Notes under the pieces: generated by a model
Told to the model about the DNA's origin: nothing
The model's input: the letters and a program-made list of their open reading frames with translations, nothing else
The model's database searches: none
Assembly (NCBI RefSeq): GCF_001427865.1
Contig: NZ_LMHH01000001.1
Location: 2,232,001 to 2,296,000, forward strand
Direction of reading: 5' to 3'
Length of the DNA stretch: 64,000 nucleotides
DNA from: Altererythrobacter sp. Root672
GTDB taxonomy: Bacteria > Pseudomonadota > Alphaproteobacteria > Sphingomonadales > Sphingomonadaceae
Shown here: positions 1 through 64,000 of the stretch, piece after piece
Layout of the letters: every line of letters starts with the position of its first letter
Position numbering within the stretch: the first letter of the stretch is position 1
Made by a program: the position numbers and the translations under genes

Positions 1-1
1 C

Positions 2-514
2 CGCAACGCGTACGTCCCATTGCCTGAGCAAAAGCCCGTCCTGCGGGAGATCGAACTGCTCGTCGCCGAGCAACAGCGCAGGATCAGGTATTTCGTCGAA
101 GGCCAGCGTGACCGCCGTTCGAGCCAGGCGTTTGACGCCTCCTCGGAACTGAGAGTCCTGGTCCAGCGACTGGCAAACCAGTGGGGTATCGACGTCGAGA
201 TCGAAGAGATCGACCTTCCGTCCAAGCTTCCCCGACCCGTGCTGGAGAACATCGAACAGCTTGTGTCCGAAGCAACCGCCAACGCCGTTCGTCACGGGGC
301 CGCGCGACAGGTTCTCGTTCGCTTGTCAGGCGATTCCGATAAGCTCTCTTTGGTGATAAGGGATGACGGCAAGGGCATGGCCGACGGGAAGCTGGACAAG
401 GGTTCGAGTTCATTGCGCTCGCGGCTCGACAAGTTTGGCGGCAGCATGTCCATTGGCCGCGCGTTTCCCGGCCTGGAGATCACGATGAGCATTCCCATGC
501 GAGGCCGCGCGTGA
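2..514 (+). CDS. Sensor histidine kinase, C-terminal part (cut by window start)
   Basis: The frame is open from the left edge, so the true start lies upstream; a TTG at 20 is only an internal codon. About 170 residues are visible. The C-terminal half is a HATPase_c ATP-binding fold, with an N-box-like segment (EATANAVRHG) and a G1-box (DDGKGM), followed by a conserved SLRSRLDKFGG segment. This is typical of the NarL/DegS group of kinases, whose partners are LuxR-type regulators. The dimerisation/His region and any sensor domain are outside the window. The stop overlaps the next gene's GTG start by 4 nt, so the two are a coupled two-component pair. The input signal is unknown. Confidence 0.85.
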   Translation, partial: RNAYVPLPEQKPVLREIELLVAEQQRRIRYFVEGQRDRRSSQAFDASSELRVLVQRLANQWGIDVEIEEIDLPSKLPRPVLENIEQLVSEATANAVRHGAARQVLVRLSGDSDKLSLVIRDDGKGMADGKLDKGSSSLRSRLDKFGGSMSIGRAFPGLEITMSIPMRGRA

Positions 515-1149
515 ACCGGACAGTCGTCCTGTGCGACGATCATCCGCTGTTGCTTCAAGGCCTGGTCGATCTGTTGCGGGGCGCCGGGGGGTTCGACATT
601 CTCGATTCCACCACGAGCGGCCATCGGGCGCTGAGCCAGATCCGCAAGCTTCGGCCTGACATTGCCGTCCTCGACGTTTCGATGCCTGACATTGGCGGCC
701 TCGACATCCTGAGGGCCGTACATACCGAGCGCCTGGGAGTCCGCGTGGTCTTCCTCACGGCGACCATTCCCGGCAAGAAGGTCGCCGAAGCGCTGTCCTA
801 CGGGATCTGGGGGCTGCTAACCAAGGACTACGCCACCGAGCACTTTCTCGAATGCCTGGAGACGGTCGCCGCGGGCGAACGGTGGTTGCCCAAGAACCTG
901 CTCGAAAAGGTGGAACTGGACGAGGACCACGACATCGGCGCCCGGCTTGCCACGCTGACATTGCGCGAACTGGAGATCTCTCGCCTGGTGTGCCGCGGTT
1001 TGTCCAATCGCTCGATCGCGGCAGAGCTCGGTTCAGCCGAAGGAACGGTCAGCATCCACCTCGGGAACATCTATCGCAAGCTCGACATCTCCAGTCGGAC
1101 CATGCTCGCCTCGCTCCTCGTCCAGCATCACATGCTGACTGACGACTAG
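511..1149 (+). CDS. LuxR/NarL-family two-component response regulator
   Basis: A 212-residue protein with an N-terminal receiver domain (about 1-120): acidic pocket D9-D10, phosphoacceptor D55 in a VLDVSMPD motif, and K at the end of strand 5 (LLTKD). The C-terminal LuxR-type helix-turn-helix (about 145-205) has the usual LTLRELEISRLVCRGLSNRSIAAELG and GTVSIHLGNIYRKL segments, so it is a DNA-binding transcription factor. The GTG start overlaps the kinase stop (GTGA), which fixes the pairing. Its targets cannot be read from the sequence. The downstream membrane gene starts 2 nt after its stop and is probably co-transcribed. Confidence 0.92.
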   Translation: MNRTVVLCDDHPLLLQGLVDLLRGAGGFDILDSTTSGHRALSQIRKLRPDIAVLDVSMPDIGGLDILRAVHTERLGVRVVFLTATIPGKKVAEALSYGIWGLLTKDYATEHFLECLETVAAGERWLPKNLLEKVELDEDHDIGARLATLTLRELEISRLVCRGLSNRSIAAELGSAEGTVSIHLGNIYRKLDISSRTMLASLLVQHHMLTDD

Positions 1150-1151
1150 CG

Positions 1152-2174
1152 ATGGAAGCGACCGGGGACACCAAGTCCGCCTCCCCGGCAAGCGGGCGCT
1201 GGCGGTGGCTCAAGGCGGCGATTGGGGTTCTTTTCGGCGCCATTGCGCTGATCGTGCTTTGGCAGTCGGTCGACTATCGCGACGTCGCTGCCCATTTTGG
1301 CAAAGCTGCGGTGGCTCCGCTCATTGTCGGGCTAATCGCCTACGCGCTCGATTTCCTGCTCCGCGCTTACCGCTTCAAGATCCTGCTCGAAGGCACGCGG
1401 CACGAGATTCGCTTCCTCCCCACCGTGGCGCCCTTTGTCGCCAGCTTCGGCATCAACGACATCCTTCCCTTCCGCTTGGGCGACGGCTTTCGGGTTTTCT
1501 GGTTTCATGATCGCCTGAACCTGCCGCTGGGAAGAGTCCTGGGCGCGATGTTGCTCGAACGGCTGCTCGATCTCGTCACTATCGTGCTGCTGGCCTGCCT
1601 CGCCTTGATCGCCATCGATGTAGTGGTTTCGGACCAGGTGCTGGAGCGGCTTCGCTGGGTCATGATCGCGTGCTCGGTCGGCGGCGTCCTGGTCCTGTTC
1701 TCGCCGCTGGCGCTCCACCGCCTCGCCGGCCGCCTGCAACAATCGCCGCGGCGCGCGATCGCGCTGACAGGCAAGGGCATCGCGTCGATGTCGGACGCGA
1801 TCAAGGAAGCCGGCACGCTTGGCCGCATGAGCCGGCTGATCGCCTTCTCGCTGCTTATCTGGCTACTCGAGAGCGTAGCGGCCTTGGCCGTGTGGGTTAG
1901 CCTCGGCGGTCCGCTTGGCGAATGGCTCAAGCCGTTCTTCGCCTTTACCATCGCGATGCTGGGCACGCTGGTGCCGGCCTTGCCGGGGCACTTCGGCTCG
2001 TTCGACTACTTTGGCGTGCTGTCGTTCCAGGCCGTCGGGGTCGAGGCCGATTTCGCGGCAGCGGTGATCCTGCTGCTGCATCTCTTGCTGTGGTTGCCCA
2101 CTGCCCTCTTTGCGGTGGCGTGGCTGATCCTGGCGCCGAAAACCGGCAAGCGCGTTTTCAGGACAGCGTCTTGA
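1152..2174 (+). CDS. Flippase-like integral membrane protein (UPF0104 / LPG-synthase TM family)
   Basis: A 340-residue protein with about eight hydrophobic segments and the family pattern of the lysylphosphatidylglycerol-synthase TM region (AglD/UPF0104): a conserved RAYRFKILL motif near the second helix, then a FRLGDGFRVFW loop and a PALPGHFGSFDYF segment near the C-terminus. Family members move or act beside polyprenyl-linked sugars and lipids, but the substrate here is not defined. It follows the response regulator by 2 nt. Its 3' end overlaps the convergent epimerase gene by 17 bp. Its position opposite a polyprenyl-sugar operon makes a role in moving such a lipid plausible but unproven. 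Confidence 0.75.
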   Translation: MEATGDTKSASPASGRWRWLKAAIGVLFGAIALIVLWQSVDYRDVAAHFGKAAVAPLIVGLIAYALDFLLRAYRFKILLEGTRHEIRFLPTVAPFVASFGINDILPFRLGDGFRVFWFHDRLNLPLGRVLGAMLLERLLDLVTIVLLACLALIAIDVVVSDQVLERLRWVMIACSVGGVLVLFSPLALHRLAGRLQQSPRRAIALTGKGIASMSDAIKEAGTLGRMSRLIAFSLLIWLLESVAALAVWVSLGGPLGEWLKPFFAFTIAMLGTLVPALPGHFGSFDYFGVLSFQAVGVEADFAAAVILLLHLLLWLPTALFAVAWLILAPKTGKRVFRTAS

Positions 2175-3177
2175 TGAGGCGCAGCACGCCTTGCCGCAGC
2201 GGCGCACGATGGGCGGTTTCCGCCTCTCCCCGCCCCGCGTGTTGCACGAACCAGTCATAGCTTTGCATCAGCATGGACTGGTTCGAATGAGCCGGCTTCC
2301 ACCCCAGCGCCAGCAGCGGCTGAATGTCGAAGAAGCAGTCGCAGTGATAGGTCTGATAATGCCAAGGCGTCAGCCGCGACAGGCCAAGGGCGTGTAGAAC
2401 CCGAAGCGACTGCACCGCCGGCCAGACCGGCAGCGATCTGACCTGCGAAGAGGTGCCGGCGTGCGCGATGAGCGCTTCGAGATCTTGGCGGAGTGTGCCG
2501 AAACTATCGGTCCCGACGTTGAAGGTGCCCTCCAGCCTCCGCTTCAACGCCAGCGAATGGAACGCGACCAGATCGTCGACATGGATGAATTGCTGGCGCT
2601 GCGCGCCGTTGCCGATGATCGGAATCGAGGCTCCGTCCCGGATCCAATCGAACAGGATATGGAAGATACCGAGGCGGCCTGGACCAAGGGTCACTCTCGG
2701 GCGGATGGTCGTTAGCGGGATCGAGGCTTCCTCAGTGACCTGCTTCATCGCGATCTCACCGGCGAGCTTCGAGCGGCCATAGTCCTCGATCGGACGCGGC
2801 ACGACGTAGCTGGTGATCGCTCCGGGCCCGGTCAGTCCATAGACGGCCGTGGTGCTGAGATGGATGATGTGCCCGACATTGCCACGTGCCGCTGCCGCGG
2901 CGACGTTTCGCGTGCCATCGCGATTAACCTCGTAGTACCGCTGCCCCGCGGCGGACTGGGCTACCAGGGCCGCGTTGTGGTGGACCACGTCCACGCCGGC
3001 CATAGCGCGGGCCACGGCGGCTTCATCGGTGATCGAGCCGCGCTGGAATTCTATTTCCGGGAGCCGGGCCGGATCGTCGACAAGGTCCAACACTCGGACC
3101 CGTTCTCCCTGCATCGCCAGCTTTCGGGCAATCGCGCCGCCGATGAATCCCGTGCCGCCGGTGATCAAGTGAAGCAT
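2158..3177 (-). CDS. NAD(P)-dependent epimerase/dehydratase (extended SDR)
   Basis: A 339-residue extended short-chain dehydrogenase. The Rossmann motif GGTGFIG is at 7-13 and the catalytic pair is Y133xxxK137 (DYGRSK), with the upstream Ser/Thr of HLSTTAVYG at about 108-110. It is the last gene of the seven-gene minus-strand operon, 9 bp after the GMC oxidoreductase. In context, the oxidoreductase plus this SDR could carry out a two-step oxidation/reduction (epimerisation) of a lipid-linked sugar, as DprE1/DprE2 do in mycobacteria. The SDR family is certain; that role is inference. Confidence 0.85.
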   Translation of the reverse strand: MLHLITGGTGFIGGAIARKLAMQGERVRVLDLVDDPARLPEIEFQRGSITDEAAVARAMAGVDVVHHNAALVAQSAAGQRYYEVNRDGTRNVAAAAARGNVGHIIHLSTTAVYGLTGPGAITSYVVPRPIEDYGRSKLAGEIAMKQVTEEASIPLTTIRPRVTLGPGRLGIFHILFDWIRDGASIPIIGNGAQRQQFIHVDDLVAFHSLALKRRLEGTFNVGTDSFGTLRQDLEALIAHAGTSSQVRSLPVWPAVQSLRVLHALGLSRLTPWHYQTYHCDCFFDIQPLLALGWKPAHSNQSMLMQSYDWFVQHAGRGEAETAHRAPLRQGVLRLIKTLS

Positions 3178-3186
3178 CGGCCGGGC

Positions 3187-4629
3187 TCAGGAGAACTGGC
3201 GTTCGATGGCGTCGAGGGCATTGCGGTGAGCAACGGCCATGACGGTCCCCTGCGGGTTCACCACAGTGGGCGTGCACAGCAGCGAGGCGTCCGCAATGTA
3301 GAGACCGTCAGTGCCGTGCACCTTCCCGAACGAATTGGCCGCGGTGCGCCTGTCGTTCTCCCCCATTGGGCAGGATGAGAAGACATGAACTGACGTAACG
3401 CTTCCGTCCGAGGCACTCAGGCTGGAGGGCATGAATTCCAGGCTCCGTGTCGAGGCGACGTCGGCATAGCCCGCCACGCACGGCATCACGCGAACCGCAT
3501 CGGCCGCGCGCAGCGCCTCGCACAGCTTGCGCAGCCCGGTTCCCAGCACGTGGAGGTCGTTCGCGGTGAAGCCTATCCGGACCAACGGATCGGAAAAGCC
3601 AGGCAGGTTCCGTACGGTCGCTGTCCCGCCAGTCGTCTGCACGTAGTAGATGCCCATGCGCCGCGAGCGTTCGTGGACCAGGTCCCAAGCACCCTCTCGG
3701 TCGGACAAGGCCACGCCCAGCATCGGCCGCTTGCTGATGGAACACCCCATGCCGAAGGAGGGTTCGAATTCCTTGATCTGGTGAACCGGATCCAGGTCGC
3801 CCGCGAAATTCACGTCGCGCTCAAATTCGGCGACCACTTTGACCATCGGGTGAAAGCGCAGGCTGTTGCCGACGTTGTGCGTGAACCCGGATCGCCTCAA
3901 GAGCGCGGGAGTCTGCACTGCCCCGCAGGCCACGAACACTCGCTGCGCCCGAATCTCGATCGGCCGCGAGTGCCCGGCCTCGTCTTTCGCGCTGCCGGTC
4001 GCGAGCCAGGCGCCCGATACCCTGCGAAGGCGATCGATACGTGTGCGAGCGTTCAGACGCCCGCCTTTCTGCAGGAAGCGCCGGACGAATGTCTCCGACA
4101 TCGACTGCCTGCGACCGCCCTTCCCGTCCGGATCATAGCTGAACAGCCGCGGCGCTTCGATCGATTGCCAGCCAAGCGCCTGTGCGCCGCGCTGCAATTG
4201 CTGCGACATCTCGGACGGCGCGCCCGGAACATATTCGACCCGCGCGATCTCCTCGCACGCCGCGAAGTGGGCCTTCATCGAGTTGAAGCCGAGGTTCTCG
4301 ACACCGAAGTCCTTGCGCCAACTGTCGAGAATGAACTCCGGCGCCCGACGGTAGAGGCCGCGATTGACCTCGCTTCCGCCGCCCACGCAGCGTCCTTCCA
4401 CCCAGGCCAGCTTCTGCCGCCCCAAGGCGACGCTGACGCCCCCGTTGCGATACTTGCGAAGCATCTCCTCACGGGAAAAATGCGCGGCAGAATCGAGCGA
4501 AAGATGCTCGCCCTCCTCGACCATGAGCACGTCATGCCCCGCCTCGACCAGCATGGTCCCGCTGACACATCCGCCCGGACCCGATCCTATGACAAGGATT
4601 CCCGCGGTCATGGCGTCCGGCTTGCTCAT
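3187..4629 (-). CDS. GMC-family FAD-dependent oxidoreductase
   Basis: A 480-residue flavoprotein. The FAD-binding GxGxxG motif (GSGPGG) is at 15-20, followed by an acidic cofactor-binding end (MVEEGEHL). A GMC C-terminal domain has the candidate catalytic His415 (HVFSSCPMG) and Asn458 (VVNPQGT), matching the GMC His/Asn pair. No signal peptide is seen. It overlaps the upstream small protein by 4 nt (ATGA), which suggests a two-subunit enzyme like other bacterial GMC dehydrogenases with small partners. The substrate is unknown. The operon context suggests a sugar or polyprenyl-linked sugar alcohol. Confidence 0.85.
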   Translation of the reverse strand: MSKPDAMTAGILVIGSGPGGCVSGTMLVEAGHDVLMVEEGEHLSLDSAAHFSREEMLRKYRNGGVSVALGRQKLAWVEGRCVGGGSEVNRGLYRRAPEFILDSWRKDFGVENLGFNSMKAHFAACEEIARVEYVPGAPSEMSQQLQRGAQALGWQSIEAPRLFSYDPDGKGGRRQSMSETFVRRFLQKGGRLNARTRIDRLRRVSGAWLATGSAKDEAGHSRPIEIRAQRVFVACGAVQTPALLRRSGFTHNVGNSLRFHPMVKVVAEFERDVNFAGDLDPVHQIKEFEPSFGMGCSISKRPMLGVALSDREGAWDLVHERSRRMGIYYVQTTGGTATVRNLPGFSDPLVRIGFTANDLHVLGTGLRKLCEALRAADAVRVMPCVAGYADVASTRSLEFMPSSLSASDGSVTSVHVFSSCPMGENDRRTAANSFGKVHGTDGLYIADASLLCTPTVVNPQGTVMAVAHRNALDAIERQFS

Positions 4630-5003
4630 GCCGCGACCTTGTCGGTTTCAACGTCACCGTCGTCCTGGACCTGCGAATAGAGCCCGAACGCGGTGAAGGT
4701 CGTGTAGAAAGCGATCATCGACCGGCGAAAGCCGACGCGGCTCTCCCGCCAGGCCGCGACTTGCGCTTGCCGGCCTGGATGATCGAGCCGGTGAAAGCGA
4801 GTGCCGCGCAAAGGCACGCTCCACCAGTCGAACAGGACGGCGAGCCAGCGAAAGCCCACACGAAGGTAGTCGGGCATGACCTCGACGGTCTCCCGCACGT
4901 AGTGGCACACAACCGCGCGGTCGGCGACGCTGGCGGCCGGGCACATCTCGATAGCGATTGTGTCGACCAACGCGTCCGTCGCTCGGTCCGCTGCCTTACG
5001 CAT
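4626..5003 (-). CDS. Small protein coupled to GMC oxidoreductase (putative accessory subunit)
   Basis: A 125-residue protein, mostly helical by composition, with no signal peptide or clear TM segment. It has a conserved-looking core (MPDYLRVGFRWLAVLFDW, then RFHRLDHPGR and a C-terminal FYTTFTAFGLYS). Similar short helical proteins accompany bacterial GMC oxidoreductases, but I cannot name a family with certainty. The start overlaps the end of the HAD gene by 8 nt, and the stop overlaps the oxidoreductase start by 4 nt. Such tight coupling is usual for subunits of one complex. Confidence 0.6.
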   Translation of the reverse strand: MRKAADRATDALVDTIAIEMCPAASVADRAVVCHYVRETVEVMPDYLRVGFRWLAVLFDWWSVPLRGTRFHRLDHPGRQAQVAAWRESRVGFRRSMIAFYTTFTAFGLYSQVQDDGDVETDKVAA

Positions 5004-5691
5004 GGCCGACCTCCGCCAGGATGGGAGCGAATACGCGGTCGCGGAAGTCCCGGAAGGTGGGTGAGCGGTCGTTCTTCCGGAACGACCGGATCAAGGTCGG
5101 CACCGAGATGGCGCGCGCGGCCTCCCAATCGCGATCGAACCGGTCACCGACGACGATGGCCTGATCGGGAGAGGTCGCAGTCCGATCAAGTATGAGTTGC
5201 AACCCTGCCGGATCCGGCTTGAAGCGATTGACCGCCGGGTCGGACGAGCAGACCGCTAGATCGGCCTTCAGTTCCAAGGTCGCAAGCTTCGGCTCCACCG
5301 GATAGTCGGACCAGGCCGCGATCGTGCGCCCATTCCGCTTCAAGGCGGAAAACAGCTCGGACGCCCCGCGCGTCCTGCGGCGTCTCAGGCGCGCCAGCGG
5401 CTCCTGCTCGATCCAGCGTTCGACGATCGAGCGAACATGCTCTTCGCTGCACCCACGGTCTTTGGCCGTGCGACGAAACTGTTCGTTGGAGACGCCGACA
5501 GATCGGGCGTCGCCAAGGCTTTCCCTGACTTTGCGGAAAGTCGACAGGACGCGGATCGTATCGAGCGTGCGCTGCTGCAAACTGTCTGCGATCAGGGCGC
5601 GCGCCATATCCAGCCGCAAGGGCCACTGATCGTAGAGTGTGCCATCCACGTCGAAGATGACCAGCTTGATGCCCGACCAGTCGACCCGCAT
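4996..5691 (-). CDS. HAD-superfamily hydrolase (phosphatase)
   Basis: A 231-residue HAD protein. Motif I is DVDGT, with nucleophile D14 and acid/base D16. Motif II is the AWSDYP segment, motif III a Lys in NRFKPDP, and motif IV GDRFDRDWEAA. The cap is helical (C1 type). It probably removes a phosphate from a small or lipid-linked phosphosugar. It lies 3 bp after the UbiA prenyltransferase, which matches the need for a phosphatase after a phosphoribosyl-type transfer to polyprenyl phosphate. The substrate is inferred from context only; HAD sequences alone do not show specificity. Confidence 0.85.
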   Translation of the reverse strand: MRVDWSGIKLVIFDVDGTLYDQWPLRLDMARALIADSLQQRTLDTIRVLSTFRKVRESLGDARSVGVSNEQFRRTAKDRGCSEEHVRSIVERWIEQEPLARLRRRRTRGASELFSALKRNGRTIAAWSDYPVEPKLATLELKADLAVCSSDPAVNRFKPDPAGLQLILDRTATSPDQAIVVGDRFDRDWEAARAISVPTLIRSFRKNDRSPTFRDFRDRVFAPILAEVGHA

Positions 5692-5694
5692 GGG

Positions 5695-6690
5695 TTAACC
5701 TCCGGCCCCCTTCATCTCGACAGGCGTGAAAGTGCGCTCGGTCAGTTGGCGCAATTCCGGAATGTCCGCAAAGGACAGCAGCAGCAGAGCGAGAGCCGTG
5801 ACCATCAGCATGGTCATCAGGCGCCGTGAACGGAACATCCTCTCGGGCCGTTGCGCGATCGAATCCTTCATCATCGCCAGCCAGAAATAGCATCCGAACA
5901 GACCCACGATGAAGGGAAACGCCAGGAGAAACTCGAGCCGGTACTTGATCAGGAACACGCCGACGAAGAACGACGAGACCATCGCGTAGACCAGGCAGCT
6001 GACCGTCAGGCTTTCCGCCGTGTAGCCGCTGAACGATCGGCGGTAGCTTTGCAGCGTCGCGAGCCCTTCGCTTGCGACGATATCGCGATACTCGGACAGG
6101 CGCTTCGATCCCATCAGGAACGCCCCACCGAACCAATAGGCCAGAAGCAAGCTGAGCGGCGGGAGGCTGGTCTGGTCGATCATCAGCCAGCCGAGAGTCA
6201 GCCGTATCGGGTTGTTGACCGATTCAGAGATCACATCGACGAATGGCCGGTCCTTCGACCGGATCGGGCGGACGTTGTAGATCAGCCCAGAGATCAGGAA
6301 CGCTGCCGAGGCGAGGAAGAAATAGCCACCCAGCGCCTTGGCGAGCACCATGCCGAGCACGGCGAAAATCAGGTATTCCGCCGTGACCAGAGCTGGCGAG
6401 AGCGAGCAGGCGACAGCCGCCCGGCGCGATTTTGTCGGATGGTGGGCGTCGAACTCCCGATCCAGCCATTCGTTGATCACGTAGTTCGCCGAAGCGATGG
6501 CGATCGCCGACAACAAGCCAACCGGAACCTTCCACACGGCATCGGCCAATGACGGCTCGCGCAGCGTGTAGGCCAGGACAATACCCGGCAGAATGAAGAC
6601 GTGCTTGGTGATGTGATCGAAGCGCGCGAGCGACAGGTAATCGCTCAGCTTCGATTGCCGCGACGCGACGGGCGCGATGACCTCAGTCAC
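5695..6690 (-). CDS. UbiA-family prenyltransferase (decaprenyl-phosphate phosphoribosyltransferase-like)
   Basis: A 331-residue polytopic protein with about nine TM helices. The first Asp-rich motif is at about 73-81 (NEWLDREFD), followed by AHHPTKSRR. That form, with HP-K just after the DxxxD, is typical of UbiA members that transfer phosphoribose from PRPP to polyprenyl phosphate (Rv3806c type) rather than quinone prenyltransferases. A second motif region (KDRPFVDVISESVNNPIR) follows. It overlaps the upstream GT-C-like gene by 8 nt. A quinone- or heme-pathway UbiA is less likely given these neighbours. Confidence 0.8.
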   Translation of the reverse strand: MTEVIAPVASRQSKLSDYLSLARFDHITKHVFILPGIVLAYTLREPSLADAVWKVPVGLLSAIAIASANYVINEWLDREFDAHHPTKSRRAAVACSLSPALVTAEYLIFAVLGMVLAKALGGYFFLASAAFLISGLIYNVRPIRSKDRPFVDVISESVNNPIRLTLGWLMIDQTSLPPLSLLLAYWFGGAFLMGSKRLSEYRDIVASEGLATLQSYRRSFSGYTAESLTVSCLVYAMVSSFFVGVFLIKYRLEFLLAFPFIVGLFGCYFWLAMMKDSIAQRPERMFRSRRLMTMLMVTALALLLLSFADIPELRQLTERTFTPVEMKGAGG

Positions 6691-8260
6691 CTTGAGCGCT
6701 TTCGCTGCCGTCGGAAACCAGGCGATAGACCCTGCCGTCGGCGAAGTCCCCGACCAACGTCACCGGCAGGGAGGCGGCAACAACCTGCTCGTCCGCCAAG
6801 TAGAACCGCCAGTCGATGCCGTCGAAGAACACGATGGCGATCTCGCCTGAGTTCGCTTCTTCCCGGATCCGTCCGAGTTGTTTCTCCAGCGGATTGCCGG
6901 GCTCAGGCAGGTTGGTGCGCAACTGCTTCTCGTGTGGGCTGAACCCGGCAGTCCGCCCGGTCATGTAGGCGATCACGTCAGGCGCGTTCGAATAGATGCG
7001 CGTTCCGGCCGGGAGCGTCCTGACCTTGGCCATCGTGGGCGAGTTGCGCCACTGGATCGACTGGAAGCCATAGCCCTCACGAGCCACTTCGATAGTGCGC
7101 GAGCTTGTCCTGACCAGGTGGCCGGCGAGGACCACAACGGAGAGCGCGGCGAGGCCATAGAGAGCCACGCGCTCGACGAGGACGTCTCGCGTCAGCTTCG
7201 AAGCCTCGATCGACACCAGCATGACCAGGAGCGCGTAAGCCGGGAAAGCGTATCGGCCCGTCAGGCTGAGATTGGCCTCGATCGAAACCGACAGGCCCAC
7301 GAAGGCCAGGTAGAAGACGAAGAAGGCCCCGAGGATGAGCGGCAGCGAAATCGCCGCGTCGTCAACTCCAGCTTCCGGGTCACGGCGCAACTGACGCGCA
7401 GTGAGTAACCAGCGCCAGGCGGCAAAGCAGATCACGGTCAAGACCGCGAGAAAGCGTATCGAGAAGGGAGCCGGTTTCGGCAGGACCCATGCCGCCATTG
7501 CCCCGGCGCTGGCGCGCCACTCTGCCGGACCCATCGTCCCGTAGAACCAGAGATCGCGACCGATCGAACGTCCTACTTCCAACTGGCTGATCACGACCCA
7601 GGTGAAGAACAGGACTCCGCTCAACCCACCCAGGATGGCGATATCCTTGATCTTCGCCGCGAGCGCTCTCCCAGGAACGAGCAGGATCACACAAGCGATC
7701 GCCGCGCCGAGCGGGGGCATGGTGAAGCGGGTCAGCGAACCGACGGCAATCAAGAGCGCCGAAATGATGAGCCAGGAAAGCCGCTCGCTCTCGAAGTAGT
7801 TCAGGATCGCCCACAGGGTCAGCAACACACACAGCAGGAACGGCGGTTCCGACAACGCGCCAGTATGAAGTGTGACGAATTGAGGCGAGAATGCGATCAG
7901 GGCCGTTCCTGCGAAGGCAAACACCCATCCCTTGGTAGCCCGGGCGATGAGCGCAAAGACCAGGCTGACATTGGCGACTATGAAGATCGCCGCGAAGAAC
8001 ATCGCCACTTGGTCAAAGGTGAAGCCCAGGGCCCGCCCGCCGACGAGCAGCCAGTGGTACATCGGCGCATCGAACCCGACCGGGCTGAGACCCATGTAGC
8101 GAGTGCTGTCGATGTAGATGCCAATGCCCTGCCAGGTGTTCGCTATGAACAAGCCGATCGAGGGGATCAGCACTGCCAGCCACGCCAGAATCAGCTGCCG
8201 GTTGGTGGCGCTACTGTCGCGGCTTCGAGTGGATGCCTGCGTGGGGAAGAGCGTAGCCAT
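6683..8260 (-). CDS. Polytopic membrane protein, probable GT-C glycosyltransferase
   Basis: A 525-residue protein with ten or more hydrophobic helices, then a soluble C-terminal domain of about 120 residues. An acidic residue in the first periplasmic loop (YIDSTRYMGL) and the overall layout resemble GT-C/PMT-like transferases, which use polyprenyl-phosphate-linked sugars as donors. No motif is strong enough to name a family. The start overlaps the aminotransferase stop by 1 nt and the stop overlaps the UbiA start by 8 nt, so it belongs to the same operon. If the operon makes a polyprenyl-phospho-pentose, this is the natural candidate to transfer it. Confidence 0.65.
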   Translation of the reverse strand: MATLFPTQASTRSRDSSATNRQLILAWLAVLIPSIGLFIANTWQGIGIYIDSTRYMGLSPVGFDAPMYHWLLVGGRALGFTFDQVAMFFAAIFIVANVSLVFALIARATKGWVFAFAGTALIAFSPQFVTLHTGALSEPPFLLCVLLTLWAILNYFESERLSWLIISALLIAVGSLTRFTMPPLGAAIACVILLVPGRALAAKIKDIAILGGLSGVLFFTWVVISQLEVGRSIGRDLWFYGTMGPAEWRASAGAMAAWVLPKPAPFSIRFLAVLTVICFAAWRWLLTARQLRRDPEAGVDDAAISLPLILGAFFVFYLAFVGLSVSIEANLSLTGRYAFPAYALLVMLVSIEASKLTRDVLVERVALYGLAALSVVVLAGHLVRTSSRTIEVAREGYGFQSIQWRNSPTMAKVRTLPAGTRIYSNAPDVIAYMTGRTAGFSPHEKQLRTNLPEPGNPLEKQLGRIREEANSGEIAIVFFDGIDWRFYLADEQVVAASLPVTLVGDFADGRVYRLVSDGSESAQGD

Positions 8261-9732
8261 CAGCCAAATATTCGCTTGATGTTCTTGGCAACGAAGCGGA
8301 CCGTGGCATCCGCAATCCCGCGCCCGAGAACGTCGTCCAGCGCATCGACCAGCCGATCGACTTGCGCTTCATCGACGATGTAGGGTGGCATGAAGTGCAG
8401 CACTTCACGCGCGCCCGGCTGGAAGTGCGCCAGGATCGAGTGCCGCTCGAACAGTTCGCGAGTCAGCGCGCCAATCAATACCGTTTGATAGGTCACGAAC
8501 ACCGGGTTCTTGCGAATGTCGACCAGTTTGGCCGCAAGCTCCTCGCCGAAGTTCAGGCGCACCGCCTGGAAACAGCCTTTGCCCCTGAGCTCGACGATGG
8601 TGTGCGGGTACTTGATCCTCAGGCGCGCTAGACCGGCTTTCAGGTGCTCGCCGATGCGGCCCGCGCGTTCGATCAGCCGCTCGCCTTCGAGGATGTTGAG
8701 CGTCTCGATGGCAACGGCACAGGACTCGCCCATCCCGCTGAAGCTCGAGCTGTGGAGGTTGCAGTCGTTCTTGCTGCCGTAGGCGTTGTCCCACAGCGCC
8801 TGCGAGGTGACCATCGCCGCCATCTCGCGTTTGCCGCCGCCCAGGGTCTTGCCCATGGTGACGATGTCGGGAACGGCCTCGGAGTGCTGGAAGGCGCAGA
8901 ACTGCCCGGTCCGCCCCATGCCGACCTTGATCTCGTCGAAGATCGTCAGGATGTCCGCTTCGCGGCAGATGCGCACGAATTCCTCAAGGTAACCCGGCGG
9001 CGGGGTCTCGCACGATGTGCCGCGGATCGTCTCGACGATCCCGGCGATGATGCGGTTCCCCTTGGCCTGGGTCTCCCGCTGAATGGCTTCGCGCACGGAT
9101 TCGATATTGCCGAATTCGGCGTAGATCATGTTCTCCTTGGGAACGCCCAGGAGGAAACCGGTCTGGACGTCGGTCGCCGTGGTCAGCGACAGCGCTCCGT
9201 GGGTCTTGCCGTGGAACGCACCCCGCATGCACAGGAACTTGGTCTTGCCCTTGGGCGTCTGCACCCGCTCCGCGAGCTTCATCGCCGCCTCGTTGGCCTC
9301 GGCGCCCGACACGGCCAGGAAGGAAACGTCGAGCGGTTCGGGCAGCATGCGCGAAATATTGTAGGCCAGCGCACCCTGCAGCTTGTGCGGGGCGATCTTG
9401 ATGCAATCGATCACATGCTCGTCGTGGCATCGGCGTTCGGCGGCGATGATCCGCGGGTGATTGTGACCCAGCCCGAGAACTCCGAACCCGCCTGAGAAAT
9501 CCAGGATCTTGCGGCCATCGGTGAGGGTAATCTCAGCGCCCTGCGCGCTAGCGATATCGATGTCCCGCAGGCCCAGAATATCGAACACCTGCAACATGTA
9601 CTTGTTCAGGTGCTGCGAATAGAGCTCCATTGCCGCTGCGTTGTCGAGGCCCAGGCACTGATCGAGGGTCAACAGGCTCTTACCGACAAGCCGGTCCCGT
9701 CGCATTTCTGGTGCTCTACCGATTGCCGTCAC
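8260..9732 (-). CDS. Class III (PLP-dependent) aminotransferase
   Basis: A 490-residue fold-type I aminotransferase. Typical class III segments are visible: FSGGFGVLGLGHNHP near the start, VSGAEANEAAMKLA, the FDEIKVGMGRTGQF loop with the Asp that contacts the PLP ring, and MGKTLGGG with the probable Schiff-base Lys. It is first in the minus-strand operon, with about 215 bp of intergenic DNA upstream for a promoter. The amino acceptor is unknown; candidates are acylated amino acids or an amino-sugar substrate of the downstream pathway. Confidence 0.85.
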   Translation of the reverse strand: MTAIGRAPEMRRDRLVGKSLLTLDQCLGLDNAAAMELYSQHLNKYMLQVFDILGLRDIDIASAQGAEITLTDGRKILDFSGGFGVLGLGHNHPRIIAAERRCHDEHVIDCIKIAPHKLQGALAYNISRMLPEPLDVSFLAVSGAEANEAAMKLAERVQTPKGKTKFLCMRGAFHGKTHGALSLTTATDVQTGFLLGVPKENMIYAEFGNIESVREAIQRETQAKGNRIIAGIVETIRGTSCETPPPGYLEEFVRICREADILTIFDEIKVGMGRTGQFCAFQHSEAVPDIVTMGKTLGGGKREMAAMVTSQALWDNAYGSKNDCNLHSSSFSGMGESCAVAIETLNILEGERLIERAGRIGEHLKAGLARLRIKYPHTIVELRGKGCFQAVRLNFGEELAAKLVDIRKNPVFVTYQTVLIGALTRELFERHSILAHFQPGAREVLHFMPPYIVDEAQVDRLVDALDDVLGRGIADATVRFVAKNIKRIFG

Positions 9733-9948
9733 GGAGAATCCTCACTGAAAGGTCTCCTTTTCTTTAGCCCATGCGAAAACTCAGCGGCATCTACAGACCT
9801 CCATAGTCCCGATGGGCAGCGCACCTCTCCAAAGCAGTAGTCTTTTGGGTACGGCCGCGGCGGAAGGCGGACAGAGTTCGAATTTCGCGCCCTGTCTTAA
9901 TCCGCCGGTTGGGATTGCTGCGTTGCACTGCTAGGGGCCCCGCCGGAC

Positions 9949-11814
9949 ATGATCACGATCAACAACATCACTGTGCGCCTCGGCGGCCGCACGATCCTCG
10001 ACCGCGCCTCGGCTGCTATCCCTCCAGGCGGCCGTGTCGGGCTGATTGGCCGCAATGGCGCGGGCAAGTCGACCTTGATGAAGGTCCTTGTGGGCCAGCT
10101 CGATCCTGACGAAGGGTCCATCGAAATGCCCCGCCGCACGAAGCTGGGCTATATCGCTCAAGAAGCGCCAAACGGGACCATTACTCCGTTTGAGGCAGTG
10201 CTCGCTGCGGACGTTGAGCGGGCGCAATTGCTTGACGAAGCAGAACATTGCACCGATCCCGACCGGCTTGGCGACATTCACGAGCGACTGCTCGCCATCG
10301 ACGCCTATACCGCCCCCTCACGTGCGGCGATCATCCTGACGGGGCTCGGCTTCGACGAGGACATGCAGGCGCGGCCGCTCGACAGCTTCTCCGGCGGTTG
10401 GAAAATGCGCGTGGCTCTGGCTGCGCTGCTATTCTCGGCGCCCGACGTGCTCCTGCTCGACGAACCGTCAAACCACCTCGACCTCGAATCGACGCTGTGG
10501 CTGGAGAACTTTCTCAAGGCCTATCCCGGAACGCTGATCATCATCAGCCACGAACGCGACCTGCTTAACAACGTGGTCGACACGATCGTCCACCTGCAAG
10601 GCGGCAAGCTGACCCTCTACCCCGGCGGCTATGACGCGTTCGAGACCCAGCGGGCCGAGCGCGCCGCGCAGCTGGCCGCGGCGAAAGCCTCGCAGGATGC
10701 CCAGCGCGCCAGGCTGCAGGACTATGTCGCGCGCAACAGCGCCCGCGCCTCGACCGCGAAACAGGCCCAGTCGCGCGCCAAGATGCTGTCCAAGATGCAG
10801 CCCATTGCCGCGCTGATGGAGGACCCGAGCCTCAGCTTCGACTTCCCCAGCCCCGACGAGATGCGCCCGCCGCTGATCACGCTCGACCTGGCGGCGGTGG
10901 GATATGGTGGAACGCCGATCCTCCAGCGGCTCAACCTGCGGATCGATCCCGACGACCGGATCGCGCTGCTCGGCCGCAACGGTAACGGCAAGACCACGCT
11001 CGCGCGCCTTCTGGCCGCACAGCTCAGCCCGCTCGATGGCCAGATGCAGGCCTCGGGCCGGATGCGGGTCGGCTATTTCACCCAGTACCAGGTGGAAGAA
11101 CTCGCCTCCGACGATACGCCGCTTGAGCACATGACCCGAGCCATGAAGGGCATGACGCCGGGCGCGGTCAGGGCCCAGCTCGGCCGGTTCGGGTTCTCAG
11201 GCAATCGCGCCATGACCAAGGTCGGCCAGCTCTCCGGCGGAGAACGCGCCAGGCTGGCGCTGGCGTTGATCACGCGCGATGCGCCGCATTTGCTGATCCT
11301 CGACGAACCGACCAACCACCTCGACGTCGACGCACGCGAGGCCCTGGTTCAGGCGCTCAACGACTTCGACGGGGCGGTCATCCTGATCAGCCACGACCGC
11401 CACATGGTCGAACTGACCGCCGACCGCCTGGTACTCGTCGATAACGGCACTGCGGTGGACTACGCAGGCAGTATCGAAGACTACATCGACTTCGTGCTGG
11501 GCCGGAACCAGCCAAAGGCGGGTTCGCGACCGAAGGGCGAGAAGAAGGACCGCAAGGCCGCCGCCCAGGCGCGCGAGGAGGCCCGGCAGATCGGCAAGGA
11601 AGTCTCGGACGCGGAAGCGGCGATCGCGCGGCTGCACGCCCAGGCCACCAGCATCGACCTTGCGATGGCCGACCCCACGTCGGCGGAGGCAGCGCTCCGC
11701 GGGCTGACGATGGGCGAGCTTGCTCGCCGGAGAGCGGAAATCGGCGAGGAGCTTGAACGCGCGGAGCTGCGCTGGATGGCCGCAAGCGAGCGCCTGGAAG
11801 GTCAAGCCGCGTAA
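9949..11814 (+). CDS. ABC-F family ATPase (translation-associated)
   Basis: A 621-residue soluble protein with two ABC cassettes and no TM domain. Cassette 1 has Walker A GRNGAGKST, signature FSGGWKMRVALA and Walker B LLLDEPSNHLD. Cassette 2 has GRNGNGKTT, LSGGERARLALA and LILDEPTNHLD. A basic linker of about 70 residues joins them and a charged, probably coiled-coil tail (about 530-615) ends the protein. This matches the ABC-F group (Uup/YheS/EttA-like), which act on ribosomes rather than in transport. The subfamily cannot be set by eye. It stands alone between divergent and convergent neighbours. Confidence 0.92.
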   Translation: MITINNITVRLGGRTILDRASAAIPPGGRVGLIGRNGAGKSTLMKVLVGQLDPDEGSIEMPRRTKLGYIAQEAPNGTITPFEAVLAADVERAQLLDEAEHCTDPDRLGDIHERLLAIDAYTAPSRAAIILTGLGFDEDMQARPLDSFSGGWKMRVALAALLFSAPDVLLLDEPSNHLDLESTLWLENFLKAYPGTLIIISHERDLLNNVVDTIVHLQGGKLTLYPGGYDAFETQRAERAAQLAAAKASQDAQRARLQDYVARNSARASTAKQAQSRAKMLSKMQPIAALMEDPSLSFDFPSPDEMRPPLITLDLAAVGYGGTPILQRLNLRIDPDDRIALLGRNGNGKTTLARLLAAQLSPLDGQMQASGRMRVGYFTQYQVEELASDDTPLEHMTRAMKGMTPGAVRAQLGRFGFSGNRAMTKVGQLSGGERARLALALITRDAPHLLILDEPTNHLDVDAREALVQALNDFDGAVILISHDRHMVELTADRLVLVDNGTAVDYAGSIEDYIDFVLGRNQPKAGSRPKGEKKDRKAAAQAREEARQIGKEVSDAEAAIARLHAQATSIDLAMADPTSAEAALRGLTMGELARRRAEIGEELERAELRWMAASERLEGQAA

Positions 11815-11830
11815 TTGCTGGAGAGGCTGG

Positions 11831-12043
11831 GTGCGAACCAGGCTGAGCATCTGCAAGAAGAAGGTACGCTACGGCTCTGAAGAGGACGCCACTGCAGCTG
11901 CGCTGCGTGATGGCTTGCGGCTCAGGCCCTATCGCTGCGATCGATGCGGCAGGTTTCACCTGACCAGCCGGACCAAGGGCAAGCGGGTGCCGACATACGA
12001 GCGTCAGGGTGAGCCCACCCAGTCGCAAGGTACCGACAAGTGA
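11831..12043 (+). CDS. Small CxxC protein of unknown function
   Basis: A GTG start at 11831 preceded by a good ribosome-binding site (ggagagg) gives a 70-residue basic protein, starting 16 nt after the ABC-F stop. It has an isolated early Cys and a YRCDRCGRFHLTSR motif: one CxxC with a nearby His, like half of a zinc ribbon. The tail is polar. It is probably co-transcribed with the ABC-F gene and could bind nucleic acid or the ribosome. That is inference from size, charge and Cys pattern; the family is not known to me. Confidence 0.7.
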   Translation: MRTRLSICKKKVRYGSEEDATAAALRDGLRLRPYRCDRCGRFHLTSRTKGKRVPTYERQGEPTQSQGTDK

Positions 12044-12053
12044 CCCTGGCGCG

Positions 12054-12812
12054 CTAGCCTTGATCCCCGGACGGCGAATGGCCTTCCGGCTTCTCCCCGA
12101 CCTCTACCAACCCGTGCCCGACGCTGACTCTTTCGTCGAAGACGAAGCAGCTACCCTGCCAGCGGCTCTCGCTCTCGGGCACCTGCTCCAGGTAGGCGAG
12201 TATCCCCCCCTTTAGATGGACGACATCGTCCACGCCCTCTGCGCGCAGGAATGCGGTCGACTTCTCGCAGCGGATGCCGCCGGTGCAGTACATCGCGATG
12301 CGTTTGCCGGCGAAGGTCTGGGCATTGGCGCGCCACCATCCGGGAAAGTCGCCAAAGGCCTGGGTCTGCGGATTCACCGCACCATCGAAGCTGCCATAGC
12401 TCACTTCGAAAGCGTTCCGCGTATCGATCAGCACCGTGTTGGGATCGTCTGCCAGTGCATTCCAGGCAGCGGGGTCGATGTAGGTTCCAGCATCGCGCGC
12501 CGGGTCGATCCCCGGAACCTTCATGGTCACGATTTCCTTCTTCAGCCGCACCTTCAGCCGCTGAAATGGCATCGACGCCGCCAGCGAATATTTGACGTCG
12601 AGTTCGGCGCAGCCAGGAAGCCCCCTTATGTGCTCGATTACCGCCGCGATCGCCACGGCACTGCCCGCGATCGTCCCGTTGATCCCTTCACGCGCAAGCA
12701 GCAGCGTGCCTTTGACCCCCTGTTCCGCGCACAAGCCGAGCAGCGGCTCACGCAGCGCGGCGGGCTCGTCGAAAGGCGCAAAACGGTAGAGGGCGGCAAC
12801 GGTAAGACTCAT
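12054..12812 (-). CDS. trhO: tRNA uridine(34) hydroxylase TrhO (rhodanese-like, YceA family)
   Basis: A 252-residue protein with an N-terminal acylphosphatase-like domain (REGINGTIAGS at about 40-50) and a C-terminal rhodanese domain with the active-site loop CTGGIRCEKS. This two-domain order and the CTGGIRCEK loop are diagnostic for TrhO/YceA, which makes 5-hydroxyuridine at tRNA position 34. Length matches short alphaproteobacterial members. It converges with the small CxxC gene (10 bp apart) and is transcribed away from the exopolysaccharide genes, with an 18 bp gap to the upstream GT25 gene. Confidence 0.92.
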   Translation of the reverse strand: MSLTVAALYRFAPFDEPAALREPLLGLCAEQGVKGTLLLAREGINGTIAGSAVAIAAVIEHIRGLPGCAELDVKYSLAASMPFQRLKVRLKKEIVTMKVPGIDPARDAGTYIDPAAWNALADDPNTVLIDTRNAFEVSYGSFDGAVNPQTQAFGDFPGWWRANAQTFAGKRIAMYCTGGIRCEKSTAFLRAEGVDDVVHLKGGILAYLEQVPESESRWQGSCFVFDERVSVGHGLVEVGEKPEGHSPSGDQG

Positions 12813-12830
12813 CGCGCCGCCCCATAGCGC

Positions 12831-13568
12831 TCAAGCTGATCTTGTCGAGGAGCGACGTCGGCGCGCGACCGAGATGCGTTTGTTTATCCGGTCCCGCCAC
12901 ATGTCGACGCGCCTGGCTAGCGTTCTCGGTGGTTGAGCGGCGAACCGGTCGTCGCCAATGTCCGATTCCAGCATCATTTCGAACAACGGGAATGGAAAAA
13001 CGCTGAGGTTGGGCACCCCGTGTTCCCAATGACGGTCGAGCTGGTCGTCGATGGGCCTGACGACATTGCGAAAGGTCTCCACGAAGATCGCTGCCGCTGG
13101 CTTGGTGATGACGTAGCCCTGGGTGCCGAACGCAAGATCGAGCAGTTCGATGATCGAGGTCGAACGGCGGACGAAGTTCCGTTCCCGCACGATGTAGCGT
13201 GCAGGGTATTTGTAATAGAGCCTCAGGTAGCGAATGCCGCGCTCGACCAGCGGCTGCCGCGCGAGTGCCGCCAGGAACTGCCAGTCGGGAACCACGTCAT
13301 CCTCAAGCACGATGTAAGCATCGTCATCGCTTTCGAGCAGCTGCTGCCAGATGGCATAGTGGCTCGAATAGCAGCCGAGTTCACCGGGCTTGAGCGGGCG
13401 GCCTTTGCGGCGGACGGCCTCCGCCTCGTCATAGTGCAGGCCCGGCGCGAGGCCGCGATGCGCGTCGAAAAACGTCCAGTCGAGCGCGTCTTCGGGTGCC
13501 GTGGCTGAAAATCGGGCACGGCGCTCGCTGGCCGTGTCGAGGCTGACAACGAGGACTTTCACTTTCAT
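12831..13568 (-). CDS. Glycosyltransferase family 25
   Basis: A 245-residue cytosolic glycosyltransferase. Typical GT25 pieces are LVVSLDTASERRARF at the N-terminus, ELGCYSSHYAIWQQLL, and YIVLEDDVVPDW with the ED/DD metal-binding motif. GT25 enzymes add galactose or related sugars in LPS and capsule synthesis. It is the last gene of the minus-strand exopolysaccharide operon and overlaps the upstream GT2 gene by 4 nt (ATGA). The sugar and acceptor are not readable from sequence. Confidence 0.85.
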   Translation of the reverse strand: MKVKVLVVSLDTASERRARFSATAPEDALDWTFFDAHRGLAPGLHYDEAEAVRRKGRPLKPGELGCYSSHYAIWQQLLESDDDAYIVLEDDVVPDWQFLAALARQPLVERGIRYLRLYYKYPARYIVRERNFVRRSTSIIELLDLAFGTQGYVITKPAAAIFVETFRNVVRPIDDQLDRHWEHGVPNLSVFPFPLFEMMLESDIGDDRFAAQPPRTLARRVDMWRDRINKRISVARRRRSSTRSA

Positions 13569-14434
13569 GAGCGAGCCACGCCCAACTTCTTCTTCAGCAC
13601 GCCCGTAACCCCGCGCGCCTTTGCGATCGCCAAGCTGTGTTCGAAGTAGCCGGCCCAGCTTCCGCTCAAGTCCCGGCGTATCGATGCAGCGGTCGCGCGC
13701 AGTTCGGCAATCAGCTCAGGCGGCATGTACCGCGCGTAACGGTCGACGAAGAACTCCAGGCCCTGGGCGCGCTTCAGCGACCGTGAACCGATGCGCTCGC
13801 CCTCATGTTGCCTCCATTCCACCAGCGGCTCCTCTACGACCGCATAGGCGGGGTCCGCGGCGATAAGGCGGAACAGCAGATCCCAGTCGTTGAACACACG
13901 GACCTTCGGGTCGAACCCGCCGGCCGCCAGGAATCGGTCCCGCGTGATGGCGAAGTTGCTTCCCGTCATGCCGCCCGGGACGCTGAAGAGCGACTTCTGG
14001 TCGAGGCCTTCCGGGAAGGAACGGATGCGATCTTCCCGCTCTGGGGAGCGTTCAACCAGGGTCGTCAGGATCAGGGACGCGCCGTCCCGAAGGGCGGTTT
14101 CGGCAGAGCGACGCAGGAATTCAGGCCGCCACAAGTCGTCATCGTCGAGGAACGCCAGCCAGTCACAGACTGCCAGCTGCGCGCCCAGGTTGCGTGAGCC
14201 GCAGGCTCCCGGCTCATTGCGGTTGACGACATAACGCAACGGGAAAGGAATGCCGGGCTGCAGGGCGGCGACCAGTTCGCGCGTCGTGTTTTCGTCCACG
14301 TCGCTGACGACGATCAGTTCTAGCGGCGGCATCGACTGCGCAGCGACACTCGAGATGGCCTCCGAAAGCAGGTCCGCGCGAAGGTGTGTCGGAATGATCG
14401 CGCTGAAGTACAGTTTGTCTATCGTGTCACACAT
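13565..14434 (-). CDS. Glycosyltransferase family 2
   Basis: A 289-residue GT-A enzyme. The N-terminal nucleotide-binding strand is FSAIIPTHLRADLL, the DxD region LAFLDDDDLW, and a GACGSRNLGA loop lies between them, as in GT2. A C-terminal amphipathic helical part may contact the membrane. The start overlaps the pyruvyltransferase stop by 1 nt (TAATG) and the stop overlaps GT25 by 4 nt, so it is translationally coupled on both sides within the exopolysaccharide operon. Confidence 0.87.
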   Translation of the reverse strand: MCDTIDKLYFSAIIPTHLRADLLSEAISSVAAQSMPPLELIVVSDVDENTTRELVAALQPGIPFPLRYVVNRNEPGACGSRNLGAQLAVCDWLAFLDDDDLWRPEFLRRSAETALRDGASLILTTLVERSPEREDRIRSFPEGLDQKSLFSVPGGMTGSNFAITRDRFLAAGGFDPKVRVFNDWDLLFRLIAADPAYAVVEEPLVEWRQHEGERIGSRSLKRAQGLEFFVDRYARYMPPELIAELRATAASIRRDLSGSWAGYFEHSLAIAKARGVTGVLKKKLGVARS

Positions 14435-15480
14435 TATCGAATGAGTTCCCCGCGCGCGGCCAGGGCCGTTTCGGCGCTCACGGCCAGCCGATGGTGCTCA
14501 TAGTTCCGGTTCCACGCCGCGACGTAGCCGGAAACCTTGCCGTAGCTGTTGTCGAGCGTGACGTGCGGCATGTCGAGCAGCAGCGAGAGAATGTGGCCGT
14601 GGAGCCGATCGGTGATCACCGCCTCTCCCTGCGAGAGCATCGTCAGCCCGCGCTCGAGCCGCTGGCGGGCAAGCCGATCGAACAGCGTCAGCCGCCTGGC
14701 CGAGCGGGAGAATTGCGCGCGAAGCAGCGCCTCGACCCGAGCTTGCCGTTTCGCGTTCCTGAACAGGCCGGAGGGCTCCTCGATCCAATCGACGAGCTGG
14801 GAATTTTCGAGCGCTCCAAGCGAGCCCCGCTCCACGCCGGTGCGTTCGGAGTCGGTGCGGAGCAACAGGACCGTGCCGACTTGGGGAGACGCCCGTCGCT
14901 GCTGCGGCCCCAGATAGACGGCGCAATCGGGTACCAGCGGAGCCTCGATCCCGAGCGTTTCCCTCGCGAATTCACGGCTTGCCTCGTCGCGAACCATGAG
15001 CGTGAAGTTGCCGTGTTGCCGGCTAAGCTCCGCGAACTGCCGCGCGCGGCTCAGGTCCTGAAACTTGATCGATTGCGGCAGCTGAACGATCGGGCGACCC
15101 GGGAAGCGCCGGAGCAGGTCTTCGCGCAAGTCCTGATGCGCGGGCCACAGGTCGCCGAAGTTGCCGCCGCCGTTGATCAGGATCGGACCTGCACCGACCG
15201 CGGCATTGAGCGCCGCCTCATCAAACCCCTTGATCGTCGCGACATAGGCCGGGGGACGGCCGGCGACGTCCTCCAGCAATGCCCGCGCGCCGAGCCAGAT
15301 GGCGCTGTCGCCGACATTCGAAAAGTTCGGAAAATCGACGAGCGCGTAATCTTGCCCTGGCGCGAGGATTTTCGTGATGGCTTCGCGCAGCAGCTTTCGC
15401 TGCCCGTCGATCAGAATCACGCTGGAACACGGGACAGTCCCTACAGCCGCCCCATCCTGCGAGCCGGGCGCTTCGGACAT
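14434..15480 (-). CDS. Polysaccharide pyruvyl transferase family protein
   Basis: I chose the ATG at 15480 (348 residues; MSEAPGSQDG) rather than the longer frame, because an aggaagg ribosome site precedes it and the longer frame would overlap wzx. The protein has the PS_pyruv_trans layout: FPNFSNVGDSAIW, NGGGNFGDLW and the C-terminal ITDRLHGHILSLLL motif. These enzymes put pyruvate ketals from PEP on exopolysaccharide sugars, which gives them negative charge (ExoV/GumL-like). Its place in the cluster suggests the polymer is pyruvylated. The exact sugar is unknown. Confidence 0.85.
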   Translation of the reverse strand: MSEAPGSQDGAAVGTVPCSSVILIDGQRKLLREAITKILAPGQDYALVDFPNFSNVGDSAIWLGARALLEDVAGRPPAYVATIKGFDEAALNAAVGAGPILINGGGNFGDLWPAHQDLREDLLRRFPGRPIVQLPQSIKFQDLSRARQFAELSRQHGNFTLMVRDEASREFARETLGIEAPLVPDCAVYLGPQQRRASPQVGTVLLLRTDSERTGVERGSLGALENSQLVDWIEEPSGLFRNAKRQARVEALLRAQFSRSARRLTLFDRLARQRLERGLTMLSQGEAVITDRLHGHILSLLLDMPHVTLDNSYGKVSGYVAAWNRNYEHHRLAVSAETALAARGELIR

Positions 15481-15499
15481 GTCGGTGACCTTCCTGGCG

Positions 15500-16993
15500 C
15501 TATTGTTGCGATGACTGGGCAAAGCGATTTCCCATTTGCTTAAAGATCTGCACGATTTCCTTCTCGGGCCCGTCGGGCATCCCCGCTGCGATCCAAAGGA
15601 CCGCCAGGCTCCCGATGTAGAGGAACGCGCCAATCACGGTCAGCGCGATGAGTTCCATCAGTTGCCCCTGCCAGCTCAGCCCGGTCGATAGCTGCGCGTG
15701 CGCAAGCAAGACCCCGCCCGTCATGATAGCGGCCGCCGCCAACACTCGCAGGTTGTCCACCAACTGCGTTTTGTAACCCAGGCCGGTGATCGATCGGACG
15801 ACGGCCATGTTGAAGCCGATCGCGATCGATCCGGTGATCGCGCGGGCCCACAAGATGCCCGGCAGGCCGGCGAGGAACATGCCGAGGACGATCAAGGGAA
15901 CCCGCAAGCCGAAATTCTGAAGGTCCCGGACGAAGAGCATCCTCGTCCGCCCCGTCGCCATCGCGAGCGGTTGGGCCAGCGAGCCGATCGTCTGCAAGGC
16001 GAATACCGCCGAGAGCATCTGGACCACGAAGACCGCCGGCCGCCATTTCTCGCCAAGGAGCAGCGGGATCAGGGGGTCGGCGATCAGCGCCGCACCTACG
16101 CCGAGCGGGAGCACCGCGCAGGTCACGGTGGACTGGGCGCGGCGGTAGTTCCTTACCAGCCGCTCGGTGGAATCGGTGACACGGGTAAAGGCGGGAAACA
16201 GCGCCGAGAAAAGCGGCGTTGTCACTTCCTGCGTCGGCATCGCCGCAAGATTGCTGCCCATCGAGTAGTAGCCGAGTGCGGGCCTGCCAAGAAAACCGCC
16301 GATCAGCAGGTGGTCGATCCGCCAATTGGCGGTCCGCACGATGCTTCCAAGAGTCAGCCACACCGAAAAGCCGAGCAGCTCGCGGGCGTGCTTAAGCCCC
16401 GGCCGGGGCCGATAGGGCAGGACGGAATAAGAGACCACGACGCTAACGGCCTGTCCGATCACGGTCCCGAGGATCATCGCCCAATAGCTTCGGTAGATCA
16501 GCGCCAGCCCCACCGCGATCAGCAGCTGCGTCAGCTTCTTGGACACCTGGAGCATGAACTGCTGCCAGAAGATCAGATCTTTCGTCAGCAGGATCGATCG
16601 CGGATTGGCAAATCCGCTCAGCACGAGCGTGATCGACAGCACGTACATCACGTCGACCAGCCGCGGTTCCCTGAACAGGTCCGCAAGCGGGTTCGCGGCG
16701 AGCGCAAAAAGGCCTGCGGCGATCACCCCGCGGATGACCCCCATGGTGAGGATGGTGTTGCAGTGATCCTCTCCCGGATCCTCGTGCTGGACCAGAGCCG
16801 ACGCCAGCGAGGTGTCGGTAATGGCCGACATCAGCAGGATCATCGCCATGGCCAGCGCGACGAGCCCGAAATCGTCCGGCGTAAGGATACGGGCAAGAAC
16901 GACCGTGCTCAGGAACCCGAGCGCATTCACCGCGAGGCGCGAGGCGCCCATCCATCCGGCCCCGGCGAGGAGTTTGCCGCGGAACTCTACCAT
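15500..16993 (-). CDS. Wzx-type polysaccharide flippase (MOP superfamily)
   Basis: A 497-residue protein with about 12-14 TM helices. The N-terminal GAGWMGASRLAVNALGFLSTVVLARILTPDDFGLVALA is typical of the polysaccharide_synt family of MOP exporters. It would flip the undecaprenyl-diphosphate-linked repeat unit to the periplasm before polymerisation. It lies between the pyruvyltransferase (19 bp downstream) and a GT4 gene whose stop overlaps its start by 7 nt. Confidence 0.9.
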   Translation of the reverse strand: MVEFRGKLLAGAGWMGASRLAVNALGFLSTVVLARILTPDDFGLVALAMAMILLMSAITDTSLASALVQHEDPGEDHCNTILTMGVIRGVIAAGLFALAANPLADLFREPRLVDVMYVLSITLVLSGFANPRSILLTKDLIFWQQFMLQVSKKLTQLLIAVGLALIYRSYWAMILGTVIGQAVSVVVSYSVLPYRPRPGLKHARELLGFSVWLTLGSIVRTANWRIDHLLIGGFLGRPALGYYSMGSNLAAMPTQEVTTPLFSALFPAFTRVTDSTERLVRNYRRAQSTVTCAVLPLGVGAALIADPLIPLLLGEKWRPAVFVVQMLSAVFALQTIGSLAQPLAMATGRTRMLFVRDLQNFGLRVPLIVLGMFLAGLPGILWARAITGSIAIGFNMAVVRSITGLGYKTQLVDNLRVLAAAAIMTGGVLLAHAQLSTGLSWQGQLMELIALTVIGAFLYIGSLAVLWIAAGMPDGPEKEIVQIFKQMGNRFAQSSQQ

Positions 16994-18099
16994 GCGGCCT
17001 CCCGATAGACGGCAAGCGTATGTTGGGCGATCTGGTCCCAGTCGAAGCGGTTGTTGAGGTCTCGCACATTCACGCCGAACTCAGCGGACGGTTGGCCCAT
17101 CCTGTCGGCCAGCGCATCGATATCGCCCACCGGGAAGTAGTTCGCTTCTCCCAAGCCCAGATCGCGATTGGGCTGGATGTCGCTAAGCAGCATCGGGGCA
17201 CCGCAGCGCCCCGCCTCAAGTGCCGTGATCGGCAAGCCCTCGTGAAATGACGGTAGAACGAAGAGGTCGGTGTTTTGATAAAGGGCCTTCAGGACCGGCC
17301 TCGGCTGCTGCCCCGTGAGGATGACGTTTCCGCCCGCCTCTTGCATGATCTTGCGGGCGTAGGCGGAACCGTGATCGGCCCCCCCGGCGATCACCAGTTT
17401 CCGCCCGGTCCCGCTCTTGCGGAACGCGTCGATCAGGTAGTCGAAGCCCTTCTCCGGCACGAACCGACCCACCGCGAGGATGAAGTTCCGGGCCGACACG
17501 CCGAAGCGCGACAGGATCTCGGACGAACCGAGGACATCGTCGCTCAACGCCGGAGCTCCGTTCGGTATGTAGCGGACCTTCGCCGCACAAGTCGGGTACT
17601 GGTGCGCCAGCCTTTCGGCCAGCGAGGGCGACACGGCGATCACGTGATGGGCGTAGTTCAGTCCCCATCGCTCGCCGGTCCGGAGCACCAACTTGGCGAA
17701 CCGGCCCCATTTCGCGCGCTCGTAGTCATCACCGTGATGCGTCATCACGACCTTGAGCCCCATCAGCCTGGCCAAGGGCGTAAGGATCGCCGGGCCGATG
17801 GCGTGTATGTGAAGGACGCGGGCACCCTTCCAGCGAGCGTAGAACACCCCCACCGCGGTCGAGATGATCGCCTCCAAATGCGATTGCCGCGGCGACGGAA
17901 GCGGAGTGATCAGGACGCCCTGACACTGGTCCGGCGCCCCGTCGAGGTAGGGCCGGCGACCCAGCACTTCGATCTCAAACTCGGGCGCGCTTACCGCCAC
18001 ACGCGGGAGCAACTCCTCGCAGTGCGTTTCGACACCACCCATCACGCCGGGAATGCCGCGCAAGCCCGTCACGCACAGGCGAGAGCGTGCAGGATCCAT
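16987..18099 (-). CDS. Glycosyltransferase family 4 (GT-B)
   Basis: The start is set at the ATG at 18099 (370 residues), behind a clear gaggag ribosome site; a longer frame to 18357 has an atypical N-terminus. The protein opens with CVTGLRGIPGVMGGVETHCEEL, the GT4 glycine-rich loop, has a central AVGRFVPEKGFDYLIDAF segment, and ends with PSFHEGLPITALEAGRCGAP, the EX7E-type nucleotide-sugar motif. It probably adds one sugar of the repeat unit. It heads the minus-strand run 12831-18099, divergent from the acyltransferase gene. Confidence 0.88.
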   Translation of the reverse strand: MDPARSRLCVTGLRGIPGVMGGVETHCEELLPRVAVSAPEFEIEVLGRRPYLDGAPDQCQGVLITPLPSPRQSHLEAIISTAVGVFYARWKGARVLHIHAIGPAILTPLARLMGLKVVMTHHGDDYERAKWGRFAKLVLRTGERWGLNYAHHVIAVSPSLAERLAHQYPTCAAKVRYIPNGAPALSDDVLGSSEILSRFGVSARNFILAVGRFVPEKGFDYLIDAFRKSGTGRKLVIAGGADHGSAYARKIMQEAGGNVILTGQQPRPVLKALYQNTDLFVLPSFHEGLPITALEAGRCGAPMLLSDIQPNRDLGLGEANYFPVGDIDALADRMGQPSAEFGVNVRDLNNRFDWDQIAQHTLAVYREAAW

Positions 18100-18333
18100 A
18101 GCAACTCCTCGCCGTCCATTCGACGTTAACACAGCGGTACCGCAGCCTCCCTGTTGCAACGCAGCATACGGCCATGGGGCGGAATGCGTTCCGGCCATTT
18201 GAGGGCAAAGCGCCGAAGTGAGACTGGCTTGAGACGGGCTCACAAAACGCGCCAACTGAGGCCATGGCGCAGAACAAAAGGCGTAATAGACAGTTGGAAG
18301 TACGCAGATGCACAATGGTGCGGAAAGGTGGGT
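18100..18333. promoter_or_regulatory. Divergent intergenic region between GT4 and acyltransferase genes
   Basis: These 234 bp separate divergent exopolysaccharide genes and should hold both promoters. I see ribosome-binding sites at each end (gaggag for the minus gene; ggaaaggtggg for the plus gene) but no convincing -35/-10 pair or operator palindrome. Confidence 0.4.
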
Positions 18334-19035
18334 ATGTCCGAGGTCTCGAAGATCCAACTACGGGAAGAGGAGGTCGATCTCGAAGCGCTCGCCAAACCCC
18401 ATTCGCGCGGTTGCCTCAGATCGTTTCGGGCGCTCCGGCTCTATCTCACCGCCGACCTGCATCGCTACCACGCCGGACGCTTCCACTTCTGGCGCCACTT
18501 CCTGTTTACGCCCGGGTACAAGTACACCTTCTGGATGCGGCTGAGCGGCTACCTGAAGACTGGGCGCATCACTCGGCTGACGCTCTATCCGATCGCCAAG
18601 TTCATCCTGCTGCACTGCCGCTACAAATACGGGATCGCGATCCCTGAATACACCGAGATCGACCCGGGCCTGTTCATCAACCGCTTTGGCGGCATCTACA
18701 TGCACGGCCACACCAAGATCGGGCATGACGTCACCTTGAGCGCGATGACCATGATCGGCCAAACCAACCGCGGTAAACGGGCCGGGACTCCCACGATCGG
18801 TAACCGGGTCTTCATGGGCGTCGGCGCGAAAGTGATCGGCAAAGTGACGGTCGGCGACGATAGCGCGATCGGCGTTTCCGCGCTGGTGACCCGAGACGTG
18901 CCCCCGAACAGCGTGGTGGCAGGTATCCCGGCCAAGGTGATTTCGGAGGAAGGCTCCGAAGGCTACGTCAATCGCACGGTTCCGGCCGAGCTTCTTGCGG
19001 CTTGCTACGCAGCGAACGGGAGGGCGCTGCCTTAG
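18334..19035 (+). CDS. Serine O-acetyltransferase-like (left-handed beta-helix) acyltransferase
   Basis: The ATG at 18334 (233 residues) follows a ggaaagg ribosome site. The N-terminal third is helical. From about residue 120 there are hexapeptide repeats of a left-handed beta-helix: GGIYMHGHTKIGHDVTLS, TIGNRVFMGVGAKVIGKVTVGDDSAIGVSALVTRDVPPNSVVAGIPAKVI. This is the CysE/LbH fold. In an exopolysaccharide cluster it more likely acetylates a sugar than serine. It is the only plus-strand gene in this part and its stop overlaps the convergent GT2 stop by 4 nt. Confidence 0.85.
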   Translation: MSEVSKIQLREEEVDLEALAKPHSRGCLRSFRALRLYLTADLHRYHAGRFHFWRHFLFTPGYKYTFWMRLSGYLKTGRITRLTLYPIAKFILLHCRYKYGIAIPEYTEIDPGLFINRFGGIYMHGHTKIGHDVTLSAMTMIGQTNRGKRAGTPTIGNRVFMGVGAKVIGKVTVGDDSAIGVSALVTRDVPPNSVVAGIPAKVISEEGSEGYVNRTVPAELLAACYAANGRALP

Positions 19036-19997
19036 CTGGCGCCGATCCGCTTCCGTAAACGCATGACCTGCGCGGCAATCCAGTAGCCGGCCATCCTGAT
19101 GCTGTCGCGCAGGCGGGGCGCGTATAGCGCCCGGAAGAACTCGGCCCCGAAGGGCACTCCGTTGCCGGCCGAGTGACGCGCGTAGAGCACCACTTCCTGG
19201 TTCGACAGGCGCTTGAGCAGCGAGCGTTGCTCGGGCGTAACGCCATCCAACAGTTCGGCTATAGTCGAGACGATGACCGGCACGTTCGAATGGCGCGTCG
19301 AACGTGTTACGCGATTGACCGTGTCCTGGTGGAACTCGGCGCTGGAGTGTTCGACGAACACCGCTTCTGAGAGCGCCAGCGCGCGAAGCCACATGTCCTT
19401 GTCCCCGCCACGCCTCGCGCCGTCTTCTGGAAACAGGCCGGCATCGACCAGAAGGTCGGTGCGAATGGCCGTGGCGCCTGTCCAGACAGGGCAGCGCTCG
19501 GTATCGAGCCAGGCCTGGATAAGCAGTTCAAGCGGAAGCGCCCTTCCTGGAACCAGCCGGTTGGAATGCCGGTAAGGCCGACGACCGGCCTCTTCGACTA
19601 TCTCGAACCGGCTGAACGCGCACCCGACGGTTTCGGGACAGTCAGTGATCGCCGTGGAAAGCCCCTCGAGGTGACGATCGCTCCACAAATCGTCGGCATC
19701 GAGGAAGGCGACCCAGTCCCCCTTGGCCGCCCTGATCCCGAGGTTCCTCGCGGCATAGCCGCCAGGTCCGGGCGGGGAGCGCGTCAGAATGCGCACCCGT
19801 TCGTCCTGGATCGCGCGCACGATTTCTAGGCCGCCGTCGGTCGAGCCGTCGTCGATGACGATGATCTCTTCGGGTGGGCGGCTTTGACTCAGTGCGCTGC
19901 GTATCGTGGCTTCGACATGAGGGGCCTTGTTGTACAGCGGCGTGATTACCGAGAAGCGCGGTGCCGCGTTGCCGGGTCCTCGACCGGAAAGCATCAC
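19032..19997 (-). CDS. Glycosyltransferase family 2
   Basis: A 321-residue GT-A protein: FSVITPLYNKAPHVEATIRSAL at the N-terminus, EIIVIDDGSTDGG, and WVAFLDADDLW as the DxD region, all standard for GT2. The start is either GTG at 19997 (GTGA overlap with the upstream stop) or ATG at 19994; both are coupled to the polymerase/ligase gene. Residues after about 230 are helical and basic. It is the last gene of the minus-strand block 19032-25587. Confidence 0.87.
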   Translation of the reverse strand: MMLSGRGPGNAAPRFSVITPLYNKAPHVEATIRSALSQSRPPEEIIVIDDGSTDGGLEIVRAIQDERVRILTRSPPGPGGYAARNLGIRAAKGDWVAFLDADDLWSDRHLEGLSTAITDCPETVGCAFSRFEIVEEAGRRPYRHSNRLVPGRALPLELLIQAWLDTERCPVWTGATAIRTDLLVDAGLFPEDGARRGGDKDMWLRALALSEAVFVEHSSAEFHQDTVNRVTRSTRHSNVPVIVSTIAELLDGVTPEQRSLLKRLSNQEVVLYARHSAGNGVPFGAEFFRALYAPRLRDSIRMAGYWIAAQVMRLRKRIGAS

Positions 19998-21343
19998 AAG
20001 CTACCGTTGAAGCGCAAGGCGCCAAGGTCGGCCGGATCGAACTCCCACTTCGGAGCTCGGCGGTAGTAGGCGTGCATCGTGTGACCCCAGAGATAGCCGT
20101 AGAGAATGAGCCCCTCAATCAACCAGAAGGGCATCGTCGCCATGTTGAGCAAGAGGAAGCTCAGATGCGCCGCCAGGAGCCGGGGCGCGAATTCGCCACT
20201 CCTCGCGGCAAGCACGAAACCGGTGCCGAGAAGCGTGGCGATGGCCCCCACGCCAAGCAGGCCACCGTCGAAAAGCATACCGACGAAGGTGTTGTGGGCG
20301 TAGATCTCAAAGTGATCCTCCCAGGCGTCCGGACCGAAACCGAGCAGGTGCTGGAGCGCGTTTCCGTCGGCCCAGCCGTAGAGATACTGGCTCCAGATAT
20401 AGGCCCGGGCGCTCAGCAGGTCTTGGTCGGCTTGCGTGAAGGAGGCCGGCGGCTTCAGCAGATCGACTTCGCCCTGGAGCAGACTCTTGATCTCGACGAA
20501 GCGTTCGGAAGCTCCCAGCGCGTAAACCACGAGCGCGAGCGCAAGCATCGTCATCCCGATGATCACGGCCGCGCGCAACCTGGGTTCGACCCACCGGCCA
20601 ACCCCCATCGCGGTGGCGTAAAAGCCGAGCGGGAGGATCCCGATCATGGCCGTGCGATAGTTGGCCACCCAGATGCCGGCGGCTGCAGCCACCATGGCTA
20701 TGGTGCGGATCGTGAGGCTGGTGCCCTTGGCGAGGCAGGCCGCGAAGAACAGACCGACCAGCGCGACCGAGAAGGCGGCTTCGTGATTGTACCCGCCGAT
20801 GTAGCTGATCGACCCGTCGGGAGCGACCTTGGGCATTCCCAGCACCACCGAGATCAGCTGCAGCAGCACGAGCGGGCTGAAGGCGAGCAGCACGGCGAGG
20901 CCGAATCCGCGGTCGCTCTCTCGGAGCGCCTGGTAGGTCGCGAGCGCGATCACCAGGAAATAGAGATACTTGATCAGCACATCGAACCCGGGAACCACCC
21001 GCGCGTTCGCCATGGCGCTGAGCAAGGTGACGCCGATGAGCAGGTAGATCGGCAACACCGCCTTGTTCAGCAACAGCGTCTTGCGGACGACCAGAAAGCC
21101 CAGCCCGACAACGAAGATCGAAAACAGCGCGTTGATCGACAGGCCCCCGGCGACCTGCGCGTAAGTGTAGACGTGCAACGCGGACAGCACGAGCCGCATC
21201 CAGATCGCAAAGACGACGAAGCGGGCCGCCAGCCCCTGCGCGATCCACAGCGCGAAAACGGCGCCGAGCGTGAGTACGCAGAGTGCCGGAAGCAGCGCGT
21301 AGGCCGGAAGCATCGGGGCTACGTCGGAGAAACTGTCGCTCAT
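19994..21343 (-). CDS. O-antigen ligase/polymerase (Wzy/WaaL-like) membrane protein
   Basis: Starting at the ATG at 21343 (ATGA overlap with the EEP gene) gives 449 residues with about ten or eleven TM helices and one large periplasmic loop (about 300-380) that ends in FGPDAWEDHFEIYAHNTFVGMLFDGG. The H/N in that segment fits the Wzy_C (PF04932) motif of O-antigen ligases and polymerases. In this cluster with Wzx and Wzc partners, polymerisation of the exopolysaccharide repeat unit is the most likely role; ligase activity cannot be excluded. Confidence 0.8.
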   Translation of the reverse strand: MSDSFSDVAPMLPAYALLPALCVLTLGAVFALWIAQGLAARFVVFAIWMRLVLSALHVYTYAQVAGGLSINALFSIFVVGLGFLVVRKTLLLNKAVLPIYLLIGVTLLSAMANARVVPGFDVLIKYLYFLVIALATYQALRESDRGFGLAVLLAFSPLVLLQLISVVLGMPKVAPDGSISYIGGYNHEAAFSVALVGLFFAACLAKGTSLTIRTIAMVAAAAGIWVANYRTAMIGILPLGFYATAMGVGRWVEPRLRAAVIIGMTMLALALVVYALGASERFVEIKSLLQGEVDLLKPPASFTQADQDLLSARAYIWSQYLYGWADGNALQHLLGFGPDAWEDHFEIYAHNTFVGMLFDGGLLGVGAIATLLGTGFVLAARSGEFAPRLLAAHLSFLLLNMATMPFWLIEGLILYGYLWGHTMHAYYRRAPKWEFDPADLGALRFNGSL

Positions 21344-22314
21344 CCGCCTGCCACCGTCGGATTGGCGAACACCAGGTCGGCCCGGATGGCGTGATGGTCC
21401 GACCCCACGGCCGGCAGCACCTCCACGTTCTGCACCGACCACTGCGGCCCGGTGTAGACATGATCGATGGGCAGGAACGGAACCGGCCACGAAAGGCCAG
21501 CAAACCGCGCCGGGAAACTGAACGCCGCGCGGGTGCCCCGGCTGAGCGGTGCGAGATCGCTATCTAGCTGCCCCATGGCCGAACTCCACGGCGTCAGGTT
21601 GAAGTCGCCAGCCAGGATCAATCGCTGCGTCCCAAGCGCGGCGAGCGCGTCTGGCAGATCATTGCGCCATTCGGCCTGGCGCTCGGCGGGGAGCGGCCAT
21701 GGCTGGTGATAAGTGACGATCGGAAACTGCGTCCCGTCCTCGAGCTTCACCGTCGCCCAGAGGAGCGGCGGGCCGAACGCCGCGCCATCGGCTGCCCGGG
21801 CGCGGTAGCGCGCTTCAGTGAGCGGCAGCCGCGAATAGATCGCGGCGGAGCAGCCTTCGCGGCAGGGGCTGTAATAGGGAAAGCGCTGCTTGAGCCGCTG
21901 GTGATAGGGCGCAACCGCGCCGTCGGTCTCCTGCAGCACAACGATATCCGCATCGCTGGCGAGCAAGGCGTCGATGGTCCCGACCGGATCGGAGTTCACC
22001 ACGCCGACGTTCTGCGTAATCAGGGTCAGCCGCTGGCCTGAGGCGGCCGACGCATGCGCTCGTCCGGTAGTCGCAACCTCCGGGACTATCGCCACCGCCG
22101 TGACAACGAGGACGCAAGCAGCAACGCCCTGCATCAGGGCGGGCATCTTGCCCCGTCCCGGAATGAGGGCCGCCAGCGCGAACAGCGGAGCGAACGGCAG
22201 GAACGAGGTGAAGGCATCGATAGTCCCGGACAGCCGCCCGAGCGGCAAGGTCAGCACGATCGCGACGGCGATCATGAGGCACGCTTGGCGCCAGCGGATG
22301 CGCCCCGAAGTCAT
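21340..22314 (-). CDS. Membrane-anchored endonuclease/exonuclease/phosphatase (EEP) domain protein
   Basis: A 324-residue protein. Three hydrophobic segments (about 12-30, 35-52, 60-80) precede an EEP fold with all core motifs: LITQNV, VVLQETDG, LAGDFNLTPW, PIDHVYTG and the catalytic GSDHHAI near the C-terminus. The topology puts the catalytic domain outside the cytoplasm, so a phosphodiester or phosphomonoester of an envelope molecule is a likelier substrate than DNA. It is coupled by ATGA overlaps to the polymerase/ligase downstream and to the GT4 upstream. Confidence 0.8.
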   Translation of the reverse strand: MTSGRIRWRQACLMIAVAIVLTLPLGRLSGTIDAFTSFLPFAPLFALAALIPGRGKMPALMQGVAACVLVVTAVAIVPEVATTGRAHASAASGQRLTLITQNVGVVNSDPVGTIDALLASDADIVVLQETDGAVAPYHQRLKQRFPYYSPCREGCSAAIYSRLPLTEARYRARAADGAAFGPPLLWATVKLEDGTQFPIVTYHQPWPLPAERQAEWRNDLPDALAALGTQRLILAGDFNLTPWSSAMGQLDSDLAPLSRGTRAAFSFPARFAGLSWPVPFLPIDHVYTGPQWSVQNVEVLPAVGSDHHAIRADLVFANPTVAGG

Positions 22315-23447
22315 GACCGGATCGTTCCGTTCCCGATGACGGACTCGATGATCTGCCAGTAAGCCCCAACCGCCTTGTCGACACTGAACTCGGCCGCCCG
22401 GCGCCTGCCTCGCTCGCCGAACGCCCGGCTGACGCTCCGGTCCCCCATGAGGGCAATGGCTTCGGCCATCGCTGGAACATCATTGGCCGGGACCAGAAGA
22501 CCGCCCTCACCCTCGGCCGCCTTGGCGCCGTCGAGACTTGTCGCCAGAACCTCCGACGGCCCAGAGCGGCAATCGGTAGCGACCACCGGCAGGCCGACCG
22601 CCATCGCCTCGACCAGCGCATTGGGAAAGCCCTCGGCATTGGAACTCAGCACGAAAAGGCCGGCGCGGGCCAGCAGTGCATAAGGGTTCTCGATGAAGCC
22701 GGGCATGACCAGCCGTTCGCCAAGGCCCACTCGATCGGCGAGCGCGCGTAGCTCCGCCTCAAGCGGTCCGGTGCCGATCAGCACCAGCCGCCCGCTCCGG
22801 CCGCTGCGAGCGAAGGCCTCAATCGCCAGGGCGAAGTTCTTGTTCGGAACCAGGCGCCCCATGGCGATGCAATCGTCGCCGCGAATGTCGATCGCAGGCT
22901 CCTCCGCAGCGAGCCTGGCAATCCTGTCGAGATCGACCGGGTTGAAAACGACGGAAATCCGCTGCCGCTCGACGCCGAAGTCGCGGACGAGCGTGTCGGC
23001 AACCCCGCTCGAGACCGCGATCACGGCCGCCGCACGCGGGTAGGTGAGCCGGACCAGGAACCGGCTCGCCCAAGCGAAGCGCCCAGTGGCGAGGTGAGCT
23101 GCCGTGTCGACACGTTCGCTGATGACGAAAGGCCTCCGTCGCACGATCATGGCGAAGGCAGCGGCAACGTTAGCTCGGGTCAGGAAGGAGACCGCAAGCT
23201 GGGCCTTCTCCCGCCTTGCCTCTCGGGTCAGCCCGGCGATGCTGAGGGGCAAGCTGTGCCGGCTGTCCAGTTGCCGGACGCCCATGTCGCGCGGCAGCTC
23301 GTACGCCCGGTCCTCACGATCGAGCAGCGTCACCGAGACGTCGTAATCGCGTCGATAAGGCGCAGACGCGGACAGGATGGTGCTGAACACTCGCTCCGCT
23401 CCCCCACCCGCCAGCGAGTTGATGACAAACACGACCCGTTTGCTCAT
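22311..23447 (-). CDS. Glycosyltransferase family 4
   Basis: The ATG at 23447 (378 residues; MSKRVVFVINSLAGGGAERVF) is preferred over a start 10 codons upstream because it falls 4 bp after the BY-kinase stop. The GGGAERVF loop, the AMGRLVPNKNFALAIEAF donor-domain start and the SSNAEGFPNALVEAMAVGLPVVATD C-terminal motif place it in GT4. The retaining enzyme probably adds one sugar of the exopolysaccharide repeat. It overlaps the EEP gene by 4 nt. Confidence 0.88.
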   Translation of the reverse strand: MSKRVVFVINSLAGGGAERVFSTILSASAPYRRDYDVSVTLLDREDRAYELPRDMGVRQLDSRHSLPLSIAGLTREARREKAQLAVSFLTRANVAAAFAMIVRRRPFVISERVDTAAHLATGRFAWASRFLVRLTYPRAAAVIAVSSGVADTLVRDFGVERQRISVVFNPVDLDRIARLAAEEPAIDIRGDDCIAMGRLVPNKNFALAIEAFARSGRSGRLVLIGTGPLEAELRALADRVGLGERLVMPGFIENPYALLARAGLFVLSSNAEGFPNALVEAMAVGLPVVATDCRSGPSEVLATSLDGAKAAEGEGGLLVPANDVPAMAEAIALMGDRSVSRAFGERGRRRAAEFSVDKAVGAYWQIIESVIGNGTIRS

Positions 23448-23451
23448 CGGA

Positions 23452-25587
23452 TCAGGCGGGTTCCTTCTCGTACTCACGGTAGAGATGCGTCTCGGCGCTC
23501 GATTTCGCCTGGGCGCGGATATCGACCATGTTGAGCACCGCCCCGGCCACGTCCGCCCCCGAACGCTCGAGCAGGTCGAGCGCCATGCGAGCGGTATGGA
23601 CGGGCGTATCGCGCCAGCGCATCACGAACAGCGTCTTGTCGGCCATCGCAGCCAGCGCCCGTGCCTCGGCGATCTGCAGCACCGGCGCGGTGTCGATCAC
23701 GACCAGGTCGAAGCGCTGCTCCAAGGTGTCGATCAGCTGTTGCATCTTGTCCGAGGCGAACATGTCGTAATCCGGATCGTCGCCGGTAAGTTGCGGAAGG
23801 ACGCTCAACCCGGTTTCCAGGTCGATAATCAGCGCGTCCTCAAGCGTGGCGGTGCCGGCCAGGACTTGGGCCAGTCCGACGGGGCCAGGTCTGAACTCAC
23901 GGCTCGACCCGCGCTGGCGCTCGTCGCAATCGACCAGCACCACGCGCTGGCCAAGCTTTGCGGTCGTCCGCGCCAGCGTCAGAGCGATCGTCGTCTTGCC
24001 TTCGTGGGGGATCGAGGAGATCACCGCGACACTGCGCGCATCCCGGTCGCCGCGGCCAATCCGCAGGACCGTGCGGATCGAGCGGAAGGTCTCTCCGAAC
24101 AACGAGCCGCTGTTCGTGAGGGCATAGTCACTCGCCTCCAACGGCGCATGCACCGCGTGCGAGCCGCCGTTGACCGTAGCAAGATCAGGTGCCGACGCGA
24201 GAACTGGAACGCCGAGCGAGGTCTCCAGCTCGCGCCGGGTCCGCACGCCACGCTCAAGCATTTCAAGCAGCAGCACGATCACGGCCGACGCTGCCAGCCC
24301 GGCGAGGATGCCGACGAGCAGGTAGACTGAGAGATTAGGCGAAATGGCGGCGCGCGGAACCGGCGCGAGCGATACGATATAGGCGCTGCCGCGCTCGGTG
24401 CCCTGCGTCGCGATGGCTTGGCGGTAGCGCTCCAGCATGGCCGAATAGAGGACCCGCGCGGCCTCGGCATTGCGCTGCAGATCGGCCAATTGAACCGACG
24501 CGCGATTACCCGCCCGCACATTTCCGATCACTTCGCCGACCGAGCCGCTGAGCGAGCCGGCCTGGCTACCTACTGCCCTGGCCTCCGCTGTGAGGCTCCT
24601 GCTTAGACGTCCGGTTTCCTCGGCAATCTTGCTTCGGACTACTGCCAGCTCTTCGTGAAGCGGCGCCATCTCGGGATAGTTGGGCCCGTAGCGCACGCTC
24701 ATCGAAGCTTCCTTGGCGACCAGTCGGGCTTCTTCGGTACGCAGCTGACTTATGACCGGAGAGTCGAGCACCCCGGCCACGTCGCCGGTGCGCCCGCTCG
24801 CGGCGCGCGAAGCGGCGGCGGCTTGCTGCGACTGAGCCTGGGCACGCATGCCGTTGATCGTGGCGATCTGTTGCTGCGCGGTGGCATTGTCGTTGTAGAT
24901 ATCGACCAAGTTGGTCTGGTCGCGATAAGTGGCGACGGCGGCCTCTGCCTGCTGGACATCTTCGCGAAGCATCTCGAGCCGCTCGGCGAGCAAGGCGACC
25001 TGCTCGTTGGTTTCCGCCGACAGACCCTGGCGTTGGGAGTCGAGATAGACCTTGGCCGCCGTGTTAACGATATCGGTCGGTGTCTGAGGGTCGCCCCAGG
25101 CAAAGCTGATCCCGATCGCGTAGGAGGTGCCCTCACGCCTGACGTCGAGGCCGTTGCGCACGACGTCGATAGCGCGGGCCCGCGCAGCCGGCAGGGCGTC
25201 CGCGCCAGGAGCCTGTCCATCGGCGGCGAAGCCGAAGCCCGGTCGCCGTGCGAGGTCGAGCTGGTCGACCACTCCAGCGGCGATGGTCGGCGATTGGAGG
25301 ATCTGGACTTCGGTGTCGACCGTGGAGGAGTCGGTCATCGCAGGCCGCTCGCGTGTGGACTCCACGGGAACCAGGTCTTCCACCTGCCGCTCGATCGCAA
25401 CCTGTGCCGTGGCGGAATAGGTCGGACTCGCGGCGGTATAGGCGATGATCGCGCTCAAAAAGGCGATCCCCATCACCGCAGCGATCGCAAGACCGCGCCG
25501 GCGAATGATCGAGGCGATTCCGCGAATATCGATCAGGCCGGGCTCAGGGGCTCGGCGACCGAAACTACTGGTGAGTGCGTCCATCAT
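23452..25587 (-). CDS. Polysaccharide co-polymerase / BY-type tyrosine autokinase (Wzc-like)
   Basis: A 711-residue protein. A Wzz domain has one TM at about 33-55 and a second near 415-440, with a long coiled-coil periplasmic part between. A cytoplasmic BY-kinase domain follows: Walker A PHEGKTT at 527-533, Walker A' VVLVDCDE at about 549-556, Walker B VVIDTAP with D632. The C-terminal Tyr cluster is reduced to Y703 and Y706. It controls chain length and export with the polymerase. The A' motif lacks the common DLR-P form. It is first in the minus-strand block and should be driven from the 25588-26235 region. Confidence 0.9.
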   Translation of the reverse strand: MMDALTSSFGRRAPEPGLIDIRGIASIIRRRGLAIAAVMGIAFLSAIIAYTAASPTYSATAQVAIERQVEDLVPVESTRERPAMTDSSTVDTEVQILQSPTIAAGVVDQLDLARRPGFGFAADGQAPGADALPAARARAIDVVRNGLDVRREGTSYAIGISFAWGDPQTPTDIVNTAAKVYLDSQRQGLSAETNEQVALLAERLEMLREDVQQAEAAVATYRDQTNLVDIYNDNATAQQQIATINGMRAQAQSQQAAAASRAASGRTGDVAGVLDSPVISQLRTEEARLVAKEASMSVRYGPNYPEMAPLHEELAVVRSKIAEETGRLSRSLTAEARAVGSQAGSLSGSVGEVIGNVRAGNRASVQLADLQRNAEAARVLYSAMLERYRQAIATQGTERGSAYIVSLAPVPRAAISPNLSVYLLVGILAGLAASAVIVLLLEMLERGVRTRRELETSLGVPVLASAPDLATVNGGSHAVHAPLEASDYALTNSGSLFGETFRSIRTVLRIGRGDRDARSVAVISSIPHEGKTTIALTLARTTAKLGQRVVLVDCDERQRGSSREFRPGPVGLAQVLAGTATLEDALIIDLETGLSVLPQLTGDDPDYDMFASDKMQQLIDTLEQRFDLVVIDTAPVLQIAEARALAAMADKTLFVMRWRDTPVHTARMALDLLERSGADVAGAVLNMVDIRAQAKSSAETHLYREYEKEPA

Positions 25588-25892
25588 CGTTCCTTGAATG
25601 ACGTCCGCCCTTCGACATCCTCAACTGACGCAAATCCTTGTGTCTCGCGAGCGTTCCACGGTCGGTCCAAAGGCGATGTTGCAGTGCGAAGGCGATCATT
25701 CTCGCTTTTTTTAGTTTCACCCCAGGAACTTAGTTTGGCCGCGCCCATTTCAAGCACAGAAGGAAATGCGACCAAGTGTTCAGCAATTCGGTTGAGCGCT
25801 TGAGCGAAGGGACGCTTGGGTGTATTCAAAACATAGGCCGCCGGTGACAGTGGTTTGAAAACGAGCGGCCAGAGGATGCTGGCAAAGATATC
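25588..25892. other. Intergenic leader upstream of the BY-kinase gene
   Basis: About 300 bp without a convincing gene. An 81-codon minus-strand frame here (to 25829) has no family features and is probably chance. The region must hold the promoter of the minus-strand exopolysaccharide block. It contains a local A/T-rich stretch with a T7 run near 25701-25711, but I could not define promoter boxes. Confidence 0.35.
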
Positions 25893-26030
25893 GTGAAGCT
25901 AGAAGACGTTAAGAGCCGCGCCGTGTTGTCGGCGCCCGATACCGTACCCAGGAAGTCGGTAATCGCGTTCGGCGCCGCGTTGGCGGTTGGCCTGCTCGCG
26001 TGGGTGAGCGTCTATCTGCTGATATTCTGA
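25893..26030 (+). CDS. Small single-TM protein (45 residues)
   Basis: A short frame with GTG start at 25893 encodes a hydrophilic N-terminus of about 20 residues, then one clear TM helix (residues 23-45, rich in A/V/L/I/F), ending directly after the helix. The basic residues R20-K21 before the helix predict an N-in orientation. No strong ribosome site precedes the GTG, so the start is uncertain. It lies between the divergent BY-kinase gene and the initiating transferase gene, so a role in exopolysaccharide assembly is possible. Confidence 0.5.
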   Translation: MKLEDVKSRAVLSAPDTVPRKSVIAFGAALAVGLLAWVSVYLLIF

Positions 26031-26098
26031 CAGCCAGGATTAGGATCGGGGGCGCCGTTTTACCGGCCGAAGCGATCCGCTAAGTTGCTGTTACACGA

Positions 26099-26123
26099 CG
26101 ACGCCGGACCATTTTCGGCGTCG
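26099..26123 (+). other. Stem-loop in the leader of the initiating transferase gene
   Basis: A perfect 8-bp inverted repeat (CGACGCCG / CGGCGTCG) with a 9-nt loop, not followed by a T-run, 73 nt before the intrinsic terminator at 26196. It could be an RNA hairpin in the untranslated leader and is a candidate partner of an attenuation switch. Confidence 0.4.
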
Positions 26124-26195
26124 CGATTGTCGCTGATCGCACAATTTCCTCCGTTCGGCGCTACGCTCGGAACATTCCTGCCCATCGCTCGTGAA

Positions 26196-26221
26196 GGCCC
26201 CAACAAGGTCGGGGTCTTTTT
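26196..26221 (+). terminator. Intrinsic terminator just upstream of the initiating transferase gene
   Basis: A GC stem (GGCCCC / GGGGTC with one G-U pair, 9-nt loop) is followed at once by TTTTT on the plus strand. It ends 14 nt before the start codon of the downstream transferase, so any transcript reading from further upstream meets it before the gene. It could end the small TM gene's mRNA or act as an attenuator. Confidence 0.65.
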
Positions 26222-26235
26222 CGGGTGCGTAGCTC

Positions 26236-27621
26236 TTGAACTTTCAAACTCTTCGCGATGGCTTCATTGAATCTCGGCAAGCCATCTCGCGGCGGCTGGA
26301 ACCGCGGCGTCATGCGCGGGCGCAAATGGCGATGGTCCTGCTCGTCGGCGACGTGCTGGCGATTGCCGTCGCGCTCGGCCTTGCCGCGACGATCGGCGAC
26401 TACTGGTCGCGCGGCTTCGACTGGCGGCCGGTCGCCCTTGCCGCGATACCGATCTACATCGTCGCGGCCACCAACCTTCGGGCTTACGCCATCGATGCGC
26501 TGCAATATCCCGGCAAGGGCCTCTCCAGGGCTGTCATAGCGGCCATCTTCACGCTGCTCGTCATTCTGCTCGTCGGATACTCGCTCGGAGGTATCGGGCG
26601 CTCCGGATTGGCCATCGCCTTGATCGTAATGCCGGCCGCGCTTGCGCTGTCCAGGCTGGTCGGAGGCACAATCGGCGAGCGCGTGTTCGAGAACCGCTAC
26701 CTGACCGAACTGATCATCGTGGACGGGGAGGAAGTCGATGCCCCTCCCCACGCCATGGTGATCGACGCGCGCGATGTCGGGATCGAACCCAATCTGCGCG
26801 ACCCTGTGATGCTGCTCCGCCTGGCCGAGGTCTTGGAAGGCGCGGATCGCGTCATCATCGCTTGCCGGCCTGAAGCTCAGTACGATTGGGCCATGGCGCT
26901 CAAAGGGGCGAATGTCCGCGCGGAAATCCTCAAGCGCGAACTGGAGATGATGGGCCCCATCGGAGTCGGCCGGCTCAGCGGCGGGTCTACCATGGTCGTT
27001 GCCTCGGGGCCGCTCGGTCGCCCCGACCAGATCGTCAAGCGCGGGTTCGATCTCGGCCTCACGCTTGCGGCGCTTATCATTCTGGCGCCTGTGCTGGCCG
27101 CGATCGCCGTCGCCATCAAGTTCGACAGCCAGGGGCCCGTGCTCTTCCGCCAGTCGCGCGTGGGCTGGGGCAACGCGCTGTTCACGGTCTTCAAGTTCCG
27201 CACCATGCGGACCGAGATGTGCGATGCCGATGGCACGGTTTCTGCCAGTCAGGATGACGAGCGGATCACTCGCGTCGGCAACTTCTTGCGGCGTACCAGT
27301 CTCGATGAGCTTCCCCAGCTGTTCAATGTCCTGCTGGGATCGATGAGCTTGGTCGGCCCCCGCCCGCACGCCCTTGGCTCGATGGCGGGACAGGAGCTGT
27401 TCTGGGATGTCGACGAGCGCTACTGGCATCGACACGCCCTCAAGCCCGGCATCACCGGCCTCGCCCAGGTACGCGGCTTTCGTGGAGCGACGCGCGAGCC
27501 CGCCGATTTGACTCGCAGGCTGCAAGCCGATCTCGAGTACATCTCGGGGTGGACGATCGGACGCGACGTCCAGATCCTCATGCGGACTGCGCTCGTCGTC
27601 GTTCATCCCAACGCCTACTGA
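26236..27621 (+). CDS. Polyprenyl-phosphate sugar-1-phosphate transferase (WbaP/WcaJ type, exopolysaccharide initiation)
   Basis: A 461-residue membrane protein. The TTG at 26236 is the first possible start after an in-frame stop at 26230. About four N-terminal TM helices are followed by a CoA-binding-like middle part and a C-terminal bacterial sugar transferase domain (about 265-461). The domain contains [63 protein letters not shown] and [12 protein letters not shown], which are the family hallmarks. It transfers a hexose-1-phosphate to undecaprenyl phosphate, the first step of repeat-unit synthesis. A terminator structure sits just before it. Confidence 0.9.
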
Positions 27622-27641
27622 GACGTCCTAACCCCGCGGGA

Positions 27642-28703
27642 CTAGCTGGCAGTGACGATATGCTGCCGGTTCCGCGCCGGGACGAATTCAACCACCGGTG
27701 CGGGTCCGTTCTCCACGGTGATTAGCGCCGCCGACGGCGCCTCGATGTCCGCGCCCTCGATAGTGAGGCGCGCGACCGTATTGGTGTTGAAGAGGAAAAC
27801 CGGCGCCGTGTTGCCTTCGCGGGCCCGGACCTTGGGACGGACGATGCGATAGGCGCCGACGTCGCCATGAAACGAGAAATGGGCCGTCCGCCCGCTGCCC
27901 CCGCGCGAGACCGGCTCGATGCTCTCGCAATCGTGCAGTTCGCCGCTGTTCCACAGGCGGAAATTGCGCTTGTTGCCTTCGGACTTGCAGCGCTCGAGCA
28001 GGACGGCAGCCGATTTGAGATCGAACCCGCCATCCGTGCAGCCGGTCGCCAGGCAATCGAGATAGCGGATCATGCTGTTGCCGCGTTCGTCGGTGAAGCC
28101 GTCACCGTTCCAGTAGCTGCCAGCCGCGCTTCCGGATTCACGAAATCCGTGAGCTGCCGCTCGCTGGTAGGTAATGTCGCGGGCTTGGTCGTCGAGCGCG
28201 AAGCCAACGCAATACGCATCGCCCCCGCTGTCCCTGCAGGTTGCGATCACATCCTCGATTACTCCGCGCGCCGATTGATAGCGCAAGCGACTGAAGCCGT
28301 GCTCGAGCTTTCCGGCCTGTACGTTCCGGATAACGAAATCGCTAAGCGACGCGTCGGCCACTCCGGACGCAACGGTGGTGTCCAGGAAGCGGTAGAGGTT
28401 GTCGGCCTTGCCGTTCTCGATGGTGAGCTGACTGATCGGCTTGGGAATACGCACCGCTGTCGCCAGGTTTTGAAAGACCCCGTCGACAATCCCCGTCCCG
28501 TCAGCGGCAATCCTGATGCCCTCCCCGCCAGCGCTACCGCTCGCCGATCCGCGAGTGCCGCTAAAAGTCTTGCCCTGGATGAGATTGGCGATGGTAGCTG
28601 CGCTGGCCGACGAATATCCGCCCCACTGGCGCGCGGTCAGTACGGCAGAGGAAACCGCTGCGATAGCGAGCAGGTTGCGTCGCGTAAGGCGTTCCCAGTT
28701 CAC
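27642..28703 (-). CDS. Exported right-handed beta-helix (pectate-lyase-fold) protein
   Basis: A 353-residue protein with an N-terminal TRRNLLAIAAVSSAVLTA segment resembling a Tat signal (twin Arg plus moderate hydrophobic core). The rest has spaced short strands and Asn/Gly/Asp turns (for example FVIRNVQAG, GVIEDVIATCRDSGGDAYCVG, DGGFDLKSAAVLLERCKSEGN), as in parallel beta-helix proteins. The fold is shared by polysaccharide lyases, hydrolases and epimerases; no catalytic set is clear to me. It is convergent with the initiating transferase gene (20 bp between stops), so processing of the local exopolysaccharide is a reasonable idea. Confidence 0.65.
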   Translation of the reverse strand: MNWERLTRRNLLAIAAVSSAVLTARQWGGYSSASAATIANLIQGKTFSGTRGSASGSAGGEGIRIAADGTGIVDGVFQNLATAVRIPKPISQLTIENGKADNLYRFLDTTVASGVADASLSDFVIRNVQAGKLEHGFSRLRYQSARGVIEDVIATCRDSGGDAYCVGFALDDQARDITYQRAAAHGFRESGSAAGSYWNGDGFTDERGNSMIRYLDCLATGCTDGGFDLKSAAVLLERCKSEGNKRNFRLWNSGELHDCESIEPVSRGGSGRTAHFSFHGDVGAYRIVRPKVRAREGNTAPVFLFNTNTVARLTIEGADIEAPSAALITVENGPAPVVEFVPARNRQHIVTAS

Positions 28704-28846
28704 ATCGCATCTCCTGAACCGCTCTTGGGCGCTGACGACGCAAGTCGTCGAACAGCAACGGCCGTCCTCGCAAAATGTTCTCGATTCAGGAAAACGGTCA
28801 GCCCGGCCGTGCCGTCAGGCCGACGCTCCGCACGGGAGCGCGAGGC

Positions 28847-28882
28847 ATGCCGGCTTCGAAGATCGCTCCACGAAGCCGGCAT
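28847..28882 (-). terminator. Perfect 12-bp hairpin after the TonB receptor gene
   Basis: The arms ATGCCGGCTTCG and CGAAGCCGGCAT with a 12-nt loop lie 13 nt past the stop of the siderophore-type receptor. No T-run follows on either strand, so it may be a Rho-assisted terminator or an mRNA-stabilising hairpin. Confidence 0.45.
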
Positions 28883-28895
28883 CCCTGATCACACC

Positions 28896-30992
28896 TTAGA
28901 AGTCGGCCGAGATCGACGCCTTCACCGTCCGCGGCTGCCCCTGGAGAAGCGCATTGCTGAAGGTGTCGTAGGCCGAGGCCCAATAACGCTCGTTGGTCAC
29001 GTTATCGAGCGTCAGGCGCAGGGTGACCGGGGTTTCGCCAGCAGCAAACACGTAGCGCGCGCCGAGATCGAACACTGTCCAGTCGTCGATCTTGAGCGTG
29101 TTGGCCGTGTCGACCCACTGGTCGCCGGTATGAGTGACGCGACCGGTTACGGTCAGGCCAGGCACGAAGGGCAAATCCCACTCGATGTCCGCGTTGCCAG
29201 TGAAGCCGGGCACGCCCTTAACCTCGTTGCCACCAATGAGTTCGGCATCGATAACCGATAGGCCCGAAATGATCCGCAGGCCCTTGGCGAGATCACCGTT
29301 GAAGGTGAGTTCGATGCCCTGGTGGCGTTGATCCCCGAGATAGCCGAAGCTGTCGTCGGGCAGCCGGCCTTCGCCGGGTCGTTCGATACGATAGAGCGCG
29401 AGGCCGGCGAACAGACGACCGAAACCGACTTTGCCACCGATCTCGTACTGCACCGACTTGCGCGGCGCGAGCATGGCGCCTGGATTGGTCAAAGTCTGAT
29501 CGACCGGAGCCGTGGGACCCTGCTCGAGCGCTTCGATGCGGTTCGCATATAGCGAGAGCCCTTCGGTTGGCTTGACGACCAGTCCGATGACGGGAGTCAC
29601 CGCGTCCTCGTTGTACTCCACGTCCAGAGCCGCGGTATCGTAAGCAAATGTCCTGGCGAGGATCGACTGCAAACGTAGGCCGCCGGTCAATAGGATGCGA
29701 TCCTCCCACAGGCCGAGCGTGTCGGAGGCAAACAGGCTCCAAAGCTGGCTGCGCGTCCTCGGGAAGGGATCGTCGAGATTACCGCCGGGAAACACGGAAC
29801 CCGGCAAGGGCACCTGCGTCGGATTGTAGAGGTTGCTGGCGAAGCCGGCGAGGAAATCGAAGGCATTGCGGTTGACCTGCCAGTTCGCGCTGCCGCCCAA
29901 GTTCACTTCGTTGGTGATGCTCGATCCGAACTTAGCGCGGATGCCGGCCTCGGCGGCTTCGTTGTTGTCGGTCCGTGGGACGTAGAGGGCACTGCCCGCG
30001 CCATCGCCGGTGATCGCATCCGTGACGGTGAGACCACCATAGATGCCGTCTTCACGGCCATCTCTAGCGCCAGCCCGAGCATAGAAGAGCAAATTGTCGG
30101 TGAGATCGTATTCGGCCGAGATCGTACCGAACAGGTCACGCATCTCGGTGTAAGTGAAGTCCTGGGCAAAGTTGCCGTCGGCTTCCGGAACCGCGGGCAC
30201 CGCATTGACGCCCAGCGTGACCTTGGACCTCAAGCTATCGACCCGCACTTCCTGGTAGGCGAGGTCGAGCACCACGCGTGCCCGGTCGCTGCGCCAGTCG
30301 AGGGCTACTCCGAGCACCTGGTTGCGGCGATCCTCGCGGTCGATCGACACCTCGCCGTCGCGATAGGCGCCGTTGACGCGCAGGCCCCATTCGCCGTTGG
30401 TCCCGAAGCGACGGGAGACGTCGAAGCTGCCGCCAATGTGCGCATCGCCCGTGTAGCCCAAGGTCGCGCGGGTCAGCGGTTCATTGCCAGCACGCTTGAG
30501 CAGCAGGTTGACGCTGCCACCAAGGCCCGACCCACCCGGCGCCGCGCCGTTGAGGAAGGCGCTCGAACCGTTGAGAACTTGCACGCTCTCGAACAGCTCG
30601 GGAGCGATCAGCTGGCGCGGGGCGATGCCGTAGAGCCCGTTGAGCCCGATATCGTCGCCGAACAACGCAAAACCGCGAATGACAAACAGTTCGGCGGCAT
30701 TGCCGAAGCCGAACGTCGAGCGGATCGTCGGATCGTTCTGCAGCACTTCGCCGAGCGTCTGCGGCTGCTGGTTGAGGATCAGCGATTCATCGTAGCTGCG
30801 GATCGAGAACGGCAGGTCTTCCGCCGGCCGATCGCCCAGCACGCCCGCGTTGCCGCCGTTGACTATGACCGTGGCGTTCTCAGCCTGCGCCGTGACGACA
30901 ATCTCATCGCCCGCATCATCCTGCGCCCAGGCAGGCGTCGCCAGGACGGCCGCGATTACGAACGCGGGCAAGGCAGTGGAAAGTGCTCTCAT
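28896..30992 (-). CDS. TonB-dependent siderophore-type outer-membrane receptor
   Basis: A 698-residue receptor with a Sec signal peptide (about 1-23, ending AWAQ). The plug (about 45-165) contains EIVVTA, PFSIRSYDESLILNQQPQTLGEVLQNDPTIRS and FVIRGFALFGDDIGLNGLYGI. A 22-strand barrel follows and ends in a terminal aromatic (SADF). The FxIRGF...NGLYG pattern is typical of ferri-siderophore receptors (FhuA/FcuA-like). It is the third gene of an operon with a small membrane protein and a PepSY protein, behind a Fur-box-like site, which supports iron uptake. The ligand is unknown. Confidence 0.9.
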   Translation of the reverse strand: MRALSTALPAFVIAAVLATPAWAQDDAGDEIVVTAQAENATVIVNGGNAGVLGDRPAEDLPFSIRSYDESLILNQQPQTLGEVLQNDPTIRSTFGFGNAAELFVIRGFALFGDDIGLNGLYGIAPRQLIAPELFESVQVLNGSSAFLNGAAPGGSGLGGSVNLLLKRAGNEPLTRATLGYTGDAHIGGSFDVSRRFGTNGEWGLRVNGAYRDGEVSIDREDRRNQVLGVALDWRSDRARVVLDLAYQEVRVDSLRSKVTLGVNAVPAVPEADGNFAQDFTYTEMRDLFGTISAEYDLTDNLLFYARAGARDGREDGIYGGLTVTDAITGDGAGSALYVPRTDNNEAAEAGIRAKFGSSITNEVNLGGSANWQVNRNAFDFLAGFASNLYNPTQVPLPGSVFPGGNLDDPFPRTRSQLWSLFASDTLGLWEDRILLTGGLRLQSILARTFAYDTAALDVEYNEDAVTPVIGLVVKPTEGLSLYANRIEALEQGPTAPVDQTLTNPGAMLAPRKSVQYEIGGKVGFGRLFAGLALYRIERPGEGRLPDDSFGYLGDQRHQGIELTFNGDLAKGLRIISGLSVIDAELIGGNEVKGVPGFTGNADIEWDLPFVPGLTVTGRVTHTGDQWVDTANTLKIDDWTVFDLGARYVFAAGETPVTLRLTLDNVTNERYWASAYDTFSNALLQGQPRTVKASISADF

Positions 30993-31031
30993 TGGTTTAG
31001 ACCCCTAGTATTCCAAGACGTTGAATGGTGT

Positions 31032-31223
31032 TCAGTTTCGGCGCGCCCAGGCCCACGTCAGCACGGCCGGCAAGGGGGCGAGGAGCAGCCAGGCAATCAG
31101 GTTGTGCAGGCCTTCGCCGGCGAGGCCGACGACCAGCCCGGTCAGCGTCATCACGGCGAGCGCGAACGGCACACCGAAGACGCCGGCAAGGCTGCGCGAG
31201 CGACGACGCGGCCGAACGGTCAT
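31032..31223 (-). CDS. Small membrane protein of the iron-uptake operon
   Basis: A 63-residue protein: a basic N-terminus (RPRRRSR), then two hydrophobic segments (about 13-34 and 40-57) and a short basic end. The ATG overlaps the stop of the PepSY gene by 4 nt (ATGA), so it is co-translated. I do not recognise a family. Its place between the PepSY protein and the receptor suggests an accessory role in the ferri-siderophore system. Confidence 0.7.
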   Translation of the reverse strand: MTVRPRRRSRSLAGVFGVPFALAVMTLTGLVVGLAGEGLHNLIAWLLLAPLPAVLTWAWARRN

Positions 31224-32386
31224 GCCGCTTCTCCCGCAGTGCCGCCGCTATGTATCTCGACGATCCGCCGCTCGACCGCCCCTGGCTCACGCCGCAGCCA
31301 GAGCAGCACGCCGGTCCACAGGATCCACACCGTCGCCAGGGTCAGCACCGACCAGATCAGCTTGAGCGGCAGTCCGCCGTAGTCGCCAAAGTGCAGCGGC
31401 TGCGAAAAGAGCAGCGCCGTCAGGTACCAGGGGAGCGGCCGGACATCGGTCAGCTTGCCCGTCTCCGCATCGATCAAGGCCGGGGTCAGCATGCGCTCGG
31501 TCAGTGCCGTGTCGCCCTGCAGGAACACCGCATAGTGATGCTGGCTGCTGTAGGCCCCGCCTGGAAAGGCGATGAACTGCGGATTGTTGCCCGGTCGGGC
31601 GGCCCGAGCGGCGGCCATGGCCTTGTCGAGCGAACCGTAGCGCGAGGGCGGCAGCGGCTCCACGCCCTGGTAGGCGGCGGTCATCTCGGCCAGCTCCGAT
31701 TGCTGCCAGAACTGGATCAGCGGGGTGGCGAAGGCGTTGATCACTCCCGTGCTTCCCACCACCACGATCCAGGCCAGCGCGACGATCCCGAGCAGGTTGT
31801 GATAGTCGAGGTGCTTGAGCCGCTGGCTACGAGACACGCGCAGGGTCCCGAACGGAAGCCGGCGCATGAACGGGGCGTAGAGGACCACGCCCGAAACCGT
31901 CGCCACGACGAACAGGATGCCCATGACGCCAAGGAACAGCATGCCCGGCAGGCCCAGGAACATATCGGTGTGGAGCTTGAGGATGAACCCCATCACGCCC
32001 TCGCCTTCGGAGACCTGACCGGCCGGTTCGCCCGTGGAGCGGTCGAACAATTGGATCGTCATGTCCTCGGCCGGAGAGTCGGGCGCCGGTCCAGTGGTGA
32101 TGGTGAGGATCGGCGTCGTGTTGTCGAACGCCATGAACAGCGGCACCTCGCCCGGTCGCTGGTCGAGTGCCTTCTCCAGCATCGTATCGAGCGGCAGCAG
32201 GCCGGGCCCTTCACCCGAGGAGCCCTGCCCGGTCATCGCGGCGGGTTCATGGCCCAGCAGCCCGTCGATCTCGTCGTGAAAAATCAGCGGCAAGCCGGTG
32301 ACGCATAGCATCAGCAGGAAGAGCGTGCAGATCAAGCTGGCCCACTTGTGCACCAGGTACCAGATACGGATGGTGGAGCTCTTCAC
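31220..32386 (-). CDS. PepSY-associated TM-helix protein (putative ferric-siderophore reductase)
   Basis: A 388-residue inner-membrane protein with four TM helices: one near 12-33, two in the middle (about 150-180 and 200-225) and one near 345-368. Long periplasmic loops carry PepSY-like segments (for example DKAMAAARAARPGNNPQFIAFPGG). Conserved His residues flank the helices (YLVHKW, KLHTDMFLG, HLDYHNLLG), as expected for heme coordination in the PepSY_TM family linked to siderophore reduction. It is first in the operon with the small protein and the TonB receptor. Confidence 0.85.
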   Translation of the reverse strand: MKSSTIRIWYLVHKWASLICTLFLLMLCVTGLPLIFHDEIDGLLGHEPAAMTGQGSSGEGPGLLPLDTMLEKALDQRPGEVPLFMAFDNTTPILTITTGPAPDSPAEDMTIQLFDRSTGEPAGQVSEGEGVMGFILKLHTDMFLGLPGMLFLGVMGILFVVATVSGVVLYAPFMRRLPFGTLRVSRSQRLKHLDYHNLLGIVALAWIVVVGSTGVINAFATPLIQFWQQSELAEMTAAYQGVEPLPPSRYGSLDKAMAAARAARPGNNPQFIAFPGGAYSSQHHYAVFLQGDTALTERMLTPALIDAETGKLTDVRPLPWYLTALLFSQPLHFGDYGGLPLKLIWSVLTLATVWILWTGVLLWLRREPGAVERRIVEIHSGGTAGEAA

Positions 32387-32420
32387 GCGGCGCGCCTACT
32401 TGGTCGATAGTTCTTGCGTC

Positions 32421-32439
32421 AATGCTAATCATTCGCATT
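32421..32439 (-). promoter_or_regulatory. Fur-box-like operator upstream of the PepSY gene
   Basis: AATGCTAATCATTCGCATT is a 19-bp near-perfect inverted repeat resembling the Fur consensus (alternating AATnATTnnCATT units), 35 bp upstream of the PepSY start and about 100 bp from the divergent aldehyde dehydrogenase start. Iron-dependent repression of the operon is likely. Confidence 0.6.
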
Positions 32440-32540
32440 AAAGATAATGCCGTGAACGACGAGACCAAAAAGACACTCCCCGGCGGCCAAGAGACTCTCT
32501 AGAAGCCGCGCGTCCCCTAGGCCGAACACAGACGGAACCC

Positions 32541-33890
32541 ATGATGTCCACCACAGCCGAAGCAGTCCTCGATACCTCCACCGAAATCTCGCGCGTGTTC
32601 GCGCTGCAGCAGGCGCATCAGTGGGATGTGAAGGCCTCGACCGCCGAGCAGCGCAAGGCCAAGCTCGCCAAGCTCAAGGATGCCGTCCTGGCTCATGCCG
32701 ACGCCATCGTCGCGGCGGTGCAGAAGGACACTCGCAAGCCCGAGGGCGAAATCCGCATCACCGAGGTGCTCAACATCGTCGGCAACATCCAGCTCGCCAT
32801 CGACAACCTCGATAGCTGGATGAAGCCGACCGAAGTCACCCCCTCGAAGAACCCCAACGACAAGGCCCTGATCGCCTACGAGGCGCGCGGCGTGTGCCTG
32901 GTCCTCGGGCCGTGGAACTTCCCGCTCGGCCTGACGCTCGGCCCGGTTGCCGCGGCGGTGGCTGCCGGCAATTGCTGCATGGTCAAGCTGACCGACCTTT
33001 GCCCGAACACCGCGCAGATCGCCGGCGTGATCATCCGCGAAGTGTTCGACGAGCGCGAAGTCGCGCTGTTCGAAGGCGATGTCAGTGTCGCCACGGAACT
33101 GCTCGAACTACCGTTCAGCCACATCTTCTTCACCGGAAGCACCCGCGTCGGCAAGATCGTGATGCAGGCGGCGGCCAAGCACCTCGCCAGCGTGACTCTC
33201 GAACTCGGCGGCAAATCGCCGGTCATCATCGATGACGGCGCCGACATCGAGAAGATCGCCGCCGATCTCGCCGGTGCCAAGCAGTTCAACGGCGGCCAGG
33301 CCTGCATCTGCCCGGACTATGTCTTCGTAAGGGAAGACCAGAAGCAGCGCCTGGTCGATGGCTTCAAGGCCAATGTCACCGCCAACCTCTACGAAGGCGG
33401 CGAGCTCAAGAAGGAGCGCATCGCCCAGATCGTCAACGGCGGTAACTTCGCCCGCGTGAAGGGCCTGTTCGATGACGCCGTGGCGCAGGGCGCGACGGTG
33501 GCAGCGGGCGGCGTGCTCGAGGCGGACGATCTCACGGTCCACCCGACCATGCTGACCGACGTCACTCCGCAGATGAAGATCCTGCAGGAGGAGATCTTCG
33601 CCCCGGTCCTTCCGGTGATGACTTACGAGAACCTCGACCAGGTGATCGAATACATCGAAGCGCGCGACAAGCCGCTGGCGCTGTACATCTACAGCAACGA
33701 CGAAGCGAACGTGGACAAGATCCTCGCCCGCACGTCGTCGGGCGGTGTCACCGTCAACGGCGTGTTCTCGCACTACCTGGAGAACGGCCTGCCCTTCGGC
33801 GGCGTCAATCAGAGCGGCATGGGCAGCTACCACGGCTACTTCGGCTTCAAGGCCTTCTCGCACGAGCGGGCGATCTACCGCCACCAGTAA
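32541..33890 (+). CDS. Aldehyde dehydrogenase (NAD(P)-dependent, class 3 / coniferyl-aldehyde type)
   Basis: A 449-residue soluble ALDH with the family motifs: GPWNFPLGLTLGPVAAAVAAGN, FFTGSTRVGKIVM, the general-base Glu in VTLELGGKSP and the catalytic Cys in FNGGQACICPDY. The relatively short length and the C-terminal GMGSYHGYFGFKAFSHERAIY match class 3 and coniferyl aldehyde dehydrogenases. ATG codons at 32541 and 32544 are both possible starts. It is monocistronic and divergent from the iron operon. The physiological aldehyde is unknown. Confidence 0.9.
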   Translation: MMSTTAEAVLDTSTEISRVFALQQAHQWDVKASTAEQRKAKLAKLKDAVLAHADAIVAAVQKDTRKPEGEIRITEVLNIVGNIQLAIDNLDSWMKPTEVTPSKNPNDKALIAYEARGVCLVLGPWNFPLGLTLGPVAAAVAAGNCCMVKLTDLCPNTAQIAGVIIREVFDEREVALFEGDVSVATELLELPFSHIFFTGSTRVGKIVMQAAAKHLASVTLELGGKSPVIIDDGADIEKIAADLAGAKQFNGGQACICPDYVFVREDQKQRLVDGFKANVTANLYEGGELKKERIAQIVNGGNFARVKGLFDDAVAQGATVAAGGVLEADDLTVHPTMLTDVTPQMKILQEEIFAPVLPVMTYENLDQVIEYIEARDKPLALYIYSNDEANVDKILARTSSGGVTVNGVFSHYLENGLPFGGVNQSGMGSYHGYFGFKAFSHERAIYRHQ

Positions 33891-33906
33891 CAACCGTTGA
33901 TCAGAT

Positions 33907-33931
33907 CCTCCCCGAGCTCGTCTCGGGGAGG
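33907..33931 (+). terminator. 10-bp hairpin after the aldehyde dehydrogenase gene
   Basis: A perfect stem CCTCCCCGAG / CTCGGGGAGG with a 5-nt loop starts 16 bp after the stop. It is part of a short intergenic repeat family common in sphingomonads (the following ggtggcgggcg...gacggagggg is typical) and probably also works as a terminator. Confidence 0.55.
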
Positions 33932-33982
33932 TGGCGGGCGCCAAAGGCGCGTGACGGAGGGGTAGGCGGTCAGACGCCAGGT

Positions 33983-34047
33983 GGTTCGACAAGCTCACCA
34001 CGAACGGGCCTTTGTTTAAACTCCGTTCGTCCTGAGCTTGTCGAAGG
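33983..34047. repeat. REP-like inverted repeat
   Basis: Two 25-nt arms (33983-34007 and 34023-34047) are inverted copies with four mismatches, separated by 15 nt. The core is GTTCGACAAGCTCA in one arm and TGAGCTTGTCGAA in the other. This palindromic element is scattered in many sphingomonad genomes between genes; copy number here cannot be judged from one window. Confidence 0.6.
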
Positions 34048-34137
34048 ACTCCTCTCGCCATCCCGCTGCGTGGTTCGGTCGCTCACCCTCGCATTGACCC
34101 GGCGTTTCAGTTAGATTGAGCCCGCAGGGGGGCTCCC

Positions 34138-35982
34138 ATGAACGACGGTCGAAGCGACGATGTGGCTGAACCTTGGGCATCGCTCCGACCGCAACTCTGT
34201 CTGACCGTGGGAGTGACGGGACACCGGCCAGTCAGGCTGGGGTCCGAGAACCTGGGCCAGTTGAACGAACTGGTGGCCTCGCTGCTGTCCGGCCTGGCGG
34301 ACGCCGTGCAAAAGGTCGGGCGCGAGCATGGCGAGGCGTTCAGCGAGCAGCCCCTGTGCTTGCGGTTGGTGACTGGCCTAGCGGAAGGCGCCGATACGCT
34401 CGTCGCCAAATGCGCGGCCGAGCGTGGCTGGCGGATCGACGCCTGCCTGCCTTTTCCACGCGGCACTTATCTCGAGGATTTTGAGGAGCCGGAATCGAAG
34501 GAAACGTTCTCCCAGCTACTCGAACGCGCGACCGCGGTGTTCGAACTGCCCGGCGACCGCACCAACGAGGACGCCGCTTACGAGGCGGCCGGGCGGGTCA
34601 TGCTGGAACAGGCGGATATCGTGCTCGCCCTGTGGGACGGCGAGCCCGCGCGAGGCCGCGGCGGGACCGCCCAGATCGTGGCCGAGGCGATCGCTCACCA
34701 GGTTCCCGTAATCCGGGTGGATACGCACAACGTCGAGCCGCCCATGCTCTACTGGTCGGGGTTGAGCGATCTCGACTTCGACCGACCGACCATCGACAGC
34801 GTAGCGCGAGCGCCCGCGGGGACCGTGCTGGCGGGAGTGGTCTCGGCCCTGTGCGCGCCACCGGACGACGATGTCGACCGACGAATGCGGGCAAGGTTCC
34901 TGCAGGAGCGCGACCACAAGCGCACGCCGGCCTGGCCCTATCCCCTTCTCCTCTCGGTAACCCGCGTACGGCGAATTCGGCGGACGGATCTGCGGCCTCC
35001 GCGGCCGGACCAGTGCGCGCTCTACTTGCAGGAGCGCTCCAATCCCTTCGGCAACGAGCGAGGGACTTACGCGAGCGCCTTTACGGACAGGCTTGTCCCG
35101 CGGTTCGGCACTGCCGACGCCTCGGCCACCTATTTCGCGCAGATCTTCCGCAGCGGGTTCATCGTCAATTTCGGGTTCGCCGTGCTGGCCGTGTTGCTGG
35201 CCACGGGCGGACTGCTGTTTCCCTCTGCCAAGCTGTTCCTGATCGCCACTGAGCTAGCCATCATCATCCTCATCCTGCTCAACACGCGGGTCGGCTCGCG
35301 CGCCGGCTGGCACGAGCGATGGATGGATTACCGCCACCTGGCCGAACAGTTGCGGGTGCTAGCGGCGACCGGGCTGCTTGGGGATCTCTACCTCCGCCAC
35401 GGCGACGCTGGAGAGTCAGGCAGCATTCCGGGCTGGGTCCGCTGGCTCAGCCGCGCGACGGCGCGGGAGCTTGGCCTACCCTCGGTATGCGCCGACCAGC
35501 ACTACCTCTCGCGCGTGCGAGCGGTGGCCCAGACGATGATCCAGGATCAGATCGAGTATCATTCCCACAACGCCCACCTGATGCACAAACTCGATCATCG
35601 GCTGCACAAGGCGGGCGAGTACCTGTTCGGCGGCACCATCGTCGCCTGCGCCGCGTGGATTACGCTCAAGCTGGGCGGCTTCGACGTGACCCACGGAAGA
35701 GGCGTGAACGTCACCTCGTTGGTGACCGCGGTCACCGCGGTTCTGCCGGCCATGGGCGCCGCGCTCTACGGCATCCGCATGCAAGGCGACTTCGCCGGGA
35801 TCGCCGAGCGTTCGGCAGTCACGGTCAAGCGGCTCCAACGGCTCCAGAGAGTCGTTGAAGCCGATGTGCCTGACTTCGACCTGCTCTCCGCCCGACTCCG
35901 GCGGCTGCGCGAGATCGCCCTGGCCGACGTCGCGCATTGGCGCACGACCTACCAGGCACGACCCCTCACCCTGCCGGGCTGA
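34138..35982 (+). CDS. SLOG-like nucleotide-sensor / SLATT-like four-TM fusion protein
   Basis: A 614-residue protein. Residues about 20-195 form a Rossmann-like domain with SLOG/DprA-like features: GVTGHRP (25-31), VTGLAEGADTLVA (78-90), LPFPRGTY (104-111), ADIVLALWDG (159-168) and GRGGTAQIVAEA (173-184). These match the nucleotide- or ligand-binding LOG/SLOG superfamily. The C-terminal half has two TM pairs (about 341-361 and 364-382; 494-511 and 525-545) with a WMDYRHLAEQLRVLA helix between, like SLATT effector modules. SLOG plus SLATT pairs are known as sensor plus pore parts of bacterial conflict systems. This single-chain form is inferred from motifs. It is preceded by the palindromic repeats and converges on the 162-residue gene. 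Confidence 0.7.
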   Translation: MNDGRSDDVAEPWASLRPQLCLTVGVTGHRPVRLGSENLGQLNELVASLLSGLADAVQKVGREHGEAFSEQPLCLRLVTGLAEGADTLVAKCAAERGWRIDACLPFPRGTYLEDFEEPESKETFSQLLERATAVFELPGDRTNEDAAYEAAGRVMLEQADIVLALWDGEPARGRGGTAQIVAEAIAHQVPVIRVDTHNVEPPMLYWSGLSDLDFDRPTIDSVARAPAGTVLAGVVSALCAPPDDDVDRRMRARFLQERDHKRTPAWPYPLLLSVTRVRRIRRTDLRPPRPDQCALYLQERSNPFGNERGTYASAFTDRLVPRFGTADASATYFAQIFRSGFIVNFGFAVLAVLLATGGLLFPSAKLFLIATELAIIILILLNTRVGSRAGWHERWMDYRHLAEQLRVLAATGLLGDLYLRHGDAGESGSIPGWVRWLSRATARELGLPSVCADQHYLSRVRAVAQTMIQDQIEYHSHNAHLMHKLDHRLHKAGEYLFGGTIVACAAWITLKLGGFDVTHGRGVNVTSLVTAVTAVLPAMGAALYGIRMQGDFAGIAERSAVTVKRLQRLQRVVEADVPDFDLLSARLRRLREIALADVAHWRTTYQARPLTLPG

Positions 35983-35985
35983 GGA

Positions 35986-36474
35986 TCAGCGATTGACGAT
36001 CCGCGGGTCGAGGGCAACGAGCTGCCCATCCGGAGGAGCGGTCTCGACCCACAGGCTGAGGCAATAGCTGTAGGCCGCGCCGTCATCGTCGTTGTCGTCG
36101 ATGATCACTTGCATGAGGCTGTTGCCGGGCAGCGCGTTGATATCGCTGTTGCCCCCGCCATCGCGGGTGATGGTCACCGCTTGTGCCGCTTGCTGCGGGA
36201 AGCTGAAATTCACCGAGTTGCCGTTGGTATCGGTGATCTGGCCGGAGAGGTTCACGGTGATATCCGTGTCCACGTTGTAGCTGCTGCTGTCGTAGGCCAT
36301 GTTGTTAAGGTCGATGTCCCCGCTTGAGTCCACCACGTTGGAACTCACCGGGTTGGAGCCGGCTTGAGAATATATCGCGCTAACCGAAACGTTACCGCTG
36401 GCGTCGACGGTCCCTGTTACCGTCACGTCGAGGGTCAGGCTCATGTCGGGAAGGTCTGTCATGTCTGTCTCCAT
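35986..36474 (-). CDS. Unknown 162-residue Asp/Ser/Asn-rich protein coupled to TIR gene
   Basis: An acidic protein with alternating beta-strand-like segments (LTLDVTVTGTVDASGNVSVSA, DTDITVNLSGQITDTNGNSVNF), an Asp-rich loop (IIDDNDDDGAAYSY) and one Cys near the C-terminus. There is no signal peptide, TM helix or motif I recognise; a small beta-sandwich is plausible. Its ATG overlaps the TIR-TPR stop by 1 nt (TGATG), so the two are translationally coupled and probably partners, for example a ligand, inhibitor or substrate. A second ATG at 36462 is possible. It converges on the SLOG gene with 3 bp between stops. Confidence 0.7.
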   Translation of the reverse strand: METDMTDLPDMSLTLDVTVTGTVDASGNVSVSAIYSQAGSNPVSSNVVDSSGDIDLNNMAYDSSSYNVDTDITVNLSGQITDTNGNSVNFSFPQQAAQAVTITRDGGGNSDINALPGNSLMQVIIDDNDDDGAAYSYCLSLWVETAPPDGQLVALDPRIVNR

Positions 36475-38564
36475 CAGGTTCGGAACAACTGGGGTAGAGA
36501 GTAGTCACTCTTCATCGACGACCCGTTGGGCAGGGCAGAGAGTTCGGATTTGTCCTTCAAGTAAGTGGCGGCGGCGATCATTCTTGAATCGGTGATCGTT
36601 GTGCCTGAGATCAGGTCTCGGGCGCGCGTAAAGTCGGCGCTGGCGCGGGCCCTGTTGCCGGACGAAGACCAATTGGCACCCGACAGCAGGTGGACCATGA
36701 CGCGCGCCAGGCGCTCCTCATCCGACTGAGGGTTGGTGCCTACGCGGAAGTCGCGCTCGAAAGCCGTGATCTTGTCGCGGGCCGCGGCGCGATCGCCAAG
36801 CGCCTGGGCAATCGCGATCTCCCGCCAACGCGCCGGCATCAGGCAGTCCGAGCGCCATTCCATCACGCTGGCGTCGGTCGAGAGCAGCTGCTGCGCCTGC
36901 TGAAGCGCCCATTGGTTCGTTCCCTTGGCGCCGCGCCAATCCGCCAGCATCATCTGTGCTTCGGTCCGCACATTGGCGGACTTCACCGCCATTTCCGCCC
37001 ACAAGCTGTTGGACGGGTCGCCGCGCTGCAACGCCTGCAGGGCCTCGAAGCTGGCATCGGCGAACTTCAGCGCCTTCGCCGGCTCCCCGGCCTCGAGATG
37101 GAGTTCCGCGATCCGCAACCAGGCCAGATAAAGCGATTGCCTGATCTCGCTGTTCTTGGGGTCGGCCGCGAGCACTTCGTTGTAGAGCTTCACCTCCTGC
37201 ATGCGGTCGACGAGCGCGCCCGAGGGATCGAGCATCTTCCGCCGGACATCGGCCTTCCAGGCCAAGGCTTGCGCGATCAGGTAGGTCTGCTCGCGCTTGT
37301 CGGCCGACTTTTCGCGAAGCCGCTCGGAGGCAAGCTGGGCTTTCTGGAAGTAGCCCAGCGCCTGCGGCAGGCGGCCGTCATCCAGCTCCAGCACTCCGAG
37401 GGCCGAGTGCGCGTTGCTCAACTCCCCTTCCCACTCTGGCTTGAGCTGTTCGAGTTTGGCGAGCCTTTCTGCGTAATGGAGGTATTGGCCAAAATACTCG
37501 CGTGCCGTGGGAATATCGCCTCGCTGCCAGGCGACATATCCGATCCAGTAGACGCTTTGCGCATGGTCGAAGATGCGTTGGCCATTGTCCGGATCGCGGC
37601 GCAACTGTTCCGAGGTCGTGGCCGCCGCCTGCTTGTAGGTGGCGAGCGCCGCCTCCAGGTTGCCCTGCAAGTTCGCGACTTCGCCGACGAGGAGCAGCGC
37701 CCTCGCCCGGCGGCCAAGCGCATCGGCGTCGAGGCTACCGGGATTTTGCCTGGAATAGTACGTCAGCGCCCGATCACCGACGCTGTCGAGGACGTCCAGC
37801 CGACCGACCGGCTCGAGCTTGGAACGCAAGTCGGTCAGCATGTACTCGACCAGCCCGTCAGCTTCGGCCCGCTGGCGTTCGGCCTCGTTGCGCGACCTGA
37901 TGGCGACGACCGTGAGCGTGCTCATCACTACCGCAAGCACCGATGCGGCCGCTGCGACGACGGTGAGGCGCCGGCTGCGCCGCTGGGCTTCGCGCTGGAC
38001 GAGGTCGTCAAGCTTCAATCCCGTCAGGCCCGCGATGACCTTGAGCTTGGCCAGACGTTCGCCATCGCCTTCCGGCCGCAAATCGGCGGCTATCGGCTCC
38101 GCGGGAACGTCCGAGATCTTGCCGTCCGGCCCGACCTTGAAGCGCAAGGCTTCGGGAAAGCACTCCGCCTCCACCTTGTCGCTGGTGGCGCTGGCGCCCG
38201 GCTCTCCCGCCACGATGACGACCAGGATCCGGTCCTCGCCCCGGTGCTGCTTGAACAGCCGGATCTCCTCGTTGACCCAGCGCGACGCCGCCGCCGACGG
38301 GGACGCGATGACGATCAGGAATTCCGACGACAGCAACGCCTGCTCGATCTCGCGCGACAGGTCGCCGGCTGCCGGTAGTTCTTCGCGATCCTTGAATATC
38401 GGGACCAGTCGGCGCGGGACGATGCCGATCTCGGTGACTTTGCCCACCAGCCGCGAGGGAACGCGGTACGATTCAACCGCGCGATGAAGCCATCCCGCAC
38501 GGGAGGCGTCAGCGTGACTATAGCTGATGAAAGCGCGGAATAGCATGTCGCCCGAATGCGTCAC
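36474..38564 (-). CDS. TIR domain - TM - TPR-repeat protein
   Basis: A 696-residue protein. The TIR_2-type domain (about 7-120) has FISYSHADASRAGWLHRAVESYRVP, IFKDREELPAAGDLSREIEQAL and the SEFLIVIASPSAAASRWVNEEI segment, where E99 or E100 is the candidate catalytic Glu. A linker ending QREAQRRSRR precedes a TM helix (about 199-222). The large C-terminal part (about 265-680) is helical with TPR-like repeats (for example GNLEAALATYKQAAA, RLPQALGYFQKAQLA, GEPAKALKFADASFEAL). TIR domains bind or cleave NAD-type nucleotides in bacterial immunity; the TPR part should sense a partner outside the cytoplasm. NADase activity is not shown by sequence alone. Confidence 0.82.
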   Translation of the reverse strand: MTHSGDMLFRAFISYSHADASRAGWLHRAVESYRVPSRLVGKVTEIGIVPRRLVPIFKDREELPAAGDLSREIEQALLSSEFLIVIASPSAAASRWVNEEIRLFKQHRGEDRILVVIVAGEPGASATSDKVEAECFPEALRFKVGPDGKISDVPAEPIAADLRPEGDGERLAKLKVIAGLTGLKLDDLVQREAQRRSRRLTVVAAAASVLAVVMSTLTVVAIRSRNEAERQRAEADGLVEYMLTDLRSKLEPVGRLDVLDSVGDRALTYYSRQNPGSLDADALGRRARALLLVGEVANLQGNLEAALATYKQAAATTSEQLRRDPDNGQRIFDHAQSVYWIGYVAWQRGDIPTAREYFGQYLHYAERLAKLEQLKPEWEGELSNAHSALGVLELDDGRLPQALGYFQKAQLASERLREKSADKREQTYLIAQALAWKADVRRKMLDPSGALVDRMQEVKLYNEVLAADPKNSEIRQSLYLAWLRIAELHLEAGEPAKALKFADASFEALQALQRGDPSNSLWAEMAVKSANVRTEAQMMLADWRGAKGTNQWALQQAQQLLSTDASVMEWRSDCLMPARWREIAIAQALGDRAAARDKITAFERDFRVGTNPQSDEERLARVMVHLLSGANWSSSGNRARASADFTRARDLISGTTITDSRMIAAATYLKDKSELSALPNGSSMKSDYSLPQLFRT

Positions 38565-39110
38565 GGCACCTCCGCCTCCCGCGGTTGCGCCAGCAAGGCA
38601 ATGGAAGACTACTTATTGTAGGCGGTTTTAGTCCCACAATCCACGTTCCATTTCCAGCCTCGGCCTACTTCAAAGCCATAATTATTCCAGTTATATCCAA
38701 ATACTTGGAAGGTGCGCCCCGAAACTATTTTGATCAATCTTCGGTCAGCGTGGCCCCACTTACCTCACCTCATCAGCCGTTGAGTCGGGCCACACGCGCG
38801 GTGTGCGGTGTCAGATCGTCATAGCCAGGAGGCTATTCGTCAGGCATAATGCCGGCACTCCAAAAAGAATGACCGGGTCGTGGTTGGTTGTCCGAAAAGG
38901 ACTTCGCGACGAGGATGCTATTGAGGGTCAGGATGGCCCCAAAATTCGCGCGGGCTATGCTTGCTTTCGCGGAGGTTGTTCTTGAGCGCAGTCCTTTGGC
39001 TAGATGATTCCTTCGAGATCCTCAGACGTCAAACGCAAATAGCCGACCAATAATCCGCCGCCCTTCGAGTCGTCGCTCTGTGTCCCATTCCTCCTTCGGA
39101 AGGTTGAGCC
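38565..39110. other. Non-coding divergent region between TIR and protease-VWA genes
   Basis: About 546 bp without a convincing gene; two short plus-strand frames (38585-38824 and 38803-38985) lack ribosome sites and family features. The first 150 bp are visibly richer in A/T than the neighbours. It separates divergent genes and should contain both promoters. The plus gene has a ggaagg ribosome site at about 39099. No clear operator palindrome was found. Confidence 0.45.
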
Positions 39111-42100
39111 ATGTCTCACATTTGCGGAACGGTTCCTGTCCTTAACCCCTCCCTTCATGTGGGACCCGACACTGGCACCGCGGCGACTTCACCCAACGTG
39201 TGGGAAAAGGACCTGACCTTCGCGCCGGCCCCAGGTGGCGGCACCAAGTTCGTCATCCTCCATTTCATGAACGTGACCCTTCCGGCGAACAATCGCCTGG
39301 AAGTCGACCTGGGCTACGACACTGACGTCTTCACATCGGCCAGCGGTGGCTCGTTCTGGACCCGGCCGATCAATGTCGGCGCGGTCGGGCCATCGATCAA
39401 AATTCGCTACATCACGAACGGCGCGCCTAACGGTGGCGCCTTCGTCGACCGCTTCGGCCGCGGCGAGAGCCTGCAGAGCACCGAGCCGGGCCACAACAGC
39501 ATCACCAACTGCAACCCGTTCATGATCAACGGCTGGGTCGAACCCAACTTCCCGCACATACCCGGTTCGACCGCTCCCAAGTACGATCCGTTCTGGATCT
39601 GCAACAAGTCGGCCGCGCCCAAGTGGCAAAACGTCCGCTGCGCGCCGGTCGGCTCCCCGCAGGACAAGGTCGCCCGCAGCGTGGGAATGATCGTGACGAT
39701 CCACCAGCCGAGCGGCGGCCATCCGGAGGAGAACGTCAGCACCTGTTCGGTCACGCTGATCGATTCAGACCTGGTCGTCCTCGCCGCCCACTGCATTTCG
39801 GACCATCCGTTCGAAGTCCCGACCAGCTCGGTGACCTTCGACTACGAAGTGGCCTGCGATGGCTCGCTGCTGCCCGCGTACAATGCGGTGTTCTACAAGG
39901 TCATCAAGCTGGTGAAGTTCCGCTTCACCGACGGGCGCGACTACGCGATCCTGCAGATACGCGGCACTCCGCCTCTACCGCCAGTGCCGGTGAGGATCAC
40001 CAATCTGGGCGCCAACGAGGCGGTGTTCGGCGTCCACCACCCGAACGGCGCGGTGAAAAAGGTCTCTCCCTCCGCAACCGGCACGATGCCGATCACCTTC
40101 TTCGGCACATCGATCGGCGTCAATTTCGACGTCGCCGGGGGCAGCTCCGGATCGGGCCTGTTCGACGCCAACGGCAACATCGTCGGCGTGCTTTCCAACG
40201 GAAGCGGCTGCAGCCTGTCCTATTCGGCGCTCAAGACGATGATGGCCGACCCGATCGTCATCCCCAACCCTCCGACCCAACGCGCGGTCATGCTGGTGTT
40301 CGACCGCTCCGGCAGCATGGGCGAAGGGGCAGGCGGCGGGAAGATCAAGATCAACGAAGCGCGCGCGGCGGCCGAGTTGTTCGTCAACATGATCCGGACC
40401 ACCGGCAACCGCGCCGGGCTGATCTCGTTCTCCACCGATGCCACCAGCCCGGTCGACTTCGCCCTGGCGCCGGTTTCGACCAGCACCAAGTCGCAGATCA
40501 ACGGCAAGCTGGCGGCCGTTTCGCCAAGCGGAGCGACCAGCATTGGCGACGGCCTGGCGGTCGCCCGCGACCAGCTTGCTGGAACGAGCGGCTTGCCCAA
40601 GACGATCCTGCTGCTCACCGACGGCATGGAGAACCAGCCGCAGAAGATCGCCGACGTCAGCGGCCTCGGCGCGATCGAGATCACTGCGATCGGGTTCGGC
40701 GCCGAGAGCAACCTCGACGGTGCCAAGCTCAGCGGCCTCGCCCAGTCGCATGGCGGCCTCTACAAGCGCGCGGGAGATGGGCTGGAACTGAAGAAGTTCT
40801 TCGCCCTCGCCTTCGGGGAAATCTTCGAAGCCGGCTCTCTCGCCGATCCGCAACTGCACTTGCCGGCCAGCCTCAGGGTCGGGCCGTCGATCCCGTTCCA
40901 TGTCTGCGGCGAGGAAGCGGTCACCATCGTGATCGGCTGGGACAACGAGGATGCTCCTCTGTTCATCGAACTCGAGTCTCCCACCGGTCAGATCGTCAAT
41001 CTGAGCGCCGGTGGGATCGATACCGACGCCGGCACTTCATGGCGCTTTGCCCGGGTGCCCCTGCCGCAAGGCGGTGAGCGTGACGGCGTGTGGAAGACCC
41101 GCGTCTTCCGCCCCGGTGGCGGAGAGTTTCCACCTCCTGCCATTCCCGTGAACTACTTCGTCAACGTCAACGCACGCGGCGGCCCGAGCCTGCGACCGTT
41201 CATCCAGCCGCAGCGGATTTACACGGGTGATGTGCTTCATCCCAAGGTGATCCTGCAATTCGCCGACGAAAGCGTCCCGCCGGGCGGGAATGTCTCGCTG
41301 GCGGTACGGCGACCGGCGAAGAGCGTCGGCACCTTGATCGCCAACAAGGGCCTGGCGGCGGCGACCGTGATCAATGGCGATGTCGTGCCAGGACGCCAGG
41401 CAACACTGAAGAAGATCGAGCAGGACACCGGCGCACCCGCGACCGGCTATATTGAATCGAATTACGCTTTGACCGACGAGCCCGAGGGTTCGGAGATGTT
41501 CGAGGCCGCGGGGATTTTTGGCGCGAAGCTCGACAACGTGCTGGTGGTCGATGGCACCTACACCTTCCACGCCAAGGCCACGGTGGCGATTAACTGCACT
41601 ACGACGCGCGAATGCCAATGGAGCTATCACGTCGCGGTCGGGATCGATCCGGGTTCCACGACGGTCACCACCCAGCCGAACGGAACCGGACCAACCGGGG
41701 GCGATAAGTGGCAAGTCATCTTCACACCAAAGGACAAGTACGGAAACCTCGTCGGGCCCGGAATGGGTGAGGACCTGGACGTCCTTCCCCTGCCCGGCGG
41801 AACCCTGGTGGGCGGGCTCGTTGATCTGGGTGACGGACGTTATGTCCAGGAAGTGGAGACCGAACCCGGCAGCGATGCCGACCCCGGACTTACCGTCGGT
41901 CAGCCCGATCGCGGTCCGGTAGTCGTGGCTCCGCCCTCCCGCATCCGTACGGGGTACCGGTACACGACCTCATTCGCCTGCGGGGTCGAAGACGGCGAAT
42001 GCTGCGAATGCTCCTCGGTAGTCCCCGGACGCTTCGCCACCGCAATCACCGCTTACAACAGCACCGAAAAGGACGTCATGCTGATCCTCGCGGTCATCCC

Positions 42101-42557
42101 GACCACCTTTGCCGGCGCGACATCGGGACGGTGGCCGGATGCGGTTCCGGCTCGGGCCAAGGATCGCATCATCCTCAAGCCGGGTGAAGCGACGACGATC
42201 GACTGCTGCAGCATCGCCAAGATGCTTCTGGGAGCGACCGCGCCAGCAAACGGGGCGCTGACCTTTGGCGTCGTGGCCCTCGAAAGCAGCGCCAAGGTCG
42301 ACGTCACCGCGACCTACACTGTCGTCAGTCGCGAAGGGGAGGCTCCCTCGATCGACGTCGAGCCGCTGCTCCCGAGCGAATTCCGGGTGCGGGAGTCGCG
42401 GCCCGTGCCGCCACCTCCGCCAGCCCCTCCACCTAAGGTTCGCGACGTGCCGCCACCCCGCCCGCAGGATGTTCCGAGACAGCGGGAAAAGGAGGAACGC
42501 CCAAAGGCAGAAGAGGCCAAGCCGAAGCGCAGCCCGAGGAAGCCGGCGAAGAAGTGA
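39111..42557 (+). CDS. Trypsin-like serine protease fused to von Willebrand factor A domain (1148 residues)
   Basis: Residues 1-185 are an unassigned, beta-rich N-terminal domain with no signal peptide. A chymotrypsin-fold protease (about 186-385) has the full triad: H227 (LAAHC), D277 (GRDYAIL) and S346 (GGSSGSGLF). A VWA domain (about 391-575) has a complete MIDAS: DRSGS at 398-402, T476 and D504 (LLTDGMEN). Then come beta-sandwich-like regions (about 600-960), a Cys-rich segment (GVEDGECCECSS) and a Pro/Lys/Glu-rich tail of about 60 residues. VWA domains bind proteins through a metal ion, so it may capture and cleave a target. The lack of an export signal is unusual and suggests cytoplasmic action or an unrecognised export route. 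Confidence 0.85.
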   Translation: MSHICGTVPVLNPSLHVGPDTGTAATSPNVWEKDLTFAPAPGGGTKFVILHFMNVTLPANNRLEVDLGYDTDVFTSASGGSFWTRPINVGAVGPSIKIRYITNGAPNGGAFVDRFGRGESLQSTEPGHNSITNCNPFMINGWVEPNFPHIPGSTAPKYDPFWICNKSAAPKWQNVRCAPVGSPQDKVARSVGMIVTIHQPSGGHPEENVSTCSVTLIDSDLVVLAAHCISDHPFEVPTSSVTFDYEVACDGSLLPAYNAVFYKVIKLVKFRFTDGRDYAILQIRGTPPLPPVPVRITNLGANEAVFGVHHPNGAVKKVSPSATGTMPITFFGTSIGVNFDVAGGSSGSGLFDANGNIVGVLSNGSGCSLSYSALKTMMADPIVIPNPPTQRAVMLVFDRSGSMGEGAGGGKIKINEARAAAELFVNMIRTTGNRAGLISFSTDATSPVDFALAPVSTSTKSQINGKLAAVSPSGATSIGDGLAVARDQLAGTSGLPKTILLLTDGMENQPQKIADVSGLGAIEITAIGFGAESNLDGAKLSGLAQSHGGLYKRAGDGLELKKFFALAFGEIFEAGSLADPQLHLPASLRVGPSIPFHVCGEEAVTIVIGWDNEDAPLFIELESPTGQIVNLSAGGIDTDAGTSWRFARVPLPQGGERDGVWKTRVFRPGGGEFPPPAIPVNYFVNVNARGGPSLRPFIQPQRIYTGDVLHPKVILQFADESVPPGGNVSLAVRRPAKSVGTLIANKGLAAATVINGDVVPGRQATLKKIEQDTGAPATGYIESNYALTDEPEGSEMFEAAGIFGAKLDNVLVVDGTYTFHAKATVAINCTTTRECQWSYHVAVGIDPGSTTVTTQPNGTGPTGGDKWQVIFTPKDKYGNLVGPGMGEDLDVLPLPGGTLVGGLVDLGDGRYVQEVETEPGSDADPGLTVGQPDRGPVVVAPPSRIRTGYRYTTSFACGVEDGECCECSSVVPGRFATAITAYNSTEKDVMLILAVIPTTFAGATSGRWPDAVPARAKDRIILKPGEATTIDCCSIAKMLLGATAPANGALTFGVVALESSAKVDVTATYTVVSREGEAPSIDVEPLLPSEFRVRESRPVPPPPPAPPPKVRDVPPPRPQDVPRQREKEERPKAEEAKPKRSPRKPAKK

Positions 42558-42567
42558 GCCCTCCGCG

Positions 42568-42607
42568 ATTTCGGACGGTCGACAGCTAACGTCGCGCTGT
42601 CCGAAAT
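42568..42607. other. Inverted repeat after the protease-VWA gene
   Basis: Arms ATTTCGGAC and GTCCGAAAT (9 bp, 22-nt spacer) begin 11 bp after the stop. No T-run follows. A possible Rho-type terminator hairpin; weak. Confidence 0.3.
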
Positions 42608-42698
42608 TCGGGAATTTCCGGGTTTGCACCGATGGCGGTCCGTTACGCACGGGTCGATCTGTGACGCCCGATCAACAAGCCGAGGAAAGGACCCGATC

Positions 42699-43085
42699 AT
42701 GCTTCTCCGCCTCGCCCTACCGCTTTGCCTGGCCGTCACCATGGGCTCGGCAAGTGCCCAAACCCTTCCCAAGATTCCGGGGGGAGCTGCGTCAGCGCTT
42801 GGAGGGGGCCTGCCCAACCTCTCCTCTGTCGGCGCCCCCAATGCAGCAGGCGTGCTGCAATACTGCGTGAAGCAGAAGCTACTTTCACAGTCTGGCGCGG
42901 GCGACGTACTTGGCGGACTGATGAAGAAGCCCGACGTTCAATCGAAGCCGGAATTCTCTGCAGGCGCAGCTGGCAACATCCTTACCGGCCAAGGCGCGTC
43001 GCCCCTCTCGATGGACTCGCTTCCCGCCAACCTGAAAAAGCAGGCCTGCGACATGATGCTGAAGCAAGGCGCCAGCTTGCTTTAG
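42699..43085 (+). CDS. DUF2501 (YjjA-like) exported protein
   Basis: The ATG at 42699 follows a gaggaaagg ribosome site. The 128-residue protein has a Sec signal peptide (about 1-21, ending ASAQ). The mature part, with SSVGAPNAAGVLQYCVKQKLL and PANLKKQACDMMLKQGASLL, matches the DUF2501 pattern with two conserved Cys. The function of DUF2501 proteins is not established. It stands alone between the protease-VWA gene and the convergent transporter. Confidence 0.8.
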   Translation: MLLRLALPLCLAVTMGSASAQTLPKIPGGAASALGGGLPNLSSVGAPNAAGVLQYCVKQKLLSQSGAGDVLGGLMKKPDVQSKPEFSAGAAGNILTGQGASPLSMDSLPANLKKQACDMMLKQGASLL

Positions 43086-43118
43086 GATCATTCCGTCCAG
43101 TGCCGAGCTGCCGATTGG

Positions 43119-44414
43119 TCAGGCGATGTCCTTGGCCTCTTCCATCTGTGGCACCAGCAAGTGGATGACCAGCAGCGCACCCAGGTACGCAAAACCGGCG
43201 ACCGCAAACATCGGCCAGTAGGTCCCAGTCGTGTCCAGGACCCAACCTGTGAACTTTGCCATGAGCATGCCGCCGATCGCCCCCATGGTGCCACCAATGC
43301 CGATGACGGCGCCCACCACCTTGCGGGGAAACAGGTCGGAAGGGAGCGTGTAGAGATTGGCCGAAAAGCCCTGGTGAGCGGCCGTGGCGAGACCGATCAC
43401 AAGCACGGCTCCCCACACGCTGGCAATGCCGGGCGCCAGCATGACCGGCAGCACCGCCAGTCCGCAGACCAGCATTGCTATCTTTCGTGCGAAGTTGATC
43501 GTCTTGCCCTGTGCGATGAGCTTTGAGGACAGCCATCCGCCCGCCACGCTGCCCGCGTCGGAAATCAGGTAGATCGCGACCAAAGGCGGGCCGAAAGTCA
43601 GCAGGTTCAGGCCATGTTCGCGCGCGAAGAAGTCAGGCAGCCAGAACAGGAAGAACCACCAGATCGGGTCGATCATGAACTTGCCGAGAGCATAGGCCCA
43701 GGTCTGCCGGCGCTTGAGCAGGGGCAGCCAGGCGACGTCGCCCGGAGGATCGGCCGGGTCGCTCTCGATATAGGCGAGTTCGGCGGCAGACAGGTTCGCC
43801 TTCTCTCGCGGGCGCCGATAGACGATGAGCCACACCGCAAGCCACACGAAGACCAGCGCGCCTGTGACCAGGAAGGCGGCTCGCCAGCCGAAGTTGAACA
43901 CCAGTATCGGGGCAATGATGGGCGTGATGATGGCGCCGATATTGGCGCCGGCATTGAAGATGCCGACGGCAAAGGCGCGCTCCTTTTTCGGAAACCACTC
44001 CGCCACGGCCTTGATGCCCGCGGGGAAGTTTCCGGATTCGCCGAGCCCCAGCATGAACCGCGCCATGAGGAAATGAGGGATATCGCGCGCGGCCGAAGTA
44101 GCCATTGCGGCGAGGCCCCAGATGACCGCCGCCAGCGAGTAACCGAAGCGCGCGCCGAGCTTGTCGATCAAGCGACCAAAGACGATGTAGCCCAGGGCGT
44201 AGGCCGCCTGGAAGGCAAAGACGATGTCGGCATAGGTGGTTTCGGTCCAGCCGAACTCGTCCTGAAGCGTCGGCTTCAGCACCGCGATCATCTGGCGGTC
44301 GACGTAGTTGATGGCAGTCGCGAAGAAGAGCAGCCCGCATATCGTCCAACGGACGCGCCCCACACGCGTTGCTTGTGCGGCCGGGGCCCCGTCCAGCTCG
44401 ATCATCTCCGCCAT
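43119..44414 (-). CDS. MFS transporter, anion:cation symporter type (hexuronate transporter-like)
   Basis: A 431-residue protein with 12 TM helices. The ATG at 44414 has a gaggag ribosome site 6 nt upstream; earlier in-frame ATGs (44420, 44438) do not. Segments such as NYVDRQMIAVLKPTLQDEFGW, GFGRLIDKLGARFGY-like loop 2-3 and GLGESGNFPAGIKAVAEWFPKKERAFAVGIFNAG are hallmarks of the ACS family (ExuT/GudP). Its position after the FAH-like gene, behind the shared operator at 45311, points to galacturonate or another hexuronate as substrate. Confidence 0.87.
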   Translation of the reverse strand: MAEMIELDGAPAAQATRVGRVRWTICGLLFFATAINYVDRQMIAVLKPTLQDEFGWTETTYADIVFAFQAAYALGYIVFGRLIDKLGARFGYSLAAVIWGLAAMATSAARDIPHFLMARFMLGLGESGNFPAGIKAVAEWFPKKERAFAVGIFNAGANIGAIITPIIAPILVFNFGWRAAFLVTGALVFVWLAVWLIVYRRPREKANLSAAELAYIESDPADPPGDVAWLPLLKRRQTWAYALGKFMIDPIWWFFLFWLPDFFAREHGLNLLTFGPPLVAIYLISDAGSVAGGWLSSKLIAQGKTINFARKIAMLVCGLAVLPVMLAPGIASVWGAVLVIGLATAAHQGFSANLYTLPSDLFPRKVVGAVIGIGGTMGAIGGMLMAKFTGWVLDTTGTYWPMFAVAGFAYLGALLVIHLLVPQMEEAKDIA

Positions 44415-44470
44415 CCTCATCTCCTCGCCGCGCCCCATGCTTGAGCGTCAGCGTCTGTCCCGATCCCGAG

Positions 44471-45277
44471 TTATTCCGGTGTGGCCGCCTCCACCCGGCA
44501 AGCCACGCTGTAGTCATCACCGAACTTCGCCTCGATCCGCTGGCCAGGGGTCACCTGGTGCACGCCCGTCACCGCGCCTGACGAGATCCATTGTCCGGCT
44601 TCGAGCGCGATCCCGCGCTTCGCCAGCAGCTCGAACAGGAACCGAGCGGCCCCGATCGCGCCGTCAGGAAAGGCGCGGGTACTGCCCGAGCCGGCCGAAT
44701 GGCCATCGATGATCGTTGAGACGTCCCAGTCTTCGAAGCCGCTGCCTTGCCAGTCCGCAATTTCGGGTCCGACAACCAGGCCGTTGTTATTCCCGAAGTC
44801 GGAAATGACGGCCATCGGTCCGATCGCGTTGATTGCGCCGAGCGGCGAACTGGCGATCTCGATGCCGACATGGACGCGGTCGATAAGACCGGCTGCCTCT
44901 GCCAGGCTGAAGCTCATCTGACCCGGGCGGGGCGCCGACGCGACGCGAAGTAGGAACTCCGCCTCGCCCGCGGCAAAGCCTTCCGCAAAGACCGGCATTG
45001 AGGGTTCGCCGCCATCCGCAATCGCCAGCTGATCGGCAAATATCGGGCCGGCGAGCCGGTCCGCGCCGAATTGCTCCGACTGAGGCGGCATGACCCGGCC
45101 GACCTTCCAGCCGACCACCTTCTTCCCGAACGAGGCCATCGCCGCGTCCTGAATGGCATAGGCATCTTCAAGCGTCCGCGGCAGCGAGCCGGGGTATTCG
45201 CCCAAGCCCTTGGCTGCGCGGCGAGCCGCCAGAAAGCGGCCGGCAATGGTCGCCGATTCGTCTGCTGGAGATTTCAC
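44471..45277 (-). CDS. FAH-superfamily enzyme (2-keto-4-pentenoate hydratase-like)
   Basis: The GTG at 45277 (268 residues), 6 nt after a gaagg ribosome site, is preferred to the frame start at 45301. The N-terminal half has DAYAIQDAAMASFGKKVVGWKVG, and the core has FAAGEAEFLLRV and VHVGIEIASSPLG with the acidic metal ligands of the FAH/MhpD fold, then SSGAVTGVHQVTPGQRIEAKFG. Such enzymes hydrate or hydrolyse keto-acids. Here it shares an operator with the hexuronate regulon and an operon with the transporter, so it may act on a hexuronate-derived keto-acid. The exact reaction is unknown. Confidence 0.75.
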   Translation of the reverse strand: MKSPADESATIAGRFLAARRAAKGLGEYPGSLPRTLEDAYAIQDAAMASFGKKVVGWKVGRVMPPQSEQFGADRLAGPIFADQLAIADGGEPSMPVFAEGFAAGEAEFLLRVASAPRPGQMSFSLAEAAGLIDRVHVGIEIASSPLGAINAIGPMAVISDFGNNNGLVVGPEIADWQGSGFEDWDVSTIIDGHSAGSGSTRAFPDGAIGAARFLFELLAKRGIALEAGQWISSGAVTGVHQVTPGQRIEAKFGDDYSVACRVEAATPE

Positions 45278-45310
45278 GAGATGCCTTCGTCCTCTTCCCA
45301 CATGGGCGTA

Positions 45311-45327
45311 ATGGAAACCGGTGTCAT
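45311..45327. promoter_or_regulatory. LacI-type operator, site 1 (upstream of FAH-like/transporter operon)
   Basis: ATGGAAACCGGTGTCAT, identical over 17 bp to the site at 46886. It is one half-degenerate copy of the palindrome TGACACCGGTGTCA with the central CG typical of LacI-family operators. It lies 34 bp before the FAH-like start. Confidence 0.75.
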
Positions 45328-45370
45328 TGGCAAGCCAGACAAATGAAGTGATCGCGCGATGCTTGGTCGA

Positions 45371-46885
45371 TCATAGCGTGATGCCGCGTTTCCAGATCGC
45401 AATCTCGCGCTCGTCATTGCGCTCGGAAGCGGTCTGCTCGCCTGAGGCCACGGCCGTGAGCTTGGTCAGCAGATCAGCTGCGACAACGTCCACACCGCTG
45501 TGCAAAACCTGTCCGGCGTCGAAATCGATCCACCCCGGTTTGCGGGCCGCGAGCGAGGAGTTGGAGGCGATCTTCAAGGTAGGTACCGCCGTGCCCAATG
45601 GCGTGCCGCGGCCGGTCGTGAACAGGATCACGGTGGCGCCCGCCGCAGCCAGGGCCGTCGAAGAGATCGCGTCGTTACCGGGCGCCTCGAGTAGAGTCAG
45701 CCCCTTGCGCCGCACCATCTGCCCATAGCGCAAGACATCGGCCACAGCCGCCCCGCCCGACTTCTGCACCGCGCCGAGCGACTTCTCCTCCAAGGTCGTG
45801 ATCCCTCCGGCGATGTTCCCTGGCGAAGGGTTCTCCGAAATCGGCTGTCCGTGGTCGAGGAAGTGGCGCTTGAAGTCATTCACCACCGCGACGATGCCTT
45901 CGAACACGTGCCGGTCGCGCGCCCGTGCCATCAACCCTCGTTCGGCGCCGAACACCTCGGGTATCTCGGACAGGATCGTCGATCCGCCGGCGCCGTTGAC
46001 GAAGTCGGCTATGCGCCCGACCAAGGGGTTCGCGGTCAGACCGCTGAAGCCATCCGAACCGCCGCACTTCAGCCCGACCACCAGTTCGCCGATCGACACT
46101 TCGGTGCGGCAGGCGAGGCGGGCATTTGCCACCAGCGCGTCGATAGCCGCCAAGCCATCGGCCACTTCGTCCCCCGACGACTGCGCAAGGACGGACCGCA
46201 CGCGCGAGCGAGCATGGAGCGGTATTTCCGCCAGCAACGCATCGAGCTGATTTGATTCGCACCCCAGCCCGATGAGCAGGACCCCACCCGCGTTCGGATG
46301 GCTTGCCAGCGCCGCAAGCAGCGAGCGCGTGCCAGCCAAGTCGTCACCCAGCTGCGAGCAGCCGAACGGGTGCGAGAACGCGTGGATGCCATCGACTGCG
46401 CCGGCATGACGGGCGCGGGCGATCTCCGCAATTCGCCCCGCCGTCCGCGCCACGCACCCGACCGTGGGGAGGATCCAGATCTCGTTGCGTGTCCCCACCG
46501 GGCCATCGCCGCGACGATAGCCCTGGAAGACGGCGGATGTGGGAGGCAGCGGCTCGGGAGCGATGGGGGTGTATCGATAGGCCTCGATGTCCTCCAGCAA
46601 CGTTGCCAGGTTGTGGGAGTGGACATGCTCGCCCGGTATCGCGTCGGCGGTCATTCTGCCGATCGGCCACCCGAACTTGCGCACTTCGGCGCCACGTTGA
46701 AGTGGCCTCAAGGCCAGCTTGTGCCCCACGGGAACCGGCTGCTGCACCGTCAGCACCTGCCCCTCGATCTCGAGCTGCTCTTCCACCTCCAGCGGGCGCA
46801 GGGCGATCGCCACATCATCGCTGCGATGGACCCGCAGGAGAGCGGTTCGGTCCAGGCCGGAGGCAAGAGGATCTGATCGCATCAT
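45371..46885 (-). CDS. uxaA: Altronate dehydratase
   Basis: Starting at ATG 46885 (504 residues). An N-terminal SAF domain (about 8-85) precedes the large UxaA/GarD catalytic domain. Conserved parts are GYRRGDGPVGTRNEIWILPTVGC, FSHPFGCSQLGDD, GLGCESNQ, LKCGGSDGFSG and NPSPGNIAGGITTLEEKSLGAVQKSG, including the Cys residues tied to metal binding. It converts D-altronate to 2-keto-3-deoxygluconate, which KdgK then phosphorylates. The start has no ribosome site in the usual window, because the operator lies directly against the ATG. Confidence 0.88.
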   Translation of the reverse strand: MMRSDPLASGLDRTALLRVHRSDDVAIALRPLEVEEQLEIEGQVLTVQQPVPVGHKLALRPLQRGAEVRKFGWPIGRMTADAIPGEHVHSHNLATLLEDIEAYRYTPIAPEPLPPTSAVFQGYRRGDGPVGTRNEIWILPTVGCVARTAGRIAEIARARHAGAVDGIHAFSHPFGCSQLGDDLAGTRSLLAALASHPNAGGVLLIGLGCESNQLDALLAEIPLHARSRVRSVLAQSSGDEVADGLAAIDALVANARLACRTEVSIGELVVGLKCGGSDGFSGLTANPLVGRIADFVNGAGGSTILSEIPEVFGAERGLMARARDRHVFEGIVAVVNDFKRHFLDHGQPISENPSPGNIAGGITTLEEKSLGAVQKSGGAAVADVLRYGQMVRRKGLTLLEAPGNDAISSTALAAAGATVILFTTGRGTPLGTAVPTLKIASNSSLAARKPGWIDFDAGQVLHSGVDVVAADLLTKLTAVASGEQTASERNDEREIAIWKRGITL

Positions 46886-46902
46886 ATGGAAACCGGTGTC
46901 AT
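46886..46902. promoter_or_regulatory. LacI-type operator, site 2 (between uxaA and regulator gene)
   Basis: ATGGAAACCGGTGTCAT, the same 17 bp as site 1. It touches the uxaA start codon and lies 70 bp before the divergent LacI-family gene, so it can control both and give autoregulation. Confidence 0.75.
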
Positions 46903-46972
46903 CTATCCTCCACGAATGAATTCTGCAATAAGCCTCGCGGTGGTCGCAAAGACGGTTGGTCTGAAGGGGTTC

Positions 46973-48043
46973 ATGGTAAAAGAGCAATCAGCTCGTAGCG
47001 CGAACGAAGCGCTCGGATCGGCGCGCGCTGCAAAGCCGACCATCAACGACGTGGCCCGCCTGGCCGGCGTTTCCAAGAAGACCGTCAGCAGGGTGATCAA
47101 CCGATCGCCCTTGCTGAACGAGGAAACGCGGGAAAAGGTGCAGAAGGTGATCGAGGGTCTGGGCTACGTCCCAAACCCCCAGGCCCGCGCCCTGGCGCTG
47201 AGGCGCAATTTCCTGATCGGCCTGATCCACGACAACCCGAACGCCCAGATGGTGCTCAATATGCAGCAGGGCATCCTCGAAGGGCTGCGGGACACCGAGT
47301 TCGCCATGGTGGTGCACCCGGTCGATCGGAATTCGGCCACCATGGTCGACGATCTGCGCGAATTTCTCGAACGCCAGCGGCTGTTCGGGATCGTTCTCCT
47401 GCCGCCGATTTCGGAAGACGATGCCTTGGCGGATCTCTGTAACGAGCTCGGCGTGCGCTACGTGCGCATGGGTTCAGCGGAACTCGACGACAGCGAGCAC
47501 CTCGTCGCCTCGAACGACCGCGAGGCCGTGCGCGAAGCGACGGCCTATCTGATCGAACAGGGGCACAAGCGCATCGGCCTGATCGAAGGGCCGAGGGGTT
47601 TCCGCTCGGCCAAGGAGCGGCGGTATGGCTTCGAAATAGCCCTGTCCGAGGCGCAGATCCACTTGCCCACCAGCCACATCGCCGATGGCAACTACACCTT
47701 CGAAAGCGGGATTGCCGCGGCGAACAAGTTGCTCGACCTCAACCCCCGCCCGACTGCGATTTTCGCCTGTAATGACGAGATGGCCGCGGCGGTGATCTTC
47801 GTCGCGCGCGAACGTGGCATCGCCGTGCCGCAGGATCTGTCAGTGGTCGGATTCGACGATACCCCGATCGCCGCGCACATCTGGCCTCCGCTCACGACCG
47901 TCCGTTGGCCGATCGTGTCGATGGGCCGCGCGGCGGCCGCGAAGCTGTTGAAGGGTGTCGGCGGAGAAGAGTCCGCGGCGGCCGAGGCGCGTTTCCCCTC
48001 GACCTTCGTTCACCGCCAATCGGTTGCGCCGCCTTCCGGCTGA
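46973..48043 (+). CDS. LacI-family transcriptional regulator of the hexuronate locus
   Basis: The ATG at 46973 follows a gaagggg ribosome site (356 residues); a frame from 46886 begins inside the operator and lacks family sequence. The LacI helix-turn-helix is TINDVARLAGVSKKTVSRVINRSP with the hinge NPQARALA. A periplasmic-binding-protein-like ligand domain follows (RRNFLIGLIHDNPN, GLIEGPRGFRSAKERRYGFEIAL, AIFACNDEMAAAVIF, SVVGFDDTPIAAHIWPPLTTVRWP). Five copies of one LacI-type palindrome surround this locus, so it very likely binds them, with a hexuronate or KDG-type inducer. Confidence 0.9.
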   Translation: MVKEQSARSANEALGSARAAKPTINDVARLAGVSKKTVSRVINRSPLLNEETREKVQKVIEGLGYVPNPQARALALRRNFLIGLIHDNPNAQMVLNMQQGILEGLRDTEFAMVVHPVDRNSATMVDDLREFLERQRLFGIVLLPPISEDDALADLCNELGVRYVRMGSAELDDSEHLVASNDREAVREATAYLIEQGHKRIGLIEGPRGFRSAKERRYGFEIALSEAQIHLPTSHIADGNYTFESGIAAANKLLDLNPRPTAIFACNDEMAAAVIFVARERGIAVPQDLSVVGFDDTPIAAHIWPPLTTVRWPIVSMGRAAAAKLLKGVGGEESAAAEARFPSTFVHRQSVAPPSG

Positions 48044-48062
48044 ACGGTGGTTGCCTTCAGCG

Positions 48063-48079
48063 ATGACACCGGTTACCAA
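48063..48079. promoter_or_regulatory. LacI-type operator, site 3 (upstream of kduI)
   Basis: ATGACACCGGTTACCAA; the left half TGACACC is perfect and the right half is degenerate. It lies 26 bp upstream of the kduI start, in the 62-bp gap after the regulator gene. Confidence 0.72.
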
Positions 48080-48105
48080 GAGGTCAGTTGTCAGGAGAGG
48101 GTAAG

Positions 48106-48945
48106 ATGTTCGACCGCACTTATTACGCCACGCATCCCGATATGATGGAATGCGTTTCCAACGAGGAGCTGCGCGATCGCTACCTGATCCCGGGGCTGTT
48201 TCGCCAAGGCGAGTGCGTGCTCAACTACACTCACGCCGATCGCTTCGTGATCGGCGGAGTCTGGGTCGGGCAGGACAGCGTAAAGCTGCCCGACCAGACC
48301 GAGCCGGCCTCGGCCGCCGGGCATCCGTTCCTTGAACGTCGTGAACTAGCGATCGTGAACGTCGGCAGTGTGGATGGCTTCGTCACGGTCGATGGGGTGT
48401 CGTTCGTCCTGTCGAACAAGGACTGTCTCTACGTCACCATGGGGGCGGAAGATGTGCAGCTCTCGGGCGCCGATGCGCGGTTCTACCTCGCTTCGTGCCC
48501 AGCCCATAAGGCCTTCAAGACTCGCAAGCTTTCGATCGCCGACGCCAACTCGCTCGAGCGCGGCAGCCTGGAAGAATCGAACGAGCGCACGATCTTCCAA
48601 CTCGTGATTCCTGGCGTGTGCGACAGCGCACAGCTGGTCATGGGCCTGACGGTGCTCAAGCCGGGCAGCGTGTGGAACACGATGCCGCCGCACATTCACG
48701 AGCGGCGCAGCGAGATCTACTTCTACTTCGAACTGCCGAACGAGAACGACCGCGTGTTCCATTACATGGGCGAAGGCGACGCCATGCGGCACATCGTGGT
48801 CGGCAATGAAGAGGCGGTGATCTCCCCGCCCTGGTCGATCCACATGGGCTCCGGCACGCGCGCTTACGCCTTCATCTGGGCCATGGCGGGCGAGAACCAG
48901 GACTATACCGACATGAACGTCCTCGACATCTGCCAGCTCCAGTGA
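48106..48945 (+). CDS. kduI: 5-dehydro-4-deoxy-D-glucuronate isomerase
   Basis: The ATG at 48106 (279 residues, [14 protein letters not shown]) has a strong aggagagg ribosome site. The cupin-fold isomerase shows the KduI metal-site region [20 protein letters not shown] and later [20 protein letters not shown]. It converts 5-keto-4-deoxyuronate, the product of oligogalacturonide breakdown, to 2,5-diketo-3-deoxygluconate for KduD. It starts a kduI-kduD-kdgK operon behind operator site 3. Confidence 0.95.
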
Positions 48946-49700
48946 TGAGCCATCCGTTCGACCTTTCGGGCCGTGTTGCCGTCGTTACCGGGGCGAATAC
49001 CGGTATCGGCCGCGGCATCGCCGTGGCGCTCGCCAGCGCGGGGGCCGATGTCGCGCTGGTCGGCCGCTCGCGCGCCGAAGAAACCGCCGCCGACGTTGTC
49101 GCCCTGGGCCGCCGCGCAGCGCTGATCGACGCCGATCTCTCGACTATCGAGCCGGTCGGCTCGGTGGTCGAGCGCACACTGGCAGAGCTCGGCGGGCTCG
49201 ACATCCTGGTGAACAATGCCGGGATCATCCGGCGTGCCGATGCGGTCGACTTCACCGAAGCGGATTGGGATGCGGTGATCGACACCAATCTCAAGAGCCT
49301 GTTCTTCCTGTGCCAGGCCGCCGGCCGGCAGATGATCGCGCAGGGCCGCGGCAAGATCATCAACATCGCCTCGCTGCTGAGCTTCCAGGGCGGAATCCGC
49401 GTTCCCAGCTACACCGCGTCGAAGAGCGGGGTTGCCGGGCTGACCAAGCTGCTCGCTAACGAGTGGGCGGCAAAGGGCGTCAACGTCAACGCCATCGCGC
49501 CGGGTTATATCGGCACCAACAACACTGCGGCGCTGCAGTCTGACGAGACGCGCAATCGCCAGATCCTTGAGCGCATCCCCGCTGGCCGGTGGGGCGACCC
49601 CAAGGACATCGGCGGAGCAGCGGTGTTCCTGGCCTCGTCGGCTTCCGACTACGTCCACGGCCACGTGCTCGCTGTCGATGGCGGCTGGCTGGCGCGCTGA
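48945..49700 (+). CDS. kduD: 2-deoxy-D-gluconate 3-dehydrogenase
   Basis: A 251-residue classical SDR. The cofactor motif is TGANTGIGRG, followed by NNAGIIRR, catalytic Ser in NIASLLSFQGG and YTASKSG with the Tyr/Lys pair. The NAGIIRR...FQGGIRVPSYTASKSG and PGYIGTNNT segments are typical of KduD. It reduces 2,5-diketo-3-deoxygluconate to KDG. The ATG overlaps the kduI stop by 1 nt (TGATG); a GTG at 48942 is an alternative start. Confidence 0.93.
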   Translation: MSHPFDLSGRVAVVTGANTGIGRGIAVALASAGADVALVGRSRAEETAADVVALGRRAALIDADLSTIEPVGSVVERTLAELGGLDILVNNAGIIRRADAVDFTEADWDAVIDTNLKSLFFLCQAAGRQMIAQGRGKIINIASLLSFQGGIRVPSYTASKSGVAGLTKLLANEWAAKGVNVNAIAPGYIGTNNTAALQSDETRNRQILERIPAGRWGDPKDIGGAAVFLASSASDYVHGHVLAVDGGWLAR

Positions 49701-49704
49701 GACC

Positions 49705-50709
49705 ATGCCGGGATCGATTGCCTGCTTCGGCGAGCTGCTCGTTCGGCTGACCGCCCCCGGACGCGAGCTGCTCCTCCAGTCCGCACGGCTCGATGCCCAT
49801 GTTGGGGGTGCGGAGGCCAATGTCGCGGTCGGCCTGGCTCAGCTCGGCCACGGCACACGGATGTTGAGCGCGGTTCCCGACAATGCGCTGGGCCGGGCCG
49901 CCATAGGGGAACTCCGTCGGCAGGGTGTCGATACCTCGGGCGTCACATTCGGCCCCGGCCGCATGGGCCTATACTTCCTCGCCGCCGGCGCGGGCGTACG
50001 CGCGTCGCAGATCGTCTATGACCGCGAAGGCAGCAGCTTTGCGCTGCTTAGCGACTTCGACTGGGACAGCGCCTTAGCCGGGGTTGAGCTGCTCCACGTC
50101 TCGGGCATCACCCCCGCACTCGGCCCGGTGTCCGCTTTCCTGGCGCGCTCGGCCGTGAAGGCGGCCGAGGAACGAGGCATCGGCGTGTCGTTCGACGGCA
50201 ACTACCGCGCGCAACTGTGGGAACGCTGGGACGGCGACCCGAAGTCGCTGCTGCATCCCCTGGTCGCCTCGGCGGAGATCTTGTTCGGAAACCACCGGGA
50301 CATCTCGCTACTGCTCGGCCGCAGCTTTTCAGGCGATGGCGAGGAGCGGCGGCGTGAAGCGGCGGACGCCGCGTTCGAGGCCTTCCCGAAACTCAAGTAC
50401 ATTGCATCGACGGCCCGCAGGGTAACCAGCGCGGACGAAAACCACATCGCCGCGCGGATCGACAGCCGCGAAGGCAGCGCTCAGACCGAAGAAGTAACCG
50501 TGAGCGGTATCGTCGATCGGATCGGCGCGGGCGACGCCTTCGCGACAGGCATTCTCCATGGCCTCCGGCTGGGCAAGGACCTGCAGGTGACCGCGAGCTA
50601 CGGGCTGGCCCTAGCCTGCCTGAAGCACTCCCTACCCGGCGATGCCAGCCTGTTCCGTCAGGACGACATCGACGCCTTTCTCGCAGGGAATTTCGACGTT
50701 CGCCGGTAA
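49705..50709 (+). CDS. kdgK: 2-dehydro-3-deoxygluconokinase (PfkB family)
   Basis: The ATG at 49705, 4 bp after kduD, gives 334 residues. The ribokinase-type fold shows CFGELLVRLTAPG at the N-terminus, AHVGGAEANVAVGLAQLG (substrate-side glycine motif) and the C-terminal VDRIGAGDAFATGIL anion-hole motif with catalytic Asp. It phosphorylates KDG to KDPG. KDPG aldolase, the next enzyme, is not in this window. Confidence 0.93.
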   Translation: MPGSIACFGELLVRLTAPGRELLLQSARLDAHVGGAEANVAVGLAQLGHGTRMLSAVPDNALGRAAIGELRRQGVDTSGVTFGPGRMGLYFLAAGAGVRASQIVYDREGSSFALLSDFDWDSALAGVELLHVSGITPALGPVSAFLARSAVKAAEERGIGVSFDGNYRAQLWERWDGDPKSLLHPLVASAEILFGNHRDISLLLGRSFSGDGEERRREAADAAFEAFPKLKYIASTARRVTSADENHIAARIDSREGSAQTEEVTVSGIVDRIGAGDAFATGILHGLRLGKDLQVTASYGLALACLKHSLPGDASLFRQDDIDAFLAGNFDVRR

Positions 50710-50752
50710 CGCCGGCGGCAGCCTCCAAACCGGCTCACCTTTCCACCGTTTC

Positions 50753-50829
50753 GTCATTCCCGCGAACGCGGGAACCCAGTCGGCTCTTGTGGGCGCTCGC
50801 CCTGGATCCCCGCCTTCGCGGGGATGACG
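50753..50829. repeat. Double-hairpin palindromic repeat (REP-like)
   Basis: Two small palindromes: 50757-50774 (TTCCCGCG / CGCGGGAA) and 50806-50825 (ATCCCCGC / GCGGGGAT with a CTTC loop). They are bounded by inverted ends CGTCAT and ATGACG. This is a common intergenic element type in Proteobacteria. It lies between the convergent kdgK and cupin genes and may act as a terminator. Confidence 0.6.
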
Positions 50830-50898
50830 AAGTTAGGGAAGAGGGATCGCTAGCTCAACGCCCCCTCATCTTCGCGCCTTCGCGCCTTTGTGTGGGAT

Positions 50899-51279
50899 CT
50901 AAGGATCCGGGTGCTTCAGCGGGTACGAGATGATCAGGTTGAGCGGTTCGCTGCCAAGCTGGCGGATGCCGACATTGTCGCCCGCGTAGAAGTAAGCGGC
51001 CATGCCCGGCCCAACCTTCGAGGTCTTGCCGTCCGAAATGACCTCGCCCTCACCGGACAGCACGTAATAGACCTCGTCATGGTCGATCGGGTGCGCACCG
51101 ATCGCCGCGCCGGGGTGAAGCACGCGGCGGCGGAACTCCATTGTCCGGTTCGGAACCTTGTCGCTGATCCGGTAGGCGGTGCTCATCCCGATGGCGCCGT
51201 GCGGCGGAGGCTCGTCACGGACGACATCGGCCTCGGCCACGATCACGGCGGCGGGGGCAAGCAGCAGCAACCAGCTCAT
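50899..51279 (-). CDS. Cupin-domain protein of the pectin locus
   Basis: A 126-residue protein with a hydrophobic N-terminus (about 2-15) that may be a signal peptide. A single cupin barrel has PGAAIGAHPIDHDEVYYVLSGEGEV (motif 1) and GPGMAAYFYAGDNVGIRQLG (motif 2). It overlaps the pectate lyase stop by 4 nt (ATGA), so it is translated with that enzyme. KdgF, which opens unsaturated uronates, is also a small cupin. The match here is only general, so I leave the gene unnamed; a periplasmic uronate-processing role is plausible. Confidence 0.75.
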   Translation of the reverse strand: MSWLLLLAPAAVIVAEADVVRDEPPPHGAIGMSTAYRISDKVPNRTMEFRRRVLHPGAAIGAHPIDHDEVYYVLSGEGEVISDGKTSKVGPGMAAYFYAGDNVGIRQLGSEPLNLIISYPLKHPDP

Positions 51280-52625
51280 TGGCGCATTTCCCTATCACGG
51301 CGGCTCATCGGCTCTGCGACGTAGTCGTCCTTCTGGCCAGGATAACGTCCGCTCCTCGGCTCCATCGTGGCGAGGTTCCAGTCGCCTTCGACAAAGGGCG
51401 CGCGGGTAGGCTCAACCGTGGGGTAGCCCCCCACTTCGCTCTCGTCGTCGATGATGGCGCCACGCCCTTCCGCGACGAAGAACAGCACGCGCAAGTCATG
51501 CTCGTCGCGGTCCCACGGACGCGCTCCGGCTCTGGCGAGCACGTGCGTTTCCACGTCGCGCGCCTCGATCACATCGAGGTCCGCCGGCCACGGTGACGGC
51601 GCACTCGCCTCGCTCAGTTGCGCGCGGGTTTCACCATAGCGGCCGAACATCGGCAGCGCTGCTCCGTGCCGGTCGACGGCGATGTTGTCCTTCCCGAAAT
51701 AACGCAGGTCCCCGTCCCCGCCGAGCATGAGGAAGGGCAAGCGCTCATCAGTCGACGGCCCGCCGCGCATGACATTGCCGACCGCGGAGAGCTCGCCCGT
51801 GACGTAGGGATGTCCGGCCCATTCCAGGGCCATCAGGTTGTAGTGGATCGCCCGCTTGCCCGGGTCGTAAATCAGGTTGTTGACCACGGCCGCCTGGACG
51901 CCGCCCTTGAGAAGCGGGTTCCGCTCCACGTTGTGGGCATAGACGTTGCGATAGATGAGGATCCCGGTGGCGTTGTCGTGGATCAGCGACCCTTTGGAAT
52001 GTTCGCCCTTAGGGTGGCTTGAATCGGCCAGCCCTTCGGCCAGCAGGTTGTAGGAAAAGGTCACGTTGTGCGACGTGCCCTTCCGCCATTCTTCCACAGT
52101 CGAGCCGGTGAAGCGCGGACCGGAGGCGGAGAGGTTCTCGTCGATGCCCCAGGTCATCGTGCAGTGGTCGACGATCACGTTCCACGCACCGATGGTGGAG
52201 AAGGCATCGGCCTCCCACCCGCTCATCCGTGCCTGGCCGTCGGCGCCGGTGCGGATGCGGATGTGGCGGACGATCACGTCATGCGCCCGCAAGTCGATGC
52301 CGCCGCGGATGATCGTGATGCCCGGCGATGGGGCCGTCTGCCCGGCGATGGTGAGAAAGGGCTCGGTGATTTCGATCGTCGTCCGGCCAAGGTCGATCAC
52401 GCCGCCAACCTCGAACACGACGATTCGCGGCCCCTTGGCCAGCACCGCCGCCTTGAACGAGCCCGGGCCATCGGCGTTGAGATTGGTCACGCGCAGGATC
52501 GCGCCCCCCCGTCCGCCGGGAGTTTGCGCGGCCCACCCTTGCGCGCCCGGAAACGCCTGCGCCTGCGCGGCAGTGGCCGAGAGTGCGCAAGCGAGCGCGA
52601 CGATCGATAGAAGCAGCCGTTTCAA
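51276..52625 (-). CDS. Pectate lyase (polysaccharide lyase family 1-like)
   Basis: A 449-residue exported enzyme with a Sec signal peptide (about 1-23, ending AQAQ). The mature start FPGAQGWAAQTPGGRGGAILRVTNLNADGPGSFKAA is the usual PL1 entry. The beta-helix contains IDLRAHDVIVRHIRIRTG and IVDHCTMTWGIDENLS (Ca-binding Asp region). It cleaves polygalacturonate to unsaturated oligomers for the adjacent TonB receptor and the Kdu pathway. It is divergent from the receptor, with operator site 4 between them. Confidence 0.9.
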   Translation of the reverse strand: MKRLLLSIVALACALSATAAQAQAFPGAQGWAAQTPGGRGGAILRVTNLNADGPGSFKAAVLAKGPRIVVFEVGGVIDLGRTTIEITEPFLTIAGQTAPSPGITIIRGGIDLRAHDVIVRHIRIRTGADGQARMSGWEADAFSTIGAWNVIVDHCTMTWGIDENLSASGPRFTGSTVEEWRKGTSHNVTFSYNLLAEGLADSSHPKGEHSKGSLIHDNATGILIYRNVYAHNVERNPLLKGGVQAAVVNNLIYDPGKRAIHYNLMALEWAGHPYVTGELSAVGNVMRGGPSTDERLPFLMLGGDGDLRYFGKDNIAVDRHGAALPMFGRYGETRAQLSEASAPSPWPADLDVIEARDVETHVLARAGARPWDRDEHDLRVLFFVAEGRGAIIDDESEVGGYPTVEPTRAPFVEGDWNLATMEPRSGRYPGQKDDYVAEPMSRRDREMRQ

Positions 52626-52680
52626 TTCCCTCTCCCTGCAGCGGTCTTGACAGTTCCTGTCTACCGAGTCATCTCTGTCT

Positions 52681-52697
52681 ATGACACCGGTTACTTA
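52681..52697. promoter_or_regulatory. LacI-type operator, site 4 (between pectate lyase and TonB receptor)
   Basis: ATGACACCGGTTACTTA; nearly the same as site 3. It lies 55 bp before the pectate lyase start and 66 bp before the receptor start, so one site can control both divergent units. Confidence 0.72.
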
Positions 52698-52763
52698 AAC
52701 AGTTCAACCGGAAATGGATCGCCCGGAAAAAGGGTGGCCGAGAAGCAGGGAGAGGCAACGAAT

Positions 52764-55643
52764 ATGGGCACCATTGACTTCAGAGACGGCGAATCGGCCA
52801 AGGCCACCCGCCTTCTTCGCGCGCGGTCTAGACACCGGTGTCATGGACTGTTGACCGCGACTTCCGTGGTCGGCCTGCTGGCCCTTTCCTCGCCCGCGCT
52901 CGCACAGGATGCGCCTCTGCCCTCGACCGAAGAGAGCGGCAGCGAAATCGTCGTCACCGGCTTCCGCTCCTCGCTCAACGCAGCCCTTGATGCCAAGCGC
53001 GAAGCCAACGGCGTGATCGACGTGATCAAGGCGGAAGACATCGCCGACTTCCCCGACAACAACCTTGCTGAGTCGATCCAGCGTATTCCGGGCGTCACCA
53101 TCAACCGTGACCAGGGCGAAGGCCGCAACATCTCGGTGCGCGGCCTCGGCCCCTTGTTCACGCGCGTCCGCATCAACGGCATCGAAGGCATGTCCACCAC
53201 CGGCGGCGCCGATGCCACGGGCGGCACCAACCGCGGCCGCCAGTTCGACTTCAACACTTTCGCTTCCGAGCTCTTCAACTCGATCACCGTGCGCAAGACT
53301 GCCTCGGCGGACGTGGAGGAAGGCTCGCTCGGCGCGACGGTCGATCTGCAGACTGCCCGCCCGTTCGACTACGACGACGACCTCACCCTCGTTGGCTCGG
53401 CAGCCGTGGGCTACAACGATTTCTCGAAATCGTGGGATCCGCGCGTGGCCGGTCTGGTGTCGACCAAGTTCGCCGACGAAACCATCGGCGTGCTCCTGTC
53501 CGCAGCCTACAGCGAACGCGGCATTTTCGAAGAAGGGCCGTCCACGGTTCGGTGGGAACGGGGGACCGACAACGGAGGTTTCGCCACCGCGTCGACGCTT
53601 CCGACTGGAGCTACGAACTTCCAGTTCTTCCACCCGCGCATCCCCCGCTACGACAGCTATCGATACGAGACCGAACGGCTCGGCCTAACTGGCTCGGTCC
53701 AGTGGGAGCCGACAGATGAGACGCTGCTTTCGCTCGACGCGCTCTATTCGGTGTTCAAGTCGAACCGTGCGGAACAATACCTCGAAGCGATTTCCTTCAG
53801 CCGCTCGGGCACCGGGAAGCCGCAGACCGTCATCCTGCCAGGAGCGGTCGTGGATGACACAAACAGCCTCGTCTCGGGCACATTCAACAACGTCGATGTG
53901 CGCGTAGAATCGCGTTACGACGAACTCGAAACGCAGTTCCAGCAGTACACCGCGACGCTCAACCAGGAACTGGGTGAGCGGGCCCGCATGACAGTGCTCG
54001 CCGGATACTCGAAGTCCGACTTCTCGAACCCGATCCAGACCACGATCGCACTCGATGCGCTCAACGTTCAGGGCTACAGCTTCGACTTCGCCAGCGGCCG
54101 CAACCCGACCTTCGATTACGGCAACCTCAATGTCGAAGACCCCGGAAAGTTCGTGCTGGGCGAGATTCGCCTTCGTCCGCAGTACGTTTCTAACGACTTC
54201 AAGGTCGGCCGCGCTGACTTCGAATACGACGTCGCCGACGACATCAATTTCCGCTTCGGCGTCGACTTCAAGAGCTACGGCTTTAACTCGCAAGAGTATC
54301 GCCGCGCCAGCGAAACGGCGGTTCCAGCGCTGGCTGCAGGTCAGCTTGCCACGCTCAGCTACGTCTACAGCATGAGCAGCCGCACGGACACGGCAGGCAC
54401 GCCCAGCAGCTTCATCGTCCCGAACATCGACCAGTTCGACGATGAGTTCGGTATCTATTCCAATACCGGCACGTTCACGCTCACGGGCATCACCAATACC
54501 AGCGCGCAAGGCAACTGGCGCACGGTCTCCGAACAAGATGCCGGTGGCTATGCCCAGACGACCTGGAACATGGACATGGGCAGCTGGCAGTTCCGCGGTG
54601 ATGCCGGCGTTCGCTATGTCGAAACGACGCAGAAGTCGTCAGGCTATACCGGCGGCGCGCAGGCGATCCTGGTCACGGCCGACCGAAGCTATGGCAACTG
54701 GTTGCCCTCGACCAACCTCAGCGCTGAGATCGACGACTTCATCGTCCGGGCCGGGATGGCACGGGTGATGACGCGACCGAACCTCGGCACGCTCAACCCC
54801 ACGGGAGCCTTCAGCATCTCGGGCGGCAATCGCACTTATACCCTCGGCAACCCATTCCTCGATCCGACCGAAGCGACCGACTACGATGTCTCGCTGGAAT
54901 GGTACTTCTCGAGAGAAGGCGCGTTGATACTCGGCCTGTTCTACAAGGACATTTCGACCTTCGTCGCCAACACCGCGCAGCAGGTTCCGTTCAACGAACT
55001 CGGATTGCCTGACTCGCTGATCCGCAACCCCAACGGCTCCTACATCATCCAGCCGACCGATCTCGTGACGGTAACCCAGCCGGTCAACAGCAAGGGCGGT
55101 TCGCTGAAGGGGCTTGAGATCGGCATCCAAACGCCTTTCACGTTCCTTCCCGGCCTGCTGCAGAACTTCGGCATCATGGCGAACTACACTTACGTGAGTT
55201 CCAACATCGAATATCCGCTGTCGACGGCACAGGGCGCGCCGGTGGTGATCCAGCCACTGACCGACCTGTCAAAGCACGCGGCGAACGCGACGCTGTATTA
55301 CGAGGACGAGAGCTTCAGCATCCGCGGATCGCTGTCCTATCGCAGCGGCTACCTCCAGGCCGGCGGCGTGCCGGGACGCAACGGGGTGCCGGTCGGCAAT
55401 GCGCCGAATTTCAATCCGAACTCCGGCCAGCCAACCTTCAACGACGTCGAAGGCGTACATTCGACGCTCAACCTGGACATGTCCGCTTCGTACAACATCA
55501 ACGACCATTTCTCGCTGACGTTCGAGGCGATCAACCTCACCGACGAATACGTCGACCAGTACATCGACAGCGCCGCCGACCGCCTCAGTGTCTACCATCA
55601 CACCGGTCGGCAGTTCTACTTCGGCGGCCGCTACAAGTTCTGA
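52764..55643 (+). CDS. TonB-dependent receptor, sugar type (probable oligogalacturonide uptake)
   Basis: The ATG at 52764 has a ggagagg ribosome site; a longer frame from 52647 would cross operator site 4. The 959-residue protein has an unusually long N-region before the hydrophobic signal core (about 29-46, ending ALAQ). The plug has EIVVTGFRSSLNAALDAKREANGVIDVIKAEDIADFPDNNLAESIQRIPGV and ISVRGLGPLFTRVRINGIEG, the pattern of large carbohydrate receptors of Caulobacter and sphingomonads. It ends in YFGGRYKF (C-terminal Phe). A site 5 operator lies inside its early codons. Confidence 0.92.
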   Translation: MGTIDFRDGESAKATRLLRARSRHRCHGLLTATSVVGLLALSSPALAQDAPLPSTEESGSEIVVTGFRSSLNAALDAKREANGVIDVIKAEDIADFPDNNLAESIQRIPGVTINRDQGEGRNISVRGLGPLFTRVRINGIEGMSTTGGADATGGTNRGRQFDFNTFASELFNSITVRKTASADVEEGSLGATVDLQTARPFDYDDDLTLVGSAAVGYNDFSKSWDPRVAGLVSTKFADETIGVLLSAAYSERGIFEEGPSTVRWERGTDNGGFATASTLPTGATNFQFFHPRIPRYDSYRYETERLGLTGSVQWEPTDETLLSLDALYSVFKSNRAEQYLEAISFSRSGTGKPQTVILPGAVVDDTNSLVSGTFNNVDVRVESRYDELETQFQQYTATLNQELGERARMTVLAGYSKSDFSNPIQTTIALDALNVQGYSFDFASGRNPTFDYGNLNVEDPGKFVLGEIRLRPQYVSNDFKVGRADFEYDVADDINFRFGVDFKSYGFNSQEYRRASETAVPALAAGQLATLSYVYSMSSRTDTAGTPSSFIVPNIDQFDDEFGIYSNTGTFTLTGITNTSAQGNWRTVSEQDAGGYAQTTWNMDMGSWQFRGDAGVRYVETTQKSSGYTGGAQAILVTADRSYGNWLPSTNLSAEIDDFIVRAGMARVMTRPNLGTLNPTGAFSISGGNRTYTLGNPFLDPTEATDYDVSLEWYFSREGALILGLFYKDISTFVANTAQQVPFNELGLPDSLIRNPNGSYIIQPTDLVTVTQPVNSKGGSLKGLEIGIQTPFTFLPGLLQNFGIMANYTYVSSNIEYPLSTAQGAPVVIQPLTDLSKHAANATLYYEDESFSIRGSLSYRSGYLQAGGVPGRNGVPVGNAPNFNPNSGQPTFNDVEGVHSTLNLDMSASYNINDHFSLTFEAINLTDEYVDQYIDSAADRLSVYHHTGRQFYFGGRYKF
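52830..52844. promoter_or_regulatory. LacI-type operator, site 5 (inside the TonB receptor signal region)
   Basis: AGACACCGGTGTCAT contains a perfect 12-bp palindrome GACACCGGTGTC (52831-52842), the most symmetrical copy of the five. It is 67-79 bp into the receptor gene and 133 bp from site 4, a spacing at which a LacI-family tetramer could loop DNA or act as a roadblock. Confidence 0.65.
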
Positions 55644-55699
55644 GCGGGCCAATAGGCCTGGGTCGCCCAGCGACCCGGCCGACTTGGCGGGTTCGAACC

Positions 55700-55740
55700 C
55701 GAGTGGCGCAAGCGAAGTGCTCCCAAGCTTGCGCCACTCG
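55700..55740. terminator. Bidirectional 14-bp hairpin between receptor and efflux genes
   Basis: Perfect arms CGAGTGGCGCAAGC and GCTTGCGCCACTCG with a 13-nt loop lie between the convergent receptor and outer-membrane-factor genes. No strong T-run follows, but the place and stability fit a shared terminator. Confidence 0.55.
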
Positions 55741-55802
55741 GCCTTCCAGGCCGAAGGCCCCTACCCGCAGATCGCATTTGGACTGAGCACTCCCGGCCGC
55801 TC

Positions 55803-57230
55803 CTATCCCTGGTCGCCAGCCGGGCTCGATGCCCAGCCACCACCCAAGGCGCGGAACAAGTCGATCTGAGTGCGCGAGACCAGGGCATCTTGGCTCGCCA
55901 ACTGAGCTCTCGCCTCCGCCAGGGTACGCTCCGCATCGAGCCGCGCCAGCGAGTTGATCGTGCCTTCGCGCTGCTGGGCGCTGATGATGCGCACGGCGCG
56001 TTCCGCCTGTTCGCTGGCCGATTGTAGCGCAGCCCGGCGCTCGAGCGATCGCGCGTAGTTGGAGAGGGCGGTTTCGGTCTCCTCCAGCGCCAGCAGCACG
56101 GTTCCGTCGAACGCCGCCAGCGAACCTTGCGTGTCCGCCTCCGCCGCCGCGATGCGCGCGCGGGCCGGCTCCTGATTGGGGAAGGCCCAGCTCAGCAGCG
56201 AGCCGAGCGCCCAGCGCAGCGGACCGCCGGTGAACAGGTCGCCGAGATCGGTCGCAGTCGACCCGATCGAAGCGCCGAGCGTGATGCGAGGATAGAGATC
56301 GGCGGTGGCGACCCCAATGCGCGCGGTATCCGCCGCCAAGCGGCGCTCGGCAGCGCGGACGTCGGGCCGACGGGCCAGAAGGGCCGCGCCGTCGCCGACG
56401 GGAATCGCTTCACGGATCTCCAGCCCGATACTGCGCTCGCCAGCGATGGCCGGCAGTGCGGCCGGGGTACGGCCCGTGAGCGTGGCGAGGCGGAACAGAG
56501 CGGCCTGCCGCTCGGCCTCGAGCGCGGGGATTTCCGCGGCGCGCTGTTCACGCAGCGTAGCGATCTGGGCAACGGCAAGCCCGGTTTCGAGCCCCGCATC
56601 ATGCCGCCGCGAGGTCAGCGCAAGCGACTGGTCGAGCAGTCGCACGATATCGTGAGCGACCCGCAAGCGCGCCGCGCCCGAAGCGGCATCGGCATAGGCA
56701 CGCGTGGTATCGGCCACCACCATCACGCGCACCGCGTCGGCGTCGGCCTGGCTCGCAGCGAGATCGGCGCGCGCGGCCTCGACCGAGCGGCCGACACGGC
56801 CGAACAGATCGAGCTCGTAGCCGACCTCGATGCCGGCATCGTAGCTCCACCCTTCCTGGTCGGCGCCCGCGGGCACCTGGCCTTCCGGCAGGCGGTTGTA
56901 GCTTCCTCCGGCCCCGATCGACGTCTGCGGCAGCCGGTCCGCTCGCGCACCGCGCAGGCCCGCTCGGGCGCGTTCGATGCGCGCAGCGGCTTGTCGCACG
57001 TCGGTGTTGGCCGCGAGCGCGTCGGCGATCAGGCCGTCGAGCACAGGGTCATCATAGAGCCGCCACCAGTCCTCAGGCAGCGGGCTCGGCGCCACTGGCG
57101 GAGCACCCGCAGCAATGAAGGGGCCGGACGACGCAGGAGGGGGGGAAGTTACGGCGTAGTCCGGCCCCACCGCGCACCCCGTAAGGGCGAGCGCGGATAG
57201 GGAAGCGAGAGCGAAAGAGCGGAAAGTCAT
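55803..57230 (-). CDS. RND efflux outer-membrane factor, NodT-family lipoprotein
   Basis: The ATG at 57230 (475 residues) gives a lipoprotein signal with lipobox LTGC (Cys at about 18); a longer frame to 57389 is not exported-looking. Two OEP repeats of long helices follow, with typical EDWWRLYDDPVLDGLIADALAANTDVRQAAARIE, GYELDLFGRV and ARRPDVRAAERRLAADTARIGVA. It forms the TolC-like exit duct. It is last in the operon, 8 bp after the RND gene. Confidence 0.93.
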   Translation of the reverse strand: MTFRSFALASLSALALTGCAVGPDYAVTSPPPASSGPFIAAGAPPVAPSPLPEDWWRLYDDPVLDGLIADALAANTDVRQAAARIERARAGLRGARADRLPQTSIGAGGSYNRLPEGQVPAGADQEGWSYDAGIEVGYELDLFGRVGRSVEAARADLAASQADADAVRVMVVADTTRAYADAASGAARLRVAHDIVRLLDQSLALTSRRHDAGLETGLAVAQIATLREQRAAEIPALEAERQAALFRLATLTGRTPAALPAIAGERSIGLEIREAIPVGDGAALLARRPDVRAAERRLAADTARIGVATADLYPRITLGASIGSTATDLGDLFTGGPLRWALGSLLSWAFPNQEPARARIAAAEADTQGSLAAFDGTVLLALEETETALSNYARSLERRAALQSASEQAERAVRIISAQQREGTINSLARLDAERTLAEARAQLASQDALVSRTQIDLFRALGGGWASSPAGDQG

Positions 57231-57238
57231 CCGGGCAC

Positions 57239-60200
57239 CTACTCGGCAGGGGTCGAAAGGGGATCGTGGCTGCTGGAGCGCCAGCCGTCGCGCAGCCGGG
57301 CGATACGCTCGCCCAGGCTGCGGCTGACCACGTAGAAGGTCGGGGTGAAGACGAGGCCGAAGCCGGTCACGCCGAGCATGCCGAAGCACACCGCCGTGCC
57401 AAGCGCCTGGCGCAGTTCCGCCCCCGCCCCGGTCGCGATCACCAGCGGCACCGAGCCGAGGATGAAGGCGAAGCTGGTCATCAGGATCGGCCGCAACCGG
57501 GTCTTGGCGGCCTGGACCGCGGCCTGCGCCGGGGTCAGACCATCCTGCTCCTCACCCTGGCGGGCGAACTCGACGATCAGGATCGCGTTCTTCGCTGCCA
57601 AGGCAATCAGCACCACCAGGCCGATCTGCGTGAGCACGTTGTTGTCCATGCCCATCAGGTTGACCCCGATCATCGCCGCGAGCAGGCACATCGGCACGAT
57701 CAGGATGATCGCCAACGGCATGACCAGGCTTTCGTATTGCGCCGCGAGGACGAGGAACACGAGCAGCACGGCTAGCGCGAACACGAGCGTGGCGGTGTCT
57801 CCGGCGAACTTCTGCTGATAGGCGATGCCGGTCCACTCGATGTTGTAGCCAGCGGGCAACGTGGCCTCGGCAACCTTCTCCATCGTCGTCAGCGACTGCC
57901 CCGTCGAGAACCCTGGCGCCGTGTCGCCGTCGATCGCGACCGCCGGGGCGAGGTTGTAGCGAGTGACGCGGTACGGCCCGGTAGTGTCGCTTAGCGTCGC
58001 GACCGAGCCGATCGGCACCATCGCCCCGTTGTCCGAACGCGTCTGCAGGTTGGCGACGTCCGAGGGACTGTCGCGGAACGGTGCGTCAGCCTGCGCGGTC
58101 ACCCGATAGGTGCGGCCAAGCAGGTTGAAGTCGTTGATGAACGCCGACCCGAGGTAGACTTGCAGCGTCTCGAACACGCGCGCTGGCGGCACACCGAGGA
58201 TCTGCGCCTTGTCACGGTCGATATCGGCGTGGACCCGCGGAGTGCCGGTGTCGAAGAAGGTATAGACACCCGCGAGGCCCTGCTGCTGGTTCGCCTGGGC
58301 GATCACCGCGTTGGCGGCGTCTTGCATCGCACGGTAGCCTTGGCCGTTCTTGTCCTCGAGCATCATGCGGAAACCGCCTGCCGAACCGATCCCGCGGATG
58401 ACCGGCGGCTTGACGATCATCAGCCGCGCCTCGGTGATGTCGGCAGTGGCCTTCTGCGCCTTGGCGATCAGCGCATCGATGGTCTGGTCCTTGCCGGCGC
58501 GATCCTCGAAGTCATCGAGCACCCAATAGGCCGCAGCCGAACTTGCCGACTGCGTTTCAGAGGTGCCGTCGAAGCCCGAGAGCATGACCGTGCCCTTGAT
58601 CCCGTCGATCGGCAGCATGCGAGCGGCGACCTTCTTCATCACCGCATCGGTGCGCGATGTGGCCGAGCCCGGCGGCAGCTGGATCACGGTCAGGAAGTAG
58701 CCCTGGTCCTGCTGCGGGACGAACCCGGTCGGTGTCATCCACAGCGCCGCACCCGTCAGCGCGATCAGTCCGGCGTAAGCCATCATCACGCGCCGGGGCA
58801 TGGCGACGAGCTGCGCGGTCCAGCGAGCGTAGGACTCGCTGAAGCGATCGAACCAGCGGTTGAACGCCCCGCCTGCGCGGTCGGCCAGTTGGCGCCAGTA
58901 GGCCCCGTCCGGCGCGGGCTCATGCTTGCGCAAGAGCAGCGCGGACAGCGCCGGCGAGAGCGTGAGCGACACGATCAGCGAGATCACCGTGGCCGACGAG
59001 ATCGTCACCGCGAACTGCTGGTAGAACGCGCCCGACATGCCGCCGATGAACAGTGTCGGCACGAACACCGCGCAGAGCACCAGCACGATGGCGATCAGCG
59101 CGGCGCCGACTTCGTCCATCGAAGTACGCGCGGCCTCGAGCGGGTTCATACCACTCTCGAGATTGCGCTCGACGTTCTCGACCACCACGATCGCGTCGTC
59201 GACCACGATGCCGATCGCCAGCACCAAGCCGAACAGTGAGAGGTTGTTGAGCGAGTAACCGAGCATCGCCAGCACCGCGAACGTACCGATCAGCGAAACC
59301 GGGATCGCCAGCACCGGGATCAGCGAGGCGCGCCACTTCTGCAGGAACACCACGATCACCAACACGACCAGCACGATGGCTTCGATCAGCGTGTGGATCA
59401 CGGCATCGACCGATTGCTGGATGAATTCGGTCGGGTTGTAGACGATCCGGTATTCGAGGCCGGCGGGGAAGTCAGCGGAGAGTTCCTCCATGGCCGCCTG
59501 GACCTGTTCGGACGCGGCCAAGGCGTTGGAACCCGGCTCTTGCAGCACGGGGATGATCACGGAATCGCGATCGTCGAGATAAGCCGAAGTACCGTAGTCG
59601 TCGGCGCCGAGTTCGACGCGCGCGACATCGCCGACGCGCACCTGGCGGCCTTCGGCGTCGGTGCGGATCACCACGTTCTCGAACTGCTGCGGGTCGGTGA
59701 AGCGGCCCTGCGTCTCGACGTTAAGCTGGAAGGCGCTGCCAGGACTCGGCGGCTGGCCGAGCGTACCTGCGGCGACCTGCACGTTCTGCGCCCGCAGCGC
59801 TGAGACGATCTCTCCAGCCGTCAGGTTAAGTGCAGCAGCGCGGCCGGGATCGATCCACACGCGCATGGCGAGTTCGCGGCTACCGAACAGCCGCACGTCG
59901 CCTACGCCCTCGATCCGGGCGAGGCGGTCCTTGATACGGGTCTGGGCGTAGTTGGAAATATACTCGCGGTTGAGCGACCCGTCGGGCGAGATGAGGTTCA
60001 CCACCAGCAGGAAGTCGGGCGTGGTCTTCTTGGTGACGATGCCGAGGCGCCGCACTTCGTCGGGCAGACGCGGCTCGGCGATCGCGACCCGGTTCTGCAC
60101 CAGCACTTGCGCCTCGTCGAGGTCGGTGCCCTGCTCGAAGGTGACGGTGATCGTCACCCGTCCGTCGCCGGTCGACTGGCTGGAGAGGTAGAGCATGCCG

Positions 60201-60424
60201 TCCACCCCGTTGATTTCCTGCTCGATCGGATTGGCGACAGTATCCGCCACCGTCTCGGCCGAGGCGCCGGGGTAAGCGGCAGTGACCGTCACCGTCGGCG
60301 GCACGACTTCCGGATACTGCGACACGGGCAGGAAGAAGTACGAGATCGCGCCGATAAGCGTGATGATCACGGCAATGACCGCGGCGAAGATCGGCCGGTC
60401 GATGAAGAAGCGGGACAGGCGCAT
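57239..60424 (-). CDS. RND multidrug efflux transporter, HAE1 family (AcrB/MexB-like)
   Basis: The ATG at 60424 (1061 residues, MRLSRFFIDRPIFAAV) has a ggag site 6 nt upstream; a TTG 4 codons earlier is less likely. It has 12 TM helices and two large periplasmic loops. Helix 4 contains GIVVDDAIVVVENVER with the Asp pair used in proton transfer, and other segments are GAVIRTDAEG-type porter loops, QDQGYFLTVIQLPPG and ARFGWRSSS-like end. It pumps drugs or other toxic compounds out with the adaptor and NodT protein. Confidence 0.95.
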   Translation of the reverse strand: MRLSRFFIDRPIFAAVIAVIITLIGAISYFFLPVSQYPEVVPPTVTVTAAYPGASAETVADTVANPIEQEINGVDGMLYLSSQSTGDGRVTITVTFEQGTDLDEAQVLVQNRVAIAEPRLPDEVRRLGIVTKKTTPDFLLVVNLISPDGSLNREYISNYAQTRIKDRLARIEGVGDVRLFGSRELAMRVWIDPGRAAALNLTAGEIVSALRAQNVQVAAGTLGQPPSPGSAFQLNVETQGRFTDPQQFENVVIRTDAEGRQVRVGDVARVELGADDYGTSAYLDDRDSVIIPVLQEPGSNALAASEQVQAAMEELSADFPAGLEYRIVYNPTEFIQQSVDAVIHTLIEAIVLVVLVIVVFLQKWRASLIPVLAIPVSLIGTFAVLAMLGYSLNNLSLFGLVLAIGIVVDDAIVVVENVERNLESGMNPLEAARTSMDEVGAALIAIVLVLCAVFVPTLFIGGMSGAFYQQFAVTISSATVISLIVSLTLSPALSALLLRKHEPAPDGAYWRQLADRAGGAFNRWFDRFSESYARWTAQLVAMPRRVMMAYAGLIALTGAALWMTPTGFVPQQDQGYFLTVIQLPPGSATSRTDAVMKKVAARMLPIDGIKGTVMLSGFDGTSETQSASSAAAYWVLDDFEDRAGKDQTIDALIAKAQKATADITEARLMIVKPPVIRGIGSAGGFRMMLEDKNGQGYRAMQDAANAVIAQANQQQGLAGVYTFFDTGTPRVHADIDRDKAQILGVPPARVFETLQVYLGSAFINDFNLLGRTYRVTAQADAPFRDSPSDVANLQTRSDNGAMVPIGSVATLSDTTGPYRVTRYNLAPAVAIDGDTAPGFSTGQSLTTMEKVAEATLPAGYNIEWTGIAYQQKFAGDTATLVFALAVLLVFLVLAAQYESLVMPLAIILIVPMCLLAAMIGVNLMGMDNNVLTQIGLVVLIALAAKNAILIVEFARQGEEQDGLTPAQAAVQAAKTRLRPILMTSFAFILGSVPLVIATGAGAELRQALGTAVCFGMLGVTGFGLVFTPTFYVVSRSLGERIARLRDGWRSSSHDPLSTPAE

Positions 60425-60478
60425 TTCGGGCTCCAATTGGAAGCGAGGTCGGACGTGACGGGCTTTGGAGAGGTGTGC

Positions 60479-61747
60479 TTAGTTGGCGACCGTCGCCGCG
60501 CCAGGAGGCGCCTCGGCGGTCGCGACGGCAGGCGCTTTCGGCTTGGGCGGAGCGATCCGGTCGAGGCGCGCGGTCACCTTGGCACCCGGCATCGCCATCT
60601 GCGTGCCTTCGATCACCACCCGGTCGCTAGGCTCGAGACCACCGCGAACAACGCGCAGGCCTCCGTCGATCACCGGACCGAGCTCGACTTCCTTGGCGGA
60701 AACCGTGCCGTCGCGGGAGACAACCAGCAGCAGTTTGCGGGTCTGGTCGGTCTGCACCGCGGTGTCGGGGACGAGCAGCGCCTTCTCGGTGCCCCCAGTC
60801 GCCAGCCGCATGTTGCCGAACATGCCAGGGGTGAGGAAGTTGTCGGGATTGCGGACCACGGCGCGGGCGCGGATCGTGCCGGAGTTAGGATTCAGGCCGT
60901 TGTCGGTGAAGTCGAGCTCGCCGTTCCACTTGTAGTCGGCTTCGTCCTGCAGGCGGATCTGCACGTCGGCGCCGCGTTGCAGTCCATCGCGCTTCGACTT
61001 GAGGAACGAACCTTCCGAACCGTCGAAAGCGAAGTAGAGCGGATCGGTGGCAACGATCGTGGTCAGCAGAGTAGCTGCCGGGCCATCACCGGCTGCAACC
61101 AGGTTACCCGGGTCTACGCGACGGTCCGACACGCGCCCGCTGATCGGCGCACGAACGGTAGTGAACTCAACGTCGAGGCTCCGCGAGCGCACTCGCGCCT
61201 GCGCCGCGGCAAGCGAAGCGTTGGCTGCGGTCACCCGCGCCCGCAGCGCATCGATCTCGCCCTTGGCCACGGCATCGTCCTCGACCAGGCGCAGCCCGCG
61301 GTCGAGATTGCTGCGGGCGAGCAGAAGGTCGCTCCGTGCGGTTGCCACGCCCGCCTGGGCTTCGGCCAGTGCCGCCTGGTAGGGCCGCGGATCGATTGTG
61401 AACAGCGGCTGCCCCTGGCGGACGAACTGCCCGTCCTGGAAGTGCACCGCGGTGATCTGGCCCGAGACGCGCGGACGCAGCTCAACGCTGCGGCTCGCCT
61501 CGAAGCGGCCGATGTGTTCGTCCCACTGGGTGATCTCACGCTGCAGCGGCGTGGCTACGGTCACGACCGGCAGCGGCGGCGCAGCCGCGGGCACGGCGGT
61601 GGCGCGCAGCAGATACCAGGCGAGCCCCACCACGGCGGCAATCAGCACGATCCAGCCGGCGCGGCCGATCCGCCCGCGACGGGTCGGGATCTCATCCTCC
61701 TGGAGCGCTCTCAGTTTGTCCATTTCGATCGGGGTCAGGTCGTTCAT
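60479..61747 (-). CDS. RND efflux periplasmic adaptor (membrane fusion protein)
   Basis: The ATG at 61747 (422 residues) follows a tgaggac ribosome site; the frame upstream to 61834 is not typical. One N-terminal TM (about 30-48) anchors it. The hybrid has HlyD/AcrA parts: RPRVSGQITAVHFQDGQFVRQGQPLFTIDPRPY (lipoyl half), a helical hairpin (about 120-190), VRAPISGRVSDRRVDPGNLV (second lipoyl half) and beta-barrel and MP domains. It links the RND pump to the outer-membrane channel. The N-terminal cytoplasmic stretch of about 28 residues before the TM is somewhat long. Confidence 0.93.
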   Translation of the reverse strand: MNDLTPIEMDKLRALQEDEIPTRRGRIGRAGWIVLIAAVVGLAWYLLRATAVPAAAPPLPVVTVATPLQREITQWDEHIGRFEASRSVELRPRVSGQITAVHFQDGQFVRQGQPLFTIDPRPYQAALAEAQAGVATARSDLLLARSNLDRGLRLVEDDAVAKGEIDALRARVTAANASLAAAQARVRSRSLDVEFTTVRAPISGRVSDRRVDPGNLVAAGDGPAATLLTTIVATDPLYFAFDGSEGSFLKSKRDGLQRGADVQIRLQDEADYKWNGELDFTDNGLNPNSGTIRARAVVRNPDNFLTPGMFGNMRLATGGTEKALLVPDTAVQTDQTRKLLLVVSRDGTVSAKEVELGPVIDGGLRVVRGGLEPSDRVVIEGTQMAMPGAKVTARLDRIAPPKPKAPAVATAEAPPGAATVAN

Positions 61748-61936
61748 CGGGCGGTCCTCAGAAGGCGCACACCACCGCTCCGGAAAGCGCGGGCTTTTTC
61801 CGAAAAGTGATGCGAACAGACAGGCAAGTTTCATCGAGGAAGCCCCGCGAGAGTCGTAGTCGACCCGCGCAGTTCTGCCTCGCAGCGTTCTGTACCGATA
61901 AGTATGTAATCTGACGTTCAGGTCAAGCGATATTTC

Positions 61937-61951
61937 TATACCGCTCGATAT
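61937..61951. promoter_or_regulatory. Operator-like motif upstream of the efflux operon
   Basis: TATACCGCTCGATAT shares TATACCG-N3-GATAT with the site at 62580 (opposite strand). It sits in the A/T-rich promoter region between the adaptor gene and the TetR gene's 3' end, 190 bp before the adaptor start. Confidence 0.5.
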
Positions 61952-61981
61952 TTTTTTCGCAATGCAGCAAAAATCGGGGCG

Positions 61982-62581
61982 TCAGCGCCCCGGCCAAACC
62001 GCCAGCGTCGCGTCCGCAACTTGCTGTAGTTGCTCGCGGCTAGCCCCTGCACCCGCCTGCACGGAGATGCCCTGCAGCACCGCAGTCAGGTATTGCGTCA
62101 TCGCCTCGGCTTCGACCGGAAGCGTGAAATCGCCTTCGTCGATCGCCCGCTGCATCCGATCCACCATCGCGCCGCGCGAGGACTGGGCCCGCGAGCGTAC
62201 GTCCTGCTGGATCGGTGAGTCTTTGCCCCCACAACTGACCGAAGCGATCACGCCCAGGCAACCGGGGCAGTCGCTGGTGATGTTCTGGATCGTCCCCTCG
62301 AGCAACCGCTGCGCCACTCCGCGCCCGCTCGGGGCCTCCAGCGCGTTCCTGACATAAGCCAGCTTCTCGCTCTCGTAGAGATCGAGCGCGCGCTTGAAGA
62401 GTTCTTCCTTGTTGCCGAAAGCCGCGTAGAGGCTCGGCCGGGTGATGCCCATCGCCTCGGTGAGGTCGGTCATCGAGGCGGCGTCGTAGCCCTTCTCCCA
62501 GAACACGCGCAGCGCGGCAGCCAATGCCTCTTCGACATCGAACTCGCGCGGGCGTCCTCTTGCAGCGGCGGTCATTTCCAT
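61982..62581 (-). CDS. TetR/AcrR-family transcriptional repressor
   Basis: A 199-residue regulator from the ATG at 62581 (or 62575). The N-terminal HTH is RPREFDVEEALAAALRVFWEKGYDAASMTDLTEAMGITRPSLYAAFGNKEELFKRAL, a textbook TetR N-domain. A helical ligand domain contains a DCPGCLGVIASVSCGG segment with several Cys. It lies upstream of and in the same direction as the efflux operon and probably represses it and itself through the shared TATACCG-N3-GATAT sites. Confidence 0.9.
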   Translation of the reverse strand: MEMTAAARGRPREFDVEEALAAALRVFWEKGYDAASMTDLTEAMGITRPSLYAAFGNKEELFKRALDLYESEKLAYVRNALEAPSGRGVAQRLLEGTIQNITSDCPGCLGVIASVSCGGKDSPIQQDVRSRAQSSRGAMVDRMQRAIDEGDFTLPVEAEAMTQYLTAVLQGISVQAGAGASREQLQQVADATLAVWPGR

Positions 62582-62594
62582 ATCACTCGGTATA
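62580..62594. promoter_or_regulatory. Operator-like motif at the start of the tetR gene
   Basis: ATATCACTCGGTATA; its reverse complement reads TATACCGAGTGATAT, matching the efflux promoter motif at 61937 in 12 of 15 positions. It touches the start codon of the regulator, which fits autorepression. Confidence 0.5.
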
Positions 62595-62729
62595 TAATCT
62601 ATTTTGGCCGTTAGCCAAGCCCGACGCTGAGGATGCGCATTTGTTGCCGGAAAACCGGGACTTGGCGGAGATTTTTCCAAGCGCTGCTTGTCCTCTGACA
62701 ACGCATGGGTTCGGTCGGTGTTCTCGATC

Positions 62730-64000
62730 CTACCAAGTAAAGCGCATGCCGACATTGGCGTCTCGGCTGCTGTAATGCTCGCCGCCAAGGTTGGTCCCCC
62801 AGCCGACCCGAAAGTGCAAGCTAAGCGTCGGCGTCACAAGCACGCCGAGCCCTCCGCCCAACTCGAGGACCGACGCCTGGCTATCGGAGATCAGCGACCG
62901 GGTGTTGAAGGTGATCCGGTCTTTCTGGGAGAAGTTGTGCCACACGTCGGCCGAAAGGAAGGGCTGCAGGACCGAGCCTTCATGCACGACTTCACCTTCG
63001 AAGCGCATGCCCACTCGGGCCGCAAGCGCCTCAAAGGCGTCGAACTCGATCCGCGAAAAATCGTCGTCCGACGGACTGAACTTGACGCGCTGCCAGACAA
63101 GTTGGGCTTGGGGCTCCAGCGTCCAGTTGCCGAAGACGGCAATCGGATAGGCGCCCTCCAGCGACGCCGCCATGCTGGTTCCATCGAACCGCGCCTCGAT
63201 CCCGCGGAACGATTGGCCGCTGGCGTCGAGCCAACTGTAGAGGCCCACGAAATCGAGATACCAGCCGCTCTGCCCTGCATAAGTGAGGGTTGCGCCGACA
63301 CCGTCGCTGTTGGTCTCCAGGGTTCCGGATCGCTGCCGTAGCCGGGCAAGGACATTGCCTTTCACGTCACCTGAGGACTCTGCGTGGCTGAAGAACAGGC
63401 CGGCACGGATCTGGCTGCCATCGTCACGTAGATCGGCAAAGACGTCGACACCGGCCTGAAGCAGCCAAAGATCGCCATCGAATTCGGGCGAAAGCTGGAA
63501 ATCGGTGCCCTCGACCACCTGGTCGCCGGTCTGCCGGAAATCCGTCTGGTGGTAGCGGCCCCAGACGCTCGACACCAAACCATCGCCAGCCAGATAGGAT
63601 TGATCGCCCTGACGGTCATGGAACCTGCCCAGTTCGGCCAGGGCCACGTGGTGAGCGGCCGCCGGTAAGGCCGTGATGTTCGGCACTTCAGGACGAATGA
63701 TCGGTGTTGGTCCCGGCGTCTGAATCGGCGGTGGAGTCGGCGTTGGGGTTGGGGTCGGCGTCGGCGTCGGCGTTGGTGTCGGTGGCGGGGTGGGCGTCGG
63801 TGTCGGAGTGGGCGTCGGCGGCGGAGTTGGTGTGGGCGTCGGTGTGGGTGTTGGCGTTGGTGTCGGCGTCGGCGTCGGCGTCGGCGTCGGTGTCGGTGTC
63901 GGCGTTGGCGTTGGTGTCGGCGTCGGTGTTGGCGTGGGCGTCGGTGTCGGCGTCGGCGTCGGCGTTGGCGTCGGCGTGGGCGTTGGCGTCGGCGTTGGTG
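62730..64000 (-). CDS. Autotransporter with Thr-Pro repeat linker, C-terminal part (cut by window end)
   Basis: The C-terminal 318 residues form an autotransporter beta-domain: the entry motif [32 protein letters not shown] is typical, alternating strands follow and the last residues are MRFTW with a terminal aromatic. A GTG at 63686 is not the start: the minus-strand frame stays open through IRPEV, a TPGPTP stretch and about 90 codons of alternating Thr-Pro (some PPP) to the right edge. The passenger domain is outside the window. It lies upstream of, and in the same direction as, the tetR gene. Confidence 0.88.
63723..64000 (-). repeat. Hexanucleotide-based repeat encoding (Thr-Pro)n
   Basis: About 278 bp of plus-strand GGNGTN hexamers (mostly ggcgtc, ggtgtc, ggcgtt), read on the minus strand as alternating ACN CCN codons. 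The frame of three is kept throughout, including at ggcggcgga insertions that give PPP. Such repeats can change length by slippage in multiples of six, altering the linker but not the frame. Confidence 0.85.

Follow-up and report, generated by a model that had tools for sequence, protein, structure and literature searches.

In the arn system, 4-amino-arabinose, an amino-pentose, is carried on undecaprenyl phosphate for the modification of lipid A, in a route that begins with a UDP-sugar and involves a GT-C transferase and two-component control. In the mycobacterial decaprenyl-phospho-arabinose pathway, the PRPP-using UbiA-type enzyme Rv3806c works with the DprE1/DprE2 pair, of which we take DprE1 to carry the ALO-type domain PF04030 and DprE2 to be a classical SDR. 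Such pathways have already been described outside actinobacteria (PMC2443382, PMC5080398, PMC11127046), and the novelty that the initial annotation of the present locus saw in that fact does not stand. In Azorhizobium, the available parts of two sources describe noeCHOP, a proteobacterial polyprenyl-phospho-pentose operon for Nod factor arabinosylation, whose noeC, noeH, and noeO are similar to mycobacterial genes, and mention no GMC oxidoreductase or aminotransferase for it (PMC2443382, PMC5080398). Citrobacter youngae O1 and O2 have a UbiA-type polyprenyl phosphoribosyltransferase, a HAD phosphatase, a GT-C enzyme, and an EmrE/ArnE-like flippase candidate (named MATE in the same paper, which also mentions ArnT and ArnE of the arn system), and the Xylf system of O2 includes a GalE-like SDR epimerase, ORF13 (PMC11127046). 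The tobramycin cluster offers a sugar pathway in which a GMC enzyme is paired with an aminotransferase of class III: a table in PMC8304502 lists tobB (class III aminotransferase) beside tobQ (GMC 6'-dehydrogenase), there for a soluble antibiotic precursor and not for a lipid-linked pentose as proposed here.

The window analyzed here, a stretch of 64,000 nucleotides from Altererythrobacter sp. Root672, has among its open reading frames a candidate minus-strand operon of seven closely spaced genes (2158-9732), next to which lie plus-strand genes:

1..514, plus strand: histidine kinase, C-terminal part only in the window (HisKA_3 and HATPase_c)
511..1149, plus strand: LuxR-type response regulator, upstream of FLP (PF00072 and PF00196)
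1152..2174, plus strand: flippase-like protein FLP (LPG_synthase_TM; PF03706, TIGR00374), convergent with the operon
2158..3177, minus strand: extended SDR of epimerase/reductase type (PF01370)
3187..4629, minus strand: GMC-family FAD oxidoreductase (PF00732 and PF05199), proposed oxidase of lipid-linked ribose
4626..5003, minus strand: small protein, constant neighbor of GMC and possibly its small subunit (gene order, weak profile match)
4996..5691, minus strand: HAD phosphatase (PF00702), proposed to remove the 5-phosphate
5695..6690, minus strand: UbiA-superfamily protein, proposed polyprenyl-phosphate phosphoribosyltransferase (Pfam, NCBIfam, residues, model)
6683..8260, minus strand: polytopic GT-C-fold membrane glycosyltransferase, GTC (PMT_2, structure model)
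8260..9732, minus strand: class III PLP aminotransferase, AT, with which the operon begins (PF00202)

Neighboring genes of the set of seven overlap by 1-8 bases or are separated by spacers of 3-9 bases, and this close spacing makes an operon likely; the tightly coupled seven-gene operon of the initial annotation was thus borne out, with all seven genes located on the minus strand. Pfam agreed with its calls of UbiA, HAD, GMC (N and C domains), an Epimerase-type SDR, and an aminotransferase (of class III) and matched the polytopic protein to PMT_2, and the motif that it had reported, NEWLDREFDAHHPTK, is present in the UbiA protein. Beyond these seven genes, the plus-strand operon of kinase, regulator, and FLP is a further part of the conserved cassette. 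The kinase gene, a 548-aa ORF in the genome, starts about 1.1 kb to the left of the window, and the 3' end of the FLP gene overlaps the end of the SDR gene. A scan of the region upstream of the minus-strand operon detected no promoter or terminator. In an empty-site comparison with members of the genus lacking the cassette, the ABC-F neighbor was kept in genomes G079 and G240, where the left-flank genes did not adjoin it in the stretches compared (L135 and L136; the G240 contig ends early), and G199 gave no ABC-F match; the comparison thus revealed no insertion site.

The genes for UbiA, phosphatase, and GT-C protein, which the three-component pentofuranose systems of C. youngae also combine, are adjacent here, and the SDR belongs to the extended type, as does ORF13. 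Unlike in C. youngae, HAD and UbiA are separate proteins, none of the operon's genes encodes an EmrE/ArnE-like flippase, FLP being the candidate proposed instead, and the region adds GMC, the small protein, AT, and a two-component system. With mycobacteria, the operon shares a PRPP-type UbiA of the same fold with nine of ten mapped contacts and, conceivably, an oxidation followed by a reduction; it differs in that HAD replaces Rv3807c, GMC stands where the ALO-type oxidase DprE1 is found, an extended SDR stands where the classical SDR DprE2 is found, and AT is extra. The proposed pathway resembles arn, whose enzyme families are different, by logic and not by descent.

That the operon UbiA is of the phosphoribosyltransferase type, and neither a quinone nor a heme O enzyme, is well supported by residues, profiles, and a predicted model. 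Its best NCBIfam model is decaprenyl-phosphate phosphoribosyltransferase (66.2 bits, below the curated cut-off of 234), which is matched by all 38 aligned members of the family, i.e., the window and 37 of 80 related loci (alignment A1). Searching with the family profile retrieved Rv3806c (8j8j) at 4.8e-12 and an archaeal UbiA at 1.4e-6; 8j8k, another entry for Rv3806c, scored 25.8 bits, under the 31 bits of this archaeal UbiA. The PRPP, phosphoribose, and Mg sites of Rv3806c were taken from PMC10994848, and ten residues were mapped, leaving out Tyr157: the equivalents of R22, K28, Y70, N73, D77, K87, R90, Y138, and K143 are invariant (38/38), and the tenth, the ribose contact Q135, is G in all 38. 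The score below the cut-off, taken with the shared contact residues, therefore suggests an active-site relative that lies outside that NCBIfam equivalog. The predicted model superposes on 8j8j with Z 28.0 (rmsd 2.4 A over 284 residues), compared with Z 23.3 for the best archaeal UbiA; by Foldseek E-value, the archaeal UbiA of the profile search ranks slightly ahead of 8j8j. The initial annotation had likened the protein to Rv3806c and had asked for profile and structure comparisons with that enzyme and with quinone UbiA proteins; residues, profile, and model all sided with the likeness, and the protein did not group with quinone or heme O prenyltransferases, its best match being the phosphoribosyltransferase model.

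HAD (PF00702, 5.2e-15) has the motif FDVDGTLYD and is encoded near UbiA in 54 of the 80 loci. GTC matches PMT_2 (3.8e-13), and its predicted model (pLDDT 85.7) resembles ArnT (Z 20.2), AftB (19.5), AftA (17.9), and oligosaccharyltransferases (up to 23.9), a fold comparison that agrees with its earlier description as a GT-C-like polytopic protein; we propose it as the user of a flipped polyprenyl-phosphate sugar. Together, a phosphoribosyltransferase-type UbiA, a HAD protein, and a GT-C-fold protein argue for a polyprenyl-phospho-pentose pathway.

The remaining operon genes would modify the pentose. GMC matches PF00732 (8.9e-27, N domain) and PF05199 (3.4e-17, C domain), and H415 and N458, presumably the catalytic His and Asn of the family, are invariant in 21/21 aligned proteins (window and 20 loci). 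The small protein matches no Pfam family at E 0.001 and accompanies GMC in all 21 GMC loci and in none of the remaining 59. Its match to Gluconate_2-dh3 (PF13618) is weak: among 20 members one gives E 0.15, and hhalign assigns a probability of 15.6% (P 0.0017), while four unrelated alignments reach 0.2-0.3%. The small protein is possibly the GMC small subunit. The SDR matches Epimerase (PF01370; 5.3e-38, 131 bits) and reaches just 21.6 bits with adh_short, under the cut-off of 26.6; it is of the extended kind, not a classical SDR reductase, with TGG.GFIG and Y133...K137 invariant in 15/15 aligned proteins (window and 14 loci). AT scores 242.6 bits with PF00202 (8e-72; cut-off, 30.5) and 260 bits with NCBIfam PigE, below the PigE cut-off of 850; its nearest models are PigE and putrescine aminotransferase, a likeness to aldehyde-using enzymes. 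K295 and D266-E267 are invariant in 15 aligned proteins (window, 13 loci, and one distant relative), and K295, judged from its position, is probably the PLP lysine.

Counted from 40% identity, which drops the protein of L038 (29%), FLP (PF03706, 3.5e-32; TIGR00374 above its cut-off) accompanies AT in 14 of its 15 loci and is missing from all 65 loci that lack AT. Kinase and regulator are both found in 11/15 AT loci and 0/65 others, and the pair probably controls the pathway. A GtrA protein within 6 kb, a count that excludes a weak match in L008, is carried by six GMC loci without AT (L014, L017, L018, L020, L025, and L028). The initial annotation had added that an amino group might be introduced. 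The AT loci carry a different flippase candidate, and amination may be the main point of the cassette; the aminated product itself is a matter of inference.

The initial annotation had also expected the gene set to be conserved in relatives, and the survey of 80 loci agrees; since the set recurs in other species, its arrangement is not due to chance. Among its culturable carriers are Croceibacterium selenioxidans and a Sphingobium species; Qipengyuania sp. XHP0207 has no SDR, and an Ensifer strain of the GtrA type has no AT. GMC and the small protein occur together in 21 of the 80 loci, of which 6 have the SDR only, 5 the class III AT only, 10 both, and none neither (SDR and GMC counted from 300 bits, which drops weak matches such as nine Bradyrhizobium SDRs at 69-73 bits). 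At this threshold, the SDR is seen without GMC solely in L015, where the contig ends. AT occurs in 15/80 loci, every one with GMC, and among 298 genomes of the family the two were found in the same four, in G273 on separate contigs. L006, the AT locus without FLP, has an AT with gaps and no HAD, and its genome holds an intact AT elsewhere, adjoining FLP, HAD, and a kinase gene; in L016, a GtrA set and an additional AT-GTC-FLP set surround one UbiA-HAD-GMC. In some Rhizobiales genomes, a related aminotransferase-SDR pair lies at a separate place (L113 and L114). The UbiA tree (window and 79 of the 80 loci, L038 being dropped for length) places the GMC loci mainly in one clade, and locus counts are therefore not independent. 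The sole outlier, on a long branch whose placement is unsure, is L028, which has no GTC of the operon's kind.

We give about an even chance to the reading that a modified pentofuranose is built from PRPP on polyprenyl phosphate and then moved to an envelope acceptor. UbiA would move 5-phosphoribose from PRPP to polyprenyl phosphate (step 1), and HAD would take off the 5-phosphate (step 2). GMC and the small protein would oxidize the lipid-linked ribose at one hydroxyl, leaving a carbonyl (step 3), which AT may aminate to an amino-pentose and/or the SDR may reduce with the opposite configuration to an epimer (step 4). The product would be flipped by FLP, or by the GtrA protein in GMC loci without AT (step 5), and GTC would transfer the sugar on the outer side of the membrane (step 6). 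Sequence and model comparison back step 1 strongly, and steps 2 and 6 are based on family, fold, and gene order; steps 3, 4, and 5 are inferred, as are the site of oxidation and the envelope component that receives the sugar. Competition between AT and the SDR for one intermediate would leave the presence of both in ten loci to be explained; AT is similar to enzymes acting on aldehydes and the GMC profile is closest to pyranose and cholesterol oxidases, so one common carbonyl is not required. In a fuller version, which we put forward somewhat more tentatively, a regulated pathway would lead from PRPP to a polyprenyl-phosphate amino-pentofuranose, with oxidation by GMC, class III amination, flipping by a protein akin to the MprF flippase domain, and use by GT-C. 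This may be an independently evolved counterpart of 4-amino-arabinose, with its first steps common with mycobacterial arabinan synthesis.

The other readings are weighed against these counts. The initial annotation saw in GMC and the SDR a DprE1/DprE2-like pair; in this reading, the pair would turn polyprenyl-phospho-ribose into the arabinose (or xylose) form, and AT and FLP would act elsewhere, e.g., on a lipid acceptor glycosylated by GT-C. We consider this unlikely, while noting that GMC, the small protein, and the SDR do occur without AT in the six GtrA loci listed above, one of which (L028) is distant from the other GMC loci in the UbiA tree, and that the GMC profile is closest to pyranose and cholesterol oxidases. 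A profile search found no ALO-family (PF04030) protein in this genome, and GMC is a plausible non-homologous replacement of DprE1 to that extent. However, five loci retain GMC and AT without the SDR, so a simple DprE1/DprE2 analogue cannot explain everything; the genomes of three hold no SDR relative at E 1e-30, and those of the other two hold a single one at 31% identity. PF04030 was found in 13 of 50 searched genomes (for 50 of the 80 UbiA loci). It is absent from 12 of the 22 genomes with a cassette locus (21 with GMC, and L015) and present in 10, there on contigs other than the cassette's, the other three being the genomes of L032, L047, and L048. These counts thus do not show that GMC and DprE1-type proteins exclude each other. 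Moreover, were FLP to serve the acceptor only, a donor flippase candidate of the two counted kinds would be missing near UbiA in 13 of the 14 loci with AT and FLP.

Less probable still is that the SDR acts alone as an epimerase, as ORF13 does in C. youngae O2, where it sets Ribf versus Xylf by itself (PMC11127046), with GMC and AT as a separate pair that converts the primary 5-hydroxyl to a 5-amino group. The tobQ/tobB pair listed in PMC8304502 and the closeness of AT to PigE and putrescine aminotransferase are consistent with this, but at the score used the SDR is found without GMC only in L015, and GMC would be left partnerless in the six GMC-SDR loci without AT. We see hardly any chance that UbiA is simply a prenyltransferase of quinone or heme O synthesis with unrelated neighbors. 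Shared superfamily membership and an NCBIfam score well under the phosphoribosyltransferase cut-off speak for such a role; against this, the genome's CtaB and quinone-type UbiA are separate genes, each already above its NCBIfam cut-off and without equivalents of K28, Y70, and K87, and the gene neighborhood is conserved. Residues, profiles, and these true enzymes elsewhere in the genome led us to rule out that role.

In the proposed amino-pentofuranose pathway, oxidation, amination, and export appear to follow a variant that has not been described before. Within the open-licence literature, we found no paper joining a GMC oxidoreductase, a phosphoribosyltransferase, and UbiA, none combining amino-5-deoxy, arabinofuranose, and lipopolysaccharide, and, judged by titles, abstract openings, and word counts, none about this gene set. 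If the proposal is true, oxidation and amination would join the few known modifications of lipid-linked pentoses, bacteria would have a second way of placing an amino-pentose on the envelope, and a GMC oxidase would work near the role of the drug target DprE1 without belonging to the DprE1 family. The finding also suggests that some genomic UbiA proteins may be PRPP enzymes and not quinone enzymes, and it points to a clearly defined set of genes that can be tested in culturable Alphaproteobacteria from the environment.

The seven genes at 2158-9732, grouped as one operon in the initial annotation, are indeed packed closely, and a second operon converges on them.

2158-9732, minus strand: by Pfam, class III aminotransferase (AT), GT-C-fold membrane protein (GTC; PMT_2), UbiA, HAD, FAD oxidoreductase (GMC) and extended, Epimerase-type SDR; with them a small protein (4626-5003) that matched no Pfam family
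Beginning left of the window with the histidine kinase gene, plus strand: histidine kinase, LuxR-type response regulator and flippase-like protein (FLP; LPG_synthase_TM kind; 1152-2174)
12831-14434: glycosyltransferase genes of family 25 and family 2, one of each, past an ABC-F gene

The family 25 glycosyltransferase gene stays near the ABC-F gene in G147, a cassette-bearing member of the genus. The closest relatives of the operon UbiA are in Croceibacterium selenioxidans (L004; 92% identity) and a Porphyrobacter MAG (L005; 90%).

The source genome (3.69 Mb) encodes three UbiA-family proteins, two of which pass curated cut-offs, as heme o synthase and 4-hydroxybenzoate octaprenyltransferase. 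The top model for the operon protein is decaprenyl-phosphate phosphoribosyltransferase (66 bits, below the cut-off of 234), which was matched by all 38 sequences of an alignment comprising the window protein and those of 37 of 80 related loci. Against solved proteins, the profile of this alignment gave 4.8e-12 for 8j8j, a structure of the M. tuberculosis enzyme Rv3806c, 1.4e-6 for archaeal UbiA (4tq3), and 5.5e-5, weaker than the archaeal match, for 8j8k, which is another entry for Rv3806c. PMC10994848 gives the PRPP/Mg contacts of Rv3806c as Arg22, Lys28, Tyr70, Asn73, Asp77, Lys87, Arg90, Gln135, Tyr138, Lys143 and Tyr157, and reports a lack of conservation of the phosphoribose sites between Rv3806c and the UbiA superfamily. 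When the ten contacts other than Tyr157 were mapped via the alignment, nine were invariant in 38/38 sequences, while the Gln135 position was Gly in 38/38; the genome's CtaB and UbiA carry different residues at 28, 70 and 87. The predicted model of the operon UbiA (pLDDT 92.3) scored Z 28.0 against 8j8j (2.4 Å, 284 residues) and Z 23.3 against archaeal UbiA. By Foldseek E-value the two were nearly tied, with the archaeal protein ahead, and by TM-score 8j8j was highest (0.77, others ≤0.64). A PRPP-dependent enzyme is thus quite likely, and the earlier reading of the operon as a PRPP-based lipid-linked pentose pathway is supported.

Such a pathway outside actinobacteria is already known, since both pentofuranose systems and noeCHOP, for Nod factor arabinosylation in Azorhizobium, have been published (PMC11127046, PMC2443382 and PMC5080398). 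In the pentofuranose systems of PMC11127046, a UbiA synthase is accompanied by a HAD-type phosphatase domain, flippase and GT-C enzyme, and Ribf is converted to Xylf by one SDR; candidate Araf systems contain DprE1/E2 homologues, and the P. aeruginosa pilin pathway is cited alongside. No report of the form with GMC, AT and FLP was found in the open-licence literature.

The window genes were compared with the 80 related loci by blast and profiles, followed by counts. HAD occurred in 54 loci and GMC in 21, with the small protein in the identical 21. GTC relatives were found in 20 of the 21 GMC loci (all except L028) and in L015, whose contig stops before any GMC could show; SDR was present in 17 (16 with GMC, plus L015). 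GMC accompanied AT in all 15 loci holding the latter, and AT accompanied FLP (≥40% identity) in all 14. Kinase and regulator were both present in 11/15 AT loci and 0/65 others. SDR only was found in six GMC loci, AT only in five and both in ten. GtrA, a flippase candidate of another kind, was present in 6/6 GMC loci that hold SDR without AT, and lay ≤6 kb from UbiA in 25/80 loci, only one of which (L016) also had AT; here a GtrA-type set and an adjoining extra AT-GTC-FLP set share one UbiA, HAD and GMC. For the five AT loci without SDR (L007-L010 and L012), genome searches for an SDR relative returned none at E 1e-30 in three and only a 31%-identity one in two. In Novosphingobium sp. PhB165, the AT at L006 (6935-8332) has missing stretches and the locus lacks FLP and HAD; a second, intact AT (L115) sits at another site of the genome, adjoining FLP, HAD and a kinase gene. 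Across the GTDB family (298 genomes), 10 genomes had a strong UbiA relative (E <1e-90). Four had AT at E 1e-100 or better, and GMC at E 1e-60 or better was confined to these four; in one of them (G273) AT and GMC lie on separate contigs. From these locus and genome co-occurrence counts, AT appears to form one module with FLP and the regulators, and GMC another with the small protein, SDR being optional beside AT.

Two loci showed local peculiarities: GMC spans two reading frames in Novosphingobium sp. ST904 (L007:11697-13579), either through a sequencing error or because the gene is broken, and FLP is co-directional with the operon, not convergent, in Aureimonas sp. AU22 (L012:13574-14686).

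In a UbiA tree of the window and 79/80 loci, the GMC loci form one clade except for L028, a distant Mangrovicoccus MAG that carries a GMC, small protein and SDR of its own and whose position is unsure because of its long branch. L013 and L021, both without GMC, fall beside and within the clade, and Fisher values for the co-occurrence counts are not independent tests. AT without SDR requires four changes on this tree, three of them forced by well-supported branches; repeated loss or gain of SDR is therefore probable.

The same UbiA family extends further. Nine Bradyrhizobium loci (L042-L044, L046, L049, L050, L052, L054, L058) carry, on the opposite strand, a distant SDR scoring 69-73 bits; upstream lies a different hydrophobic ORF, and HAD gave no match. 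Fourteen loci of Lachnospiraceae and Solobacterium (L063, L066, L068, L069, L071-L073, L075, L076, L078-L082), mostly rumen or gut MAGs, have a HAD match in 12/14 and GMC, AT or SDR of the window's kind in 0/14. In four Rhizobiales genomes (L114:6394-7857; G304, G308, G310), a related aminotransferase (35-39% identity) lies beside a distant SDR, on a different contig from the UbiA cassette.

The predicted GTC model (pLDDT 85.7) has a GT-C fold, with Z highest for oligosaccharyltransferases (23.9), followed by ArnT (20.2), AftB (19.5) and AftA (17.9); Foldseek ranked AftD first and ArnT third. GMC retains the FAD motif and invariant His and Asn in the alignment, and among solved proteins its profile is nearest to pyranose, cholesterol and cellobiose enzymes, which mainly target ring or secondary hydroxyls. 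AT most resembles PigE and putrescine aminotransferase, whose substrates are aldehydes. A published parallel to the GMC and AT pairing exists in tobramycin genes, where PMC8304502 tabulates tobB (class III aminotransferase fold) beside tobQ (GMC family, 6'-dehydrogenase). Because of these two likenesses and the tobramycin parallel, the modified carbon is not fixed to one position: it would be C2 or C3 were AT to accept a ketone, or C5 were GMC to yield an aldehyde.

A simple scan found no membrane segment or twin-arginine motif in GMC or the small protein, and the proposed oxidation is therefore placed in the cytoplasm. The initial annotation had GMC replacing DprE1, the oxidase of the mycobacterial DprE1/DprE2 pair. 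This is possible, though unproven; the absence of SDR from five AT loci argues against it as a general rule. The simplest account is that GMC would oxidise the lipid-linked sugar to give a carbonyl, and that AT would aminate or SDR reduce this carbonyl; the aminated product would require a different flippase. We infer that the product may be a lipid-linked amino-pentose made from PRPP.
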